Below, piece by piece: positions 1-64,000 of a stretch of DNA of 64,000 nucleotides; the stretch's first letter is position 1; each line of letters opens with the position of its first letter. The notes under the pieces are model-generated. The model was not told the DNA's origin, did no database searches, and saw nothing but the letters and a program-made list of their open reading frames with translations. Source of the DNA: Immundisolibacterales bacterium (lineage in GTDB: Bacteria; Pseudomonadota; Gammaproteobacteria; HK1); the NCBI GenBank assembly GCA_026712715.1, contig JAPOPW010000024.1:62001-126000 (forward strand). The letters are read 5' to 3'. A program made the translations under genes and the position numbers.

Positions 1-83
1 CGCGCCCGGCCCGCGTGGAGAGGCGTACGAGGGAGGAGGGCCGCGCACCGGGGCGCGCGGCCGCTCCCGGGCCCGCCGTCATC

Positions 84-1286
84 CTATTCGATCGGGCTGA
101 TCTGGTTGCCGGCGAACCGGACCATGATGTAGTCGTTCTCGTTCAGCGCGTCGTGGTTCTCGGCACTGAACGGCGGATCGTAGGTCTTGATGAGCCCCTC
201 GTGCCGGCCGAGCGACTCGAGAGCGGTCCGGATCGCGTCCCCGTCCGTGCTCCCCGCCTGGTCGATGGCCTTGGCGAGAAGGTGCATGGCGTCGTAGGCG
301 TTGGCCGTCCCCACGGGCGAAAACACCTCCTCCGGCCCGTTGATGTTGTCGAACTTGTCGACGAGGGCCGCGAGCACCCGCTTGCCTGCCTCGCCCTGCT
401 CGCCGAAGAAGCTGTAGGTCTGCACGAAGTGGGCGTCGCCCGCGGTGGGGCCCGCGAGCTCGGGGAAGCGCCCTCCCGAGATGCCCCAGTGGGAGACCAC
501 CGGCACGTCCCACCCCATCCGGTCGCGCGATTTCATCATCTGGGCGCCGGGCGGGGCGTTGGTCACGAGGACGAGGGCGTCGGCGCCCTTGTCCTTGTTG
601 CGGGTGAGCTGCGGGATCATGTCGACGTCGTTGTTCTCGAACTTCTCGACCCCGACGATCTCGACGTCGTCGTTGCCCGCGTCCGCTGCGAGGAGGCCGC
701 GTTCGTTCGACTCGCCCCACGGGTTGTTGATCAGCATGAGGCCGATCTTCGATGCGCCGAACGTCGAGTGAGCGTACTGGAGCAGCTTGATGTCGACGAT
801 GGCGTCGACCGCCGATACTCGGAAGACGTAGTTCGGGTCGGCCTTGTTCCGGGTGATCGGGGTGGCTGCCGCCCACACCCCCATGAACGGAACCTTCGAC
901 TTGTTGGCGAGCGGGACGATGGCGAGGGACACCGGCGAGTCGATGCCTCCGAAGAAGGCGGCGACCTCCTCCTTGAAGATGAGCTCGCGGGCCGCGATCA
1001 CCCCCTTCGGCGGACTCGACTCGTCGTCGCGGCGCACGAGCTCGATCATGCGCCCGCCGAGGATGCCGCCGGCGGCGTTGATCTCGTCCATCGCGACGGT
1101 GAGGCCACGGGTGATGGCCTCGCCGGATTGCGCCGACGGCCCGGAAAGGGCGGCCACGAGGCCGAGCTTGACCGGGTCGGCCGCGTTCAGGGGAAGGGCC
1201 GCAAGGAGCCCGACGGCGGCCGTGGCCGCGGCGATGGCGAGGCCCCGTCGAAACGGGGTCGAGCTTTGATGATTTCGTCTTGTCAT
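84..1286 (-). CDS. Branched-chain amino acid-type ABC transporter substrate-binding protein
   Basis: Periplasmic binding protein of the LivK/type I fold (400 aa) that would deliver a small substrate to an inner-membrane importer. An N-terminal signal peptide with a hydrophobic core at about residues 14-32 ends at an Ala-rich cleavage site near residue 35. The mature part begins with the family-typical VKLGLVAALSGPSAQSGE stretch, followed by the AITRGLTVAMDEINAAGGI region. I start at the ATG at 1286 rather than ten codons earlier because MTRR plus a hydrophobic run makes a normal signal peptide. No permease or ATPase of this class lies in the window; partners could lie left of position 1. The substrate cannot be read from sequence. 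Confidence 0.88.
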   Translation of the reverse strand: MTRRNHQSSTPFRRGLAIAAATAAVGLLAALPLNAADPVKLGLVAALSGPSAQSGEAITRGLTVAMDEINAAGGILGGRMIELVRRDDESSPPKGVIAARELIFKEEVAAFFGGIDSPVSLAIVPLANKSKVPFMGVWAAATPITRNKADPNYVFRVSAVDAIVDIKLLQYAHSTFGASKIGLMLINNPWGESNERGLLAADAGNDDVEIVGVEKFENNDVDMIPQLTRNKDKGADALVLVTNAPPGAQMMKSRDRMGWDVPVVSHWGISGGRFPELAGPTAGDAHFVQTYSFFGEQGEAGKRVLAALVDKFDNINGPEEVFSPVGTANAYDAMHLLAKAIDQAGSTDGDAIRTALESLGRHEGLIKTYDPPFSAENHDALNENDYIMVRFAGNQISPIE

Positions 1287-1612
1287 GACGTTTTCTCCCA
1301 CCGGTCGACCGGGCATGGCGCACCGATCGCATGCTCCGCACTGTCCGCCGGGCCGGATTCGAAGTCAAGCCGAGCCGGACGAAGGCATCTGGCGTGGCAT
1401 CTCGCAGACCATTCGGCCCCGGGCCGCCACCCCGGTACGCTCCTCGCGGCGTACCGCACCGCACCGCACCGCAGCGCTCGGCGGCGATGAATTTCGCGCC
1501 GGACCGGAGACGACCGGGGGGTGCCCGCGACGGGAAACGGCTCGCGCTTGACGGGTCCGATCCACGGTGCGAGGCTTGCCGACTCTTTCACACAAGAGAA
1601 GGACCCCTGCCC
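1287..1612. promoter_or_regulatory. Divergent intergenic region with ACCGC repeats
   Basis: This 326-nt stretch separates two divergent binding-protein genes, so promoters for both should lie here, but I see no clear -35/-10 pair. A pentanucleotide ACCGC is repeated four times in tandem at 1453-1472. Nothing protein-like was recognised. Confidence 0.35.
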
Positions 1613-2458
1613 ATGAACACGATGAAACTCGGCATCGGCGCGCTGGTCGCCGGCGGCCTGATGCTCGCCCTGTCCGGCGTCGCGACGGCGGACACCACCC
1701 GACAGTCCCTGTCGTCGGAGAGCGTGCTGGAGACGATCAAGAAGCGCGGCGAGCTTCGAATCGGCCTCGCGACCTTCGTGCCGTGGGCGATGCGCGACAA
1801 GAACGGCGAGCTGATCGGCTTCGAGATCGACGTCGCGAAACAGGTGGCCGAGGACATGGGCGTCGGCGTCGACTTCGTGCCGACGGCATGGGACGGCATC
1901 ATTCCCGCGCTGCTGGCCGGAAAGTTCGACGCCATCATCAGCGGCATGTCGATCACTTCGAAGCGCAACCTGACCGTCAATTTCACGCACCCCTACGCCA
2001 ACACCGGCTACATCCTGATGGCGAGCAGCGCGCGAGCCGACGAGAAGGGATTGGAGACCCTGGAGGACTTCAACCAGGCGGGCGTCACCATCGCCACCCG
2101 GCGCGCCACCACCGGTGCGGTCGCGATGCAGCGGAACTTTCCGAAGGCGAAGCTCATCTACTTCGACGACGACACGCTCTCCTACCAGGAGGCGGCGAAC
2201 GGCAACGTCGACGGCGTTTCGTCCACCCCCCCGAAGGCCGCGTTCGAGATCGAGAAGCGCGGCGACGTGCTTCGGGTGGTATCGCCGAAGCTGATGTCAC
2301 CGACCCGCGAAGCCTTCGCGGTACGCAAGGGCGATCCCGACATCCTCAACTTCTTCAACAACTGGATCCGGGAAAAGCAGGCGAGCGGGTGGCTCAAGGA
2401 GCGCCACGACTATTGGTTCACGACCCGGGATTGGGCGGACATGGTCGGGAGCGGGTAA
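1613..2458 (+). CDS. Polar amino acid ABC transporter substrate-binding protein
   Basis: Family 3 periplasmic binding protein (281 aa), the class serving glutamine, histidine, arginine, opine and related importers. A signal peptide covers about residues 1-25, with cleavage after Ala-Thr-Ala. The mature protein shows the family pattern: KKRGELRIGLATFVPWAM, then GFEIDVAKQVAEDMG, then IIPALLAGKFDAIISGMSIT. The ATG at 1613 gives a correct signal peptide. The gene converges with two permease genes at 2634-4366 that would be its natural partners. No ATP-binding subunit is adjacent, so an ATPase encoded elsewhere must serve the system. Substrate unknown. Confidence 0.88.
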   Translation: MNTMKLGIGALVAGGLMLALSGVATADTTRQSLSSESVLETIKKRGELRIGLATFVPWAMRDKNGELIGFEIDVAKQVAEDMGVGVDFVPTAWDGIIPALLAGKFDAIISGMSITSKRNLTVNFTHPYANTGYILMASSARADEKGLETLEDFNQAGVTIATRRATTGAVAMQRNFPKAKLIYFDDDTLSYQEAANGNVDGVSSTPPKAAFEIEKRGDVLRVVSPKLMSPTREAFAVRKGDPDILNFFNNWIREKQASGWLKERHDYWFTTRDWADMVGSG

Positions 2459-2477
2459 CGCGCTCGCAATTCGACAC

Positions 2478-2516
2478 ACGGGGGCGCCTGGGAACGGGTA
2501 GCCCCCCGTTTCTCTT
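2478..2516 (+). terminator. Rho-independent terminator after the binding-protein gene
   Basis: A GC-rich stem (ACGGGGG pairing with CCCCCGT at 2503-2509) with a loop of about 18 nt is followed directly by a T-rich run (TTTCTCTT). It lies 20 nt after the stop codon of the upstream + strand gene. Confidence 0.55.
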
Positions 2517-2555
2517 GCGCTTGGGCCGGAAAAAATCACCACTTCTGGTCGCGTA

Positions 2556-2582
2556 CCCGAAAAATTCTGCGATTTTTTCGGG
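2556..2582. terminator. Bidirectional terminator between convergent genes
   Basis: The inverted repeat CCCGAAAAAT / ATTTTTTCGGG with a short loop has A-rich and T-rich arms, so it can act on both strands. It lies between the binding-protein gene (+) and the permease gene ending at 2634 (-). A second partial A/T-tract repeat follows near 2610-2632. Confidence 0.6.
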
Positions 2583-2633
2583 ATTGAGCGTCAAGTTGCC
2601 GCGGCAGCGCGGAAAACTGACGATTTTTCCGGG

Positions 2634-3524
2634 TCAGCGGTAGGCGGCCTTGCTTCTTCGCTCCATCCAGTCGAAGGCGAGGGCGCATGTGTAGCAGATG
2701 ACGAAGTACAGGAAGCCGACGAAGATCCACACCTCGAAGACCTGCGTCGTCGAGACCGCGATCTCGAGCGCATAGAAGGTCAGCTCCTGGATCGAGATGA
2801 GGGATACCAGCGAGGAGTCCTTGATCAGGATGATGAACTGGCCGGCCAGCGGCGGAATGACCCTCTGCAGGGCCTGGGGGAGCACCACGAGGCGCATGAC
2901 CTTGAAGCGCGACAGCCCGATGCTGGCCCCGGCCTCGATCTGCGACCGGGGAATCGACTGAATGCCGGCCCGCACGATCTCGGTGACGTAGGCCCCGGAG
3001 AACATCGACAGGCAGATCACCCCGGCGAGGAAGTTCGAGAACAGCTTCGGCGGAGATGCAATCCACTCGATGACGGAAGCGGTCAGCGGCGACGCGCCGG
3101 ACACCAGGGCGTCGATGCCGAGCAGCGGCATGATCTGGCCCGAAATGAAGAAGTAGAAGACGAAGATGAAGACGAGCGGCGGGGTGTTGCGAATCAGCTC
3201 GACGTAGGCCCGGCTCAGCAGCCGTGGGAACAGTCGCCGGCTGGTGCGCATGACCCCCATGATGCCGCCGATGATCGCGGACAGCACCAGGCTCCAGATC
3301 GCGAGGCGGATGGTGGTGAGGAGGCCGAGCACGAACAGGTTGGGGGCCAGCGCCCCGGTATCTTCGTTGCGGCGAAGCAGGTAGCGCGGCACGACGCTCC
3401 AGTCCCATTCGTACGACAGCACCGCGTCGACCTTGTAGACGAAGAACCCGACGATCGCGGCAACGACGGCCAGGATGACGACGTCGAGCGGCTTGAGGCG
3501 GCGTTTCGCTCCGTACGGGTTCAT
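2634..3524 (-). CDS. Amino acid ABC transporter permease (second of pair)
   Basis: Inner-membrane permease of the HisMQ/GlnP type (296 aa). Several hydrophobic segments are present, and the cytoplasmic EAA loop reads EAGASIGLSRFKVMRLVVLPQ, the contact site for the ATPase. The N-terminal part carries a longer periplasmic segment (about residues 45-75) than the shortest family members. The ATG lies 2 nt after the stop of the upstream permease gene, so the two are translated together. It probably forms a heterodimer with that protein and works with the binding protein at 1613-2458. Confidence 0.88.
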   Translation of the reverse strand: MNPYGAKRRLKPLDVVILAVVAAIVGFFVYKVDAVLSYEWDWSVVPRYLLRRNEDTGALAPNLFVLGLLTTIRLAIWSLVLSAIIGGIMGVMRTSRRLFPRLLSRAYVELIRNTPPLVFIFVFYFFISGQIMPLLGIDALVSGASPLTASVIEWIASPPKLFSNFLAGVICLSMFSGAYVTEIVRAGIQSIPRSQIEAGASIGLSRFKVMRLVVLPQALQRVIPPLAGQFIILIKDSSLVSLISIQELTFYALEIAVSTTQVFEVWIFVGFLYFVICYTCALAFDWMERRSKAAYR

Positions 3525-3526
3525 CG

Positions 3527-4366
3527 TCAGTCCCTCCGCGCGACACGCCGTTCGAGGCGCCCGACCAGCACCGAGAGGCTGCAGGTGATCACGAGATACA
3601 CCCCCGCGACGGTGAGCCACACTTCGAAGCTCATGAAGGTGTCGGCAATGATGTTGCGCCCCTCCGTGGTGAGCTCGAACACCGCGATGACGCTCACGAT
3701 GGCCGAGTGCTTGATGAGATTGATCAGCACTCCGGTCATGGGCGGCAGCATGAGCGGAACCGCCTGCGGCAGGACGATGTGGCGATAGATGTGCAGCCGG
3801 GAGAGGCCGATGCTCGCCGCGGCCTCCCATTGACCGCGGGGGACGGAATTGATGCCGGCGCGGATGATCTCGGACGCGAATGCCCCTTCGAAGACGCCGA
3901 GGCAAAGCACACCCGTCCAGAACCGTTCGATGCCGACTATCGGAGCGATCACGAAGTAGAACACGAGGAGCTGGACGAGCATCGGGGTGTTCCGAATCGC
4001 CTCGAGGTAGACCTTGGCGAGAATCTGGCCGGATATCGAATCCGACATCCGAAGGAGCGCCGTCACGAGTCCGATCGCCAGGGTCAGGACCATCGAATAG
4101 ATCGAGAGCTCGAGGGTGACCACGAGGCCCGTCATCAACGGCCCCCAGATCAGCTCACCGTCGATGACCCGCCAGAAGTACTGCGGCATTCGATACCACT
4201 GCCAGTTGTAGCCCATGGCGTCGGCGCCGCGTACCGTCAGCCAGACGAGCCCCCCGCCGAAAACCGCGAACTGGATGACGTCGAATGTCCGGCTGCGCCA
4301 CCATCTCGTGGTTCTCGCCGGCGCGGGCGGCGCCCGTCTTCCTCCACCGGCTGCTTCAGTGGTCAA
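3527..4366 (-). CDS. Amino acid ABC transporter permease (first of pair), TTG start
   Basis: HisMQ/GlnP-type permease (279 aa) with an EAA loop reading EAAASIGLSRLHIYRHIVLPQ. I choose the TTG at 4366 instead of the GTG at 4387: a strong GGAGGAG ribosome site lies 8 nt before the TTG, and the TTG overlaps the TGA stop of the upstream Rieske oxygenase in the sequence TTGA. The GTG would force a 25-nt overlap without a comparable ribosome site. The overlap implies coupled translation of oxygenase and importer, and hence that the importer brings in the oxygenase substrate or a relative of it. Confidence 0.87.
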   Translation of the reverse strand: MTTEAAGGGRRAPPAPARTTRWWRSRTFDVIQFAVFGGGLVWLTVRGADAMGYNWQWYRMPQYFWRVIDGELIWGPLMTGLVVTLELSIYSMVLTLAIGLVTALLRMSDSISGQILAKVYLEAIRNTPMLVQLLVFYFVIAPIVGIERFWTGVLCLGVFEGAFASEIIRAGINSVPRGQWEAAASIGLSRLHIYRHIVLPQAVPLMLPPMTGVLINLIKHSAIVSVIAVFELTTEGRNIIADTFMSFEVWLTVAGVYLVITCSLSVLVGRLERRVARRD

Positions 4367-5742
4367 TTCGAGGCTCCTCCGGCGCACCCATCGCTCGCAG
4401 CGACAAAGGCCCGGACCCGCCGCTCGATCTCCGCGCGCCGCGCGCCCCGCTCGAGGTCCCTGGTCTCGTGGACGATGCGCCCGACCGCGCGTCCCACGGT
4501 GCGCTGCCGTGTCAAATCGTCTCCCTCCGACGCCGGCACCCTGACGATGATGTCACCGGCCATGGTCGGCACGCGGTGGTCCGGACCCGGCCGGGGCTGC
4601 GGCGGCTCGTCGCCGGCCGCGAGATTGCGGATCGCGCGGCGCAGCATGCGCCGGTAGAGCGCCACTCCCTTGTCGGTCGTCGCGAGCCGCTCTCCGGCGT
4701 GCACCGTGATTGGGCCCTGGGAGACTTGCGCCTCGTAGTCGCCCGGCATGCGCCGGCCTTCCTCGCGGGAGCGTTCGATGCCGGTCTGTCCGACGAAATC
4801 CACCTTGTTGAGCCCGACCTTCGCGCGATCGCCCTTGCCGTCGAGGTCGAGCTCCTCGCTGAAGTGGCGCCAGGCGATGATCCGGCAGCGGGTATCGTCG
4901 ACCGGCACCGTCCACTTGGTGATGCCGACGCCGGGGAAGAACTTCTCCCGGTCCGGGTTCTGGTAGATGTCGGGGGGCTGGGCGATGGCCGGAAGCATGA
5001 CCTCGGCGGTCCGCACCCAGATGTACTCCTCCCAGCGGCGGACGTTGGTGAGGTAGATCCCGGTCCGGTCCTCGAGCGGGTGCCACTCGACCACCGGCAT
5101 GGTGCCCCAGGCCGGATTGAAGTGCGCACGGGTCACCCGCGTGTGCAGGAACACGCTATGGAACGGGTCCATCGGGTTCTCCGCCACCTGCAGCCAGTTG
5201 CAGGGGTAGTCGATCGCGTAGGGCACGAGATCGTCGCGGGGCAGCGAGAGCGTGTCGAGCATGGGGATCTCGGGCCGGAGCTCGGGAGGTCCGAGGTAGG
5301 CGAAGACGAGGCCGGACACCTCGGTCACGGGATAGGCCCCGTGGCAGAGCCGGCGCGGAATGGGGCTCTCCGCCGGCTCGCCGGGCACCTCGAGAATGGT
5401 GCCGTCCACGTCGAACAGCCAGCCGTGATAGCAGCACCGGATCCCGCGCTCCGACACGATCCCGTACTCGAGCGACGCGCGGCGGTGACTGCAGTGCTTG
5501 TGCAGCAGGCCGAGCCGTCCGGAGAGATCACGGAACAGCACCAGGTCCTCGCCGAGCACGGTCACGGGGGTGGGATGCTCCCCGAGCTCTTCGGTCATGG
5601 CCACCGGCATCCAGAAGCGCCGGAAGTACTCGCCGGCCGCGGTGCGCGGACCCGTGCGGGTCAGCTCCGGATCGGCGCGCGCGTCGGAAACGCGGTGATA
5701 TCCGCTGTACGGGCGGCCGTGCGGTTCGGTGGTCGCGGTCAT
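4363..5742 (-). CDS. Rieske [2Fe-2S] non-heme iron oxygenase, large subunit-like
   Basis: Ring-hydroxylating-oxygenase type protein (459 aa), expected to hydroxylate or demethylate an imported small molecule using electrons from a reductase not found here. The Rieske cluster ligands are Cys84, His86, Cys103 and His106. The mononuclear iron site is visible as NPMDPFHSVFLH, with an Asp and two His. The ATG at 5742 begins a normal N-terminus; an in-frame upstream extension is Arg-rich and unlike the family. The gene heads an operon with two amino-acid permeases, which favours a nitrogenous substrate (for example an N-methylated amino acid, as in stachydrine demethylases) over a plain aromatic. 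That substrate is inference. Confidence 0.85.
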   Translation of the reverse strand: MTATTEPHGRPYSGYHRVSDARADPELTRTGPRTAAGEYFRRFWMPVAMTEELGEHPTPVTVLGEDLVLFRDLSGRLGLLHKHCSHRRASLEYGIVSERGIRCCYHGWLFDVDGTILEVPGEPAESPIPRRLCHGAYPVTEVSGLVFAYLGPPELRPEIPMLDTLSLPRDDLVPYAIDYPCNWLQVAENPMDPFHSVFLHTRVTRAHFNPAWGTMPVVEWHPLEDRTGIYLTNVRRWEEYIWVRTAEVMLPAIAQPPDIYQNPDREKFFPGVGITKWTVPVDDTRCRIIAWRHFSEELDLDGKGDRAKVGLNKVDFVGQTGIERSREEGRRMPGDYEAQVSQGPITVHAGERLATTDKGVALYRRMLRRAIRNLAAGDEPPQPRPGPDHRVPTMAGDIIVRVPASEGDDLTRQRTVGRAVGRIVHETRDLERGARRAEIERRVRAFVAASDGCAGGASN

Positions 5743-6101
5743 GTCGCTGGTCCGTCGTCGCGTCGCCGGGGGCGGCCCGTGGCCGTGGCAGGTGAGGGCG
5801 CCGGAGTTGCCCGGCATTCTGCCCGCCCGTGCCGAGAGTAAGCGAGCGGGCAGGGAATTCAAGTGCCGCAGTCGAGCTGACCCGTCCCGACGTCGGTTGC
5901 CGCGCTGGGGGCGAATGGTCGGGAACCCCGCCGGCAAGACGACCCGAGCGACGAAAGACACCGAATGCCGGTTATCGCGCAGGGTTTCCGTAGGCGCCTG
6001 GAGGCGGGAGTAAGATGACCGGGCGGTTCGAAAGCGGACGATCGCATCCGAGGAGCATCCGTGGTGGAAGGACTTCTACCGTCCCGGAGAACGGCGGGCC
6101 G
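5743..6101. promoter_or_regulatory. Divergent intergenic region
   Basis: This is the control region between the Rieske oxygenase (-) and the desaturase (+). It should hold both promoters, but I recognise no clear -35/-10 pair or dyad operator. The desaturase could start as early as 6015, which would shorten it. Confidence 0.3.
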
Positions 6102-7073
6102 GTGACCGCGCCCCTCGTCACCACGCCGATCTCGCAGGCGGTGGCCGAAGGGCGAATCAGCCGCGTGGAGCTGCGCGAGCTGATGAAGCGCTCCGATGCC
6201 CTGCCCATGCTGCACCTGGTGCTCTGGCTGGCGACGGTATTCGCGAGCGGCGCCGTGGTGTGGGCCGCGCTCGACGGCCCCTGGCTGCTCCCGGCCATGT
6301 TCCTGCACGGGGTGGTGCTCGTGCATCACTTCTCGCTGCAGCACGAGTGCACCCACTACACCGCGTTTCGCACCCGGGGGATCAACGACGCGGTGGGTGC
6401 GGCGTGCGGCTTCCTCGTCATGGTCGCGCCCCGTTTCTTCCGTTACGAGCACTGCGACCACCATACCTGGACTCAGCTCGAAGGGCGGGATCCGGAGCAG
6501 ATTCCGTTGCCGACATCTCTTCGGGGCTACCTGGCGTACCTTTCGTCCGGGCCGTACTGGTCGGCGAAGTGCCGGGAGATCACCCGCCATGCCGCTGGCC
6601 GGCTGAGCGAGAGCGACCGTGCCTTCGTCCCGGAGGTCGAGCACGCGGCCGTGATCCGGGAGGCCCGCCTCATGCTCGCCGGCTACGTGCTGGTGGTGGC
6701 CGCGATGGCCGTGTTCGACCGGTGGGAGCCGTTGTGGTTCTGGTTCCTGCCGGTGCTGCTCGGCGAGCCGGTGATGCGCGCAATCCGCATGACCGAGCAC
6801 GTGGGCATGCCGCCGGTACACGACATGCGGCGAAACACCCGCACGAGCCTCGTCTGGCCGCCGCTCCGCTGGCTGTGCTGGAACATGAGCTACCACGCCG
6901 AGCACCACTATGCCTCGAGCGTTCCGTACCACGCCCTGCCGCGCCTGCACGAGATGCTGAAGGGCGAACTGCCGATCGAGCCCGGCGGGTACCTCGGGGC
7001 GCACCGGGACATGCTCGACCAGATTCTGGGCGCGAAGCCGCGTTGCGACCGGCCCCTCGACCCGGCCCGATGA
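6102..7073 (+). CDS. Membrane fatty-acid-desaturase-like di-iron protein
   Basis: Integral membrane di-iron oxygenase (323 aa from the GTG at 6102; an ATG at 6015 would add 29 poorly conserved residues). Three His boxes hold the di-iron site: HECTH at 81-85, HCDHH at 117-121 and HAEHH at 265-269. Hydrophobic segments lie at about 36-55, 60-78, 98-112 and 187-222. The family includes acyl desaturases and hydroxylases/monooxygenases. Its stop overlaps the start of a Rieske ferredoxin (ATGA), an obvious electron donor, so the pair probably forms a two-component oxygenase or desaturase. The substrate is unknown. Confidence 0.82.
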   Translation: MTAPLVTTPISQAVAEGRISRVELRELMKRSDALPMLHLVLWLATVFASGAVVWAALDGPWLLPAMFLHGVVLVHHFSLQHECTHYTAFRTRGINDAVGAACGFLVMVAPRFFRYEHCDHHTWTQLEGRDPEQIPLPTSLRGYLAYLSSGPYWSAKCREITRHAAGRLSESDRAFVPEVEHAAVIREARLMLAGYVLVVAAMAVFDRWEPLWFWFLPVLLGEPVMRAIRMTEHVGMPPVHDMRRNTRTSLVWPPLRWLCWNMSYHAEHHYASSVPYHALPRLHEMLKGELPIEPGGYLGAHRDMLDQILGAKPRCDRPLDPAR

Positions 7074-7420
7074 GCGAAGGAGACTCGTGGGTGGCGGCGC
7101 TCGCCGTCGACGAGCTCGAGAAGAACGGGGTGACCCCGGTCCGCGCGGCGGGACGCGACTACCTGATCTACGACGCACCGGACGGCCTGTACGCGTCGCT
7201 CGCGTACTGCACCCATCAAGGGGCGCTCCTGCGCGACGGCTACTTCGATCGCCATCTCATCGAATGCCCGCTTCACCAGGGCTGCTTCGACATCCGCACC
7301 GGAGAGCCGAGACGGGCGCCGGCCACCCGCCGGCTCCGGGTCGTCGAGGTGCGAATTCGCGGGCACATGGTGGAGCTGCGAGTCGGATCGGGCCGCTCGG
7401 GGGCGGCGCCTCGCCCTTAG
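7070..7420 (+). CDS. Rieske [2Fe-2S] ferredoxin
   Basis: Small soluble electron-transfer protein (116 aa), essentially one Rieske domain. Cluster ligands are Cys47 and His49 (CTH) and Cys66 and His69 (CPLH). The length matches ferredoxin components of multicomponent oxygenases. The ATG at 7070 overlaps the desaturase stop by 4 nt, indicating coupled translation and a shared function. It could also serve the Rieske oxygenase at 7646. Confidence 0.88.
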   Translation: MSEGDSWVAALAVDELEKNGVTPVRAAGRDYLIYDAPDGLYASLAYCTHQGALLRDGYFDRHLIECPLHQGCFDIRTGEPRRAPATRRLRVVEVRIRGHMVELRVGSGRSGAAPRP

Positions 7421-7645
7421 GCCACCACGAAAGACGGAAAGCGGTGAGCCGTTTCAGCCGATTTCCGGACGGTGCGAGCATGACGATCCGGGAATGACGG
7501 TCCGGGCATGACGGTCCGGGGCGCCCGGGCGGGAACTGCCGGCGGGGGCGGGAACGGGGTCCGATCGAATATGCTTCACTCGTTGCGCTACGGTGCGCCG
7601 GCGCACCGCGGCGCACCGCGATCACGCTCCCGGCCAGGAAATGAC

Positions 7646-8875
7646 ATGATGCGCAACTCGTCCCCGAAGCTCGAAGATTTCCTCGACGATGCGATGATCG
7701 CGGCGCTCAGAGCTCCGTCGCTCGCCGAGGCGCGCGGCCTGCCGGCCAGCATCTATACGAGCGACGGCTTCTTCGCGCTCGAGCAGCAGCGCCTCTTCCC
7801 GCAGACCTGGACCGGCGCGGCCTTCGCATCGGACGTGCCGGCCCCCGGCGACGCCGTTCCGGTGTCGGTGGCCGGGGTGCCGATCATCATCCTGCGCGAC
7901 GAGTCGGGCACGGTTCGCGCGTTTCACAACGTGTGCCGGCACCGGGCCACCCTGGTGCTCACCGAGCCGTGTCGCAAGCTCCGGCAGCTCCAGTGCCCCT
8001 ATCACGCATGGACCTACGGGCTCGACGGGGCGCTGCGGGCAACTCCCTTCTGGGACGGCACCGCGAAATCGGAGCGGCAGCCGGTCGATGCCGCCGCCAA
8101 CGGCCTCGTGCCGGTGCGCTGCGGGGTGTGGAACCACGTCATCTTCGTCAACCTGGCGGAGAACGCGGCCCCGCTCGAGGAGTACGTTGCGCCGATGGCG
8201 GCGGAGTTCTCGCACCTCGACGTCGACGCTTTCCGGTGCGGCTATCGCACGAGCTGGGAGTTCAATGCGAACTGGAAGCTGGTGATGGACAACTGGGAGG
8301 TCTATCACCACGTCTGGGTGCACGAGGGAATCTTCGAGCGCATGTCGGACGAGGTCGATCTCGAGACCGGCAAGCCCTACACCGACTCCATCGGCGAAGG
8401 CGACGTCATGATCCTGCGCGCGAATGCGGGCCGTCCGGAACGCCGCCTCGACACCGCGGCGGACGGGAGCACGCTGCCGCCCCTGCCGAGCCGCGCCGGG
8501 GTCCGGCAAAAGCACGGCATCGCCAATGCGGTCCTCCCCAACACCACCATGACCCTCGGCCCGAGCGCTTACGTGCCCGGCATCTACACCCCGGTCGCGC
8601 CGGGCGTGACCCGGGCGGAAATGGTCTGGTACTTCGCTCCCGAGGCGGCGACCGGCCCCGAACACGCCGCGGCGCGTGACGCCGCAATCAACCGCTGGAT
8701 CGGGCCCGAGCGCTCCATGGCGGATCAGCGTGGCCTGCGCCCTCAGGACCACCGCTGCATGGAGCTCCAGCAGGCCGCCCGCGGGTCTCCGGTGGCCGAC
8801 GACGTGAAGTTCTCTCCGGTGTGGGAGGAAGGCGTGCGCTACTTCCAGTCGTGGCTGGTGGACCGGCTCCGCTAG
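7646..8875 (+). CDS. Rieske aromatic ring-hydroxylating dioxygenase alpha subunit-like
   Basis: Oxygenase component (409 aa) with Rieske ligands Cys97/His99 (CRH) and Cys117/His120 (CPYH). The catalytic iron motif is NWKLVMDNWEVYHHVWVH, giving two His ligands, with the bridging Asp in the same segment. I start at the first of two adjacent ATGs (7646) behind an AGGA ribosome site. The upstream in-frame extension is low-complexity. No beta subunit is present, as in homotrimeric oxygenases acting on carnitine, choline-like or phthalate-like substrates. Nearby electron carriers are the Rieske ferredoxin at 7070 and possibly others outside the window. Differs clearly in sequence from the oxygenase at 4363-5742. 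Confidence 0.85.
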   Translation: MMRNSSPKLEDFLDDAMIAALRAPSLAEARGLPASIYTSDGFFALEQQRLFPQTWTGAAFASDVPAPGDAVPVSVAGVPIIILRDESGTVRAFHNVCRHRATLVLTEPCRKLRQLQCPYHAWTYGLDGALRATPFWDGTAKSERQPVDAAANGLVPVRCGVWNHVIFVNLAENAAPLEEYVAPMAAEFSHLDVDAFRCGYRTSWEFNANWKLVMDNWEVYHHVWVHEGIFERMSDEVDLETGKPYTDSIGEGDVMILRANAGRPERRLDTAADGSTLPPLPSRAGVRQKHGIANAVLPNTTMTLGPSAYVPGIYTPVAPGVTRAEMVWYFAPEAATGPEHAAARDAAINRWIGPERSMADQRGLRPQDHRCMELQQAARGSPVADDVKFSPVWEEGVRYFQSWLVDRLR

Positions 8876-9058
8876 CGGAGAAGCGACGCCGGCGGCGGCA
8901 GGGGCGGGGCCAGAGGGCGTTCGCAGCTTGCGGTCGCGTCCGGAGGACGGGCTTCGCCGGCGGAGTAGGGCCGCCGGCCCTTGGTCGTTTGCCCGAGCAG
9001 TCCCTCGAGCTCATCGGGCTTGGACAACGGCGACGTCGGCGCCAGGATCGGGAGCAGG

Positions 9059-10729
9059 ATGGAAACGCTGGACCACTACTACGATACCGGGTCGTACTCG
9101 CGCCCCATTTCCACTGATTCGGCCGAAGCGCAGGCCTGGTTCGATCACGGACTCGCGTGGGCGTACGGGTTCAACCTCGAGGAATCCCTCGACTGCTTTC
9201 GCCGGGCCGTCGCGGCGGACCCCGATTGCGCGATGGCCCACTGGGGGGTCGCCTACGCGGCGGGTCCCTACTACAACCGCCAGTGGGACCGGTTCGACGC
9301 GACCGAGCTGCCGAGACGGCTGCAGGAGACCCATGCGGCCGCCGAGCGGGCGCTCGCGCTCGGTCACCGCGCGACCGGGGTCGAAAGGGCGCTCGTCGAG
9401 GCGATGGCGGTTCGCTGCCCCTCGGACCGCGAGCCCGCGGACTTCACCGCCCGGACCGAGGGCTACGCCGACACCATGCGCGAGGCCTGGCGTGCGTTTC
9501 CCGACGATCCGGACGTCTGCACCCTGTTCGCCGACGCTCTCATGTCCCGGACCCCGTGGATGCTCTGGGACCTCGAGACCGGCGCCCCCCGCTCCGGCGC
9601 CTCGACCCTCGAAGTGCGGGAGGTGCTGGAGCGCGCCATTTCGGACCGGGAAGCGGCGGGGAAGCCCGCCCACGCCGGGATGCTCCACTTCTACATCCAC
9701 CTCATGGAGATGTCGCCGACCCCGGAGGCCGCGCTTCGTGCCGGAGACGAGCTCTATGCGCTCGCGCGCGATTGCGGCCACCTGCAGCACATGGCGACGC
9801 ACATCGATTTCCAGTGCGGGCACTATCGCAACGTCGTCGTGCGCAACTCCGCCGCGATCGCGCGCAACCGCAAGTACTTCGAGCGCAACGGGGCCCTCAA
9901 CCTGTATTCCTACGCGCGCATCCACGACATCCACTTCAAGCTCTACGGGGCGCTGTTCCTCGGCCAGTACCACGCCGCCATGGAGGCGGTGCGCGAGTTC
10001 GCGGAGACCGTCCCCGAGGCACTGATCCGGATTGAGAGCCCGCCGATGGCGGACATGCTGGAGGGCTACTACGGGCTCGGGCTGCACGCGCTCGTGCGCT
10101 TCGGGCGCTGGCGGGAGATCGTCGCGGAGCCGTTGCCGCCGGACCCGGATCTCTACCTCGTCACCACCGCGGTCACCCACTACGCGAAGACCGCGGCCCA
10201 CGCGGCCCTCGGAGAGGTGTCCGCGGCCGCGCGCGAGAAGGACGGGTTCGCCGCCGCGGTGGCGCGCGTTCCGTCGAGCCGCACCCTGTTCAACAACGTG
10301 TGGCTCGACATCTTCGCGATCGCGTCGCGAATGCTCGACGGCGAGATCGAATACCGCCGGGGTCGCCACGAAGTCGCGTTCGAGCACTTGCGCGAGGCGA
10401 TCCGGCTCGAGGACCACCTGCCCTACGACGAGCCGTGGGGATGGATGCAGCCGGTTCGGCACGCGCTCGGCGCGTTGCTGCTCGAGCAGGGCCGGGTCGC
10501 GGAAGCGGAGGCGGTCTATCGCGAGGACCTCGGATTCGACGATCGAGTCATCCGGGCCCGGCGGCACCCCGACAACGTCTGGAGCCTGCACGGCCTGCAC
10601 GAATGCCTGCGTCGCGGGGGCAAGCACGCGGAGGCCGGCATGATCGGGGCGCGCCTCGAGATCGCGCTCGCGCGGGCCGACGTCCCGATCCGCTCTTCGT
10701 GCTTCTGCCGCCTGACGCACGGCTCCTGA
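9059..10729 (+). CDS. Tetratricopeptide repeat protein, TTC38-like
   Basis: Cytoplasmic helical-repeat protein of 556 aa. Near the N-terminus the sequence reads AWFDHGLAWAYGFNLEESLDCFRRAV then CAMAHWGVAYAAGPYYN, characteristic of the bacterial TTC38-like family, and TPR-type helices recur through the length. There is no signal peptide. The ATG at 9059 has a GGAGCAGG ribosome site; a longer frame upstream looks non-coding. Members are common but of unknown function, presumably scaffolding or ligand binding. A weak hairpin (AGGGCC/GGCCCT at 8967-8981) lies between it and the oxygenase gene, so it may be separately transcribed. Confidence 0.78.
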   Translation: METLDHYYDTGSYSRPISTDSAEAQAWFDHGLAWAYGFNLEESLDCFRRAVAADPDCAMAHWGVAYAAGPYYNRQWDRFDATELPRRLQETHAAAERALALGHRATGVERALVEAMAVRCPSDREPADFTARTEGYADTMREAWRAFPDDPDVCTLFADALMSRTPWMLWDLETGAPRSGASTLEVREVLERAISDREAAGKPAHAGMLHFYIHLMEMSPTPEAALRAGDELYALARDCGHLQHMATHIDFQCGHYRNVVVRNSAAIARNRKYFERNGALNLYSYARIHDIHFKLYGALFLGQYHAAMEAVREFAETVPEALIRIESPPMADMLEGYYGLGLHALVRFGRWREIVAEPLPPDPDLYLVTTAVTHYAKTAAHAALGEVSAAAREKDGFAAAVARVPSSRTLFNNVWLDIFAIASRMLDGEIEYRRGRHEVAFEHLREAIRLEDHLPYDEPWGWMQPVRHALGALLLEQGRVAEAEAVYREDLGFDDRVIRARRHPDNVWSLHGLHECLRRGGKHAEAGMIGARLEIALARADVPIRSSCFCRLTHGS

Positions 10730-10771
10730 TCCGCGGCGGGAACCGGCGGACTCGAGCGTGGCCCTCGCGCG

Positions 10772-11449
10772 CTAACCGGACGTCCGGGGGCGACTGCTCC
10801 TGTTGAGGATGCGGGCTGCCGCGCAGGCGGCCCCGTAGCCGTTGTCGATGTTGACGACCGTGATGCCGGGGGCGCAGCTCGTGAGGGTGGCCCGCAGGGC
10901 GGTCTCGCCGCCCGCCGCGACCCCGTAGCCGGTCGAGGTCGGCACCGCGATGACGGCGCCCGGAACGAGGCCGCCGATGACGCTCGCGAGGGCCGCCTCC
11001 ATGCCGGCGACCGCGATCACGACGTCGAGGGATCGGATCTCGTCCACCCGCTCGAGAAGCCGCCAGAGGCCGGCCACCCCGACGTCGTGGATCTCGCAGC
11101 AGGCATGCCCGTCGTAGAGGAGGGTGCGAGCCGCCTCGCGGGCGACGGGGATGTCCGAGGAGCCGGCGGTTACCACGCCGGCGCGGGGTTCGCCCGGGGC
11201 GCCCGGCTCCACGCCACCGAGAATCGCCGTTCTCGAGATCGAATCGTAGTCGAGGCGGGCGGCGTGCCCGGCCGGCAGCGCCGCGTGCACCTCCGGGTCG
11301 AGGCGGGTGAGGAGGAGGCGCCGCCCGGCGGATTCCCCGTGGGCGAGGATCCCCTCGATCTGGGCGAGGGACTTGCCGGCGCAGAAGATCGCCTCGTCGA
11401 GCCCGGTCCGCTCGCGGCGCGACGAGTCCAGGGTGAACTCTGCGCTCAC
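10772..11449 (-). CDS. larB: Nickel-pincer cofactor biosynthesis carboxylase/hydrolase LarB
   Basis: LarB (225 aa) makes pyridinium-3,5-biscarboxylic acid mononucleotide from nicotinic acid adenine dinucleotide, the first step to the nickel-pincer nucleotide cofactor. The C-terminal part resembles the PurE/AIR-carboxylase fold, with the characteristic GVVTAGSSDIPVAREAA, AGMEAALASVIGGL and VPTSTGYGV stretches and the terminal NIDNGYGAACAAARI. It is the last gene of a larC-larE-larB run on this strand. No larA-like enzyme that would use the cofactor is in the window. Confidence 0.93.
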   Translation of the reverse strand: MSAEFTLDSSRRERTGLDEAIFCAGKSLAQIEGILAHGESAGRRLLLTRLDPEVHAALPAGHAARLDYDSISRTAILGGVEPGAPGEPRAGVVTAGSSDIPVAREAARTLLYDGHACCEIHDVGVAGLWRLLERVDEIRSLDVVIAVAGMEAALASVIGGLVPGAVIAVPTSTGYGVAAGGETALRATLTSCAPGITVVNIDNGYGAACAAARILNRSSRPRTSG

Positions 11450-11536
11450 GTCGCGTCCGGCGCCCGTTTCGGAGCGGGGTTGTCGCCTCCGAAAGGCCGG
11501 CTCGCGGCCCGCTCTCTCATGTCGCGTGCGTCCGGG

Positions 11537-12364
11537 TCAACGCAGGAACGCGCTGCCCATCCGGTACGGCTCGAAGCGCACGGGACGGGAAGCGAGCCGC
11601 GCACCGAAGGCGGCCCGCCCCTCGTCCGCCATTGCGGCTCCGGCGGCGGGGTCGAGCCGCTCGAGAGCAGCGGGGTCGAGCTCGACGACGACCGCCTCGC
11701 GCCGCACCCGGCAGCGGACCGATTGTGGCGCGAGGGCGCTCCGCACCCGCACCTCGACCCGGTGGATGGCGGTGAGGTCGCCGGCGTCGATGGCGATCCC
11801 GGTCTCGACCCGGCTCGAGAGGCACGGCGCGGCCGGCAGCTCGGCGAGGTCGTCGAGTCCGAGCGAACGGGCGACGGCGCGAACGTCGCTCTTGCGCAGC
11901 CCCGCCTCGACGTAGGGATGGCGCACCGCGTTCTCCCCGGCCGCGACGAGCCCCGGACGGTAGTCGCCGAGGTCGTCAACATTGGTTCCCGAGACGAGGG
12001 TTCCCTCCGCCCGGGCGGCCATCGTTCCGTAGAGGTTCGACTTGCAGAAGTAGCACCGATTGGCCGGGTTCGCCATGTAGCGCGCGTCCCCGAACTCGCC
12101 CGCGTCCATCACCTCGAGGGTCCATCCCTCGCGTTCCGCGTACCCGCGCACCCGGCGAGTCGCCTCGGGGGGCACGGCGGGAGAGACCGCGTGGTACATC
12201 CGCGTGTCCGCACCGAGGGTGCGTCCGGCGACGACCGCGAGGGTCATGCTGTCGACCCCGCCGCTCACCGCGACGGCCACCTTCCCGAGGCCGCGAAGGC
12301 ACGCGCGAAGGCCCGCGAGGGCGCGGGAATGGTCGAGGGGGGAGGATCGTGGTTCGCGGTTCAT
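11537..12364 (-). CDS. larE: Pyridinium-3,5-biscarboxylate sulfurtransferase LarE
   Basis: LarE (275 aa) adenylylates and thiolates the LarB product, inserting the two sulfurs that later bind nickel. A PP-loop ATP-binding motif SGGVDS lies at residues 34-39. Cys104 and Cys107 (CYFC) and Cys181 (PCLSSR) form the three-cysteine arrangement known from LarE proteins that carry a [4Fe-4S] cluster, as opposed to those that sacrifice a single cysteine. The assignment to the cluster type is inference from these residues. The ATG at 12364 is preferred; the frame extends 23 codons upstream with no conserved content. Confidence 0.92.
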   Translation of the reverse strand: MNREPRSSPLDHSRALAGLRACLRGLGKVAVAVSGGVDSMTLAVVAGRTLGADTRMYHAVSPAVPPEATRRVRGYAEREGWTLEVMDAGEFGDARYMANPANRCYFCKSNLYGTMAARAEGTLVSGTNVDDLGDYRPGLVAAGENAVRHPYVEAGLRKSDVRAVARSLGLDDLAELPAAPCLSSRVETGIAIDAGDLTAIHRVEVRVRSALAPQSVRCRVRREAVVVELDPAALERLDPAAGAAMADEGRAAFGARLASRPVRFEPYRMGSAFLR

Positions 12365-12476
12365 GTCCGGCGAGCCACCGGTCTCCGATTCGCTCCAGGG
12401 CAACCGGGAGGCTTTGCTCCGCCGGGTTCGCAATTATCCCCGTACGCGCTACGTGGCGCCATTTCGCCCACCTCGC

Positions 12477-13742
12477 TCACGTCGACTCCGCCCGCCTCCG
12501 TATCGCCTCCCGCCCGGCGCGTCCGGCGCCGGCATCCGCGAGATCGTCCATTTCCGCCTTTACGGTCACGTCTCCTTCCGGCCGACGCGTGCGCTTCACC
12601 CGGATGGCCTCGCCCGCCGCATCGCTCACCGCCGCCTCGCGCGCCAGGGCGGCCCGGCCGACGGCCTGCCAGCGTACCCCGATCGTCGTCGTCTCGGCAA
12701 AGCAGCCCTCGATTACCCGATCTCGCGCCGCGGGACGGGCGAGCACGCGGATGCTGGCCACCATGCGGCCCTTCTTGCCGAGGGCGGGGGTCTGGACCAC
12801 GTCGAGCACCCCGTCCGTCGCGCGCAGACGTTCGAGCCCGACCGCGAGGTCTTCCGGCGTCTGGTCGTCCACCTCGAACGAGCAGATTCCAACCGTCTCT
12901 TCCCGCCACCCAATCGCCGACGCCGCGCAATCGAGGACGAGCGCCCGCAGGACGTTGCTCATGCCCGGAAGGGTGCGGCTGCCGAAGCCGTGCCCGGTCC
13001 TGGCGAGCCTCCCCTCCATCCCGGCGAGCTCGAAGGTGGGCTCGAGGTGTCGAAGGATCGCCGCTCCGGTCGGGGTGACCCGCTCTCCGTCCACTCCGTC
13101 GTGGCGGGTCGGACAGCCCCGGAGGAGGAGGGCGGTCGCGGGTGCCGGTACCGGCAGCATGCCGTGCGCGGTCCGTACCTGTCCTCCCCCCAGCGGGAGC
13201 GGCGAGCAGGACCAGGTGACGGGCTCGAGGGAATCGATGAGCCAGGCCGCGCAGACGACGTCCGCGATGGAGTCCCACGCGCCGACCTCGTGGAAGGTGA
13301 CGTCTGCCACCGCGATGCCGTGCACCTCGGCCTCCGCCTGCGCGAGGACGAGGAAGATGGCGTCGGCCCGCTCCGCGACCGGCGCGGCGAGACCGCTCTC
13401 CCGGAGCCACGCCCGGATGTCCGCGAACCGGCGGTGAGGGTGACCGTGGCCATGTCCGTGACCATGTCTGTGGCCGTGGCCGTGGCCGTGGACCTGGTGA
13501 TGGTCGTGGTCGTGGTGGTCGTCGTGCCCGTCGTCGACTCCGGGCGCGGGGACGGCATGAAAGCGCCGCCCCTGGAGCACCCCGTCCGTGAACCGCTCGG
13601 ACCGCACGGCGACGATCTCGGGCAGCCGGGACTCCGCGAGTACCGCCGCGAGCGCTTCCGCGCGCTCGGGAAAGGCGTCGAGGAGCGCGGCGGCAAACAT
13701 GTCGCCGGCCACCCCGCCGACGGGATCCAGATGAACGTGCAC
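12477..13742 (-). CDS. larC: Nickel insertion protein LarC with His-rich segment
   Basis: LarC (421 aa) is the CTP-dependent cyclometallase that inserts nickel into the pincer cofactor. The N-terminus LDPVGGVAGDMFAAALLDAF is the family signature. A segment at about residues 70-103 is dominated by His, Asp and Gly (alternating HG repeats) and is a plausible nickel store. In some species larC is split and needs a frameshift; here it is one continuous frame. No ATG precedes the conserved N-terminus, so I start at the GTG at 13742. The gap to larE is 112 nt. The divergent neighbour is a YHS-domain gene. Confidence 0.92.
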   Translation of the reverse strand: MHVHLDPVGGVAGDMFAAALLDAFPERAEALAAVLAESRLPEIVAVRSERFTDGVLQGRRFHAVPAPGVDDGHDDHHDHDHHQVHGHGHGHRHGHGHGHGHPHRRFADIRAWLRESGLAAPVAERADAIFLVLAQAEAEVHGIAVADVTFHEVGAWDSIADVVCAAWLIDSLEPVTWSCSPLPLGGGQVRTAHGMLPVPAPATALLLRGCPTRHDGVDGERVTPTGAAILRHLEPTFELAGMEGRLARTGHGFGSRTLPGMSNVLRALVLDCAASAIGWREETVGICSFEVDDQTPEDLAVGLERLRATDGVLDVVQTPALGKKGRMVASIRVLARPAARDRVIEGCFAETTTIGVRWQAVGRAALAREAAVSDAAGEAIRVKRTRRPEGDVTVKAEMDDLADAGAGRAGREAIRRRAEST

Positions 13743-13835
13743 GCGAGCGATTCTACTCCGGTTCCGGCCGCGTTCCGGTCTATCATCGCAATTCGACGAC
13801 CCGGCCGGGGTGCCTTCATGGGAGATCGGAAGCAG

Positions 13836-14309
13836 ATGAGCGCGGACCGAATGACCAACATCACGCGCAAGGCGGTTCTGCCGCTCCTTGCGGCAACGGC
13901 GATACTGTTCGCGGGTAGTGCATCGGCGCTCGAACCGGTGTTCTCGACCACGTTCGGGGGAGCCATCCGCGGGTACGACCCGGTGGCCTACTTCACCGAA
14001 GGGCGACCCGTCGAGGGGCAAAGCGCCCATCGCTTCGAGTGGATGGGCGCCACGTGGTCCTTCGCGAGCGCGGAGAACCGCGCGGCCTTCGAGGCGGAGC
14101 CGGAGAAGTACGCCCCGCGCTACGGCGGGTACTGCGCGTGGGCGGTGAGCCAGGGCTATACCGCTTCGATCGACCCCGACGCCTGGCGGATCGTGGACGG
14201 GGCGCTCTACCTCAACTACAGCCTGTCCGTGCAGAAGCAGTGGGAGAAGGACGTCCCCGGCAACATCGCGAAGGCGGACGTCAACTGGCCGGGGCTCCGC
14301 GACGGATAG
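13836..14309 (+). CDS. Secreted YHS domain-containing protein
   Basis: Exported protein (157 aa) with an N-terminal signal peptide (hydrophobic run ending ASA, about residue 30) and one YHS domain: GYDPVAYFTEGRPVEG, then a conserved WMGATWSFASAENRAAFEAEPEKYAPRYGGYCAWA segment. YHS domains are associated with metal handling and with oxygenases, but this standalone YHS family has no settled function. The ATG at 13836 follows a GGAAG ribosome site; ATGs at 13818 and 13851 are alternatives. Its position next to the nickel-cofactor genes is suggestive but divergent. Confidence 0.82.
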   Translation: MSADRMTNITRKAVLPLLAATAILFAGSASALEPVFSTTFGGAIRGYDPVAYFTEGRPVEGQSAHRFEWMGATWSFASAENRAAFEAEPEKYAPRYGGYCAWAVSQGYTASIDPDAWRIVDGALYLNYSLSVQKQWEKDVPGNIAKADVNWPGLRDG

Positions 14310-14396
14310 CCGCCGGCCGGGCGTTGTCCGAAGTTCGTTCTCCGGTCGGTACCGTTGCCGTCCGGACCCGAATCCAATCAACCGGCAGTCCCGTCC

Positions 14397-14915
14397 ATGC
14401 ACCAGCTCGAGTCCCTGATCCGGGCCATTCCGGACTTTCCGAAGCCCGGCATCCTCTACCGCGACATCACTCCCCTGCTCGCCGATCCGGATGCGCTGGC
14501 GATCGCCGTGCGGGCGCTCGCGGAGCCGTTCCGTGGACGCGAGATTCAGGGCGTGGCGGGCATCGAGGCCCGTGGTTTCATCTTCGGCTGTCTCGTCGCG
14601 CGGGAGCTCTCCGCTTCGTTCGTCCCCATCCGCAAGCCCGGCAAGCTGCCGTACCGGAAGGTCTCGGAGTCCTACACGCTCGAGTACGGGGTCGGAACGA
14701 TCGATATGCACGTCGACGCGCTGACGGCGGGCGATCGGGTTCTCGTCGTCGACGATCTCATCGCGACCGGCGGCACCGCCGCCGCAAGCTGCACCCTCGT
14801 CGAGCGCCTCGGAGGCGAGGTCGCGGGGTGCTGCTTCGTGGTGGAACTCGTCGGTCTCGAGGGCCGAGCGCGACTCGACGGCCGCGACGTGCATACCCTG
14901 CTGCGCTTCGACTGA
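14397..14915 (+). CDS. apt: Adenine phosphoribosyltransferase
   Basis: Purine salvage enzyme (172 aa) converting adenine and PRPP to AMP in the cytoplasm. The N-terminus IRAIPDFPKPGILYRDITPLL and the PRPP-binding loop VLVVDDLIATGGTAAA at about residues 117-132 are diagnostic. Length matches the family. The ATG at 14397 agrees with homologues; there are 14 extra in-frame codons upstream. It converges with the helicase gene with only 14 nt between stops. Confidence 0.95.
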   Translation: MHQLESLIRAIPDFPKPGILYRDITPLLADPDALAIAVRALAEPFRGREIQGVAGIEARGFIFGCLVARELSASFVPIRKPGKLPYRKVSESYTLEYGVGTIDMHVDALTAGDRVLVVDDLIATGGTAAASCTLVERLGGEVAGCCFVVELVGLEGRARLDGRDVHTLLRFD

Positions 14916-14929
14916 GCCGGGGAGGCGCC

Positions 14930-16498
14930 TCAGGTCCGCACTTCCAGCTCGAGGATCCGATCGACCCGGAACATGCGCTCCTCGCCGCGCAGTGAACAGA
15001 AGGCACGCATCCCGAGGAAGCTCGCACCCATGTAGGACTCCGGACCCACGCTGACGGGTACGACAATCCGCTCGCTCTTCGTGTCGTCGGCCTTGAGGTA
15101 GGTCATCGCGATCTCGCCTCCCGTCCCGATCGCGCGCCGGATGGCCGCCGCCTTCTCCTCGGCCGGCATCGCCTCTTCCGAACGCCGGTAGCGGTAGCTC
15201 GTGAGGAACCGGCGGATGCGCCAGTCCGTGCGGATCGAGCTCTTCGCGATCGGCCGCCGGAGAACGATCCCCTCGAAGGACGTGCACCGGCTGAGCGCCA
15301 CGTAGGTCTGCCCCGGCGCGAACGCGCCGCGCTCGAGGTCCACCACGATGCGGTCGAAGGTCTTGCCCTGGGACTTGTGGATGGTGACCGCCCAGGCAAG
15401 GCGGAAGGGAAGCTGGGTGAAGTAGCCGATCGGCTCGCTCACGATGCGGTCGCCGGCGACCGCGAAACGGACGAGGTCCCAGGTGTGCGGCCGGACGTCG
15501 ACGAGGTCGTCGCCGTCGCGCAGGCGCACGAACAGGAAGTCCTCTCCCTCTTCGTCCTGCTCGAGGGACTCGACGGTGCCGATGCTGCCGTTGACCCAAC
15601 GGCCTGCCGCGTCGTTGTTGAGCATCATCACCTGCGCCCCTTCCTTGAAGGCGAGCTCGGTCGCGGTCGGGTAGTGCTCCCGGCCGAAATCGCCCGCGAT
15701 GTCGGCGCGCGCGAAGTGGGTTCTGCCGGGCAGCGACGCGAGCCGGTTCTCGTTGATGCGGTCGGCGTTGCGGTTGGTGGTGGTGAGGCTCACGTGAAAG
15801 AGGTCGCTCGCCGGCTCGAAGTCCGGGTCCAGACGCGCGTTGAGGTGATCGAGGTCTTCATCGTCCATCGTGTCGTTGCGGATCCGGTTGAGGAGGGCGA
15901 CGAAGTCCGCGTCCCTTTGCCGGTAGACCTTCTCGAGCTCGACGATCTCGAGGTCCTCGCCCGCGAGCGCGCGGGCGCTGAAGAAGTACGGGGTCTCGTA
16001 GACGGTTCGGAATATCTCGCGTTCCCCGCCGGTCACCACCGGCGGGAGCTGGTAGAGGTCGCCGACAAAGACCATCTGCACCCCTCCGAACGGCGTGTCG
16101 GGACGCGGCCCGTGCTGGCGCAGGAAGAGATCGACGCAGTCGAGGAGGTCCGCGCGGAGCATCGACACCTCGTCGATGACGATGGTCTCGAGCTTGCGAA
16201 TCAGATCCGGGTCGCGCGGCTTGCGGCGGCTCGCGCGCACCTGCTCCGGGGTCGCGTCGACCCCGAATCCGAAGAAGCGGTGCACGGTCTGTCCGTGCAC
16301 GTTGAGTGCCGCGACTCCGGTGGGGGCGAGGACTACCGGGTCCTTCGACGTGGTGGCGCGGAAGTGCTCGAGCAGGGTCGACTTGCCCGTTCCCGCCTTG
16401 CCGGTGACGAAGAGGCTCCGTTCGCCCGTTTCCATCAGCTCGAGGGCGCGCCCGAACTCCGGGTTGATCTCGATCGTCCCGGTCGGGCCGCCGCTCAT
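14930..16498 (-). CDS. Pif1/RecD2-like AAA family DNA helicase
   Basis: Superfamily 1B helicase (522 aa). Walker A GKAGTGKST lies at about residues 34-42, APTGVAALNVHG forms motif Ia, the Walker B stretch is TIVIDEVSMLRADLLD, and VFVGDLYQLPPVV is motif III. Near the C-terminus AWAVTIHKSQGKTFD and AYVALSRCTSFEGIVL-type motifs match the UvrD/Pif1 C-terminal fold, followed by about 100 residues of unassigned sequence. It presumably unwinds G-quadruplex, R-loop or forked DNA. I start at the ATG at 16498; a TTG three codons upstream is possible. Confidence 0.88.
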   Translation of the reverse strand: MSGGPTGTIEINPEFGRALELMETGERSLFVTGKAGTGKSTLLEHFRATTSKDPVVLAPTGVAALNVHGQTVHRFFGFGVDATPEQVRASRRKPRDPDLIRKLETIVIDEVSMLRADLLDCVDLFLRQHGPRPDTPFGGVQMVFVGDLYQLPPVVTGGEREIFRTVYETPYFFSARALAGEDLEIVELEKVYRQRDADFVALLNRIRNDTMDDEDLDHLNARLDPDFEPASDLFHVSLTTTNRNADRINENRLASLPGRTHFARADIAGDFGREHYPTATELAFKEGAQVMMLNNDAAGRWVNGSIGTVESLEQDEEGEDFLFVRLRDGDDLVDVRPHTWDLVRFAVAGDRIVSEPIGYFTQLPFRLAWAVTIHKSQGKTFDRIVVDLERGAFAPGQTYVALSRCTSFEGIVLRRPIAKSSIRTDWRIRRFLTSYRYRRSEEAMPAEEKAAAIRRAIGTGGEIAMTYLKADDTKSERIVVPVSVGPESYMGASFLGMRAFCSLRGEERMFRVDRILELEVRT

Positions 16499-16555
16499 CC
16501 GCGCCAATTCCGCCGCCCCCGTCGCCGTTCGTCCGGCCGGTCGCTCCGCGCTCCG

Positions 16556-16960
16556 TCAGTCCGGATGACCGCGAAACGCCTCGTCGACCGGGACGCGGAA
16601 CCCGTTGGCGAGGCGGTTGGTCTCGTTCGCGAGGGCCGCGACGGCCATCAGCTCGGCGAACATCTCGTCCGTCATGCCCCGCGCCCGCGCCCCTGCGGTG
16701 TGGCTGTGAATGCAGTACTCGCAGTTGTTGGTGGCGCTCACCGCCACGTAGACCATCTCCTTGACGAGCGGGTCGAGCGCCCCCGGCTTCATCACCGTCC
16801 TGACGTCGTTCCACACCCGCTCGAGGGTTTCGGGGTGGTTGGCCAGGACCTTCCAGAAGTTGTTGATCCAATCGGATCCGCGGGTCCGCATGATGTCGTC
16901 GTAGACCGCGCGGACCTCGGGGGCGGCGTCTTCGTACTCGATGATCGGCAGGAGCGGCAT
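16556..16960 (-). CDS. Carboxymuconolactone decarboxylase/AhpD-like protein
   Basis: Small all-helical protein (134 aa) with the AhpD-type redox motif NNCEYCIHSHT, that is CxxC followed by His three residues later. This suggests peroxide or thiol chemistry rather than true lactone decarboxylation. Its ATG lies 6 nt after the stop of the agmatinase-family gene, so they are cotranscribed. The role beside a ureohydrolase is not obvious. Confidence 0.83.
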   Translation of the reverse strand: MPLLPIIEYEDAAPEVRAVYDDIMRTRGSDWINNFWKVLANHPETLERVWNDVRTVMKPGALDPLVKEMVYVAVSATNNCEYCIHSHTAGARARGMTDEMFAELMAVAALANETNRLANGFRVPVDEAFRGHPD

Positions 16961-16966
16961 GTTCGG

Positions 16967-17941
16967 CTACCTCGGGTCGCTGGGAGAATCGGGGCGGCGC
17001 GCCGCGAGCGCGTCGGCGGCGACGCAGAGGATCTCGTACATCATCGTCGCCCCGACCAGGGCGGTGTTGCCGCTCGGGTCGAAGGGCGGGGCGACCTCCA
17101 CCACGTCGCCCCCGACGAGGTCGAGTCCGCGCAGGCCCCGCAGCATGAGCTGCGCCTCGTGCGTGGTATAGCCGCCGACCTCGGGGGTGCCGGTCCCGGG
17201 TGCGAAAACGGGGTCGAGCCCGTCCACGTCGAAGGAGATGTAGGTCGGTCCGTCCCCCGCGACCCGCCGCGCCTCCGCAATCGTCTTCTCGACCCCGAGC
17301 CCGTGGAACTCGTCCATCGTGATGACCCGCATGCCGGACTCGTAGCTGAATCGCCAGGCGTCGGGCTCGGCGGTCGCGCCGCGGATGCCGATCTGCACCG
17401 TCCGGGCCGGGTCGAGGAGCCCTTCCTCCACCGCGACCTTGAACGGCGCCCCATGGTGGACGGCGCTCCCCCAGCGGGGGCCGCCGGTGTCGCAGTGCGC
17501 GTCGAAGTGCACCATTCCGACCGGCCGGTCCGCGGCGATGGCCCGGAATATTGGCAGGGTCAGGGAGTGGTCGCCGCCGGCGGAGATCGGGACCGCCCCC
17601 GCCGCGTGCACCTCGCGGAAGAACGCTTCGATGTCGTCCAGACTGTCTTCCAGCCGGAAGGGACGGCGGATGAGGGCGTCGCCGACGTCGCGTACCCGGC
17701 AGAGCTCGTAGGGGTTGATGCGGTTCGCCGGGTTGAACGCCCGCATGAGGCCCGACTGGTTCCGGATCTCGCGCGGGCCGTGCCGGGCGCCGGGCCGGTT
17801 CGTCACCCCGCCGTCGAGCGGCACGCCGACGAGCGCGATGTCCGCCTCGGCGGGATCCTCGGTGTGCGGCGCCCGCATGAGGGTGGGTATGCCGGTGTAG
17901 CGGGGGCGCTGCAAGGGATCGGCGAACGGGTCTTCGGTCAT
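16967..17941 (-). CDS. Agmatinase/ureohydrolase family protein
   Basis: Mn-dependent ureohydrolase (324 aa) cleaving a guanidino compound to urea and an amine. Metal-binding motifs are visible in order: SAGGDHSLTLP, HFDAHCDTG and SFDVDGLDPVFAPGTGTPE. Length and motifs fit agmatinase, guanidinobutyrase and guanidinopropionase alike, so the substrate stays open. It is cotranscribed with the AhpD-like gene and diverges from a class III aminotransferase, which could act on the amine product. Confidence 0.88.
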   Translation of the reverse strand: MTEDPFADPLQRPRYTGIPTLMRAPHTEDPAEADIALVGVPLDGGVTNRPGARHGPREIRNQSGLMRAFNPANRINPYELCRVRDVGDALIRRPFRLEDSLDDIEAFFREVHAAGAVPISAGGDHSLTLPIFRAIAADRPVGMVHFDAHCDTGGPRWGSAVHHGAPFKVAVEEGLLDPARTVQIGIRGATAEPDAWRFSYESGMRVITMDEFHGLGVEKTIAEARRVAGDGPTYISFDVDGLDPVFAPGTGTPEVGGYTTHEAQLMLRGLRGLDLVGGDVVEVAPPFDPSGNTALVGATMMYEILCVAADALAARRPDSPSDPR

Positions 17942-18074
17942 CGCGGACTTCTCCGGAGCTCTTCGCTGGCGGGGCGATTATGCGCGTGGCCGGGGCGTAT
18001 CGCGAGGGGAGGGCGCGCTTCGCCGCGGCCGCACTCCGCCGGACCGAACCGCGTCTACCTGCTACGCTTCGTAC

Positions 18075-18116
18075 CGGACACGAGACGCCGGACACGAGAC
18101 GCCGGACACGAGATAC
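18075..18116. repeat. 14-bp tandem repeat, three copies
   Basis: The unit CGGACACGAGACGC occurs twice in tandem (18075-18088, 18089-18102), then as CGGACACGAGATAC (18103-18116), followed by more degenerate copies to about 18144. The array is bracketed by GTACCG (18071-18076) and CGGTAC (18137-18142). It lies 68 nt before the aminotransferase start and is probably non-coding. Confidence 0.85.
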
Positions 18117-18184
18117 CAGATGCCGGACGCCGGATACGGTACACCCGGCCGCGCAACCGAGGCTCGACCACGAGGGGTTCGCCG

Positions 18185-19564
18185 ATGCAAGCGCAAGACT
18201 TCCAGTTCTCCAACCGCCACCACGACCTCATGGCCCGCGACGACGAGTACATCCTCGGCTGGCGCTACGAGCCCAGGATCATGTTCGAGAGCGGGCGGGG
18301 CATCGTGCTCACCGACGTGGACGGCAACGAGTACTTCGACATGACCGCGGGCATGATGTGCATGGTGCTCGGGCACTCGCACCCGGAGCTCACCGAGACG
18401 ATCCGCGAGCAGGCGGGGAAGCTCGTGCACGAGTCGTCCTGGTACTCCAACCCGTCGCTCGTCGAGCTCGCCGAGCTCATCGCCGGCACGATGCCGGGAG
18501 ACCTCAAGATCGTGAACTTCGCGGTCACCGGCTCGGAGGCGAACGAGATCGCGATGCGACTCGCCCTCGGGGTGACCGGCAAGTACGACATCGTCTCCCT
18601 TATCCGCGGGCTCCACGGCGGCAGCCTCGCCGCGGAGTCGGTGACCAGCGTCGGCGGAGGCCGCAAGGCGCATCTCGGTCCGCTCATGATGCCGGCCCAC
18701 CGCAACGCGATCTACGCTCCGTTCTGCTACCGCTGCCCAATCAACCTCGAGTACCCGGGGTGCGACGTCGCCTGCCTCGACCGCAGCGAGGAGCTGATGG
18801 AGCACGTCACCAGCCGGAACGTTGCCGCGATCCTCGCGGAGACGGTTCCGGTTGCGGGCGGCATGGTCGTGCCGCCGCCGGAATGGCTGCCGCGGCTGCG
18901 AGAGCTGGCCGACCGCTGGGGCGCGCTGCTCGTGCTCGACGAGGCCCAGCTCGCCCCCGCCCGGACCGGGCGGATGTGGGGGTTCGAGAACTTCGGGGTC
19001 ACCCCCGACGTCGTCTCCTTCGGCAAGGGCATGACGGCCGGGTTCGGCATTGGCGGAACCGTCACCACGCCGGCGCTCGCGGAAGAGGCTCGCCACAAGG
19101 CGGGACTGCCCTGGGCCGGCACCTATTCGGGCGACCCGCTCCCCGCCGCGGCCGCCCTCAAGCAGCTCCAGATCGTCCTCCGCGACGATCTCATGAGCCG
19201 GGCGGCCCGGCTCGGAGCGTATCTCGGGGAGCGGCTTGAGGCCCTCGCGGCCCGCCACGAGTCGATCGGCGCGGTGCGCGGAATCGGGCTCTACTGGCTG
19301 CTCGACATCGTCACGGACGACAAGACCCGAACCCCCGATCCCGCGATGGCGGAGCGCATCCGCTACAACGCGGCCCTCGAGGGGGTCATCCACATCGCGG
19401 TCAAGAACTTCATCCGGCTCTGTCCGGCCCTCATCATCACCGAGGCCGAGATAGACGAGGCCGTCCATCGCCTCGAGCGCGCGATCGAGCGGGCCGAAGC
19501 CGGCTTCCCGCGCGACTTCGACTACTCGTCGTCGAGCTCGCTCGCGGCCCGGACGACGACCTGA
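18185..19564 (+). CDS. Class III (PLP-dependent) aminotransferase
   Basis: PLP enzyme of aminotransferase class III (459 aa), the group with acetylornithine, gamma-aminobutyrate and beta-alanine transaminases and dialkylglycine decarboxylase. The cofactor-binding lysine lies in VVSFGKGMTAGFGIGG, preceded by the LLVLDEAQLAPARTG segment that holds the PLP-ring aspartate. The ATG at 18185 is preferred; upstream in-frame sequence is the repeat-rich leader. It diverges from the ureohydrolase gene, fitting amine or guanidino catabolism, but the amino donor is not predictable. Confidence 0.87.
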   Translation: MQAQDFQFSNRHHDLMARDDEYILGWRYEPRIMFESGRGIVLTDVDGNEYFDMTAGMMCMVLGHSHPELTETIREQAGKLVHESSWYSNPSLVELAELIAGTMPGDLKIVNFAVTGSEANEIAMRLALGVTGKYDIVSLIRGLHGGSLAAESVTSVGGGRKAHLGPLMMPAHRNAIYAPFCYRCPINLEYPGCDVACLDRSEELMEHVTSRNVAAILAETVPVAGGMVVPPPEWLPRLRELADRWGALLVLDEAQLAPARTGRMWGFENFGVTPDVVSFGKGMTAGFGIGGTVTTPALAEEARHKAGLPWAGTYSGDPLPAAAALKQLQIVLRDDLMSRAARLGAYLGERLEALAARHESIGAVRGIGLYWLLDIVTDDKTRTPDPAMAERIRYNAALEGVIHIAVKNFIRLCPALIITEAEIDEAVHRLERAIERAEAGFPRDFDYSSSSSLAARTTT

Positions 19565-19830
19565 CGCAATCCGGGCCGGCCGGCGGTTCGCCTCGCGTCG
19601 CCCGAGTCCGCGAAGCGCCCGCCCGGCGCAGGCGCCTCCCCCTGACCGTTGTTTCGGCAACGGGGGATTCGCTCCCGCGGGTCAGCCCGGTAACCCCGGC
19701 GACTCTCCCGGGCTCGGGACTCGGCCGCCGCGATGGCGCATAATCGGCGCTCCGGCCGCGCGGGACCGTGCATCCGCACGCGCCGGCCCCCGATCGTCAA
19801 TACCGGCGCTAACCCCAGGAGGACTGCGAG

Positions 19831-20613
19831 ATGGCCGTTACCACCCTGCCGGCGAGAGAGCCGCGACACACCGAGGCCGAATGGCAGGCCCGCGTCGATC
19901 TCGCCGCGGCGCACCGGATTTCCGTGATGCACGGATTCCAGGAGGGGATCTTCAACCACCTGACCCTCACCGTGCCGGGCAAGGAGGATCGCTACCTCCA
20001 GATCCCGTTCGGGCTGCACTGGTCGGAGGTGACTGCCTCCTCGTTCATGGAGATCGGATTCGACGGCACCCGCCTCGCGGGCGAAGGGGAGATGGAGCTC
20101 TCGTGCTACTGCATCCATGCCCCCATCCACCGGCTGAACCCGGATGCCGCCTGCGTGATGCACACCCACATGCCGTACGCGAGCGCGCTCGCCCGCCTCG
20201 AGGACCCCCGCATCCTGCCCGTCGGCCAGACCGAGATCGGGGTGATGATGCAGACCGGCTACGACATGGAGTACACCGGACCCGCCTTCGACCCGAAGGA
20301 GGGGGAGCGGCTCGCCGGGGTCCTCGGCGACAAGAGGATTCTCATCATGGCCAACCACGGGGTGTTGACGGTGGGGCGAACGGTGGCGGAGGCCTACGAT
20401 CGCCTCTACTACGTCGAGCGGGCGGCCCAGGTTCAGCTCTACGCGATGTGGACGGGGAAGCCCCTGCACCTCCTCTCCGACGAAGTGGTCGCGGAGACCG
20501 TTGCGCAGTACCGGAAGAGTCCGCGCTACGGCGGCCGGCCGGCGGCCGAGCACCACTTCGACGCCCTCAAGCGCCAGCTCGAGCGCCAGGGGGAGACCGA
20601 CTACCAGGGGTGA
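19831..20613 (+). CDS. Class II aldolase/adducin family protein
   Basis: Zinc-dependent aldolase-fold protein (260 aa). The conserved metal-binding VMHTHMPYA segment at about residues 109-117 and the later MANHGVLTVGRTVAEAYDRLYYVERAAQ stretch define the family, which includes fuculose-phosphate aldolase and decarboxylase-like members. The ATG at 19831 follows a clear AGGAGG ribosome site. It is monocistronic, ends near a strong terminator, and no sugar kinase or isomerase is nearby. The substrate is unknown. Confidence 0.87.
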   Translation: MAVTTLPAREPRHTEAEWQARVDLAAAHRISVMHGFQEGIFNHLTLTVPGKEDRYLQIPFGLHWSEVTASSFMEIGFDGTRLAGEGEMELSCYCIHAPIHRLNPDAACVMHTHMPYASALARLEDPRILPVGQTEIGVMMQTGYDMEYTGPAFDPKEGERLAGVLGDKRILIMANHGVLTVGRTVAEAYDRLYYVERAAQVQLYAMWTGKPLHLLSDEVVAETVAQYRKSPRYGGRPAAEHHFDALKRQLERQGETDYQG

Positions 20614-20695
20614 GGAGCCCCGCGCTTCCACCACCTACCGCTCTCATGCTGTCCGAGAGCGGACCAACGCGCTCGTACCTGATTGATTGTCTGAC

Positions 20696-20731
20696 GACCC
20701 ACCCGGACCAACGTCCGGGTGGGTCTTCTCC
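20696..20731 (+). terminator. Strong rho-independent terminator
   Basis: A perfect 13-bp stem (GACCCACCCGGAC and GTCCGGGTGGGTC, 20696-20725) with a CAAC tetraloop is followed by TTCTCCTCC. It lies 80 nt downstream of the aldolase-family gene and marks the left border of the low-GC island. Confidence 0.8.
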
Positions 20732-21368
20732 TCCCGTCCGGGAGGATCACCCTGTCTGCGTACCCTCGCGTGGGAAAAGCATGCAACGGATTCCGCAGCC
20801 GGCGACCCGCGCGGGCAAGAACGGGGAACAACCACGCAGGCGGATGAACACACAGTCAAGGATGGCCGTCCTGTCGCCTGGCGTCCCCACGGGTGAGACT
20901 CACCGCCCGAGCGTGCAAGTCGGGCGAAGAAGAAACGCCGCAGGGTACCGGTTCGAGACGGCGCTGAGCTGCTCCCGCGCTTCGTCCAGTTCTCCAACGA
21001 GAAGTGCCCCCGCGGTGCGGGCGCCGTGCACCAGATCGAGCACGGAAGGACGAGGACCGAACATCCGGTGAGCGTGGCACCGCCCCGGTGCGCGATCGGG
21101 GGCGAACTGGATCGATCTGCGTCAAGATCCGCCCGGAAGAGGCGGGCCGCAGGTCCAAGGGGCGCAACCCCGGGGAGGCGCCGGTCGAAGCGTCGCCGAT
21201 GCACGATGAGGGGATACGGTGACGAGGACGCCATACGCGCATTCCCGGGTGCGGCTGAGAAGGGGCTTGAGAAGCCTGAAAGGGGACGAATGGCACGAAT
21301 TCAAGACACGAGAACCAACCATGACCGATGAATCGGAAGACCGAGTTGCTTGCACGGGAGGATCGGGG
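20732..21368. other. Intergenic region, no recognisable gene
   Basis: Over 600 nt lie between the terminator and the old-yellow-enzyme gene. A short - strand frame (20900-21064, 54 codons) has plausible codon use but no recognised similarity. No tRNA, tmRNA or intron core was identified. It may be decayed coding or mobile sequence. Confidence 0.3.
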
Positions 21369-22646
21369 ATGAGTGAACGAAACCTGGAGTGTGAAACCGC
21401 AAATTCCCATACTGTTCTTCGAAGCCGACTGGAACTTCCTTGTGGCGCAGTCCTGAAAAATCGATTGGCGAAGTCAGCCATGTCGGATTCGCTTGGGAAC
21501 GGCGAAGGTGATCCCACAACGGCTCAGATTCGACTCTACGAAAGGTGGGCGGAAGGCGGAGCGGCACTGTCAATCATTGGTGAGGTTCAAGGTGATCCTC
21601 GTTATCCGGAGAAACCTGGAAATCTGGTGTTCGGACCGCATGCCGATCAACGGGCGATACAGTCCCTGGTCAGCCGTGCCACGATCGAGGGCGCTCAGAT
21701 ATGGCCGCAACTCGGCCATGCCGGTGCTCTTTCGCACCTGCCGATCAGTCGGCCGAAGGGTCCATCCGCGCTTGATGTCCACGGTCTTCAATGTGCAGGT
21801 ATGTCACATCGAGACATCCAGGAATTGCCCACCATGTATGCAAGAACCGCAGCATACGCAAAGAATGCAGGATTTGGCGGCGTTCATGTTCACGCTGGGC
21901 ACGGTTTCCTTCTCAGTCAATTCCTGTCTCCATTGTTCAACCGCCGGAACGATGGCTACGGTGGCTCGATCGAAGCACGATGCCGAATAGTGCTGGAAGT
22001 GATCGAGGAAGTGCGGCGGGCCGTTGGTCCTTCGTTTCCCATCGGGATCAAGATCAACTCGACGGACAAACTGGAGGGTGGACTGACAGAGGCTGATGCT
22101 TTGGAGGTGGTTCGGCTTGTCGATCAAACCTCGGTCGACCTGATTGACATTAGTGGCGGGACCTATTTTCCGGGAGCGAAGGCAAGCTCCGAGGGGTCCT
22201 CGGATGGCGGGCCATACTTTCTCGAATTTGCCGGGCGCGCCAAGAGGGTAACGGATGTGCCGCTAATGTTGACGGGAGGCTTTGTGCGCCGCGAACAAGC
22301 AGTGGCTGCAGTTGACAGCGGTGCTGTCGACATGGTGAGTTTGGCGCGTGCCATGGTTCTCGATACGCGACTTGCGACGGTCTGGTTGACCGAGGAAGGT
22401 GGTGATCCCGAGTTTCCGATATTTCAATCGCCACCTCGTGGCGGCGTAACGGCGTGGTATACGATGCGACTGACAGCATTGGGAGAGGACAGGGAGAACA
22501 CATTCACGCTGGAACCTCGGTGTGCCTTGCGCGCGTATGAAGAACGTGATGCGCAGCGTTGCACCAGATGGCGAGAGAAATTCTCATATCCGGCAGAATC
22601 GAACTGGCCATCAAGGCCGAGCGGGCGAGCTCCACCATCCAGGTGA
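21369..22646 (+). CDS. NADH:flavin oxidoreductase, old yellow enzyme family
   Basis: FMN enzyme (425 aa) that reduces activated C=C bonds or demethylates amines. PQLGHAGA, the active-site HAGHGFLLSQFLSPLFNRRNDGYGGS segment and the late DMVSLARAMV flavin-phosphate motif are all present. I start at the ATG at 21369 behind a GGGAGGA ribosome site; an ATG at 21321 is also in frame. The last 20 residues after TRWREKF look non-family, as if the natural 3' end was replaced. Base composition is visibly less GC-rich than the neighbours, with many A/T third positions, which suggests transfer. Confidence 0.85.
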   Translation: MSERNLECETANSHTVLRSRLELPCGAVLKNRLAKSAMSDSLGNGEGDPTTAQIRLYERWAEGGAALSIIGEVQGDPRYPEKPGNLVFGPHADQRAIQSLVSRATIEGAQIWPQLGHAGALSHLPISRPKGPSALDVHGLQCAGMSHRDIQELPTMYARTAAYAKNAGFGGVHVHAGHGFLLSQFLSPLFNRRNDGYGGSIEARCRIVLEVIEEVRRAVGPSFPIGIKINSTDKLEGGLTEADALEVVRLVDQTSVDLIDISGGTYFPGAKASSEGSSDGGPYFLEFAGRAKRVTDVPLMLTGGFVRREQAVAAVDSGAVDMVSLARAMVLDTRLATVWLTEEGGDPEFPIFQSPPRGGVTAWYTMRLTALGEDRENTFTLEPRCALRAYEERDAQRCTRWREKFSYPAESNWPSRPSGRAPPSR

Positions 22647-23142
22647 TTGGCCACAGATGGATTGCCGGGGCGGCGCCGCCCGGCTCGACGCCGAACGGCG
22701 CTTCCGATGCGTGCGAGGCTCCGGGTTGTGCACCGGCTGATGCTCGCGTTGGTTGACCCGTCCGCACATCTCGAACAACTGGACCCGGCGGCGTAGAATC
22801 AAATCACAGGAGATCACCGACGCCAAGTTCATCCGCGCTTGGGACATCCCCAACGCAGTGCAACGCGCACTTCAAGGAAAAGGCGCCGAGACCTGCCGCC
22901 AGAACTCGCAAGAGAGATGGAGGTCAAGGGCCCTGTTCGCGCCCCGCCCTTCAAGGTCTTGAACCTTCCCGGGCCGACCTCACCGGCGCACCTGGCCCGG
23001 TTTCCGTGTGGGAAGAAACGGGAGTCGAAGCAGGACGAACCCGAATGACGCAAAGGCCGGATCGCTCCAGTTCAATGCCTCACGATCGGGTGGAGGACGG
23101 GGACCGAGGGACGCCGCCTCCGGTCTCCCGGTGGCCCGCTTC
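22647..23142. other. Intergenic region with possible transposase debris
   Basis: No intact gene. Around 22810-22925, two + strand frames give FIRAWDIPNAVQRAL and then, shifted, RKRRRDLPPEL. These resemble the N-terminal domain of IS4-family transposases broken by a frameshift. The match is short and from memory of the family pattern only. The rest is featureless. Confidence 0.25.
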
Positions 23143-24462
23143 TCAATCCGAAGCAGGCCCTTCGCGGACGGCGCCCGACTCCAGGCGGTCGCGCAGGCGG
23201 GCCCAGGGGAGCAGCACGGACGGCAGGTGACGGGCGATCAGGTGGCCCGGGATCGGAGCCGGGCGGGCGATCGGCACCGGGAGCGCCCCCGGATCGGGGC
23301 TCGCGAGGAACGCCGCGAGCTCGCCGCCCAGTGCCGTGGACAGGGCGAGCCCGCGACCATTGCAGCCGACCGCGGCGTAGAGGCCGCGATCGACCTCGAA
23401 CACCCGCGGTAACCGGTCGCGGGTCAGCGCGATCACGCCGCTCCAGGCGTACTCCGCGGCGAGCGGGCCTGCGATTGGCAGCAGGCGCCTCAGGCGCGCG
23501 ACCAGGGAGCGGCGAAGGCGCCCGCGCGCGCCCGCGGCGAGCGCCGCCGCGCCGCCCGTCACCAGGCGCCCGTCGGGGGTCCAGCGCACGGCGAAGATGT
23601 CCCGGCGGGTATCGGACAGGCTCTCGTTCCCGGGCAGGAGGCGCCGGCGGTTCTCGGGGTCGAGGGGCCGGGTCGCGATCTGGTGGACGACGAGGGGCAC
23701 CACGCTCCGCGCCAGCTCGGGCGCAAGGGCGCCGGTCAGGGCGTTCGTGGCGAGGACCGCCCGGTCCGCGGTTATCCGGCCGGCCGATGTCGTGAGGGTC
23801 CAGCCCCGTCCCCGGCGGTCGAGCTTCGTCACGCGCGACCCGCCGCGGATCGTGACCCCGGCGGCGAGGGCCGCCCGCGCGAGCCCACGGGCATAGCCGA
23901 GGGGATTGACGTGCCCGCCGCTCGGGTCGAGCAGCGCCCCGTGCCAGGAGCGCGCCCCGGTCAGACGGTGCGTCTCCTCGCGGTCGAGCAGGGCCAGGCT
24001 CTTGCCGTGCCGGGCCCAGTCGGACTGCCGTCGCGCGAGGAAGTCGACACGCGCCCGGCTGTGGGCCGGCTGCAGCCAGCCCGCCTGGGTTGCATCGCAG
24101 GCGATCCGGTGCTTGCGCACGAGCTCGAAGACGCGCTCGCCCGCCCCGCCGACGAGGCGGCAAAGGCGCGCCGCGCGCGCGCGGCCGAGCGCCGCTTCCA
24201 CCTCATCCGGTCCGAGCGATGCGACGAAGCTCGGGACGACGAATCCGGTGTTGCGGCCCGAGGCGCCGAATCCGGGCTCATGCGCCTCGGTGACGACCAC
24301 GCGGGCCCCGTGCTCGGCCAGGTGGAGGGCCGTCGAAAGGCCGAGATACCCGGCCCCGACGATCGCCACGTCGGCGGTGTCGTCGCCCCCGCCGGGCGAC
24401 AGGGGCGGGGCCGGCTCGGCCGTCGCGTGCCACAACGAGTCGCAAAAGGTGTCGGCCGCCAT
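23143..24462 (-). CDS. FAD-dependent amine/amino acid oxidoreductase (DAO family)
   Basis: Flavoprotein (439 aa) of the D-amino-acid-oxidase/PuuB group. The dinucleotide fold reads ADVAIVGAGYLGLSTALHLAEHG at about residues 31-53, followed by the GFGASGRNTGFVVPS flavin contact region. The N-terminal DSLWHATAEP resembles gamma-glutamylputrescine oxidases. The ATG at 24462 has GGGAGGA directly before it. It diverges from an amino-acid ABC binding-protein gene, 92 nt away, so it probably oxidises the imported amine or amino acid. Confidence 0.85.
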   Translation of the reverse strand: MAADTFCDSLWHATAEPAPPLSPGGGDDTADVAIVGAGYLGLSTALHLAEHGARVVVTEAHEPGFGASGRNTGFVVPSFVASLGPDEVEAALGRARAARLCRLVGGAGERVFELVRKHRIACDATQAGWLQPAHSRARVDFLARRQSDWARHGKSLALLDREETHRLTGARSWHGALLDPSGGHVNPLGYARGLARAALAAGVTIRGGSRVTKLDRRGRGWTLTTSAGRITADRAVLATNALTGALAPELARSVVPLVVHQIATRPLDPENRRRLLPGNESLSDTRRDIFAVRWTPDGRLVTGGAAALAAGARGRLRRSLVARLRRLLPIAGPLAAEYAWSGVIALTRDRLPRVFEVDRGLYAAVGCNGRGLALSTALGGELAAFLASPDPGALPVPIARPAPIPGHLIARHLPSVLLPWARLRDRLESGAVREGPASD

Positions 24463-24496
24463 TCCTCCCGCTGCCGGTGACGGCGCGATGGACAAA

Positions 24497-24525
24497 TTGC
24501 ATGGGTTGCGCGAGTCAATGATACT
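24497..24525 (+). promoter_or_regulatory. Predicted sigma70 promoter of the second amino-acid importer
   Basis: TTGCAT (-35) and GATACT (-10) are separated by 17 nt; transcription would begin about 23 nt before the ATG at 24555 and include the GGAGG ribosome site. Confidence 0.45.
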
Positions 24526-24554
24526 TGGGCGAGACAACTGGAGGAGGCAAGCCA

Positions 24555-25427
24555 ATGTTGTTCCAATCGAAGGGGCTGCTCGTCGGCCTCGTGACGGCCG
24601 TCGCCGTCCTCGTGAGCGGCGCCGCCGCCGCCCAGTCGAAGCCCGAGCTGCCGGACGGCGCGCTGCTCAATCCGGGGGTCCTGCACATGGGGGCCGACTT
24701 CGCGGCCGCCCCCAACCAGTTCATGGACGCGGACGGAAAGAAGGACGGGCTCAACGTCGACATGTGCGGCGAGATCGCTTCGCGCCTCGGCCTCGAACTG
24801 GAATGGACGAATCTCGCGTTCCCCGGTCTCGTTCCCGGTCTCCAGGCCAATCGCTTCGACGGTCTTTGCACGTCGATTTTCATCAATCCCAAGCGCAAGG
24901 AGATCATGCAGATGGTCGCCTACGTGCAGTGGGGCGAGGGCCTGATGGTGCGTACCGACGACTCGCTGGCCGTCGATTGCGCGCCGATGATCGGCGACCA
25001 GGCGAGCTTCAACGCCTGCTTCGACCAGCTTTCCGGGCGGACCGTCGCGGTCGCCGCCGCAGGCACGACGAACCAGCACCTCATCGCCGAGAGCGAGCGC
25101 ATGCAGGCGGACGGCAAGGACGCGATCGACATCCGCGCTTTCGACACCAACGCGGACGCTATCCAGGCGCTGGTGAGCGGTCAGGCCGACGGGGCCTACC
25201 TCAACGACACGCAGGCCAGCTTCTACCTGACCCGCAATCCGGGCTACGTGATGCCGTTCGCGGCCGCGTATCCCAACACCCTCGCCCTCGCCACCCTGAA
25301 GTCGAACCGGACCCTCGCCGAAGCGCTCCAGTGGGCTCTCGAGCAGATGAAGGCCGACGGCGCCTACCAGGCCATCGTCGAGAAGTGGGGCGTTGCCGGG
25401 GTGCCGGAGTTCGTGATCAACCCGTAG
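24555..25427 (+). CDS. Amino acid ABC transporter substrate-binding protein
   Basis: Family 3 periplasmic binding protein (290 aa). A signal peptide ends in the Ala-rich GAAAAQ stretch near residue 27. Family features are GLNVDMCGEIASRLGLELEW, LVPGLQANRFDGLC and the late QALVSGQADGAYL region. The ATG at 24555 follows GGAGG. Two cysteines in the central part (CAPM...FNAC) may form a disulfide. It leads the importer completed by 25585-26295 and 27709-29241. Confidence 0.88.
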   Translation: MLFQSKGLLVGLVTAVAVLVSGAAAAQSKPELPDGALLNPGVLHMGADFAAAPNQFMDADGKKDGLNVDMCGEIASRLGLELEWTNLAFPGLVPGLQANRFDGLCTSIFINPKRKEIMQMVAYVQWGEGLMVRTDDSLAVDCAPMIGDQASFNACFDQLSGRTVAVAAAGTTNQHLIAESERMQADGKDAIDIRAFDTNADAIQALVSGQADGAYLNDTQASFYLTRNPGYVMPFAAAYPNTLALATLKSNRTLAEALQWALEQMKADGAYQAIVEKWGVAGVPEFVINP

Positions 25428-25454
25428 CGGCGGATCCGCGCGCCGGAGCGCTCC

Positions 25455-25502
25455 GGAGCCGGCCGGCCCGCCGGGAGGCCGGCCGGGAGGCCGGCCGGCT
25501 CC
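25455..25502 (+). promoter_or_regulatory. Large GC hairpin between binding-protein and permease genes
   Basis: A perfect 14-bp inverted repeat (GGAGCCGGCCGGCC and its complement, 25455-25468 and 25489-25502) encloses a 20-nt loop that itself holds another GGCCGGCC. There is no T tract. Such structures often stabilise the binding-protein part of a message or attenuate read-through into permease genes. Confidence 0.65.
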
Positions 25503-25584
25503 CCCTCTACCCGGCGCGACCGACCCCGAGTGCCGCCGAGCTGCGCCGTCGCCGGCTTCCGCAGGGCCGTGGGGGACCGGGGCC

Positions 25585-26295
25585 ATGAGCTGGTCCTGGG
25601 ATACGTTCCTCGCCTACATCGCCGACCCGCTGTTCGTGCGGGCCGCGGCGGTAACCGTCTGGGTCGCGGTCGCGAGCCAGGTCATCGGCGTCGTCGTCGG
25701 GCTGGGCGTCGCCCTGATGCAGCTCGCCCAGAACCCGGTGGTGCGATTCGTCGCCAACGCCTACGTCTGGTTCTGGCGCGGCTCGCCCCTGCTCGTCCAG
25801 CTCTTCCTGCTGTACTTCGGCTTGCCGCAGCTCGGCATCCGGCTCAACGTGATCGAGGCGGGGCTCATCGGCCTCGGCCTCAACGCTTCCGGCTTCATGG
25901 CCGAGATCATTCGCGGCACCATTCTCTCGGTCGACCGCGGCGAGCTCGAAGCCGCACGCTCTCTCGGGATGAGCCGGGGCCAGACGATGCGGCGCATAAT
26001 CCTGCCGCAGGCGGCGCGGCTCATCGTGCCTCCCCTCGGCAACGAGTTCCTGTCCAACCTGCGGACGACCTCGCTCCTGTCCGTCATCTCGTTCGAGGAA
26101 CTCCTCAGGGTCACGACGCTCGCCATCAACGAGACCTTCCGCGCCACCGAGCTCTACGCCGTCGCGGCGGTCTACTACCTGGCGATGACGACCGTCTGGA
26201 CGCTGATCCAGGCCGGGATCGAGCGCCGACTGGGGGTCAGCGCCGGACGCGATCGCGCCCCGGGCCGACGTTTCCGGTTCGCGTTCAAGATTTAG
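25585..26295 (+). CDS. Amino acid ABC transporter permease
   Basis: HisMQ-type permease (236 aa) with about five membrane segments. The EAA loop reads EAARSLGMSRGQTMRRIILPQAARLIVPP. The N-terminus MSWSWDTFLAYIADPLFVRAA closely parallels that of the fused permease at 27709, consistent with a duplicated heterodimer pair. The ATG at 25585 has only a weak ribosome site. Confidence 0.88.
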   Translation: MSWSWDTFLAYIADPLFVRAAAVTVWVAVASQVIGVVVGLGVALMQLAQNPVVRFVANAYVWFWRGSPLLVQLFLLYFGLPQLGIRLNVIEAGLIGLGLNASGFMAEIIRGTILSVDRGELEAARSLGMSRGQTMRRIILPQAARLIVPPLGNEFLSNLRTTSLLSVISFEELLRVTTLAINETFRATELYAVAAVYYLAMTTVWTLIQAGIERRLGVSAGRDRAPGRRFRFAFKI

Positions 26296-26314
26296 CGAGG
26301 CTGTGCCTTGCATG

Positions 26315-26330
26315 GAACTTCGAAAAGTTC
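26315..26330. repeat. Small inverted repeat in a 288-nt gap
   Basis: GAACTT-CGAA-AAGTTC forms a 6-bp stem with a tetraloop, 20 nt after the permease stop. The gap to the next gene (26296-26583) is less GC-rich than its surroundings and holds no gene I recognise. Confidence 0.45.
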
Positions 26331-26583
26331 ATTGCGCGACAGCGGGGTGGCTCGCCACTGTGGCAAGCTCGGACCGACAGGACATGTTCGAACCCGCCCA
26401 TCTTCGTCCGGAGCCCCGTCGCGCCGTACAGGCGGAAATGCAAGCATGTCTCTTGGTAGCAGCCTCGGACGCTTCGTTCCTGAACCCGGTTTGCAAACAT
26501 GACTCATCTGTAGAGATCGGGGTCCCTCAAGGGGTCCGGTGTCTTCCAGGACCAGCGGTTTCAACATTCACCAGGAGAACGGC

Positions 26584-27699
26584 ATGGCCGACGTGAAACG
26601 AGCAAGAATCATCCTGTGGGGTCTCGGTGCCCTCGGCAGCCGGGTCGTGAAGGCGTTCGGGGCCGGCGTCGACGATCTCGAGATCGCGGGCGCCGTCGAT
26701 CATGACCCGCGTCTCGCGGGGAAGACCCTCGCCGGCGCCTTCCCCGGCGCGGGCGTGCCCGCGGTACCCATCCACGCGGATCTGCCCGACTGTCTCGCGG
26801 CGCTCGAGGAGCCGGCCGCCGTGCTCTTCCACATGACCGAGTCCCATGTCCCGGCGATCCAGTCCCAGCTGGAGCAGGCGATGGAGGCGGGGCTCGACGT
26901 CATATCCGCCTCGGAGGGCATGTTTCATCCCGGACTTCGCTTTCCGGAAGTCGCGGGCGCCCTCGACGAGTGCGCCGTCGCGAACGGGGTCTCCCTCGTC
27001 GGATGCGGAATCAACCCCGGCTTCGTCTTCGACTCCCTGGTGCTGGTCCTCGGCCGGGTGTCGACGGCCGTTACCGGGGTCACCGCCTCGCGGGTCATCG
27101 ATGTCACCGGCACCGGGCTGCACGACATCGACCACGTGGGATTCGGTCTCCCCACCGAGGAGTTCGAGGCGAAGCTCGCGACCGGCCGCATCGTCGGCCA
27201 CATGTCGATGCCGGAGTCGATCGCGGCCCTCGGCGAACGCTTCGGCCTCCCCGTCGATCGCATCGAGGAGCGCTGGGAGCCCCACACGAGCGAGGACCCG
27301 GTCGATTCCGCCTCCGACCTCGGCACCATCGAGCCCGGCCGCGTGGTCGGCATCAGCCAGCACGGGCGCGGGTTCGTGGGCGAGGAGGCGGTCATCCGGC
27401 TGAACCTCCTCATGTTCTACCGCCCCGAACGCTTCGGCCACGAGCAGGCCGACGACATCGTCATCGAGGGAACGCACCGGGTGCACGCGTCCCTGACCCC
27501 GGCGGCGGTGTCCATCCAGGGAGCGGGCCTCATGATCATGAACGCGGTCCACGATGTCATCGCCGCGCCGCCCGGACTTCGCAGCGTGCTCGACTTCTCG
27601 ATGGGCGGCCGGCGGCGCGGTGGATTCCGTCTGGTCCTCGACCCGGCACGTCCGCACGTTCCGGGCACGACCTGGGTCGTGCGACAGCCGCTTGAATGA
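26584..27699 (+). CDS. DapB-like NAD(P)-dependent dehydrogenase (diaminopentanoate dehydrogenase-like)
   Basis: Rossmann-fold oxidoreductase (371 aa). The N-terminus GLGALGSRVVKAF is the dinucleotide motif, and the overall pattern fits the dihydrodipicolinate-reductase-like group containing 2,4-diaminopentanoate dehydrogenase: an acidic residue after the second strand, a GCGINPGFVFDSLVL stretch and an HDIDHVGFG region. It lies between the two permease genes of an importer, so an amine or diamino acid is the likely substrate. The ATG at 26584 follows GGAGAA; the upstream in-frame part belongs to the leader. Confidence 0.72.
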   Translation: MADVKRARIILWGLGALGSRVVKAFGAGVDDLEIAGAVDHDPRLAGKTLAGAFPGAGVPAVPIHADLPDCLAALEEPAAVLFHMTESHVPAIQSQLEQAMEAGLDVISASEGMFHPGLRFPEVAGALDECAVANGVSLVGCGINPGFVFDSLVLVLGRVSTAVTGVTASRVIDVTGTGLHDIDHVGFGLPTEEFEAKLATGRIVGHMSMPESIAALGERFGLPVDRIEERWEPHTSEDPVDSASDLGTIEPGRVVGISQHGRGFVGEEAVIRLNLLMFYRPERFGHEQADDIVIEGTHRVHASLTPAAVSIQGAGLMIMNAVHDVIAAPPGLRSVLDFSMGGRRRGGFRLVLDPARPHVPGTTWVVRQPLE

Positions 27700-27708
27700 G
27701 GCGGAGCA

Positions 27709-29241
27709 ATGGGCTGGAGCTGGCCGGTCTTCCTCGACGCCCTGACTTCGCCCTTCCTGCTGCGGGCGGCATGGACGACGGTCTGGGTGGCGGTGGTCGC
27801 CCAGGCGATCGGAACCGTGATCGGCGTCCTGGTCGCGCCGACCATGCTGTCCCGGAACCCGCTGGTCAGCGCACCGGCGTGGGGCTACCGCTGGCTGTTC
27901 CAGGGAACGCCGCTCCTCGTCCAGATCCTCGCCTTCTACGCCGTGCTGCCGCAGCTCGGCGTGCCGCTCGGCGTGGTGGCGTCCGGGCTGCTCGCCCTCG
28001 GCCTCAACGAAGGGGCGCGCATGGCCGAGATCGTGCGCGCCGGGCTCATGTCGGTCGCCCCCGGGCAGCGGGAGGCGGCGCTCTCGCTCGGTCTCAGGCG
28101 CTGGCAGGTCTTCGCGTTCATCGCGCTTCCGCAGGCGGTGAAGGTCATCGTTCCGCCGCTCGGCAACAACTTCAACTACATGTTGAAGGCGACCTCGCTG
28201 CTGGCCGCGATCTCGTTCGCCGAGCTGCTGCGGACCTCGCAGCAGATGGCGCAGTTCACCACCCGGCCCCTCGAGGTCTACAGCGCCGCGACCATCTACT
28301 ACCTGCTGATGACCAGCGTCTGGGACGCCGTGCAACGCCGCCTCGAGTGGTGGGCGGACCCCGCCAAGGCGGCTCGCGGCCAGCAGCTATGGGAGCGTCG
28401 ACAACCCCAGTCCGTGCCGGGACCGGCCGTCGAGGCGTTTCTCGCGCGCACGGTGGAGACCTCCGTCGCCGGGTCCACCCCCGCGCTCGTCGAGACCTGC
28501 GTTCTTGCCAAGCGCTTCGGCTCCCACGAGGCCCTCGCCGGGGTCGACTTCGCCGTCGATCCGGGCGAGGTCGTCGCCATCATCGGGCCGAGCGGCTGCG
28601 GCAAGACCACCCTGCTGCGCTGCCTGAACGCGCTGGCGTCGCCGGACCGCGGCGCGGTCGTCATGGGTGGCGAGCCCATCGGCATGCGAAAGGGACGCCG
28701 CGGCGGACTCGAGCCGCTCCCGACCCGCGCCATGAACCGCCAGCGCCGGGAGATCGGCTTCGTCTTCCAGCGCTTTCACCTCTTCGGGCACCTCACGGCC
28801 CTCGAGAACGTGATGCTCGCGCCGCGTCTCGTGCTCGGCCAGTCACGATCGCAGTCGCGGGCGAACGCCCGTGACCTGCTCGCGCGGGTCGGGCTCGCAG
28901 ACCGGGCGGACGCCTTTCCGAACCGGTTGAGCGGCGGGCAGCAGCAGCGGGTCGCGATTGCCCGGGCGCTCGCGATGAAGCCGCGGCTGATGCTGCTCGA
29001 CGAGCCGACGTCGGCGCTCGATCCGGAGACCGTGCACGAGGTCCTCGGGGCGATTCGCGCCCTGGTGGAGGACGGCATGACCACGGTCATGGTGACGCAC
29101 GAGCTCGGGTTCGCGCGGGAGGTCGCCGACCGCATCGTCTTCATGAGCGAAGGCCGCATCGTCGACGAGGCGCCGACGGGGGCGTTCTTCGAGGGCGGGC
29201 GCGACCCGCGTACGCAGGCGTTCCTCGCCCGGCTGATCTAG
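27709..29241 (+). CDS. Fused amino acid ABC transporter permease-ATPase
   Basis: One polypeptide (510 aa) joins a HisMQ-type permease (residues 1 to about 225, EAA loop EAALSLGLRRWQVFAFIALPQ) to an ATPase (about 262-510). The linker of roughly 30 residues is Pro- and Ala-containing. The ATPase has Walker A GPSGCGKTT at 293-301, the signature LSGGQQQ at 407-413, Walker B ending in DEPTSALD at 431-438 and a switch His in VTHELGFAREV. With 25585-26295 as second permease and 24555-25427 as binding protein, the importer is complete. Permease and ATPase are usually separate genes in this family. Confidence 0.9.
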   Translation: MGWSWPVFLDALTSPFLLRAAWTTVWVAVVAQAIGTVIGVLVAPTMLSRNPLVSAPAWGYRWLFQGTPLLVQILAFYAVLPQLGVPLGVVASGLLALGLNEGARMAEIVRAGLMSVAPGQREAALSLGLRRWQVFAFIALPQAVKVIVPPLGNNFNYMLKATSLLAAISFAELLRTSQQMAQFTTRPLEVYSAATIYYLLMTSVWDAVQRRLEWWADPAKAARGQQLWERRQPQSVPGPAVEAFLARTVETSVAGSTPALVETCVLAKRFGSHEALAGVDFAVDPGEVVAIIGPSGCGKTTLLRCLNALASPDRGAVVMGGEPIGMRKGRRGGLEPLPTRAMNRQRREIGFVFQRFHLFGHLTALENVMLAPRLVLGQSRSQSRANARDLLARVGLADRADAFPNRLSGGQQQRVAIARALAMKPRLMLLDEPTSALDPETVHEVLGAIRALVEDGMTTVMVTHELGFAREVADRIVFMSEGRIVDEAPTGAFFEGGRDPRTQAFLARLI

Positions 29242-29251
29242 CCGCAAGACT

Positions 29252-29983
29252 TCACCGAAGCCGTTTGCCGAACAGCGCGAAGACGCGTTCCCAGACACGC
29301 TCGGCCGACGGCTTGTCGTAGCAGAACCGGGTGGGAAACGTGAATCCGTGCTCGGTGCCGGGAAACGTCTCGAGAACCGCGTCCACGCCGTGCCGGCGAC
29401 ACGCATCGTCGATGGCATGCTGATGTTCGGGAGGCGTGAGCGGGTCGCCATCCGCAAAGCCGAAGTAGCACGACGCCTCGATGTGGCGCGTGAGCAGGTG
29501 CGCGGAGTCCGCTGCGGCCGTGACCTGGAAGCCGGCATGCAATGAGGCCATCGCGCCAATGCGGGTCGGAAACGTCCCCGCCGCGGCGTAGGCGTGACGC
29601 CCGCCCATGCAGTAGCCGATCGTCCCGATCGGTTCGCGCGCCGCCGGGTCGGCCGCGGCGTAGTCCATCAGCACCCGGGTGTCCGACAGGACCATCGAAT
29701 GAGACAGCGCGCGATTGAGCCGATCCATTTCGGGGTCGGGCCCGCGCGTCGCGAGGAGCGCGGGATCGAACGATGGTCCCCCGTCGCGGTAGAACAGGTT
29801 GGGCAGCATCACGTAGTACCCGACGGTGCCGATTCGTCGCGCCATGTCGCGCAACTCCTCGCGAATCCCGGGACCGTCCATGTACACGATCACCGTCGCA
29901 TGCGGAGGGTCGTGCTCGGGCGCGGTAATGAAGACCGGCATCCGTCCGTCTGCGGTTGTCACGTCGATTTCTCGTTCCAGCAC
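29252..29983 (-). CDS. Dienelactone hydrolase family protein
   Basis: Alpha/beta hydrolase (243 aa). The nucleophile motif GYCMGGRHA carries the cysteine typical of dienelactone hydrolases, and the catalytic His lies in GTEHGFTFP near the C-terminus. I start at the GTG at 29983, 7 nt after GGAGG; the frame runs far upstream but that part is low-complexity. It converges with the fused ABC gene with a 10-nt gap. The substrate is unknown. Confidence 0.83.
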   Translation of the reverse strand: MLEREIDVTTADGRMPVFITAPEHDPPHATVIVYMDGPGIREELRDMARRIGTVGYYVMLPNLFYRDGGPSFDPALLATRGPDPEMDRLNRALSHSMVLSDTRVLMDYAAADPAAREPIGTIGYCMGGRHAYAAAGTFPTRIGAMASLHAGFQVTAAADSAHLLTRHIEASCYFGFADGDPLTPPEHQHAIDDACRRHGVDAVLETFPGTEHGFTFPTRFCYDKPSAERVWERVFALFGKRLR

Positions 29984-30203
29984 TCGTCCTCCTCCGTCAC
30001 GTTCGCCTTCGTTCACGAAGGTCTCGAAGCGCTCGTGCGAGCTTGCCCATCGGAGAGGATGAACGGGAGGCTCTTCGCCATGCCCGAGCTTACCGAACCG
30101 TCTCCGTCTCGCTCCCCGTGCGTGTCGATCCGTTCGGGTCCTCGCCGATTTCGACCACGGTCCGCACAACGGAGTAGAGACCGCGATGCAGGACGACGGA
30201 CAG

Positions 30204-31079
30204 TCACCCCTCCCCGCGCCGCGGTCCACCGTCCCCAGCCCGTTTCGCGATGATCCGCGACACCGCGGTGAACTCCTCTTCCGCCAACCCGGCCTCCATG
30301 GCGGCCGCGAACGCATCTGCCGACGCCTCCAGGATGGGAAGAGCGATCGACGCCTGGCGCGCGAGGTCGCGCGCCAGGGCGGCGTCCTTGGCCGCGATGT
30401 ACAGCCGGCCGCTCCCCGAGTCGGAACCCGCGGCAGCGTGCCGGGCGTAGTCCTCGACGAACTTCGAACATCCGAGACCACGGGCCTCGATCACGACGTC
30501 GATGAACGTCATCACGTCCAATCCGAGCCGCCGGCAGAGCGCAAGCACCTCGCCGGCGGCGGCGGCGTGGGCCATTCCCAGTCCGTTCTGCAGCGCCTTG
30601 ATCGTGCATGCGGCCCCGGCGCCCCCGACGTAACGGTGGCCGCGGCTCATCGTCGCGAGCACCGGCGCGACGACGGCGAGATCGGACTCGCGTCCCGAGA
30701 CGGCAAAGAACACTTGCGCTTCGCGTGCCTGCTGCGGGCTCCCGAAGATTGGCGCGTCGAGATGGCGGGCGCCGCGCGCCTCGAGCTCGTCCCGGATGGA
30801 TCTCGCCACGGAGGGATCGACCGTGGAGCAATCACACGTGAGGAGGCCGGGGCGGGCGCAGGCCGCGATGCCGGCGTTCCCGAGGTAGACCGAACGCACC
30901 GCCTCCGCCGACGGCAGGCACGTGAAGACGAATGCGGCGCGCCGTGCGGCGGCGGCGGGGGACGGGGCGACCTCGATACCCGGTACGGCCGCGGCGGCCC
31001 GACGCGCCGTGTCGGCAGTGTCGGCCGCGATCACCCGGTGACCCGCGTTCGCCGCGTTGGTCGCCATCGGCAGGCCCAT
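30204..31079 (-). CDS. 3-hydroxyisobutyrate dehydrogenase family protein, start uncertain
   Basis: Beta-hydroxyacid dehydrogenase (291 aa from the first in-frame ATG). Family motifs visible are FTCLPSAEAV, DCSTVDPSVARSI, DAPIFGSPQQAREAQ and the catalytic-lysine region TIKALQNGLGMAH. The ATG at 31079 would cut the nucleotide-binding motif: the nine preceding codons (up to 31106) read DIAFIGLGH in the same frame and complete the GxGxxG fold, but no ATG, GTG or TTG precedes them before a TGA. Either a rare start codon is used or a frameshift has separated the true start. Confidence 0.75.
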   Translation of the reverse strand: MGLPMATNAANAGHRVIAADTADTARRAAAAVPGIEVAPSPAAAARRAAFVFTCLPSAEAVRSVYLGNAGIAACARPGLLTCDCSTVDPSVARSIRDELEARGARHLDAPIFGSPQQAREAQVFFAVSGRESDLAVVAPVLATMSRGHRYVGGAGAACTIKALQNGLGMAHAAAAGEVLALCRRLGLDVMTFIDVVIEARGLGCSKFVEDYARHAAAGSDSGSGRLYIAAKDAALARDLARQASIALPILEASADAFAAAMEAGLAEEEFTAVSRIIAKRAGDGGPRRGEG

Positions 31080-31256
31080 GTGGCCCAGCCCGATGAAAGC
31101 GATGTCAGCTCGTCTGGCGATCGGAGTGTACGGCGCGCGGGACCCGGACCGTCTCCCCGCTTCGAGCCGATGCGAGACCCGAGAGAATCAACTTCGCAGC
31201 ACGCGCCCGGACGCAGTACGCTCGGACGCACCCTGGTCGACGAGGGGTTCGGGGTT

Positions 31257-31266
31257 GTACATGTAC
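31257..31266. promoter_or_regulatory. GTACATGTAC palindrome upstream of GMC gene
   Basis: A perfect 10-bp palindrome in the divergent gap, with a second small dyad GTTCC-GACGC-GGAAC at 31276-31290. Candidate operator; no matching regulator gene is adjacent. Confidence 0.35.
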
Positions 31267-31373
31267 GCTAGCGACGTTCCGACGCGGAACTTGAATCCAT
31301 CGCGGACACCGATAATGCGCATGCCTTCGCTTGTCAAGGGGATCGGCGCCGGCCGCCGGCCGCCCCGCCCGAG

Positions 31374-32984
31374 ATGACGGGGCGGGAGACATACGACTAT
31401 GTCGTGGTCGGCGCGGGAGCGGCGGGAAGCGCCGCCGCGGCGCGGATCGCCGAAGAGGGACGCCATTCCGTTGTGCTGATCGAGGCGGGCCGCGACGATC
31501 CCTGGATCTGGCTGAAGGTTCCTCTTGGCATCGCGATCGTCCTTGCCGGTGAGCGCGCGGTGCGGCGCTACTGGACCGCGCCCGAGCCCAATCTGCTGTC
31601 GCGCCGGATCTACTGGCCGCGCGGGCGGGTTCTGGGTGGAACGTCCACAATCAATGGCATGCTGTGGGTTCGCGGGGATCCGGTCGAGTACGACCGCTGG
31701 GCGGAGATGGGGTGCACGGGCTGGGACTTCGACAGCGTGCTGCCCCACTTCAAGCGCATGGAAGCGTGCACGCTCGGCAGCGACCGGCTGCGGGGCCGGA
31801 CGGGCAAGACCGGCATCGTCGAGTATTCTCCGCGCGACCCGTTGTCGTCGGCGTTCTTCAATGCCTGCACGCAGGCCGGGATCGCCGCCAATGACGACTA
31901 CAACGGCGAACGATACGAGGGCGTCGGCTACCTTCAGCTCAACACGCGGCGCGGGCTGCGCCACGGGGTGCGCGAGGCATACCTTCGCCCCGCCGGAGGA
32001 AATCGAAGCTTGCGGATTCTGTGTGACGCGACCGTCGAGTCCGTCGTGCTCGAGAACCGCAGGGCGACCTCCGTTCGGGTTCGCAGCGACGGGATGGTGC
32101 AAACCATCGCGTGCCGGCGCGAGATCATCCTCGCCGCCGGCGCCATCGATACGCCCAGGATCCTGGAGCTCTCGGGAATTGGTGACCCCGACCGTCTGCA
32201 GAGGCTCGGGATTCGACCCGTTCACGCTCTTCCCGGCGTCGGCGAGGGGCTGCGCGACCACCTCCATACCCGGCTGACCTTTCGCAGCAAGGGCGCGGTG
32301 ACCTTGAATGACATCATGCGAAGTCCTGCACGCAAGATGCTGTTCGGTCTCAACTATCTGCTTTCCCGCAAGGGTTTCATGGCGGCCTCGACAGCGACCG
32401 TGCATGCCCTGGCGCGGTCGGTGCCCGACCAGCCCGGTCCCGACGTGAAGCTGCAACTGCATCCGCTGTCGGCCGCCGATGCCCGCAGTCCGGACCGGGT
32501 GAAGCTCGACGAGTTCTCCGGCTTCGGGATCGGCACGTTCCCGCTTCGGCCGGCATCGACCGGATCGGTGCACATCGCGTCGCGCGACCCCCGCGACCCG
32601 CCGAGGATCAGGCCGAACTACCTGGACCATCCCGACGACCTCGCCTGCGCGATCGCCGCGGTCCGACTTGCCCGCAAGGTGGCGGCGCAACCGGCGTTCT
32701 CCGACTTCGTCGTCGAGGAGGTGCGACCCGGTGCCGAGGCGCAGTCCGACGAGGCGATCGCCGCCTTCATCCGCGGAACCGGCACCACTTCGTATCATCC
32801 GATCGGAACCTGCCGGATGGGCACCGACGCGATGGCAGTGGTCGCTCCGGATCTCGGGGTGATCGGGCTGGAGGGCTTGAGAGTGGCCGACGCGTCGATC
32901 TTTCCGACCATGCCGTCATCGAATACCCATGCGCCCAGTATCCTTGTCGGTGAGGTCGCGGCATCTCTCGTGAACGCCGGGTAG
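31374..32984 (+). CDS. GMC family oxidoreductase (choline dehydrogenase-like)
   Basis: FAD alcohol dehydrogenase (536 aa). The FAD fold YDYVVVGAGAAGSAAAARIAEEG is at about residues 7-29. The GMC signature WPRGRVLGGTSTINGML follows, and the catalytic pair is in TTSYHPIGTCRMG (His) and SSNTHAPS (Asn/His). Length and motifs match choline or alcohol dehydrogenases. It converges on the sulfatase operon, so its alcohol substrate could be a product of sulfate-ester cleavage; that is inference. Confidence 0.87.
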   Translation: MTGRETYDYVVVGAGAAGSAAAARIAEEGRHSVVLIEAGRDDPWIWLKVPLGIAIVLAGERAVRRYWTAPEPNLLSRRIYWPRGRVLGGTSTINGMLWVRGDPVEYDRWAEMGCTGWDFDSVLPHFKRMEACTLGSDRLRGRTGKTGIVEYSPRDPLSSAFFNACTQAGIAANDDYNGERYEGVGYLQLNTRRGLRHGVREAYLRPAGGNRSLRILCDATVESVVLENRRATSVRVRSDGMVQTIACRREIILAAGAIDTPRILELSGIGDPDRLQRLGIRPVHALPGVGEGLRDHLHTRLTFRSKGAVTLNDIMRSPARKMLFGLNYLLSRKGFMAASTATVHALARSVPDQPGPDVKLQLHPLSAADARSPDRVKLDEFSGFGIGTFPLRPASTGSVHIASRDPRDPPRIRPNYLDHPDDLACAIAAVRLARKVAAQPAFSDFVVEEVRPGAEAQSDEAIAAFIRGTGTTSYHPIGTCRMGTDAMAVVAPDLGVIGLEGLRVADASIFPTMPSSNTHAPSILVGEVAASLVNAG

Positions 32985-33023
32985 GTCGTCCCCGGCCATC
33001 GACGAGGTCTCCCGACCGTGTCG

Positions 33024-33878
33024 TCAGGAGAATGCGACCCGGAAACCCGTATGCCCCGTCGACGTGTCGATGGAGTTGGAGATTCGGGCCGCAATCCGGT
33101 AGCGGAAGCACGAGTCCGGATGACAGAGGTAGGAGCCCCCTTTGAGCGTCTTGCGGGGCACGAGGCTGCCGATGGCTTCGGACTCGTTGTCGGCGCTGGA
33201 GGATGTCCATTCCCAGACGTTGCCGACCATGTTGTACAGACCGTAGCCGTTCGCGGCGAATGCGTCCGCCGCCACCGGTCCGACCTCCTTCGGATTCGCT
33301 TCCGGCGAGCCGGTCTGACCGAAACGGCACCTCGGGTCGGTGGCGTCGGGCTCGTCGTCTCCCCAGGGATACCGGACGTCCGGCTTTCCCCCGCGAGCCG
33401 CGTGCTCCCACTCCACTTCGGTCGGGAGGCGTCCTCCGCACCACATCGCGAATGCGGCGGCATCGTTGAAGCTGACGTGCACCACCGGCAGGGCTTCCAG
33501 GCCGGCGACACTGACACTGCGGCCCTTCGGATGCAGCCAGTCGGCCCCTTCGACCCTGCACCACCAGGGAAGCTCCGCAACCCGCCCCTCGACGGGTTCC
33601 GTGTGGACGAGGGCGCCCGAGAACACGAAGGACCAGCCGAACCGCTCGGCCTCGGTCCGGTAGCCGGTTTCGGCAACGAAAGTCGCGAACTGCCGATTGG
33701 TGATCGCGGTGGCCGTCATGCGCAGCGGTGCGACCGTCCGTTCCCGCAACGGACTCTCCCCGTCGCCCGGAAATACCGGGCGGTTCGTCCCCACGAGGGC
33801 CCGTCCGCCGGGGATCCTGACCGTGTCCATCCCGGGCGAGGCCGACGTGCAGCTGCGGACCGCCGCCTGCCGCTGCAT
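33024..33878 (-). CDS. Formylglycine-generating enzyme (sulfatase-modifying factor)
   Basis: FGE-sulfatase domain protein (284 aa) that oxidises the active-site cysteine of type I sulfatases to formylglycine. The catalytic cysteine pair is Cys252 and Cys257 in GGSYLCHPDSCFRYR, the arrangement of true copper-dependent FGEs and not just FGE-like domains. Further family motifs are LPTEVEWEHAARGG and NVWEWTSS. The ATG overlaps the sulfatase stop (TGATG), so both are made together. It could also mature the second sulfatase at 40779. Confidence 0.92.
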   Translation of the reverse strand: MQRQAAVRSCTSASPGMDTVRIPGGRALVGTNRPVFPGDGESPLRERTVAPLRMTATAITNRQFATFVAETGYRTEAERFGWSFVFSGALVHTEPVEGRVAELPWWCRVEGADWLHPKGRSVSVAGLEALPVVHVSFNDAAAFAMWCGGRLPTEVEWEHAARGGKPDVRYPWGDDEPDATDPRCRFGQTGSPEANPKEVGPVAADAFAANGYGLYNMVGNVWEWTSSSADNESEAIGSLVPRKTLKGGSYLCHPDSCFRYRIAARISNSIDTSTGHTGFRVAFS

Positions 33879-35350
33879 CAGCCGGTCCTGATCGTCTCGG
33901 GCGGGCGGTGCAGCGGATCGTCGATGGTCTTGCGCTCCGCTTCCACCCCTTCGAACCACGTTTCGAGCTCGGTCAGCAACTTCCGGGTCAGTTCCGGGTG
34001 CCGATCGGCCACGTCGTATTGTTCTTCCGGATCGTTTGCCAGGTTGAAGAGCTGCGGCTTTTCGGCAGATGGATACTTGATGTTCGGTACCGGCAACAGC
34101 TCGGTGACGGACGCCGGGTCTTCCTTGTGCTTGATGTCCGCTTCGATGAACGCCGCGGTTCGAGCCGCGTCCTCGTCGGACACGAAGAGATCGGGATTCT
34201 GGTAGTACCGCGTCCCCGCAATCATCGGTCGAACCAGCTTCCAGTCGCCATCGCGAACGGCGGCATTGGTCGACACGCTGGGATAGTAGAAGTTCCATTG
34301 CCAGAAGCGTCTCGGCGGGCGCCCGGGCTCCTCGCCCCGGAGCTGATCGCCGAGATCGTGGCCGTCCAGAGCATTGGCGCCGACCGGGACGACTCCGCAC
34401 ATCGAGGCCAGGGTCGGCATCCAGTCGGTGAAGTGGGCAAGGCTGCAGTTGACCGCGTTCGCAGGCAGGCGGGCGGGATGACGCAGGATCATCGGCACCC
34501 TTATTCCGCCTTCGTAGACCCAGCCCTTGGAACCCCTGAGTCCGGCGTTGAACCGTTCGTTGAACGTGCTCTCGCCCGGAGCGAGCATGAAGGGCGGATT
34601 GAAGAACGCCGGTCCGTTGTCGCTGGTGAACAGGACCAGGGTGTCGTCGGTGAGGCCATGGCGATCCAGTGTCTCCAGGACCTGGCCAATGCCGGAATCC
34701 ATTGCCTCGACCATGGCATACGTCGTCGCGACGATCCGATCGTGCCCCTGCTCGAGGTAGCGCTCTACCAGGGGCCCGGGGGCCTGAAACGGAGAGTGCG
34801 GCGCGCTGTATGCGAGCATCAGGAAAAATGGATCGGCGCGATGCCGGTCCAGGAAGTCGCAAGCGTGACCCGTCAGGACGTCCGTCAGGTAGCGGCCGTC
34901 ACCCTTGTTGACCGTGGCGTTGGTTTGCAGGTGCCAGTCGTAGTAGTCGGACCACCCGCCACAGAATCCGGCAAATTCGTCGAATCCGCGTGCATTCGGC
35001 TCGAACCGCGCATCGAGCGCGCCGTTGTGCCACTTTCCGACGAGGCCGGTGGTGTAGCCGGCCGCCTTGAACATGTCAGCCATCGTCGTCTCGCGCAGCG
35101 CGATGCGATCCAGGCCGTAGACTTCGAACTGCCCGACCGCGCCGGTGCGGTGCGGATACCGTCCGGTCAGGAGTGCGGCGCGGGCCGGTGAGCAGATTGG
35201 CGACCCCGAATAGTGTTGCCGCATGCAAACGCCTTCGGCAACGAGTCTGTCCAGGTGGGGGGTTCGAACCCGCCCTTCGCTGAACGCTCCCAGGTCGCCA
35301 TATCCCATGTCGTCGGCGACGATAAAGAGGACATTCGTTTTCCTGCTCAC
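33878..35350 (-). CDS. Type I sulfatase (arylsulfatase-like)
   Basis: Formylglycine-dependent sulfatase (490 aa). The maturation motif CSPAR places the modified cysteine at residue 53, in PICSPARAALLTGR. The metal ligands begin with Asp13-Asp14 in VADDMGYGD, and the SDNGP segment holds further ligands. There is no signal peptide, so it acts in the cytoplasm on an imported sulfate ester. It lies 25 nt after the binding-protein gene of a sugar-type importer and overlaps its maturation enzyme. Confidence 0.92.
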   Translation of the reverse strand: MSRKTNVLFIVADDMGYGDLGAFSEGRVRTPHLDRLVAEGVCMRQHYSGSPICSPARAALLTGRYPHRTGAVGQFEVYGLDRIALRETTMADMFKAAGYTTGLVGKWHNGALDARFEPNARGFDEFAGFCGGWSDYYDWHLQTNATVNKGDGRYLTDVLTGHACDFLDRHRADPFFLMLAYSAPHSPFQAPGPLVERYLEQGHDRIVATTYAMVEAMDSGIGQVLETLDRHGLTDDTLVLFTSDNGPAFFNPPFMLAPGESTFNERFNAGLRGSKGWVYEGGIRVPMILRHPARLPANAVNCSLAHFTDWMPTLASMCGVVPVGANALDGHDLGDQLRGEEPGRPPRRFWQWNFYYPSVSTNAAVRDGDWKLVRPMIAGTRYYQNPDLFVSDEDAARTAAFIEADIKHKEDPASVTELLPVPNIKYPSAEKPQLFNLANDPEEQYDVADRHPELTRKLLTELETWFEGVEAERKTIDDPLHRPPETIRTG

Positions 35351-35375
35351 CGGCCCGCTCCCCGCATCCGCCGGC

Positions 35376-36641
35376 CTAGCGCGACAACAGGCGCTGGATG
35401 GACTTGTCGGCCGCGGCCAACGCGGCCGGGATATCGCCGCCCTTGACGATCTTCTGCATTTCCGGCGCCAGCTTGCTCATCACGGCATAGAACTTGGGGC
35501 TCTTCCACGGATTGTCATGGGTGTAGGCGAGGGATCCGATGAAGATCTGACTGTAGGCGTCTTCCCCAACGGCTCCCTTCATCAACAACGGCATGCTCGA
35601 GGTCGGAATCTGGCCGTTGATGTCGAAGTACATGGAGGTATTGTCTTCATCGAAGATCAGCATGTCGAGAAATGCCGCCGTCAACGTCTTGTTCTTCGAC
35701 TTGGAAGACATGGTTATCTCATGCGGATTCCCAATCGTCCTCCTGGTTCCGTCCGGCGCCATCGGCATGGGCGCCACCCAGACATCGCCATCCGCTGTCA
35801 CGGTCATCTTGCCGCCGGACATGTTCTCCACCAGGCCCCGACCCCAGGGTCCTTCGAAAATCACGCCGGCCCGGCCGGCGGCAAAGACGTTCCGGGATTC
35901 CGCGTGCCCGTGCCCGACGGCGGTGCAGCCGGAGCCGGTCACCTCCTGAAGCCATGCAAAGGCGGCTTCGTTCTCCGGCGTGTTGAGCATGACCTCGCCA
36001 TCTTGCTGAATGTCGCCGCCGTGACCGTACATGATCGGAATCGACCACTGGGCGGAATTCGGGTTCTGCGAGGTTCTCAGGGCGGCGCCATAGATCTTGG
36101 CGCCGTCCTTGTCCGGCAACGCGCAGATCGCCTTGATCAGGGCCATCAACTCCGGCCAGGTCTGCGGGTACACGTCGGGATCGAGCCCGGCCTCCTTCAT
36201 CAGATTGCGGTTGTAGTGCGGATGGATCGGCCCGGGCACCCACGGCAGGGCGTAGAGCTTGCCGTCGACGGAGACGGAGTCACGCAGCGCCTGGGGAATC
36301 GTCTCGAGCTTCTCCTCGCTGAAGTACTCGTTCAACGGCTCCAGCCCCCCGATGCCCTGTACCGCCGGAACCCACCCCGCAATGAGATGAATTGCGTCCG
36401 CCGGGTTGCCGGCCATCGTCGTGACCGTGGCCTGGTTCAGCGCCTTGTCGAACGCGGTGTCGACTATCTTGAGGTCGGCGCCCGTCTTCTCCTTGAATTT
36501 CCTCTGGATCTGGTAGATGAGGTCCGCGTTCTTGTCGTAGGTCCCCAGCCACCCCGAGTAGGTTATGGTTTCCGCCGCGTGTGCGGACATGGCCGTCAAC
36601 AAGACTGCCGATGCCAGCATGTACCTTGCGAATCTTGGCAT
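35376..36641 (-). CDS. Extracellular solute-binding protein, family 1 (sugar type)
   Basis: Periplasmic binding protein (421 aa) of the carbohydrate/polyol group. The signal peptide is about residues 1-22, cleaved after Ala-His-Ala. The mature N-terminus ETITYSGWLGTYDKNADLIYQIQRKFKEKTG is typical. It is the fourth gene of the ABC-sulfatase operon, after the ATPase and permeases, so its ligand is probably a sulfated sugar or another sulfate ester. Confidence 0.88.
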   Translation of the reverse strand: MPRFARYMLASAVLLTAMSAHAAETITYSGWLGTYDKNADLIYQIQRKFKEKTGADLKIVDTAFDKALNQATVTTMAGNPADAIHLIAGWVPAVQGIGGLEPLNEYFSEEKLETIPQALRDSVSVDGKLYALPWVPGPIHPHYNRNLMKEAGLDPDVYPQTWPELMALIKAICALPDKDGAKIYGAALRTSQNPNSAQWSIPIMYGHGGDIQQDGEVMLNTPENEAAFAWLQEVTGSGCTAVGHGHAESRNVFAAGRAGVIFEGPWGRGLVENMSGGKMTVTADGDVWVAPMPMAPDGTRRTIGNPHEITMSSKSKNKTLTAAFLDMLIFDEDNTSMYFDINGQIPTSSMPLLMKGAVGEDAYSQIFIGSLAYTHDNPWKSPKFYAVMSKLAPEMQKIVKGGDIPAALAAADKSIQRLLSR

Positions 36642-36709
36642 TTCCGTCTCCTGGTTGTGATGGTTCCAGATGACCGTGACGTGTCGCTGTTCCGATCACG
36701 ATGCGGTCA

Positions 36710-37561
36710 CTACTTCAGTGCGCCCGCGGTCATGCCCTTCAGGAACGACTTCTGCATGACCATGAACAGGAGAAAGACCGGAAGCGTCACCATGACGGCG
36801 AGCGCCATCATCTCCGACCAATCCCCCTCGAACTCGCCGAGAAAGGCGAGGGTAATTCCGGCCGGCAACGTCCGCACCTCCGGAGAGCTGACGAACGTGA
36901 GGCCCATGAGAAGCTCGTTCCACGAGGTCACGAAGACGAATATGGCCGACGCGGCGAGGCCCGGACGAACCATCGGCAGCACGATGTGGATCAACACCGA
37001 GAACGGAGGAGCGCCGTCGAGCAACGCCGCTTCCTCCATGTCGACCGCAATCTGGTCGATGAACTTGGTCATCAACCACACCGACAAGGGCAGGCCGAGG
37101 GTCGTGTTTCCGAGAATCAGCGCCCAGTAGGTGTCCAGAAGCCCCAGTTGATAGAATGTCGAGTACATCGTGATCATCAGCAACGGGAGTGGGAACGCCA
37201 TGGATGCGAGAAAGAACAGAAGCAGCGCGTTCTTGTACGGGAAGTAGAAACGCGAAATCGCATAGGCACACAAGGACCCGGCAAACGTCGACAGCACCGC
37301 CGCCGCCCCGCTGACGATCAGGCTGTTTTGAAACATGCGGATCAGCCGGGTATCGAACTGATTCACGTAGTTGGTGAACGTGAACTCGTGCGGCCAAAGT
37401 TCCGGCGGGACGACAAACAGGCTTTCGAGCGGCTTGAAGGAGGTCACGACCAGCCAGTAGATCGGGAGCAGCAGGAACGCGAAGGCGCTGATCGCGATCG
37501 TGTAGGCGGCCATCGCGTTGATGTTTCGATACGTGACCAGCGGGCGGGTCGGGTTGCTCAC
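36710..37561 (-). CDS. Sugar ABC transporter permease, MalG type
   Basis: Inner-membrane permease (283 aa) with six predicted segments. The cytoplasmic EAA loop reads EEAALLDGAPPFSVLIHIVLPMVRPG. It starts at a GTG whose last two bases belong to the TGA stop of the MalF-type gene (GTGA overlap). Pairs with that protein and the ATPase at 38492. Confidence 0.9.
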   Translation of the reverse strand: MSNPTRPLVTYRNINAMAAYTIAISAFAFLLLPIYWLVVTSFKPLESLFVVPPELWPHEFTFTNYVNQFDTRLIRMFQNSLIVSGAAAVLSTFAGSLCAYAISRFYFPYKNALLLFFLASMAFPLPLLMITMYSTFYQLGLLDTYWALILGNTTLGLPLSVWLMTKFIDQIAVDMEEAALLDGAPPFSVLIHIVLPMVRPGLAASAIFVFVTSWNELLMGLTFVSSPEVRTLPAGITLAFLGEFEGDWSEMMALAVMVTLPVFLLFMVMQKSFLKGMTAGALK

Positions 37562-38451
37562 TTCACGTGCTCTTTCTTCATGCCGAATCGCAGGATGAGC
37601 CAGGCCACGATGATGAGAAACGCCAGCCAGAGCGTTCCGGCCGCGGAAGCCAATGCAAAGTCCCAGTTCTCGAAGGCCAGTTGATAGGTGAACAGGCTCA
37701 GCACCATGGTGGCATTGATCGGCCCCCCCTGGGTCAGCAGCAACGGCAGGGTCATTTCCTGGAAGAAGCGCACGGAGTCGAGGAGAAGCGCGACCATAAG
37801 CACGTTGCGAATCAAGGGAAGGATGATGTGGCCGATGCGATTGACGAAGCGTGCGCCATCGAGCTCGGAAGCCTCGAGAATCTCGGTGGAGATGGACTGC
37901 AGGCCCGCCAGGGCGATGACCATCAGGAACGGAATGGAACGCCAGGTGAATCCCGCGATCATGACCCACTGCGCGCCCGTCTCGTGGAACAGGATGTCCA
38001 GGTTGGTCTCGGTGATGCCCGAAGCCGTCAGCATGTAGTTGATCAGTCCGTAGTCCGTGTTGAACAGCCAACCCCACAGGATGGTGATGCAGATCCAGGG
38101 GAATACCCAGACCTGGAACACCAGTGAACGAAAGAGCGGGGCGAACCGCTTGACGCCGAAGTGGAGCAGCAGGGCGCAAAAGAACCCCATGATCACCGCG
38201 AGAGCGGAAGAGACGAAGACGATGTAGCTGGTGTTGACGACGGACGCGTAGTAGACGTCGTCTTCGAGCAGATACTCGTAGTTTTCGAGACCGACAAATT
38301 GCGGCAGCTCCGGACGCAGGGGGGAGGCATCGGTGAAGCTGAGCACGATGCCATTGACGACCGGGTACAGGATCAGGAATCCGACAATGAGCGCCGCGGG
38401 CAGGACCAGGCCCGCGAAGAACACCGGGTACTTCCTTACCCGGTAGAGCAC
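37558..38451 (-). CDS. Sugar ABC transporter permease, MalF type
   Basis: Inner-membrane permease (297 aa). The EAA loop reads LEASELDGARFVNRIGHIILPLI. The N-terminus MLYRVRKYPVFFAGLVLPAALI is the usual first membrane segment. Second gene of the six-gene operon. Confidence 0.9.
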   Translation of the reverse strand: MLYRVRKYPVFFAGLVLPAALIVGFLILYPVVNGIVLSFTDASPLRPELPQFVGLENYEYLLEDDVYYASVVNTSYIVFVSSALAVIMGFFCALLLHFGVKRFAPLFRSLVFQVWVFPWICITILWGWLFNTDYGLINYMLTASGITETNLDILFHETGAQWVMIAGFTWRSIPFLMVIALAGLQSISTEILEASELDGARFVNRIGHIILPLIRNVLMVALLLDSVRFFQEMTLPLLLTQGGPINATMVLSLFTYQLAFENWDFALASAAGTLWLAFLIIVAWLILRFGMKKEHVK

Positions 38452-38491
38452 GTCGGGCCTCGGGGGGACTGAAGAGCTTCGAGGACCGCCA

Positions 38492-39565
38492 TCAGTTCAC
38501 TCGAGTTCCCGAATCCTTGTCGAACAGCAGTATCGCGCCCCGGCTCGGCGAGAGACGGATCGCGTCGTTTTGTCTGGGCGCCACCCGACGCGGCATCTGG
38601 CAAGCAACCTCCCGGCCTTCGAATTCGGAGAAGATGAACGTCTCGACCCCAGTGGGCTCCACGACCTTCACGGTCGCCCGGATCGGACCGTTCTCCTCGT
38701 CGATTTCGAGTTGATGCGGCCGCACGCCCAGCAGAACCGGCGTGTCCACGAGGGAAGGGGGAAGATCGGGAACGGATATCATGCTGCCGTCAAACAGGCG
38801 AACGGAAAGATCCCCCTCTCGCCCGACAACACGTCCATCCAGCAGGTTGATGGAAGGAGCGCCCAGGAACGTGGCCACGAACACGTTGGTCGGGTCGTCA
38901 AACAGCTCCAGCGGCGGCCCGACTTGCTCGATGACCCCGTTGTTCATGACCACGATTCGGTCGGCCATGGTCATTGCTTCGATCTGGTCATGCGTCACGT
39001 AAACGGACGTGGCGTTGATTCGTTGATGCAGGTGTCGAATCTCGGTGCGCATCTGCACGCGCAGCTTCGCGTCCAGATTGGACAGCGGCTCGTCGAACAG
39101 GAACACCCCCGGATCACGGACCATTGCGCGGCCCATGGCAACCCGCTGTCGTTGTCCACCGGAAAGCTGGCCGGGATGCCGGTCCATGAGCGTGTCGAGT
39201 CCGAGCGTCTCGGCGACGGCGCGGACACGCTGGTCAATCTGGTCGCGCTTGTAGCGGTGCATCTTCAAGCTGAAGCTCAGATTCTCCCGTACCGTCTTGT
39301 GCGGATAGAGCGCATAGCTCTGGAACACCATCGCGACGTGGCGATCACCCGGTCGCAGGTCGTTCACGACGTCACCGCCGATCTCTATCGTGCCGACGTC
39401 GACCTCCTCCAATCCGGCAATCAGTCTCAGCAGGGTCGACTTGCCGCAGCCCGACGGACCGACGAGAACGCAGAACTCCTCGTCGGTGATCGTCAGGTTG
39501 ATGTCCTTCAGCACTTCGACCGGGCCGAACGACTTCGAGAGATCGGTGAGAGTAATTGCGGCCAC
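38492..39565 (-). CDS. Sugar ABC transporter ATP-binding protein (MalK/UgpC-like)
   Basis: ATPase (357 aa) that powers the importer. Walker [10 protein letters not shown] is at about residues 36-44, the signature LSGGQRQR, Walker [14 protein letters not shown] and the switch His [10 protein letters not shown] follow. The C-terminal part (about 240-357) is the OB-fold/TOBE regulatory domain. The GTG at 39565 immediately precedes the conserved [13 protein letters not shown] and has a GGAGG site 11 nt upstream; the long in-frame extension upstream covers the promoter and cannot be coding. First gene of the operon, with an AT-rich operator 38-65 nt upstream. Confidence 0.92.
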
Positions 39566-39602
39566 TCGGTCCCAGCCTCCGTGGGTCGGCTCCCTGTCAT
39601 TT

Positions 39603-39630
39603 ATATATGAAAACGAATTCACATATGATA
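39603..39630 (-). promoter_or_regulatory. Putative IclR operator, copy 1
   Basis: Read on the - strand: TATCATATGTGAATT, four variable bases, TTCATATAT. It is an imperfect dyad with 11-bp half-sites around a 2-bp centre. It covers the -10 box and start region of the ABC-sulfatase operon, which fits repression. 25 of 28 positions match copy 2 at 44292-44319. Confidence 0.7.
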
Positions 39631-39651
39631 CGCTCATCGCGTCCTTGTCAA
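39625..39651 (-). promoter_or_regulatory. Predicted sigma70 promoter of the ABC-sulfatase operon
   Basis: On the - strand TTGACA (39651-39646) and TATCAT (39630-39625) are separated by 15 nt, a little short of optimal. The -10 box lies inside the operator dyad. Confidence 0.5.
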
Positions 39652-39823
39652 CCCCTTTCCGGTTCCGAGTCGGGAGAAATCGTCTGTCCGGTGCCGCCGC
39701 CCGCGAGCTGTCCGGCCCGATGGTCGATGGGGAGGTGCCGCGCGACCCGGACGCGCGTGCGGCAGGTGGTCCGAGGGCCGAGGCTCGAAAAGGCGTGCGG
39801 CGGGTTGCGGGCTCCGCGGTCAC

Positions 39824-39839
39824 GGGGTGGGTGGGTGGG
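39824..39839 (+). other. G-quadruplex motif
   Basis: GGGG followed by three GGG tracts, each separated by a single T: four G runs with 1-nt loops, the most stable parallel G-quadruplex layout. It lies on the IclR-coding strand, about 150 nt before its start. Confidence 0.6.
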
Positions 39840-39991
39840 TGCGTAGGTGAAGCGCAACGGGGGCGCTGCGGGAACGAGGGACTCGAAGGGCGGCTCGATG
39901 ACCGGATGAGCGGGACCCCTCCCTGCACTTGCCGGTCGGTGATTCGCGCGAGCGAGAGCATCTTCGAGAATGACGACGGACGGGAACCTGC

Positions 39992-40786
39992 ATGCACAAG
40001 AGGCCGAAGTACTCCGCCCCTGCGCTGGAAAAGGGGCTCGACATCATCGAGTACCTTTCCAGCCGGGACGAAGGCGAGAACCTGACGTCGATTGCCTCCG
40101 GGATCGGCAAGTCGAACGGCGAGATCTTCCGGATGCTGTCGGTTCTCGTACAGCGGGGATTCGTGGACCGGCTTCCGGAATCAGACCGCTTCCTGTTGTC
40201 GGACAAGCTCTTTCGGCTGGGCTTGAACCGGCCGAGGAAGAAGAACCTCATGGCGCTGGCCATCCCTGCAATGGAGGAGTTCGCCAGAGAGTGCCAGAAC
40301 GCCTGCCATCTCGCGGTAAGGGCCGGCAACGAGATCGTTGTCGTCACTCGGGTCGAATCCCCGATCAACGTCGGAATTGCCGTGCGGGTCGGACATCGGC
40401 TCCCGATGGCGCAGGCCCCTTCGGGGCGGTGCATTGCCGCATTCTCGCGAGCGGACGAAATCGAAGCGATGGTGAGCGAGATCCGGAGGTCCGAAGGTGC
40501 GAGGAAGGCGAAGGAGTTTCGCTCCTCGATCGAGGAAGTTCGGCGGCTCGGATACAGCCTCGTGAAGGATGGGTTCTCGGTCGGGGTGACCGGCGTGTCG
40601 GCACCGGTACTCGACCTCGACAGCCGGCAGTGCATCGCGGCGATGACGTCGCCGATTCTGCACTACGTGCACCTCGAGAATGCCGACCTCGAGAAAATCG
40701 CGTCGCGCCTGCGTCATCACGCGGACGCGGTATCCAGGCAGTACAGCAACCACATGGCCGATCCGGGTAGAGCATCCGATGACTGA
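39992..40786 (+). CDS. IclR family transcriptional regulator
   Basis: Regulator (264 aa) with an N-terminal winged helix (about residues 8-70: ALEKGLDIIEYLSS, then LTSIASGIGKSNGEIFRMLSVLVQRGFV) and a C-terminal ligand-binding domain (about 85-250) with the family pattern SGRCIAAF. It sits between two sulfatase units and probably controls both through the paired 28-bp dyads. The last 8 nt overlap the second sulfatase gene, so regulator and sulfatase are coexpressed. Likely a repressor relieved by an intermediate of the pathway. Confidence 0.9.
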   Translation: MHKRPKYSAPALEKGLDIIEYLSSRDEGENLTSIASGIGKSNGEIFRMLSVLVQRGFVDRLPESDRFLLSDKLFRLGLNRPRKKNLMALAIPAMEEFARECQNACHLAVRAGNEIVVVTRVESPINVGIAVRVGHRLPMAQAPSGRCIAAFSRADEIEAMVSEIRRSEGARKAKEFRSSIEEVRRLGYSLVKDGFSVGVTGVSAPVLDLDSRQCIAAMTSPILHYVHLENADLEKIASRLRHHADAVSRQYSNHMADPGRASDD

Positions 40787-42260
40787 CACGAACCATCCGA
40801 ATGCGATCATCGTCATGGTGGACCAGATGAAGGCGACGGCGTCGCACCTGTATGGCCGTCACGGCATCCGGACTCCCGGGCTCGAGCGGCTGGCGAGGCT
40901 CGGCGTACGGTACGAGCATGCGACGACGCCGCATCCGCTGTGCGTTCCGGCGAGAGTCGCAATGTGGACGGCCATGAATCCCCACCGCACCGGCTGCACC
41001 GTGAACCGGACACCCATGCCCGGGGGGATGCCGCATGCGGCCAGATGGTGGAAGGAGCACGGATACGAGCTGGCGCTGCTCGGCAAGAACCACTGCTTCG
41101 CGGAAACGGAGGACTACGATCTCTTCGATGTCTGGTGCGAAATTGAGCACTACGGATTCAGGGACAGGCTGCCGCACTACGGATTCAAGGAAGGCGCCCC
41201 GGACGCGGAGTCGCCCAAGGGAATGGACTGGGTCGAATCCGAACACCTGGTGACCGCGGCGCACGCGGTCCGCAACGACATGCCTTCGCCGCGAGGCGGG
41301 GTGTCGTCATACGCCGCAACCGGGTTCGAGCATCGACACTACAGCACCGGGCTGCTTTCCAACCAGGCCGACGCGTATATCCGCCAGGTCCATGAACGTC
41401 CTTTCGTGCTCTGGCTCTCCGTGCCGGACCCCCATGTTCCGTACGAAACACCGATACACTTCTTTGAGCAAGCCACGGCACAACGTGTCGAGCTGCCGCC
41501 GCCGGGTCCGGTCCCCGACGTCGACCTGCCCGTGCGCAACCGGATCCTCAGCCGGATCATGCGCTGGCCCGACGAGCATGTGGATGACCTCAGGAATGTC
41601 GTTGCCGCCTATCATGCGAACGTCCTGCACATCGACAAGCTGATCGGTCGCCTGCTCGATACGTTGGAAGAAACGGAACAGCTCGGCGAGACCATCGTCG
41701 TCTTTTGCGCAGACCATGGCGATTTTGCCGGCGAGCATCAGATGGCGGCGAAGGGTGGCGTGCTGTACGACTGCCTGGTTCGCGTCCCGATGATCGTCGC
41801 GGCGCCGGAACGGTTTCCGCAGGACGAGCTCGTGCTCTCGCCGGTCAGTCTCGTCGACGTCGTCCCGACCCTGTTCCGTCTGCAGGGCCTGGAGCTACCC
41901 GGCGGCCTGGACGGGCAACCGATGAGACCGTGTCCCGGCGCGAAGGAACGAGCGTTCGGCTACTCGCTCTATGGGGCGAGAGGGCCTGCCTTCACCATGG
42001 AGCAACTCGAGACCACGGTTCCGTCAACCGGACATGCCGCCCTGTTCAAGACGGTCGTGCATCGCGAGCCCGAAGGGGACCGATCGATGATTCGCAATGC
42101 GCAGTGGAAGCTGGTTCACGATCCGATGGGGGACCTGGATGAGCTGTATTGCCTGGAATCCGACCCGTACGAGCATCGCAACCTCGCCCATGACGGGCGC
42201 CATGCGGCGCTCAAGAGGGAGCTGATGACCGAGCTGTACCGTTGGCGTCGATGGTCGTGA
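40779..42260 (+). CDS. Type I sulfatase/alkaline-phosphatase superfamily hydrolase
   Basis: Second sulfatase (493 aa). The maturation motif is CVPAR with Cys55, in PHPLCVPARVAMWTAMNPHRTG. Metal-site residues begin at Asp15-Gln16 (VMVDQ), as in choline-sulfatase and phosphonate-monoester-hydrolase subgroups, and HGDFAGEHQMAAKGG is a further conserved segment. No signal peptide. The ATG overlaps the IclR stop by 8 nt. It is only distantly related to the sulfatase at 33878, so it probably acts on a different ester, perhaps a later step. Confidence 0.9.
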   Translation: MTDTNHPNAIIVMVDQMKATASHLYGRHGIRTPGLERLARLGVRYEHATTPHPLCVPARVAMWTAMNPHRTGCTVNRTPMPGGMPHAARWWKEHGYELALLGKNHCFAETEDYDLFDVWCEIEHYGFRDRLPHYGFKEGAPDAESPKGMDWVESEHLVTAAHAVRNDMPSPRGGVSSYAATGFEHRHYSTGLLSNQADAYIRQVHERPFVLWLSVPDPHVPYETPIHFFEQATAQRVELPPPGPVPDVDLPVRNRILSRIMRWPDEHVDDLRNVVAAYHANVLHIDKLIGRLLDTLEETEQLGETIVVFCADHGDFAGEHQMAAKGGVLYDCLVRVPMIVAAPERFPQDELVLSPVSLVDVVPTLFRLQGLELPGGLDGQPMRPCPGAKERAFGYSLYGARGPAFTMEQLETTVPSTGHAALFKTVVHREPEGDRSMIRNAQWKLVHDPMGDLDELYCLESDPYEHRNLAHDGRHAALKRELMTELYRWRRWS

Positions 42261-42289
42261 GCCATTCCGGTTGTCCCGGAATTCGGTCG

Positions 42290-42410
42290 CAGGAACGGCC
42301 GAACGGGTCAGCCGCATCGTCGCCGCCACCTGGAACCGGTCCACGGCCAGTGCCGGCAACACCATTCCTCCGAGCCCGCCACGTCCGGAGGTCGGAAAGA
42401 CGTTCCTGAC
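42290..42410 (-). pseudogene. Fragment of an OppB/DppB-type ABC permease
   Basis: Downstream of the peptide-type binding-protein gene, where its permease gene would normally start, the - strand encodes about 39 residues: VFPTSGRGG, then MVLPALA and QVAATMRLTRSAV. This is the central cytoplasmic-loop region of oligopeptide permease B proteins. Sequence on both sides is unrelated, so only a short internal piece remains. No start, no EAA-to-end portion and no partner permease or ATPase survive here. Confidence 0.55.
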
Positions 42411-42479
42411 GGCGGCCGGAAGCCGGATCGGGTCGATGCGCGGCCAGGCCTGCGGGACCGCCGGCCCCCGGCAACGCGA

Positions 42480-42512
42480 CCATGGCCGGCGCGACGGCGC
42501 GGCCGGCCATGG
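42480..42512. repeat. 11-bp inverted repeat after the binding-protein gene
   Basis: CCATGGCCGGC and GCCGGCCATGG with an 11-nt loop form a stable hairpin 15-47 nt downstream of the binding-protein stop. No T tract on the - strand; it may slow or end transcription. Confidence 0.5.
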
Positions 42513-42526
42513 TGATGTCCAACCCC

Positions 42527-44170
42527 TCAGCGAGCAGCCTGGATGAGGTGCCAGTGGCCGTACCCGGCCGACGTGACACCCGGAAATTGCCAGCCCGCCA
42601 CGTACTTCGGATTGATGGCCACCTGCGTGTATCCGTCGAACAGCGGAATGTCGACGTATTGCTCGAACAGGTAGTTCTGGATATCGCGGGCAAGTCGGTC
42701 ACGCTTCGCAGAATCGATCGTGCTGATCAGCTCCTCGATGTGGGTTGCCGTCCAGTCGTCCTCCCAACCCTGCAGCCCGCCACCCGGATTGGTATAGAAC
42801 GCGCGGAACGCCACCTCGGTGGGCCGCGGCGGCGCATTGCGGCCGGGGTTGATCATGTACAGCTTGCGCTCGCGACCGAGGGCGCGTACCCGCGCATAGT
42901 CCAGCTCGACGATTTTCGCCTGGAATCCGACCTGGGTCAGGTACTGGTACACCAACTCCTGCTGCAGCGGAACTTCCGGCATGCCGGCCATGGGGGTCAG
43001 CACGATCGGAATGGTCGGATCCTCGAACGCGTCCGGATAGCCCGCGTGCCACATGAGCTGCCTGGCCTTCTCGGGATCGTAACCGTACTCGGCCTCGAAG
43101 CGTTCTTCCAGGACGGGGTCGTAACCTTCGTTGCCCTTGACCATGGTGTAGCGGGCGTGCGGAGAATATCCCCCGGCCGGGAACAGCACCTCCAGCATTT
43201 CCTTGCGATTGATGGCGCGGTTGATCGCCTCGCGGATACGCACGTCGTACCAGGGCAGCCCCTTGCGGCAGCGATCGTCATGCGACTCGCAGTACAGCCC
43301 GTTGAAGACCAGGTCGGTCTGAATGGATGGCAGGGTGGACTCGACGGTGGTCATCCCCGCCGCCAGGGCCTCGGGCATCAACTCCCGCGAAATGTCGGCA
43401 ATGTGGGCTTCTTCCGCCAGCAGCATCGCCAGCTTGGTGGCCGGTTCCGTCACGAAACGTACCTCCAGCTCCCTGAATTCCGGCGTAATGCCCGAGTAAT
43501 GGTCCTCGAAGCGCTCGTACAGGATCCGGCCCGGCTCCCGCGAGACGAACTGATAGTGTCCCGTTCCCGCGAAGCGGCGGTCATAGCCCTCCAGGCCCTC
43601 CTCGTCGAACTGCTTCTTGCTGTAGATCTGCATGATGGAATGAGCGCCATGCAGGTACAGCAGATTGGTGCGCGGCTTTTCGTAGTCGAAGCGCACCGTG
43701 TAGTCGTCCAGGACCTCCACCTTCGCGCCGCGCAGTTGATCCGCAGACGGAATGACCGAGTCCTCGCCTGCGCTCAGCTCATAGCTGTGCACGACGTCCC
43801 GGGCCGTGAACTCGCCGTACCCGTGGTGAAACTGAACCCCCTTTCGCAGATGAAAGGTCCATTGGGTGAAGTCGTCGTTGTGTTCCCACGACGTGGCCAG
43901 CCCGTCGCCGGTGTACTCGCCCGTCACCGGGTCGTTCGCCACCAATCCTTCCAGGGATTGCCCGAGCGCGTGCCAGAGGCTCGTGGCCGCCCACGAACGG
44001 TTGGTCTCGCCGCCGGGCGGGGTCAACGCGGCGACCACGCGATCGTTTTCCTGCGCCGTTGCCGCTCCGCCCCACGGCAATATCGAAAGCGCCAACGCCA
44101 CGGCGGCGGCCGTGGCGGCCGAGCGACGAAACGGGCTGCGTACCCGGCATGAAGTGTGAATTGTGGTCAT
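42527..44170 (-). CDS. Extracellular solute-binding protein, family 5 (peptide/nickel/opine type)
   Basis: Periplasmic binding protein (547 aa) of the DppA/OppA class. The signal peptide spans about residues 1-40. Family features are LATSWEHNDDFTQWTFHLRKGVQFHHG and FTARDVVHSYEL. The ATG at 44170 follows an AGGAGAGGA ribosome site. Its expected permease genes are missing except for a fragment at 42290-42410, so it is orphaned or uses a permease elsewhere. A 28-bp dyad like that of the sulfatase operon lies 122 nt upstream, linking it to the same regulator. Confidence 0.88.
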   Translation of the reverse strand: MTTIHTSCRVRSPFRRSAATAAAVALALSILPWGGAATAQENDRVVAALTPPGGETNRSWAATSLWHALGQSLEGLVANDPVTGEYTGDGLATSWEHNDDFTQWTFHLRKGVQFHHGYGEFTARDVVHSYELSAGEDSVIPSADQLRGAKVEVLDDYTVRFDYEKPRTNLLYLHGAHSIMQIYSKKQFDEEGLEGYDRRFAGTGHYQFVSREPGRILYERFEDHYSGITPEFRELEVRFVTEPATKLAMLLAEEAHIADISRELMPEALAAGMTTVESTLPSIQTDLVFNGLYCESHDDRCRKGLPWYDVRIREAINRAINRKEMLEVLFPAGGYSPHARYTMVKGNEGYDPVLEERFEAEYGYDPEKARQLMWHAGYPDAFEDPTIPIVLTPMAGMPEVPLQQELVYQYLTQVGFQAKIVELDYARVRALGRERKLYMINPGRNAPPRPTEVAFRAFYTNPGGGLQGWEDDWTATHIEELISTIDSAKRDRLARDIQNYLFEQYVDIPLFDGYTQVAINPKYVAGWQFPGVTSAGYGHWHLIQAAR

Positions 44171-44657
44171 TCTCCTCTCCTTTCATTTGGATGGAGCAGG
44201 TGGGGGAGGGCGCGGTCACCGCTTGGTTGATGGCACGGGCGACCGCCTCATGGTAACCACATCGTGCCGATGTGCTCGACGGGAACCAACCTATCATATG
44301 TGAATTGGAATTCATATATGAATTCAAGGGAATCTCGTGGGTCGTCGTTTCGGCGCGTTTCGGGTCGCCCCGGCCGTTCGCGCGGCAGCTTGGGCGCCTC
44401 TCCGTGCGCCTCGCACCTGGCCCGTCCGGGCGTCGCAGCCATGGAGAGAGTGTGATCCGGCGGGGCGCGTGGGGGCTGAGAGCTCCGGAGCACGGCCGCG
44501 AGTCGAACGCGGCTGTCATCGGCAGTGCGACGGATTCGACCCGCACGGGCGCAGCGACGGCACCCGGCCGGCAGGCCCGCGCAAGCGCATGGACGAATTG
44601 CCTTTCGAAGCCGGGTGGAGCGTGGCCGGCGGGCGCCGAGCCGATGAGTCCGACGGC
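44171..44657. promoter_or_regulatory. Upstream region of the peptide-type binding protein
   Basis: 487 nt holding the second operator (44292-44319). A TATGAT box on the - strand (44298-44293) lies inside it and could be the -10. The part right of 44330 shows nothing recognisable. Confidence 0.5.
44292..44319 (+). promoter_or_regulatory. Putative IclR operator, copy 2
   Basis: TATCATATGTGAATT, GGAA, TTCATATAT. The dyad ATATGTGAATT-GG-AATTCATATAT has 10 of 11 half-site positions paired, a better palindrome than copy 1. It is strikingly AT-rich in a GC-rich setting. Confidence 0.7.
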
Positions 44658-46655
44658 TCAGGTACGGGCGGGCCGGCGCCGGCGCCGGTGCCGGGCGGCG
44701 CGCCCGGCCGGCTCGGCCGGCGGCGAAGGGAGGTCCACCGCCGCGCGCAGCTTCGCGTAGGGGGCGCTCCGGTGCGGGATCGCCATCGCGTCGACGAAGT
44801 GCTCCTGGAACCGCGGTTCCACCGCGGTCTCCACCTTCTCGATGTCCCGCACCACGCGTTCGAGCTCGCGGCGAAGGCGCCGGTTGAGCAGGGCGATGCG
44901 CGCACCGGTCCCGGCCGCGTTCCCGGCTGAAGTCACCCGACCCGGTTCGCAGTCCGGGACCATGCCGAGGATGAGCGCGTACTTCGGATCGATCTGGCTT
45001 CCGAAGGCCCCCGCGAGGGTCACCCGCTCCACCGCTTCAATCCCCATCCGGTCCATCAGCAGGCGGGCGCCCGCGTAGAGGGCCGCCTTGGCGAGCTGGA
45101 TCTGGCGCACGTCGTTCTGGGTGATCGCGATCTCGGGCTCTCCGCGCCGGACCACGTACGTGAAGGTGCGTCCGGTGCGGACGATGCGGGGCGAGCGCTC
45201 CGCGAGCGTGCCGTCGATGGTGCCGTCGGCAAGCACGATGCCGGCGAGGAAGAGCTCCGCGATCGCCTCGACGATCCCTGAGCCGCAAATCCCGCTCGGG
45301 GCTGGCTCGAAGCCCGGCTCGTCGGACCAGCGATCGTCCCCGATTACCCGGTAACGGGGCTCGAGAGTGTCCGGATCGATGCGGATCCGTTCGATGACGC
45401 CGGGCGCCGCCCGCTGTCCGCAGCTCAACTGGGCGCCTTCGAACGCCGGGCCGGTCGGCGACGAGGCGGCGAGCAGTCGTTCGGAGCTCCCGAGCACGAG
45501 CTCCGCATTCGTCCCCACGTCGACGATGAGGGTGACCTCCTTCCTCCGGTAGGGCATCTCGCTCAGTACCACCCCGGCCGCGTCCGCGCCCACGTGCCCC
45601 GCGATGCACGGCAGCACGTAGGCGCGCGACGCGTCGCCGAGGCGAAGGCCGATGTCCGCCGCGGAGAGCTCGGTGCCCTCGTCCGTCGCAAGCGCGAACG
45701 GGGCGAATCCGAGCGGCGCGGGGTCGAGACCGAGCAGGAGGTGGTGCATCACCGGGTTGCCCGCGACGGTGACCTCGAGCACGTCCTCCGGCTCGACCCC
45801 GGCGGCGGCGGCCGCCTCGGAGGCGAGATCGTCGAGCGCCTCGCGGATTGCCTGCGTCATCTCCGCCGCCCCGCCCTCGTTCATCATCGCGAACGAGACC
45901 CGGCTCATGAGGTCCTCTCCGAAACGGATCTGGGGGTTCATCCGACCGAGGGAGGCAAGGACCTCGCCGGAGAGCAGATCGCAGAGGTGCACCGCGAGGG
46001 TCGTCGAGCCGACGTCCACCGCGAGACCGTAGACCTTGTCGCGGTAGCCGGGCCGGAGGTCCACGAGCCGGCGCCGCTCGCGGACGAAGGCGGTCGCCCG
46101 GTAGCCGCTCGCCTCGAGGGTCGGATGGAGCTTGCGCAGAACGTGCGTGTCGGCCTCCGTGACCCGCACGCCGAACGCCTCCCGGAGACTCGCCTTCAGC
46201 CGCCGCAGGTGCGCGGCCGGTCGCGCGAGGTCCGGCGGCGCGACCTCGACGTACATCGGCCGCACGAGCGGGTCGATGCGAATGCTGCGGACCGCGGCCC
46301 GCTTGCGCACGATCTGGCGGTGGACCTGGCTCGTCTCCGGGACGTCCGCCACGAGATCGCCGGCGACGCACGCCTGGCAGGAGAGGCGATGCCCCTCCTT
46401 GAGTCGGCCGGTCGCGAGCTGGCGCTGCTCCCGGTCCGTGAGCCCGGTCAGATGGTCGCGCGCCGAGACGATGCCGTGCTTGGCGAATTCCCCCGTGCTC
46501 ACGCGCACCTGGCAGCGCGTGCAGATGCCACGCCCCCCGCATACCGAATCGAGATCGACCCCGAGACGTCGCGCCGCGGAGAGGAGCGGCGTTCCGACCG
46601 CGAAATGGCCGCGGCGACCCGACGGGGTGAAGACGACGAGCGGTTGATCAGCCAC
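44658..46655 (-). CDS. RACo-like reductive activator of corrinoid protein (ASKHA domain, ferredoxin domain)
   Basis: ATP-dependent reactivator (665 aa) that returns oxidised Co(II) corrinoid to Co(I). The N-terminal plant-type [2Fe-2S] domain (about 1-100) has Cys39, Cys45, Cys48 and a fourth Cys at 93 or 96. A linker region follows, and from about residue 210 the ASKHA ATPase domain begins with GLAVDVGSTTLAVHLCDL and contains a second phosphate-binding segment VDVGTNAELVLG. The start is a GTG at 46655, overlapping the methyltransferase stop by 8 nt. It is the last gene of the corrinoid operon. Confidence 0.88.
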   Translation of the reverse strand: MADQPLVVFTPSGRRGHFAVGTPLLSAARRLGVDLDSVCGGRGICTRCQVRVSTGEFAKHGIVSARDHLTGLTDREQRQLATGRLKEGHRLSCQACVAGDLVADVPETSQVHRQIVRKRAAVRSIRIDPLVRPMYVEVAPPDLARPAAHLRRLKASLREAFGVRVTEADTHVLRKLHPTLEASGYRATAFVRERRRLVDLRPGYRDKVYGLAVDVGSTTLAVHLCDLLSGEVLASLGRMNPQIRFGEDLMSRVSFAMMNEGGAAEMTQAIREALDDLASEAAAAAGVEPEDVLEVTVAGNPVMHHLLLGLDPAPLGFAPFALATDEGTELSAADIGLRLGDASRAYVLPCIAGHVGADAAGVVLSEMPYRRKEVTLIVDVGTNAELVLGSSERLLAASSPTGPAFEGAQLSCGQRAAPGVIERIRIDPDTLEPRYRVIGDDRWSDEPGFEPAPSGICGSGIVEAIAELFLAGIVLADGTIDGTLAERSPRIVRTGRTFTYVVRRGEPEIAITQNDVRQIQLAKAALYAGARLLMDRMGIEAVERVTLAGAFGSQIDPKYALILGMVPDCEPGRVTSAGNAAGTGARIALLNRRLRRELERVVRDIEKVETAVEPRFQEHFVDAMAIPHRSAPYAKLRAAVDLPSPPAEPAGRAARHRRRRRPART

Positions 46656-47559
46656 CGCGCCGCCGGCCCTGGCGGCGGCGCGCCCGCGCCTCGGCGATCG
46701 CGTCCCCTCCCGCGCCGGCCCCCGAATTGCGCGCAATCCAGGCACGGCAGTTGCGGTCGTGGCCCATCATGACGTCCGCCGCCCCGAGCGCGGTCATGAT
46801 CTCGGGCTCGAGGGGGTTGGTGATCGCGGAAGTGAGGCCGCTCGCCATGCCCATCGAGAGGAACGCGGCATTGAGGGCGGGCCGCGCCGGCAGCCCGAAG
46901 GAGATGTTGGAAGCGCCGCACGTCGTGTTGACCTCGAGCTCTTCGCGGAGCCGGCGGATGAGGCGGAAGGTGGTGCGGCCGGCCTCCCCGATCGCCCCGA
47001 TCGGCATGACGAGGGGGTCCACCACGACGTCGCTTCGCGGGATCCCGTGGTCCGCCGCCCGTTCCACGATCTTGCGGGCGACCTCGAAGCGCACGTCGGG
47101 GTCCTCGGAGATGCCGGTCTCGTCGTTCGAGATCGCGACGACGGCCGCTCCGTGCCGGGCGATGAGCGGCAGCACGGACTCGAGGCGCTCCTCCTCGCCG
47201 GTCACGGAGTTGACGAGCGCCTTGCCCCGGTAGGCATCGAGACCCGCCTCCAGGGCCGCGACGATCGAGCTGTCGATGGAAAGCGGCGCGTCGGTCAGCG
47301 ACTGGACGAGCTCGACGCACTCGCGCAGGATGCGCGGCTCGTCGGCGAGCGGCACACCCGCGTTCACGTCCAGCATGCGGGCGCCGGCCTGGACCTGGGC
47401 GACGGCGTCCGTTTCCACCCGCCGATAGTCTCCCGCCGCCATCTCCTCGGCCAGGCGCCTGCGGCCGGTGGGGTTGATGCGCTCCCCGATCACCACGAAG
47501 GGTCGGTCGAAGCCGATGACGACCTCTCTCGTGGCGGACGAGATGACGGTATCGGTCAT
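46648..47559 (-). CDS. Methyltetrahydrofolate:corrinoid methyltransferase-like protein
   Basis: TIM-barrel pterin-binding protein (303 aa) of the group including AcsE, MtrH and MtgA. Markers are VVIGERINPTGRR at the N-terminus, ARMLDVNAG, SIDSS and NTTCGASNISFGLP. It should move the methyl group from the corrinoid protein to tetrahydrofolate. The C-terminal 25 residues are Arg-rich and not conserved. It overlaps the RACo-like gene. Confidence 0.87.
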   Translation of the reverse strand: MTDTVISSATREVVIGFDRPFVVIGERINPTGRRRLAEEMAAGDYRRVETDAVAQVQAGARMLDVNAGVPLADEPRILRECVELVQSLTDAPLSIDSSIVAALEAGLDAYRGKALVNSVTGEEERLESVLPLIARHGAAVVAISNDETGISEDPDVRFEVARKIVERAADHGIPRSDVVVDPLVMPIGAIGEAGRTTFRLIRRLREELEVNTTCGASNISFGLPARPALNAAFLSMGMASGLTSAITNPLEPEIMTALGAADVMMGHDRNCRAWIARNSGAGAGGDAIAEARARRRQGRRRGG

Positions 47560-47589
47560 CGGCGATGCTCCTTCCCCGCGGGACTTTCG

Positions 47590-47901
47590 CTACGGGCTCG
47601 ACCGGCCGCCCGCTGCGACCATGCCGGCCAGCACCTCGTCGGTGAACTCGTCCTCCAGGCGCCGCGCGAGGGCGTCCGCGTCCGCCTCCGGATCGAGTCC
47701 GCCCGGGACCGGCTCGCTTCGCCGCCACTCGGCGAGGTAGTCGTCGGACCCGGCGAGACCCGCGCGCATGGCCGCGCGGTCGATGGCTTCCTGAAAGCGT
47801 CCGGAAAGCGCCCGTCGCGCGGTCCGGCTCCTTCCCGCGCCCCGGGCGATGACCTGGGCTGGAATGTCCCGCCAGTACACGACGGTGAGCGAGGAGCTCA
47901 A
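47590..47901 (-). CDS. Small 'virulence factor' family protein
   Basis: 103-aa protein beginning LTVVYWRDIPAQVIARG, the signature of a small Pfam family named virulence factor after an early report. The family name does not describe its job here; members often occur inside corrinoid methyltransferase operons. Start is a TTG overlapping the DUF1638 stop in TTGA, the same kind of junction as at 4363-4366. Confidence 0.75.
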   Translation of the reverse strand: MSSSLTVVYWRDIPAQVIARGAGRSRTARRALSGRFQEAIDRAAMRAGLAGSDDYLAEWRRSEPVPGGLDPEADADALARRLEDEFTDEVLAGMVAAGGRSSP

Positions 47902-48620
47902 GGAGCGGGCGGAGAGTCTTCGGTGGCGGGGTGCGGGAGCGCCCCGAACCCGCCGGCGGCCGGAGCCCGCGCCTCGGCCGCGGCTCGACCCTCGGGAAGC
48001 GCACGCGTCTCATGCGAACGGCTCGCGTGCTCGGCCCGATCGAGAAAGGGGGCGAGTCCGCCATATCCGGTGAAGCGGTGCTCGAACGCGAGCCCCAGGC
48101 GCGCGGCCGCCGCGCGCGCGGCGCCGAGGAGCTTCTCGTCCTCGGTCTGGGCGAGATACACCACCCTTCGGTAGTTTCCGAAGTACAGGGGCTCGAGCTC
48201 GGGGTGTCGATCGATCCCGAGGCCGCGGATGATCAGGCGGTCGAAGTTCCGGGCGAGGTAGTCCGTGAGATACAGGGTGCCGGGCTCGGCGTCGTGCAGC
48301 GCGGCGAACTCCTCGGCGCCGGCGAAGAATTCGTAGCAGTGGGCCCCGGGGAGCCGTTCCACGCCTACTTTCTCGAGCACCGCGTCGAGGGCGCCGCCCG
48401 TGCCGCAGTCGGCGTAGGCGACGAAAATGCGTCCGTATTCCCCATTCGCCCGCGCGGCGCGGATCTTCTCGCGTACCCCGCCCGGAATGCGCTCCGGAGC
48501 GTTGTGCCAGATCGCGGGAAGGCACTGCACCTCGATTGCGTGCCAGCCGTTCCGCCGGACGTGGGCCGCGATCTCGCGCGCGAGCGCCCCGCAGGCGATC
48601 ACGAGGGTGCGGGACGGCAC
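47898..48620 (-). CDS. DUF1638 domain-containing protein
   Basis: Protein of 240 aa with the DUF1638 pattern: TLVIACGALAREI, then the cysteine-bearing YADCGTGG segment and HCYEFF. Several conserved cysteines and histidines could bind a metal. The family regularly accompanies MttB-like methyltransferases and corrinoid proteins, but its biochemistry is unknown. The GTG at 48620, 17 nt after the corrinoid-protein stop, is the first start before the conserved part; its ribosome site is poor. Confidence 0.8.
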   Translation of the reverse strand: MPSRTLVIACGALAREIAAHVRRNGWHAIEVQCLPAIWHNAPERIPGGVREKIRAARANGEYGRIFVAYADCGTGGALDAVLEKVGVERLPGAHCYEFFAGAEEFAALHDAEPGTLYLTDYLARNFDRLIIRGLGIDRHPELEPLYFGNYRRVVYLAQTEDEKLLGAARAAAARLGLAFEHRFTGYGGLAPFLDRAEHASRSHETRALPEGRAAAEARAPAAGGFGALPHPATEDSPPAP

Positions 48621-48637
48621 CGGCGCCGCAGCCGCGT

Positions 48638-49354
48638 TCAGCCCGCCGCCAACATCGGCGGCGCGTGCTGGCGCCGGGCGGCGACCATTTCCTTCGCCGT
48701 CTCGACCGCCACCGCCGCGTCGCGGCAATAGGCATCCGCCCCGACACTCTGCGCGAACGCTTCGTTGAGGGGGGCGCCGCCGACGAGGACCATGTACTCG
48801 TCGCGAAGTCCCCGTTCCTCGAGGGTGTCGATCACCACCTTCATGTACGGCATCGTCGTGGTCAGCAGCGCCGACATGCCCAGGAAGTCGGGCCGGTGCT
48901 CCTCGAGCGCAGCGAGAAATGCGTCCGCGTCGTTGTTGATGCCGATGTCGAACACGTCGAAGCCGGCCCCCTCGAGCATCATCCCCACCAGGTTCTTGCC
49001 GATGTCGTGGATGTCGCCCTTGACGGTGCCGATGACGATCGAACCGAGTTTCGGTGCGCCGGTCTCCGCAAGGAGCGGTCGCAGGATGGTCATGCCCGCC
49101 TTCATCGAGTTTGCCGCGAGCAGCACCTCGGGGACGAACAGGATGCCGTCGCGAAAGTCGATTCCGACGATCCGCATTCCTTCCACCAGGGACTCGGTCA
49201 GCACCCGGTAGGGAGCCCATCCCCGGTCCAGGAGGATGTGGACGCCGTCGACCACCTCGTCCGCCAGACCGTCGTAGAGGTCTTCGTGCATCTGATTGAC
49301 GAGCTCTTCGTCGCTCAGCGTGGAAAGATCGAGCTCCTGCGCGTCATCCGGCAT
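48638..49354 (-). CDS. Corrinoid (B12-binding) methyltransferase protein
   Basis: Cobalamin carrier (238 aa) like MtbC, MttC or MtaC. An N-terminal helical cap (about 1-95) precedes a Rossmann-like B12 domain with the cobalt-ligating motif DxHxxG at 114-119 (His116). It accepts the methyl group from the MttB-like enzyme and passes it to the pterin methyltransferase. First gene of the - strand operon. Confidence 0.93.
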   Translation of the reverse strand: MPDDAQELDLSTLSDEELVNQMHEDLYDGLADEVVDGVHILLDRGWAPYRVLTESLVEGMRIVGIDFRDGILFVPEVLLAANSMKAGMTILRPLLAETGAPKLGSIVIGTVKGDIHDIGKNLVGMMLEGAGFDVFDIGINNDADAFLAALEEHRPDFLGMSALLTTTMPYMKVVIDTLEERGLRDEYMVLVGGAPLNEAFAQSVGADAYCRDAAVAVETAKEMVAARRQHAPPMLAAG

Positions 49355-49775
49355 GTCCGATCCGTCCCCCGGCTACCTCGAACCGCCTGAATATTGGGGC
49401 CGCATTCGAACCCCGGCTGAAAAAATCCCGACACCTTCTGTTCCGGATCCGACATGTACGGCCGCGGAACGGAGGATCAATCGCTCCCGGGCGGGAATCG
49501 CGGTCCCGCCACCTCCGGCCGGGATCGGACGGCGAGTTTCCCGGAAGAAAAAAACGCTTGCACAATTGTGGAAATGGTGCCGTAATGCCGCATCGTCGGC
49601 CTCCGGTCATACGGAATTCGTCCGTGGTCGCAGCACTCGCGCGGAATGGAACGGGAGCGCTATTGCGGGCATCCCCGCGCCCGCGTCCGTTCGCGTCGCG
49701 ACGGGGTACGGAGGCGGCCCGCCGCGCCGGCTGCGGCGTCGCGACCGGCCGCCTCCGCAAGGGAGGGTAGGGAAG
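49355..49775. promoter_or_regulatory. Divergent control region of the methylamine-type locus
   Basis: 421 nt between the corrinoid operon (-) and the flavoprotein gene (+). A + strand promoter is predicted at 49558-49586. No coding potential was recognised. Confidence 0.6.
49558..49586 (+). promoter_or_regulatory. Predicted promoter with CACAATTGTG operator
   Basis: TTGCAC and CGTAAT are spaced by 17 nt. A perfect 10-bp palindrome CACAATTGTG (49561-49570) overlaps the -35 box, a position suited to control by a dimeric regulator. Confidence 0.45.
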
Positions 49776-52223
49776 GTGGCCGAGCTCCCCGCCAGCACCC
49801 GCACCGTCGTCATCGGCGGCGGGGCGGTCGGCGCCTCGTGTCTCTATCACCTCGCGAAGAAGGGCTGGACCGACAGCCTGCTCCTCGAGAAGAACGAGCT
49901 CACTTCCGGCTCGACCTGGCACGCGGCCGGAAACGTGCCGACCTTCTCCGCGAGCTGGTCGGTCATGAACATGCAGCGCTACTCGGCGGAGCTCTACCGG
50001 GGTCTCGCCGCCGAGGTCGACTACCCCATGAACTACCACGTTACCGGTTCGATCCGGCTCGCTCACTCCGACGACCGCATGCGCGAGTTCGAGCGGGTCG
50101 TGGGGATGGGGCGGTACCAGGGCATGGACGTCCGGGTCCGTTCCGTCGAGGAGCTGCGCGACCACTATCCGTTCCTGGAGGCGCACGACCTCGCGGGCGC
50201 CCTCTACGACCCCTTCGACGGCGATATCGACCCCGCCCAGCTCACCCAGGCGCTCGCGAAGGGCGCACGCGATCTCGGCGCCCGAGTGGTCCGGTTCTGC
50301 CCCGTGACGGGCGTTCGCCGGGAAGGCGCGGAATGGGTGGTGGTCACGGCGCGAGGAGAGGTGCGCTGCGAGTACGTCGTCAACGCGGCCGGATTCCGGG
50401 GGCGCGAGGTCGGCGCGATGTTCGGCCGCTCCGTTCCCATGGTGGCCATGTCGCACCAGTACCTCCTTACCGAACCGATCCCCGAGATCGAGGCCTGGAG
50501 CCGGGAGACCGGCCGCAAGCTCCCCCTGCTGCGGGACGTCGACACGTCGTGGTACCTGCGCCAGGAGAAGTTCGGGCTGAACCTCGGGCCCTACGAACGA
50601 AACTGCCGGGCGCACTGGGTGACCCCGGACGATCCGATGCCGGAGGATTTCTCCTTCCAGCTCTACCCCGACGACCTCGACCGGCTCGAGTGGTACGTGG
50701 AGGATGCGGTGGCCCGGGTCCCCCTGCTCGGCGAGGGTGGGGTGAGCCGCGTGATCAACGGCCCGATTCCCTATACCCCGGACGGCAATCCGCTCATCGG
50801 GCCGATGCCCGGGGTTCCCGACGCCTTCGAGGCGTGCGTGTTCACGTTCGGGATCGCCCAGGCGGGAGGCGCGGGCAAGGTGCTCGCGGAGTGGGTGGTC
50901 GATGGCGGCACCGAGTGGGACATGTGGAGCTGCGACCCGCGCCGGTTCACGGACTACGCCGACCAGGACCACACCCTCGCGAAGGCCATCGAGGTCTACG
51001 GCCACGAGTACGCGATGCACTTCCCCCACCAGGAGTGGCCGGCCGGACGCGGCAAGCGGCTCTCTCCGGTTCACGATCGCATGCGGGACCTCGGAGCGCA
51101 GTTCGGCGCCTACGGCGGCTGGGAGCGCGCCAACTGGTTCGCGCACCCCGGCGACGATACCTCGGAGTCCGCCACCCGGACCTGGTCGCGCGAGGGCCCC
51201 TGGTTCCCGCGCGTTCGCGAGGAGTGCCTCGCGGTGCGCGACGCGGCCGGCCTTCTCGACCTCCCGGGGTTCAGCCGTTTCGAGGTCCGGGGGCCGGGGG
51301 CGGCGCAGTGGCTCCGCTCCCTCGTCACCGGCGCGCTCCCGAGGGTCGGCCGGGTCGGGCTCGTGTACTTCGCGGACGATCGCGGCCGCATCGTTTCCGA
51401 GATGTCGGTGACGCGGTTCGACGAGGACGAGATGCTGCTCATCACCGCGGCGGCGGCGGAATGGCACGACCGGGACTGGCTCCTCCGGCACCTTCCGTCC
51501 GGCTCCGCGATCTCGATCGAGAATCGTACGGAGGAGCACGCCTGCCAGATTCTCTCCGGCCCACGCTCGAGGGACATCCTCCGGGCGGTGGGCGACGCGG
51601 ACCTCGCGCGGCCCTGGCTCGCGTGGCAGCGGTGCCGGATCGCGGGCCGCGAGGTGCTGCTCCTGCGGGTCTCCTACGTCGGCGAGCTCGGCTGGGAGAT
51701 TCACACCCGCACGGTTGACACCGCGGAAGTCTTCGATGCGGTGTGCGACGCGGGGTCCGGGCACGGTCTGCGGCCGTTCGGGATGTTCGCGATGGACAGC
51801 CTGCGCCTGGAGAAGGGGTATCGGGCATGGAAGGGCGATCTCTCGACCGACTACACGATCCTCCAGGGCGGGCTCGACCGGTTCGTTCGTTGGGAGAAGC
51901 CCGCGTTCACGGGGAAGGCCGCTCTCGAGCGCGAGCGCCAGCGGGGCGTCGAGCGGCGATTCTCCACCCTCGTGGTCGACGCGGGGGAGCACGACGCTCC
52001 CTACATGTCGACGGTGTGGCGCGATGGCGAAATCGTCGGCGAGACGACCTCGGGCGGCTGGGGCCACCGGGTGGACGCCTCGATCGCGCTCGCCATGGTG
52101 CGCGCGGACCTCGCGATCCAGGGAACCGTGCTCGAAGTCGAGATCTACGGAGAGCGCCGGCGGGCCGAGGTGCAGCCCGATCGGCCCCTCTACGACCCGG
52201 AAAACGTGCGGCTTCGGAGTTGA
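49776..52223 (+). CDS. Dimethylglycine/sarcosine dehydrogenase-like flavoprotein with GcvT domain
   Basis: Two-part enzyme (815 aa). Residues 1 to about 400 form a DAO-type FAD domain starting TVVIGGGAVGASCLYHLAKKGW, with SGSTWHAAG as the likely flavin attachment region (His). Residues from about 440 form a GcvT-type folate-binding aminomethyltransferase domain with an ELGWEIH segment and the late RWEKPAFTGKAAL region. It oxidatively demethylates an N-methyl amino acid and transfers the carbon to tetrahydrofolate. The GTG at 49776 follows GGGAGGG; upstream in-frame sequence is non-coding. Confidence 0.9.
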   Translation: MAELPASTRTVVIGGGAVGASCLYHLAKKGWTDSLLLEKNELTSGSTWHAAGNVPTFSASWSVMNMQRYSAELYRGLAAEVDYPMNYHVTGSIRLAHSDDRMREFERVVGMGRYQGMDVRVRSVEELRDHYPFLEAHDLAGALYDPFDGDIDPAQLTQALAKGARDLGARVVRFCPVTGVRREGAEWVVVTARGEVRCEYVVNAAGFRGREVGAMFGRSVPMVAMSHQYLLTEPIPEIEAWSRETGRKLPLLRDVDTSWYLRQEKFGLNLGPYERNCRAHWVTPDDPMPEDFSFQLYPDDLDRLEWYVEDAVARVPLLGEGGVSRVINGPIPYTPDGNPLIGPMPGVPDAFEACVFTFGIAQAGGAGKVLAEWVVDGGTEWDMWSCDPRRFTDYADQDHTLAKAIEVYGHEYAMHFPHQEWPAGRGKRLSPVHDRMRDLGAQFGAYGGWERANWFAHPGDDTSESATRTWSREGPWFPRVREECLAVRDAAGLLDLPGFSRFEVRGPGAAQWLRSLVTGALPRVGRVGLVYFADDRGRIVSEMSVTRFDEDEMLLITAAAAEWHDRDWLLRHLPSGSAISIENRTEEHACQILSGPRSRDILRAVGDADLARPWLAWQRCRIAGREVLLLRVSYVGELGWEIHTRTVDTAEVFDAVCDAGSGHGLRPFGMFAMDSLRLEKGYRAWKGDLSTDYTILQGGLDRFVRWEKPAFTGKAALERERQRGVERRFSTLVVDAGEHDAPYMSTVWRDGEIVGETTSGGWGHRVDASIALAMVRADLAIQGTVLEVEIYGERRRAEVQPDRPLYDPENVRLRS

Positions 52224-52227
52224 AACG

Positions 52228-53811
52228 ATGACTGATGTCGAGACGGCGGCGCCGGCCCGGACCGGGAGCCGGCGAGGAGGGGGACGGGCGGCCCGGCGGG
52301 CGGCGCGCGCGGCGCCTCTTCCGGAGAACCTGCGCCCGGTGCGGGCCGGTCTCGAGGGGGGCGCGTACGCACCGCTCGGGCAAGCCGAGATCGAGCGCAT
52401 CCACGAGACGGCGCTCCGCGCCCTCGAGGAGATCGGGCTCGCCGACGCCCCGCCGAGCGGGATCGAGGCGCTGACCTCGGTGGGAGCGGTGCTCGGGGAA
52501 GACGGACGGGTGCGCATTCCGCGCCGGGTGGTGGAAGAAATGCTTGCCCTCGCGGCCCGCGACGTCACCCTGCACGGACAGGACCCCCGCAACGACATTC
52601 GCCCCGGCGGCACGCGGGTGCACTACGGCACCGCCGGGGCGGCGGTGCACGTCTACGACCCGGCGACGGGAGACAACCGCGATCCCACCATGCAGGACCT
52701 CTACGATTCGGCGCGGCTTGTGGACGCGCTCGACAACATCCACTTCTTTCAGCGAACCCTCACCTGCCGCGACACCGAGGATCCGACCGAGCTCGATCTC
52801 AACACCCTCTACGTCTGCATCCACGGGACCACGAAGCATGTGGGGACCTCGTTCACCTCGGTCGAGCGGGCGCGGCGGGGGCTCGACATGCTGCACCGGG
52901 TGGCGGGCTCGGAGACCGCCTGGCGGGCCCGTCCCTTCGTCTCGAACACGAACTGCTTCGTGGTTCCGCCCCTCAGGTTCGCGACCGAGTCATGCGAAGT
53001 GATGGAGGCGCTCATCCGGGGCGGCATGCCGATCCTCCTGCTGTCGGCCGGCCAGGCCGGGGCCACCGCCCCGGCGTCCCTCGCGGGGGCGGTGGTGCAG
53101 GCGGTCGCCGAGTGCCTTGCGGGGGTCGTCTACGTCAACGCGGTCGAGCCCGGACACCCCGCCATCTTCGGGACCTGGCCGTTCGTCTCCGACCTACGCA
53201 CCGGCGCGATGTCCGGCGGCTCCGGCGAGCAGGCGCTCCTGAGCGCCGCCTGCGGCCAGATGGCCCGCCACTACGGCCTGCCGGGGGGGTCGGCCTGCGC
53301 GATGTCCGACTCCAAGGCGCCGGACATGCAGGCAGGGTACGAGCGCGGACTCGCAAACGCGACGGCGGGACTCTCCGGGCTGAATCTCGTCTACGAGAGC
53401 GTCGGCATGCACGCCTCGCTCCTCTCGCACTGCCTGGAGAGTCTCGTCATCGACAACGATCTCATCGGCGCGTGCCTTCGCTGCGTGCGGGGGATCGAGG
53501 TCAACGACGATACCCTCGCGCTCGAGACCATCCGCGAGGTCTGCCTCACCGGTCCCGGCCACTATCTCGGTCACGAGCAGACCCTGCGGCTCATGCAGTC
53601 GGAGTACGTGTATCCGGCGATCGGCGACCGCACGAGCCCCAAGGAGTGGCTGGAGACCGGCCGGCCGGAGCTCGTCCCGCGCGCGCGCGAAGCAACGGCG
53701 CGCCTCCTCGCCGAGCACTACCCCAGCCACATACCGGAGCACGTGGACGAGGGGCTGCGGGCCGACTTTCCGATTCTCTTCGCGCGCGATGCCATGCGCC
53801 GGCCCGCGTGA
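52228..53811 (+). CDS. MttB-family (non-pyrrolysine) quaternary amine methyltransferase
   Basis: Trimethylamine-methyltransferase superfamily protein (527 aa). The frame runs through without an internal TAG, so there is no pyrrolysine; such members include glycine-betaine methyltransferase MtgB. Recognisable stretches are RVHYGTAGAAVHVYDP, FVSNTNCFVVPPL and GGSGEQALLSAACGQMARHYGLPGG. It would transfer one methyl from a quaternary amine to the corrinoid protein at 48638. The ATG lies 4 nt after the flavoprotein stop, so demethylase and dehydrogenase are coexpressed. The N-terminal 45 residues are Arg/Ala-rich. Confidence 0.9.
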   Translation: MTDVETAAPARTGSRRGGGRAARRAARAAPLPENLRPVRAGLEGGAYAPLGQAEIERIHETALRALEEIGLADAPPSGIEALTSVGAVLGEDGRVRIPRRVVEEMLALAARDVTLHGQDPRNDIRPGGTRVHYGTAGAAVHVYDPATGDNRDPTMQDLYDSARLVDALDNIHFFQRTLTCRDTEDPTELDLNTLYVCIHGTTKHVGTSFTSVERARRGLDMLHRVAGSETAWRARPFVSNTNCFVVPPLRFATESCEVMEALIRGGMPILLLSAGQAGATAPASLAGAVVQAVAECLAGVVYVNAVEPGHPAIFGTWPFVSDLRTGAMSGGSGEQALLSAACGQMARHYGLPGGSACAMSDSKAPDMQAGYERGLANATAGLSGLNLVYESVGMHASLLSHCLESLVIDNDLIGACLRCVRGIEVNDDTLALETIREVCLTGPGHYLGHEQTLRLMQSEYVYPAIGDRTSPKEWLETGRPELVPRAREATARLLAEHYPSHIPEHVDEGLRADFPILFARDAMRRPA

Positions 53812-53845
53812 CCCCGGGACCGGGTTCGATTCGGGCAAAGATATC

Positions 53846-53903
53846 GACATATCGAATTTATTGGCCGACATGAATCGAATTTTTCGCTTGACATGACCAG
53901 TCG
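53846..53903 (+). promoter_or_regulatory. Direct repeats and -35-like box before the GlxA-type gene
   Basis: GACATATCGAATTT (from 53846), GACATGAATCGAATTT (from 53867) and GACATGACCAGTCGAAA (from 53890) recur every 21-23 nt, two helical turns. The last copy overlaps both a TTGACA box (53888-53893) and the ATG at 53893. The spacing suits AraC-type binding. Confidence 0.5.
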
Positions 53904-54921
53904 AAAAGGAAAAATTCGGGAAGCCTCCGGGTTGCAAGAGGACGCTCGCGCCGTGGCTGCAAAGAACTACTCGTTCTTTCTCGCACCGAAGTTCTCGATG
54001 TTCGCGTTCACGTCGGCCGTCGACCCGCTCTATACCGCCAATCGCCTGAGCGGAGGGCGTCTCTATGGCTGGCAGGTCGTGTCCCGGGACGGGGGGCCGG
54101 TCACCGCGAGCAACGGCCTTCCGGTAGCGGCCGATTCCTCCATGGAGGACGCGCGCGACTGCGACACGCTGTTCGTCTGCGCGGGTCTCGACGCCCACAA
54201 GCAGGCCGACCGGCACCTGACGGCGTGGCTTCGCCGGTTCGCGCGTCGAGGAAGAGCGATCGGAGGCCTTTGCTCCGGAACCCGCCTGCTCGCCCAGGCC
54301 GGACTCCTCGACGGTCACCGGTGCACCATTCACTGGGAAGACATCCAGGCCCTCTGCGAAGACTTTCCGGGGCTCGAGGTCACTTCCAATCTCTTCGAGA
54401 TCGATCGCAAGCGGATTACCTGCGCGGGCGGGACCGCCGCCCTCGACCTGATGCTCCATCTCATGGCCCTCGCCCACGGGGCGGAGCTCGCGGGCCGGGT
54501 GTCGGACCAATTCATGCACCAGCGGATCCGGGCTGCCCACGACCACCAGCGGATGGCCGCGCACGAGCGTCTCGGCGTGCGCGAGCCGAAGCTTCTCGCC
54601 GCAATTCGGGTCATGGAGGAGAACCTGGACGAGCCGCTGTCCCTCGGGGAGATCGCACGCCGGGCGAACCTCTCGGTACGGCAGCTCGAGCGCCTGTTCA
54701 AGCAGCGGCTCGTTTGTCCTCCTTCGCGCTACTATCTCGAGCTGAGACTCCATCACGCACGGCTGCTGCTGATGCGAGGGGCCTCTTCGATCCTTGCGAT
54801 CGCGCTCGCGGCCGGCTTCGCCTCCGCGTCGCACTTCAGCCGCCGCTACCGCGAGCACTTCGGGCACAGCCCGCGCGAGGAGCGCGGCTTCGCCTCCACC
54901 TTCCGCTCCTTCGACCGGTAG
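53893..54921 (+). CDS. GlxA family transcriptional regulator (DJ-1/PfpI-AraC)
   Basis: Regulator (342 aa from the ATG) with an N-terminal amidotransferase-like sensor domain (KNYSFFLAPKFSMFAFTSAVDPL onward, with GLCSGTRLLAQAG) and a C-terminal AraC DNA-binding domain (about 235-335: ISLGEIARRANLSVRQLERLFKQ-type helices and ASHFSRRYREHFGHSPREER). Members control glycine betaine, carnitine or dimethylglycine genes in proteobacteria, matching this locus. The ATG overlaps a TTGACA box; the GTG at 53953 just before the conserved N-terminus would give 322 aa and is a serious alternative. Confidence 0.9.
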   Translation: MTSRKGKIREASGLQEDARAVAAKNYSFFLAPKFSMFAFTSAVDPLYTANRLSGGRLYGWQVVSRDGGPVTASNGLPVAADSSMEDARDCDTLFVCAGLDAHKQADRHLTAWLRRFARRGRAIGGLCSGTRLLAQAGLLDGHRCTIHWEDIQALCEDFPGLEVTSNLFEIDRKRITCAGGTAALDLMLHLMALAHGAELAGRVSDQFMHQRIRAAHDHQRMAAHERLGVREPKLLAAIRVMEENLDEPLSLGEIARRANLSVRQLERLFKQRLVCPPSRYYLELRLHHARLLLMRGASSILAIALAAGFASASHFSRRYREHFGHSPREERGFASTFRSFDR

Positions 54922-55171
54922 CCTGGCCACGGGACGAGGGCGGTGCGCCCTCCGCTCCCGGCCGTGCCGTCTACTCCCGCTTCAATGCGGCAACCGGAAC
55001 GCGGTCCGGTCGTTCGGGCAGGGCTGCCGGCGAGCGGCGGCGCCGAGCTTCGCAGTTTCCATCGCATCCGCGGCGGCGCGTCGCGCGAAGAGCGCCGCGG
55101 ACCCACGTGCGCCGCTCGCGCCCGCGGCCGGATACCATTGGCGTGGGGAGTGACCGGAGGGACCGGCCGAC

Positions 55172-56719
55172 GTGGCGGAATACGTACTCGCAATCGACCA
55201 GGGGACGACGTCGACCCGCGCTCTGCTCTTCGATGCATCGGCGCGCATCGCCGTGGTGGCGCAGGAGACGTTCGAGCAGCACTTTCCCCGCCCCGGCGAG
55301 GTGGAGCACGAGCCCGAGGAGCTCTGGACGACGACCCTGTCGACCGTTCGGGCGGTGCTGGCGAAGGCGGGCTGCGGGGCGGGAGACATCGCCGCGGTCG
55401 GGATCGCGAACCAGCGCGAGACGGTGCTCGTGTGGGAGCGCGCGACCGGCCGGCCGATCCATCGCGCGATCGTGTGGCAGGACCGGCGCACCGCCGGGGA
55501 GTGCTCCGCGCTCCGGGAACGGGGCCACGAAGCGCTCGTCTCGGAGCGGACCGGCCTCCTTCTCGATCCGTACTTCTCCGCGACCAAGATCGCCTGGATC
55601 CTCGATCACGTGGACGGCGCACGGGCGCGGGCGGCGGCGGGGGAGCTCGCCTTCGGCACGGTGGACACGTTCCTCCTGTGGAGGCTGACCGGGGGACGGG
55701 TGCACGCGACGGACGCGACGAACGCCTCGCGCACTTCCCTCTACGACCTGCGTACCGGGGACTGGGACCCGGAATTGCTCGAGCTCTTCCGGGTACCCCG
55801 GGAAGTGTTGCCGGAGATTCGCGACTCGGCATCGGATTTCGGGACCTGCCGTGCGGAGCTGTTCGGAGGCGGCATCGCGATCGCCGGAGTCGCGGGCGAT
55901 CAGCAGGCCGCGACCCTCGGACAGGGCTGCTTCGCGCCGGGCATGATGAAGGCGACGTACGGCACCGGCTGCTTCCTGGTCGTGAACACCGGTTCGGCCC
56001 CGATCGCATCGCGCAATCGCCTCCTCACTACCGTGGTCTGGCAGCACGCGGGCGAGCGGGTGTACGGGCTCGAGGGGTCCATCTTCATCGCCGGGGCCGG
56101 GGTTCAGTGGCTCCGGGACGAGCTCGGGACGGTCGCGTCGGCGCCGGAGAGCGGACGGCTCGCCGCGCAGTCCGATCCCGACCAGGATGTCTACCTCGTG
56201 CCGGCGTTCACCGGTCTCGGGGCGCCGTGGTGGGATGCCGGCGCGCGGGGGGCGATATTCGGCCTGACCCGCGGGACCGGCCGGGCGGAGCTCGCGCGCG
56301 CCACCCTCGAGGCGGTGGGATACCAGACCCGGGACCTCATCGAAGCGGTGCGGCGGGACGGGGTGGAGGCTTCGGGACTGCGCGTGGACGGCGGCATGGC
56401 CGGTTCCGACTGGACCATGCAGTTCCTCGCCGACGTGCTCGATCTGCCCGTGGACCGTCCCGTCGACCTCGAGACCACCGCCCGCGGGGCCGCGTGGCTC
56501 GCGGGGGTTCACGCCGGCTTCTATCCGGGTCCGAAAGAGTGGTCGGCAAGGTGGGAACGCGACCGCCGGTTCACGCCGGCGTTGGACGCGCAAGAGCGCG
56601 AGCGAAAGCTCCGCGGCTGGCACGACGCCGTGCGGCGCACCCTGACCGGAAACGAGCCCGTAACCCCGGGACCGTCCGGGTTGCGAACCCCGGCGGCGGA
56701 CGGGAACGAGGCGCAATGA
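55172..56719 (+). CDS. glpK: Glycerol kinase
   Basis: FGGY-family kinase (515 aa) making glycerol 3-phosphate. The N-terminus [19 protein letters not shown], the QDRRTAGEC substrate region, [12 protein letters not shown] and the C-terminal [21 protein letters not shown] motif are diagnostic for GlpK. The GTG at 55172 follows GGAGGG and directly precedes the conserved N-terminus. The last 20 residues are beyond the usual end. Its stop overlaps the MOSC gene. Confidence 0.93.
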
Positions 56720-57531
56720 CCGTCCGGCGCGTTGCCGCCATCTCCGTCTATCCGGTGAAGTCCGCGGCCGGGATGGCGCTCGATGCCTGCAGGGTCGAGC
56801 TGCGCGGTCTCGCCGGTGACCGGCGGTGGATGGTAACGGACCCGACCGGCCGCTTCCTCACCGGCCGCGAGCACCCGCGCCTCGTGCTCGTGCGCGCCCG
56901 GATCGTGGATGACGGCCTTCGCCTCGAGACGCCCGGACTTGCACCCCTCACCGTGACTCGATCGGAATTGCAAGTCCGGTCCCGAATCCGGGCGGTCACG
57001 ATCTGGGGGGACGGCTGCGAGGGAGTGGACACGGGCGACGAAGCGGCGGCCTGGTTCGGCGAGCTGCTGGGCACGCCGGCCCGTCTCGTGGAGATGACCG
57101 ACGATTGCTCTCGTCGCGCCGATCCCGAGGTCGCGCGGCCGGGGGACCTCGTGAGCTTCGCCGACTGCTTCCCGGTGCTCCTCATCGGAAGCGCATCGCT
57201 TGACGACCTGAACGCGCGCCTTGGCGAGCCCGCCTCCATGCGCCGCTTTCGTCCGAACCTCGTCGTCGAGGGCGCCCCGCCGTTCGCGGAGGACCACTGG
57301 TGGCGGATCCGGATTGGCGAGGTCGAGCTCGAGGGAGCGGAGAACTGCGAGCGCTGCGCGTTCCCGACCATCGACCCCGACACGGGGGTGAAGGACTCGC
57401 GACGCGAGCCGATGCGGACCCTCGCGACCTACCGGCGACGCGCGGAGGGGGGCGTGTTCCTCGGACAGAGCCTCATCCCGCGCACCCTCGGCACGATCCG
57501 CGTGGGCGACGCGGTCGAGGTCCTGACCTGA
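56716..57531 (+). CDS. MOSC domain-containing protein
   Basis: Molybdenum-cofactor-sulfurase C-terminal-type protein (271 aa) with the N-terminal beta-barrel domain ([20 protein letters not shown]) and a MOSC domain whose conserved cysteine lies in [16 protein letters not shown]. Related to YcbX and mARC proteins that reduce N-hydroxylated compounds, usually with a ferredoxin partner. The ATGA overlap with glpK means coupled translation, with no obvious metabolic reason. Confidence 0.87.
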
Positions 57532-57657
57532 CCTGCGGCAATCACCGACCGTCCGCGGTGGATACCGGCCGGTTCGCGCCAGTCGGCCGTGCTCCTTTGC
57601 GCCGCTTCGATGGCATTGACCGTATCGAAGGGCGGCTCGCGGCCCTCCGGAGGCTGC

Positions 57658-58431
57658 CTACTGGGCGACGACGCCGCCGTCCACGGGAAGGATTACTCCG
57701 CTCACGAAGGCGGCGGCATCGGAGCAGAGCCAGACCGCGGCTTCCGCGATCTCGCGCGGGGTCCCCATCCTGCCGAGCGGGGTCCGCCCCACCATCCAGT
57801 CCTCGATCTCCGGCTTGCTCGAGACGACCCCCTCTACCATCGCGGTCCGCGTGTACCCGGGGCTGAGGGCGTTCACGCGGATGTTCCGCTTCGCGTAGTC
57901 GAGGGCGGCCGTCTTCGTGAGCCCCGCCACCGCGTGCTTGCTCGCGGTGTACGCGGCGGTGCCCGCCGCCGCCACCAGCCCGTAGATGGACGACAGGTTC
58001 ACGATCGCGCCGCCCCCGCCTTGGAGCATCGGCTCGATCTCGCGCTTCATGCACAGCCACACCCCGGTGAGGTTGACGTCGATGACCCGCCGCCACTCCT
58101 CCTCCGTGAACTCATGGGTCCGGGTGCGAACGAACGTCGCGGTCCCGGCACTGTTCACCGCGCAGTCGAGTCCTCCGAAGCTCGCGACGGCTGCGTCGAC
58201 CATCGCGGCGACCTCGTCCGCCCGCGTCACGTCCGTTCGCACGAAGACGGCCTCGCCGCCCCCTTCGAGTATCGCCTTCGCCGTGCTCTCGCCGCCGCCG
58301 GCGGCGATATCGGCGATCACGACGCGGGCCCCGCGCGCAGCGAAGAGGAGGGCGGCCTCGCGTCCGATCCCGGAGCCGCCTCCGGTGACGAGGGCGGTAC
58401 GGTGGTCGAAGCGGGCGGAATCGCTGGCCAT
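57658..58431 (-). CDS. Short-chain dehydrogenase/reductase
   Basis: Classical SDR (257 aa). The coenzyme motif TGGGSGIG is at residues 16-23, an Asp after the second strand (IADIAAGG) suggests NAD preference, and the active site is NLSSIYG followed by YTASK. It follows the TauD/TfdA-like gene by 50 nt and probably acts in the same pathway. Confidence 0.9.
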   Translation of the reverse strand: MASDSARFDHRTALVTGGGSGIGREAALLFAARGARVVIADIAAGGGESTAKAILEGGGEAVFVRTDVTRADEVAAMVDAAVASFGGLDCAVNSAGTATFVRTRTHEFTEEEWRRVIDVNLTGVWLCMKREIEPMLQGGGGAIVNLSSIYGLVAAAGTAAYTASKHAVAGLTKTAALDYAKRNIRVNALSPGYTRTAMVEGVVSSKPEIEDWMVGRTPLGRMGTPREIAEAAVWLCSDAAAFVSGVILPVDGGVVAQ

Positions 58432-58481
58432 GGAATGCTTCCTCGTGGATCAGGACCGGGTCGCCGGGACCGCCCCGGTGG

Positions 58482-59372
58482 TCAGGAACTCGTGCGATGC
58501 CGAAACGGCGCGTCTCCGATTACCGTGCAACGTCGAATGACCCGCCGCTCGTTCGCGGTGTCGTACGGGGTCGCCCGGTGCATCAAACAGCGGTTGTCCC
58601 ACACGACGAGCTGCCGGGGACGCCAGTGGTGCCGGTAGACCGTGCCGAGGCTCGCCGCCGCCTCGTTCAGCTCATCCACGAGCCTTCGCCCTGCCGCATA
58701 GTCCATCCCTTCAATCGTCTCCGCGTGATCGCCGAGAAACAGGCAATCGCGCTCCGTATCGGGATGGGTGCGGATGATCGGGTGGATGACCGGCGGTACC
58801 TGCCGGCGCTGCTCTTCGGTCATCGGCTCCTCTCCATGTCTTCGCGTGCGCGAGAAGTCGAGACTGTGGATGGCACGCAAGTCCTCGATCCTCTCGCGTG
58901 ATTCGGGCGCAAGCCGGTCGAGGGCGCTGTACATGTCGCAGAAGTGGGTCTCCCCGCCCCGGGCGGGGATCTCCACCGCGTACATCATCGTCGCGAGCCC
59001 GGTCCGGGCCTGCCAGGACCCGTCGGTATGCCACTCGAGAGTCCCGCGGTCGGGATGCCGGCCCGAGGGCCGGCCTTCCGCATCGAGATTGGACAGCCGG
59101 TACAGCTCGGGGTAGCCATCCGCGTGGTACTGGTTCATGACGTGGACCTGCACCTCCCCGAAATGGCGGGCGAACTCGACCTGGCCCCTCGGCGGCACCT
59201 CTTCGCCGGAGAAGACGAGGACCTGCCACTCGAGAAAGGCGGCACGCACGGCCGCGAAGCGCTCGTTCGCAATCGGCGCTCCGAAGTCGAATCCGCTGAT
59301 TTCGGCCCCGAGGCCGCCGGCGAGGGGCTTTAGGTCGAAGTCCGGTCGTCGGGGAATCGGTGTGGCGTTCAC
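58482..59372 (-). CDS. TauD/TfdA family Fe(II)/2-oxoglutarate dioxygenase
   Basis: Dioxygenase (296 aa). The iron ligands are in EWHTDGSW (His-x-Asp) and MHRATPYD (distal His), and the 2-oxoglutarate-binding Arg lies in ANERRVIRRCTV. The N-terminus PLAGGLGAEISGFDF is typical. The family cleaves sulfonates, phenoxyacetates or hydroxylates amines. I take the GTG at 59372; an ATG at 59405 would add 11 residues. Paired with the SDR gene downstream. Confidence 0.87.
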   Translation of the reverse strand: MNATPIPRRPDFDLKPLAGGLGAEISGFDFGAPIANERFAAVRAAFLEWQVLVFSGEEVPPRGQVEFARHFGEVQVHVMNQYHADGYPELYRLSNLDAEGRPSGRHPDRGTLEWHTDGSWQARTGLATMMYAVEIPARGGETHFCDMYSALDRLAPESRERIEDLRAIHSLDFSRTRRHGEEPMTEEQRRQVPPVIHPIIRTHPDTERDCLFLGDHAETIEGMDYAAGRRLVDELNEAAASLGTVYRHHWRPRQLVVWDNRCLMHRATPYDTANERRVIRRCTVIGDAPFRHRTSS

Positions 59373-59731
59373 GGGGTCCGGTCCTCGCTGTCGACCCCGT
59401 CCCATGCCATGGGGGCACCCGCCGGGGTTCGTCGGGGAATAGTAGAAATACTCTTCAAAAACGGTAAGTTGCGGTTGGCCTGAACGTACCGTCTCGTCGC
59501 GCTGGATGGCGCATCTAACCACGCGGAAAGGTCCCGATCAATCCGATGATCCGCCGGTCGCGTGGCAACGCTGGAATCAGTCAAGCCCTTGCGTCGAATC
59601 CCGAGAGGCTCCGCGCAGGCGGTCAACGTCGGCGCGACGCCGCTTCTACCACGCCGGGACCATCGGCATCCGGGCCGCAACTCGCCGTCCGAAAACAGGG
59701 GCTTGCCGGTGCGGCACCGCCACCCTCAAAC
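59373..59731. other. Intergenic region, nothing recognised
   Basis: About 360 nt between the dioxygenase start and the end of the phosphatase-family gene, both on -. It should contain the dioxygenase promoter. An A/T-richer stretch lies at 59438-59470 on an otherwise GC-rich background. Confidence 0.3.
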
Positions 59732-60787
59732 TCAGGCCGGTGCGATGGTGACCGCGAGCAGCTCATGGTCCGAGATCGCGGCGCCGGCGTCGTCGACGGC
59801 AGCGACCGTGGCCGGATCCCGGGCGAGGAGCCTGCGGGTGAAGAACCAGTCGATGCGTCCGTGGGGCGGTTCCGGGGTTCCGTCGGGTCTCGTGCGCTGG
59901 GTGGCGTGCGCTGTGTTGCACGCGGCCCGATCGTAGCCGCGCGCCTGCAGCACTTCGAACAGAGGTTCATAGGGGACCGGATCGAGGAACCGGCCCGGGT
60001 CTGCCCGCTCCAGCACCTTCCTCCCCGGATGGACGTTGAGCGCAGAATACGAGGCGCTGGTCGTGTTGAAGTCGCCGCCCAGGATGACCGGACCGTCCCC
60101 GTGATAGACGTCTATGGCGTCCAGCAACGCGGTGGCCTGCCGCGCGCGGTCATCGGGGTCGCTGTGGCTCTCGAGGTGGGTCGAGACGAAGGCGACGGAC
60201 ACGCCGGCGACGTCCAGTTTTCCGGCCACCGCGATGCGCCCGCCGATGCGTGGCTCGTCACGAAGTCCGTCGAACCATGCGCCGCCCGCGTCGATTCGGA
60301 TGAGGGCCGGGCGGTCGAACTCCCGTGCGGCGAGGATCGCGCCGCCGTGCAGCCCCTCCCGGTTCTCGGCGCCGGCGTGCCAGCTCCGTTCCCGGGCATC
60401 GCCGAGGCCGAGCTCCACGAACTCCACGCCGAAGACGTGGCCGAGGTCGAGAGCCTCGGCCAGCCACCGGGTCGTGTGGTGCTGGCCCGAACGCGCCATT
60501 CCGAGGTCCATCTCGCACAGCAGCACGACATCGGCCGCGACGATCCGCAGCAGGTCTGCGGATGCTTCGAGATACTTGGCGCGTTCCGCGTTCCAGAACG
60601 CGACTCGAAGCTCGTGCGCGGGCGTGGAGGACGGTTCCGGTGGCGGCACGACCTCGATGCGTCGCAGAACGTCGAGCCCCTCGGCCGCGCCGTCATGGGT
60701 CGCCGCGCCCGTCCCGTGCGCCGCCCGGCGGGCGGGGCTCAAGGTGGGGCTCTCGGCCTGGGTCTCCTCGATGAGGACGGAAATCAC
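59732..60787 (-). CDS. Endonuclease/exonuclease/phosphatase family protein
   Basis: Metal-dependent hydrolase (351 aa from a GTG). The EEP fold is shown by RVAFWNAERAKY, LLCEMDLGM, STHLESHSDP, GGDFNT and the C-terminal ISDHELLAV. The first 60 residues are not conserved and the true start may be further in. No signal peptide. It is the last gene of a sugar/polyol ABC operon, 28 nt after the ATPase gene, which hints at hydrolysis of an imported phosphodiester or phosphate ester; that is inference. Confidence 0.82.
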   Translation of the reverse strand: MISVLIEETQAESPTLSPARRAAHGTGAATHDGAAEGLDVLRRIEVVPPPEPSSTPAHELRVAFWNAERAKYLEASADLLRIVAADVVLLCEMDLGMARSGQHHTTRWLAEALDLGHVFGVEFVELGLGDARERSWHAGAENREGLHGGAILAAREFDRPALIRIDAGGAWFDGLRDEPRIGGRIAVAGKLDVAGVSVAFVSTHLESHSDPDDRARQATALLDAIDVYHGDGPVILGGDFNTTSASYSALNVHPGRKVLERADPGRFLDPVPYEPLFEVLQARGYDRAACNTAHATQRTRPDGTPEPPHGRIDWFFTRRLLARDPATVAAVDDAGAAISDHELLAVTIAPA

Positions 60788-60815
60788 CGCTTCTTCACGC
60801 CGCCGGCAACCGTGA

Positions 60816-61892
60816 TCAGCCTTGCCGAACGGATGCGCGGGCGCCGGTGATCAGGGTTTCGCGGCCGCGTTCGAACAGCAGCACGTGCTCGGGGTGGAAT
60901 CCTATGCGCAAGTTCTCGCCGGGCGCGTGACGCGCGCCGGCACCACTCTCCAGCACGCGAATGTTTCCCAGAGGCGAATCCGCGACGTAGAGAGTCTCGC
61001 GCCCCATCGGCTCGATCTGGTCGATGCGGCATTCCAAGCCGCCCGTCGCCATGAATTGCAGGTGTTCGGGCCGGATGCCGAGGATGACCTCCCCCGTCGC
61101 GGGCTCACCCTCCAGAGCGAGCGGATGATCGTTGACGATGAGCCGTCCGTCCGCCGCGTATCCGTCGAGGAGGTTGATGGGCGGAGAACCGACGAATGCC
61201 GCCACGAACCGGCTTGCCGGCCGGCGATACAGGTCGTCCGGCGTGCCGATCTGCTCAATCTTCCCGTCCGACATGCACACGATGCGGTCGGCCATCGTCG
61301 TCGCTTCGACCTGGTCGTGGGTGACGAGAACCGTCGTCACCTTGAGCCGTTCCTGGAGCGCCTTGATCTCGGTGCGCATGACGAGGCGGAGGGAGGCGTC
61401 GAGATTCGAGAGCGGCTCGTCGAGGAGCAGCAGGGTCGGGTCCTTCACGAGGGCGCGGGCCAGCGCGACCCGTTGCTGCTGGCCGCCCGAGAGCTGTTCC
61501 GGCCGGCGCTCGAGGAGCTCCGCGACGCGAACCAACTCGGCGGCGTCGTGGACCCTGCGGCTCACCTCCGCATCGGGCACTTTCTTGAACTTCAGGGGGA
61601 AGGCGATGTTCTTGAACACCGTCATGTGCGGGTAGAGCGCGTACGACTGGAACACGATGCCGACGTTGCGGTCGCGTGCCTCGACCTCGTTCACCCTCGC
61701 GCCGTCGAACAGGAGGTCGCCCCCCGACGGCAGGTAGATCCCGGCCAGCATGAAGAGGGTCGTCGACTTGCCGCAACCGGACGGGCCGAGCAGCGAGACG
61801 AACTCGCCGTCGTCGATCTTGAGGCTCATGTCCGGAATGACCGTCACGTCCCCGAACTGCTTCTGAATCCTCCGGAATTCGATCGTTGCCAT
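60816..61892 (-). CDS. Sugar/glycerol-phosphate-type ABC transporter ATP-binding protein
   Basis: MalK/UgpC-type ATPase (358 aa): Walker [10 protein letters not shown] at about 36-44, LSGGQQQR signature, [14 protein letters not shown] Walker B, VTHDQVEATTM switch, and a C-terminal TOBE domain from about 235. It is clearly related to the ATPase at 38492 but belongs to a separate importer. The ATG is 3 nt after the permease stop. Confidence 0.91.
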   Translation of the reverse strand: MATIEFRRIQKQFGDVTVIPDMSLKIDDGEFVSLLGPSGCGKSTTLFMLAGIYLPSGGDLLFDGARVNEVEARDRNVGIVFQSYALYPHMTVFKNIAFPLKFKKVPDAEVSRRVHDAAELVRVAELLERRPEQLSGGQQQRVALARALVKDPTLLLLDEPLSNLDASLRLVMRTEIKALQERLKVTTVLVTHDQVEATTMADRIVCMSDGKIEQIGTPDDLYRRPASRFVAAFVGSPPINLLDGYAADGRLIVNDHPLALEGEPATGEVILGIRPEHLQFMATGGLECRIDQIEPMGRETLYVADSPLGNIRVLESGAGARHAPGENLRIGFHPEHVLLFERGRETLITGARASVRQG

Positions 61893-61895
61893 GGA

Positions 61896-63002
61896 TCAGC
61901 CCTTCAGTCCGCCGACGGTCATCTGGAGCAGGTACTTCTGCGCAATCGTATAAAGGAGAAAGCTCGGGATGATGTAGAAAAGGCCCACTGCGGACACGAT
62001 GCCGTAGTCGACACCCAGGTTCGTTTCCTCGGTCACGAAGAACGTGTAGAGGCTCATCGTCCATCTCACGTTCGAGGACAACAGTGTCAGCACGAATATG
62101 AACTCTTCCCAGCCGCGAATGAACACGAAGACCGCCACCGCAATCATGCCGTTGCTGACCTGGGGCAGCACGACCCTGACGAATGCCTGGCGGCGGGTCG
62201 CGCCATCGGTGAGCGCGCTCATCTCGATTTCCCACGGGACGGCGTCGAAGAAGCCTTTCATGATGAAGACGGCAAACGGCATCTCGATGCCGACGATGAC
62301 CAGCATCACCCCGGTCAAGGTGTCGAGGAGACCAATCTGCCACATGACGATGAAGATCGGAATCAGCAGCACGGTCGTCGGAAACGCGTGCAATATCAGC
62401 ATTGTGGCCAACGAGGAGGCGCGGAAGCGGTACTGGAATCGGGAAATGTAGTAGCCCGCGAGGCTCGAGATCGTCACGACGATCAGGGTGGCCGTACCAG
62501 CGATGAAGAGCGAGTTCCAGAACGCCGACCAAACGGAAGGGAACGACGTCAGGCTGAACTCGGGGTTGTCTTCCGCCGCGACGATTTCCCGGTACGCGGT
62601 GTTGAACTCGGGAATGTACAGGAACCGGAAATTGTAGAGATGCAGGTGCGGCCCGACGATCACGGCGTAAAGCACTATCGTCACGAGCCAGATGATCCCC
62701 CAACCGGTCATCGCGTGGCGCCGGCTGCGGGCCAGGGTCGCCCATACCCACGTCGCGACCACCGCCGGCACGAGGATGAGAATGGACGGCCACAGGACCT
62801 TCGTGTCGACCCCCTCCATGCCGGCGGAAAACGCCAGGGTCAGCAACCAGAAGTAGGGCACGATGACCGGAATCGACACCGCGATCAGAAAGGTGAAGAG
62901 CGAAGCGTCCTTGGCCCTGCGCGAACGGCGGGCCCTGAACGCGAGCTCGTCCCAATGTCTCTGGGCCTCAGTGCGTCCCGCGTCGATGCCGGTGCCGGAC
63001 AT
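61896..63002 (-). CDS. Sugar ABC transporter permease, MalG type, with N-terminal extension
   Basis: Permease of 368 aa, longer than the usual 270-300. The extra part includes an Arg-rich cytoplasmic start and additional hydrophobic segments before the first family motif. The EAA-like loop reads EMSALTDGATRRQAFVRVVLPQ. It lies 3 nt after the MalF-type gene. Confidence 0.88.
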   Translation of the reverse strand: MSGTGIDAGRTEAQRHWDELAFRARRSRRAKDASLFTFLIAVSIPVIVPYFWLLTLAFSAGMEGVDTKVLWPSILILVPAVVATWVWATLARSRRHAMTGWGIIWLVTIVLYAVIVGPHLHLYNFRFLYIPEFNTAYREIVAAEDNPEFSLTSFPSVWSAFWNSLFIAGTATLIVVTISSLAGYYISRFQYRFRASSLATMLILHAFPTTVLLIPIFIVMWQIGLLDTLTGVMLVIVGIEMPFAVFIMKGFFDAVPWEIEMSALTDGATRRQAFVRVVLPQVSNGMIAVAVFVFIRGWEEFIFVLTLLSSNVRWTMSLYTFFVTEETNLGVDYGIVSAVGLFYIIPSFLLYTIAQKYLLQMTVGGLKG

Positions 63003-63005
63003 GGG

Positions 63006-63962
63006 CTATTGCACCTCGATCCGGGGTCTCTGGAGCAGCCGTCTCATGTTGGAAATCCGCCACAGGAGCAGGGCCAGGATCACTCCCGGCACGATCAGGA
63101 AGAACGCGAGCGCGGCGCCATAGGCATATTGCCCGGACGAGCCGAACGCGCGCTGAAAGATGAAGATGGCGTAGACCGTGGTGGCGCGGAACGGACCTCC
63201 GCCGGTGATCAGCAGGATGTACTCGAAGCTGGTGAGCAGCGAGAGGGTCTGCCAGATGAAGATGTAGGTGAGAGGCCATCTGAGCTGGGGCAGGGTGATG
63301 TGCCAAACCCTCGCCAGTGAACCGGCCCCGTCGCACCGCGCCGCGTGATACAGGTGCCCGGGAATGCTCCGGATGGCCGACGTCAGGATGATCATGGCGA
63401 AGGATGCACCGATGAAGCCGTTCGCGAAGATGATGACCCACATGGGTGACGTCTGGCGCAGATCGATCGGCTCCTCGGTGCCGGCGAGATGCATGAGCAC
63501 CTGGTTGACGAGGCTCGTGTCCCCGCCATGCACGGACCACACCCAGAGAATGGCGTAGACGACGGACGGACTCATGCGGGGAAGCAGCCAGACGGCGCGG
63601 AAGAAGGTGCCGGAAGTGCGCGAAATCGAGGTCGTCGCAAGCGCCAGGAGAAGGCCGAAGGTCGTGTTGAAGATGAGGAGCGTCGCGCCGACGTACCACA
63701 GGGTCCGCCAGATGACCGCGGGGAGCTGACGATCGCTCACGAAGGCCCGCTCGTAGTTCTTGGTGGTGATCTCCGTGATGCGCAGCTCGCGACCGAGATC
63801 GGTGAACGAGATCGCGATGTCGACGAAGACCGGGACGACGAAGAAGAAGCCGACGACCAGAAAGGCCGGGCCCAGGAACATCGCCATGTTGGCGCGTTCG
63901 CGCCCCTTCATGGAGCTCCGCGCGCTCGCGCGGATCGCCGCATCTTCCGCCGTCGCTCCCAT
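63006..63962 (-). CDS. Sugar ABC transporter permease, MalF type
   Basis: Permease of 318 aa with about six segments. The EAA region is degenerate (YHAARCDGAGSLARVWHITLPQLRWPL). The ATG at 63962 gives a short hydrophilic N-terminus before the first membrane helix. A binding-protein gene is expected just beyond the right edge. Confidence 0.87.
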   Translation of the reverse strand: MGATAEDAAIRASARSSMKGRERANMAMFLGPAFLVVGFFFVVPVFVDIAISFTDLGRELRITEITTKNYERAFVSDRQLPAVIWRTLWYVGATLLIFNTTFGLLLALATTSISRTSGTFFRAVWLLPRMSPSVVYAILWVWSVHGGDTSLVNQVLMHLAGTEEPIDLRQTSPMWVIIFANGFIGASFAMIILTSAIRSIPGHLYHAARCDGAGSLARVWHITLPQLRWPLTYIFIWQTLSLLTSFEYILLITGGGPFRATTVYAIFIFQRAFGSSGQYAYGAALAFFLIVPGVILALLLWRISNMRRLLQRPRIEVQ

Positions 63963-63969
63963 GGAGCTG

Positions 63970-64000
63970 CTAGGGCCTCGGGAACGTCAGGGCCATCGAG
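63970..64000 (-). CDS. C-terminal end of an upstream gene (partial)
   Basis: The last - strand codons at the right edge can be read as SMALTFPRP followed by a TAG at 63972-63970, 7 nt before the permease ATG. By operon logic this would be the solute-binding protein. Too short to identify. Confidence 0.25.
   Translation of the reverse strand, partial: SMALTFPRP

Follow-up and report, generated by a model that had tools for sequence, protein, structure and literature searches.

Control and substrate are seldom known for loci that combine sulfatases, an FGE and ABC uptake genes. One such cluster lies on a 64,000-nucleotide stretch of DNA from an Immundisolibacterales bacterium (the window), where two similar AT-rich sites flank a gene for an IclR-family regulator. 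The question is whether this regulator reads the two sites and what it would then control.

Organization of the sulfatase cluster

The protein encoded between the sites is an IclR-family transcription factor with an N-terminal HTH_IclR domain (PF09339, 8.8e-11, 41.9 bits against a cut-off of 22) and a C-terminal IclR_C domain (PF01614, 6.4e-22, 78.4 bits against a cut-off of 24). Its gene is the single IclR gene in that interval, as an earlier note on this DNA had stated. Sulfatase A starts inside the end of iclR or just past it (the mechanically listed open reading frame begins at 40680), and the two genes form one probable unit. The positions that the note gave to the sites relative to the genes also hold. 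Copy 1 lies upstream of the ABC-sulfatase operon, whose leading gene encodes a ugpC-like ATPase and begins with a GTG about 38 bp away from the dyad, and copy 2 lies upstream of sbp5, the gene of a peptide-type binding protein. Permease 2 of the operon corresponds to about the C-terminal 280 aa of the ORF 36710-38179, and its start is approximate.

In the related genomes G001 and G143, sbp5 is followed by permease and ATPase genes. The window copy of sbp5 is on its own, and just downstream of it lies a decayed oppB-like fragment (42294-42467, 62% over 58 aa). Both sulfatases carry the Cys-type C-X-P-X-R motif, and no signal peptide was obvious by eye. These features would fit the import of a sulfated small molecule that is then desulfated in the cytoplasm, with the FGE activating both sulfatases.

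Table 1 Coordinates of genes and predicted regulatory elements in the window.
Feature	Position	Strand	Basis or remark
Putative operator 1, three boxes	39599..39622	-	sequence; counterpart L010:9853-9876
Operator 1 box 1, GTGAAT	39617-39622	-	sequence
Operator 1 box 2, TTTCAT	39607-39612	-	4-nt gap from box 1
Operator 1 box 3, ATAAAT	39599-39604	-	2-nt gap from box 2
Putative operator 2, three boxes	44300..44323	+	sequence; counterparts L010:15275-15298, L011:10070-10093
Operator 2 box 1, GTGAAT	44300-44305	+	sequence
Operator 2 box 2, ATTCAT	44310-44315	+	gap TGGA from box 1
Operator 2 box 3, ATGAAT	44318-44323	+	gap AT from box 2
Probable ABC-sulfatase operon promoter	39623..39651	-	TTGACA-N17-TCATAT, also in L010 (alignment)
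FGE/SUMF1-like sulfatase-maturing enzyme, last operon gene	33024..33878	-	PF03781 1.2e-61
Sulfatase B, Cys-type motif CSPAR	33878..35350	-	PF00884 8.6e-64
Sugar-type solute-binding protein	35376..36641	-	PF13416 6.7e-23; 89% identity in L010
Sugar ABC permease 2 (UgpE/MalG-like)	about 36710..37600	-	PF00528, residues 298-483 of ORF 36710-38179
Sugar ABC permease 1 (UgpA-like)	37558..38451	-	PF00528; 85% identity in L010
ugpC-like sugar ABC ATPase, first operon gene	38492..39565	-	NF008653 UgpC above cut-off
iclR, IclR-family regulator, 264 aa	39992..40786	+	Pfam; HTH_IclR + IclR_C
Sulfatase A, Cys-type motif CVPAR	40770..42260	+	PF00884 1.2e-38; L010 ortholog 74% identity
sbp5, peptide-type solute-binding protein (SBP_bac_5)	42527..44170	-	PF00496 2.5e-58

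Two near-identical sites confined to the cluster

The copies were found where the earlier note had placed them. Copy 1 (39603-39630, - strand) reads TATCATATGTGAATTCGTTTTCATATAT and copy 2 (44292-44319, + strand) reads TATCATATGTGAATTGGAATTCATATAT; they agree at 25 of 28 positions and share the exact 15-mer TATCATATGTGAATT and the 9-mer TTCATATAT. Read from the sequence, copy 2 is a nearly perfect dyad, with 10 of 11 bp in inverted repeat around a 2-bp centre, and copy 1 shows inverted-repeat agreement at 8 of 11. The window DNA around both sites has a GC content of 67.8%, and 100 dinucleotide shuffles of the window gave no match with up to three mismatches, in line with the view that chance similarity of this kind is unlikely.

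For the genome scan that the note had proposed, two patterns were used, ATATRTGAATTNNAATTCAYATAT and a looser one, ATATRTGAAN6TTCAYATAT, each with up to three mismatches. Both patterns match just the two sites in the 5.05-Mb genome, each on the sulfatase cluster, and the reversed-pattern control matches nothing in the same genome. A dispersed repeat is ruled out, because there are only these two matches genome-wide. A strict variable-gap pattern found no further regulon members, and no site was found for the 66%-identical sbp5 paralog on another contig (C55).

Three-box architecture of the putative operators

The 28-bp dyad is an incomplete description of the sites. A third half-site adjoins the TTCATATAT side of the dyad in both copies, and each dyad thereby overlaps a putative three-box operator with boxes in alternating orientation (Table 1). 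Copy 2, with the third half-site beside its dyad, therefore also holds a perfect 18-bp palindrome, GAATTCATATATGAATTC.

The same layout is seen in all five core sites, namely the two in the window (W1, W2), one in G001 and two in L010 (L010a, L010b), the last three from related genomes treated below. Each consists of RTGAAW, 4 nt, TTTCAT or a variant, 2 nt and ATRAAW, so that ATRAA stands beside box 2 as a third box in every case.

Classical IclR, KdgR and AllR operators are likewise AT-rich palindromes with TTTC/GAAA halves, but they have two boxes only, and their sequence and spacing are unlike those of the window sites. Operators with three boxes in alternating orientation are known from 32 orthologous groups of the IclR family as well as from PcaU, PobR and HmgR (Suvorova and Gelfand 2021, PMC8222616). 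The window sites resemble the PcaU/PobR/HmgR operators in their AT-rich RYGRAA/TTYCRY half-sites, present in inverted arrangement in all five core sites when compared with that consensus, and in their alternating orientation. They share with three-box IclR operators the combination of one group-2-like and one group-1-like pair and the position next to the regulator gene. The published spacings (W3-4 for group 1, 5-6 for group 2) are not matched in the five core sites, where the group-2-like pair is 4 nt apart instead of 5-6 and the group-1-like pair 2 nt instead of 3-4; these values are given as a common consensus and no strict requirement (PMC8222616).

A probable conserved promoter next to operator 1

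The earlier note had placed a TTGACA/TATCAT promoter under copy 1. The TTGACA element (39646-39651, - strand) is retained here, whereas TATCAT would leave a short spacing of 15 bp; TCATAT (39623-39628), which adjoins operator 1, fits at 17 bp. When the region upstream of ugpC is aligned with that of L010, TTGACA-N17-TCATAT and the operator stand out from otherwise poorly conserved sequence, although a mechanical sigma-70 scan did not report this promoter. Since site 1 overlaps the conserved TTGACA promoter, its position suggests repression.

The regulator might bind the same sites and act as an activator instead, like PcaU and PobR. PcaU, PobR and HmgR are the best-known cases of three-box operators (PMC8222616), the reference list of that paper terms PcaU an activator, and both modes of action occur in the IclR family (reference 32 quoted in PMC12566272). 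Two points count against activation: operator 1 adjoins the -10 region, a position typical of repression, and the characterised IclR-family fucose regulator FucR of C. jejuni is a repressor, acting on a divergent fucose operon from which fucose gave no release in vitro (PMC12566272). We hold activation to be rather unlikely.

Conservation of the sites in related genomes

The one close relative of the IclR found in the genome collection, at 71% identity, is encoded by the Rhodospirillales MAG G143 (locus L010), where the cluster is kept with protein identities of 71-89%. No further orthologs were found in 142 relatives, 384 other class-sample genomes or 316 genomes of the order; the 384 class-sample genomes hold only IclR relatives of about 40% identity. 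A comparison of orthologous loci had been proposed earlier, and L010 indeed has dyads at both equivalent positions, one at L010:9853 between ugpC and iclR, 77 bp from iclR, and the other at L010:15275, 136 bp before sbp5. These two rank best in a scan of the whole G143 genome, with 1 and 2 mismatches. Three more weak matches in G143, with 3 mismatches each, are likely due to chance. Matches with 3 mismatches in the distant genomes G018, G036, G052, G119 and G132 were rejected as being at chance level, because the reversed control matches in 7 of 143 genomes.

The full arrangement is carried by just two genomes, that of the window (G000) and G143. Two genomes of the same genus as the window differ from them. 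G002, a single-contig genome, has neither the site nor the IclR. G001 keeps the site on a 16-kb contig upstream of a 90%-identical sbp5, and its assembly (430 contigs, about 95% complete) yielded no IclR ortholog at E<=1e-8 and no binding protein of the sulfatase operon; the recognition helix of its sole IclR-family gene differs. The cluster may be absent from the G001 assembly, or another protein may use the site there; this genome is the chief evidence against the IclR reading.

These comparisons bear on two other accounts of the sites. One is that the copies owe their similarity to a recent duplication or to a mobile repeat that came along with the region in inverted form, and have no regulatory function. 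While the two are mutually inverted and 89% identical, their likeness stops at the operator and the genome has no further copies; the L010 copies at the same places vary in sequence with the boxes kept, and in G001 the site is retained although much of the stretch separating it from the gene is unalignable. Such an origin has next to no likelihood. The other account assigns the sites to some other transcription factor, encoded elsewhere in the genome, with the IclR protein a bystander or acting through other sites. It would explain why G001 keeps its sbp5 site with no detectable ortholog of the window IclR. However, G000 and G143 have both the site and the IclR, whereas G002 has neither; the annotated parts of the cluster revealed no further regulator; and distant loci that have little else in common with the cluster carry related sites directly upstream of iclR. 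We regard a different factor as quite improbable.

Related sites upstream of distant iclR genes

The distant loci come from a held-out set of nine IclR relatives with about 40% (36-42%) identity, in plasmid and genome loci. Six of them (L039-L042, L044, L045; loci of about 16-20 kb) show a recognisably similar sequence immediately in front of iclR, as in the alignment of L039, TGTGAAATGGATAATCATATATGAAAT, with window copy 2, TGTGAATTGGAATTCATATATGAATT. The boxes are 2 nt and 5 nt apart in L039, L041 and L042, and the first spacing, 5 nt in these three, is 6 nt in L045.

A matrix built from the five core sites was used to score these loci. The best site in the 200 bp before iclR ranked first in four of the nine loci (L039, L040, L044 and L045), second in L041, 9th in L042, 12th in L046, 38th in L047 and 183rd in L043; in the last three, no site was found just upstream of iclR. 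Of 300 column-shuffled matrices, 3 did as well in mean log rank over the nine loci and 6 in the number of loci at rank 3 or better (five). The test is modest (p about 0.01-0.02), supportive but not overwhelming. L043 and L046 have candidate sites about 3 kb upstream of iclR; that of L046 precedes a TonB receptor gene by about 100 bp. Similar sequence is also seen, by eye and score, after iclR and before the next gene in L039-L042 and L045.

The six positive relatives share 52-64% identity in the HTH, compared with 35-40% over the full length. The recognition helix GEIFRM is kept in five of them and reads SEIYRM in L044, and it differs in unrelated IclR proteins of the same genomes.

The surroundings of these relatives bear on the effector. 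The Ruegeria TM1040 locus encodes L-fuconate dehydratase, L-rhamnose mutarotase, an SDR and a sugar ABC transporter. L039 encodes an SDR, an enolase-superfamily dehydratase, a rhamnose/ribose-type ABC transporter, an amidohydrolase and a protein like 2,4-didehydro-3-deoxy-L-rhamnonate hydrolase that scores under the curated cut-off. Both Ruegeria (TM1040_RS02420) and Azospirillum B510 have a related putative operator upstream of iclR and, as in the window, an adjacent sugar ABC transporter. Because the relatives sit in such L-fucose/L-rhamnose-type oxidation loci, a deoxysugar or sugar-acid effector is suggested for this IclR subfamily, and by analogy the inducer of the window IclR is probably a related sugar metabolite. 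Unlike these non-phosphorylating loci, the window cluster has two sulfatases and an FGE instead, and neither a fuconate dehydratase nor a related enzyme was found beside it.

Proposed regulon

Three lines of evidence connect the sites with the IclR protein. Both sites recur at equivalent positions in the sole other genome with the orthologous IclR and cluster, IclR relatives with nearly the same recognition helix have a related site directly upstream of their own iclR, and the arrangement of the boxes agrees with published three-box IclR operators (PMC8222616). Sequence comparison thus makes it very likely that the IclR-family regulator encoded between the two sites uses both as its operators.

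Each site would offer an IclR dimer or tetramer an inverted pair, GTGAAW-N4-TTTCAT, with ATRAAW as third box at a distance of 2 bp on the outer side. Operator 1 would cover the promoter from which the ugpC-permease-permease-binding protein-sulfatase-FGE operon is read and, in the opposite direction, probably govern iclR-sulfatase A too, and operator 2, centred about 137 bp upstream of the sbp5 start, would cover the promoter of that gene. Ligand-free IclR would repress these genes. The ligand, probably a sugar or sugar acid formed in the metabolism of the imported compound, would lift repression and switch on uptake, desulfation and sulfatase maturation together. A regulon of two transcription units with probable autoregulation is a reasonable reading, autoregulation being less certain in the window than in L010 because of the distance of about 363 bp between operator 1 and the iclR start.

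This is a small regulon of a familiar kind, within known biology and extended here by the third half-site, the promoter, the ortholog and the subfamily motif; we found no IclR regulon with sulfatase content described in the part of the literature covered. As a tentative idea, the subfamily may have kept its compact 4-nt/2-nt operator through a rewiring of the regulon, in which control passed from L-fucose/L-rhamnose-type oxidation to sulfated-sugar uptake and cytoplasmic desulfation, with FGE-dependent sulfatases under the same control. The analysis offers a two-site candidate regulon for a sulfatase/FGE/ABC uptake cluster, and the relatives of its regulator in deoxysugar catabolic loci point to a sugar or sugar-acid inducer.

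Gene content around the sulfatase cluster

The gene for the SBP_bac_5 solute-binding protein is directly followed by a decayed oppB-like fragment, and its own permease genes are apparently gone. On contig C55 of the same genome, a paralog with 66% identity has a complete opp set upstream. The sulfatase operon ends in an FGE/SUMF1-like gene, which the earlier note did not describe. A corrinoid methyltransferase locus, at 44658-49354 on the minus strand, adjoins the cluster.

Features of the window
Feature	Position	Strand	Remark
Decayed oppB-like fragment	42294-42467	-	62% over 58 aa versus OppB of same-genus genome G001
FGE/SUMF1-like gene	33024-33878	-	terminal gene of sulfatase operon
RACo-like activator, pterin-binding methyltransferase, DUF1638 and B12-binding proteins	44658-49354	-	

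Operator-like sites and cluster history

In five deoxysugar loci of distant IclR relatives (L039-L042 and L045), another similar AT-rich motif, TTTACATAT-N-TGTATATAAAA, lies between iclR and the next gene, which encodes an SDR or an aldo-keto reductase. This second motif, 3' of iclR, suggests that the predicted operators of these loci come in pairs. Candidate operator-like sites were also seen ~3.2 kb upstream of iclR in L043 and, in the Croceicoccus locus L046 (~4851), ~100 bp before the TonB receptor gene that precedes iclR.

The proteins of the cluster share 71-89% identity with those of the Rhodospirillales MAG locus L010, while this IclR is absent from 142 relatives nearer to the window's genome. 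This pattern suggests that the sulfatase/IclR cluster has been transferred horizontally.
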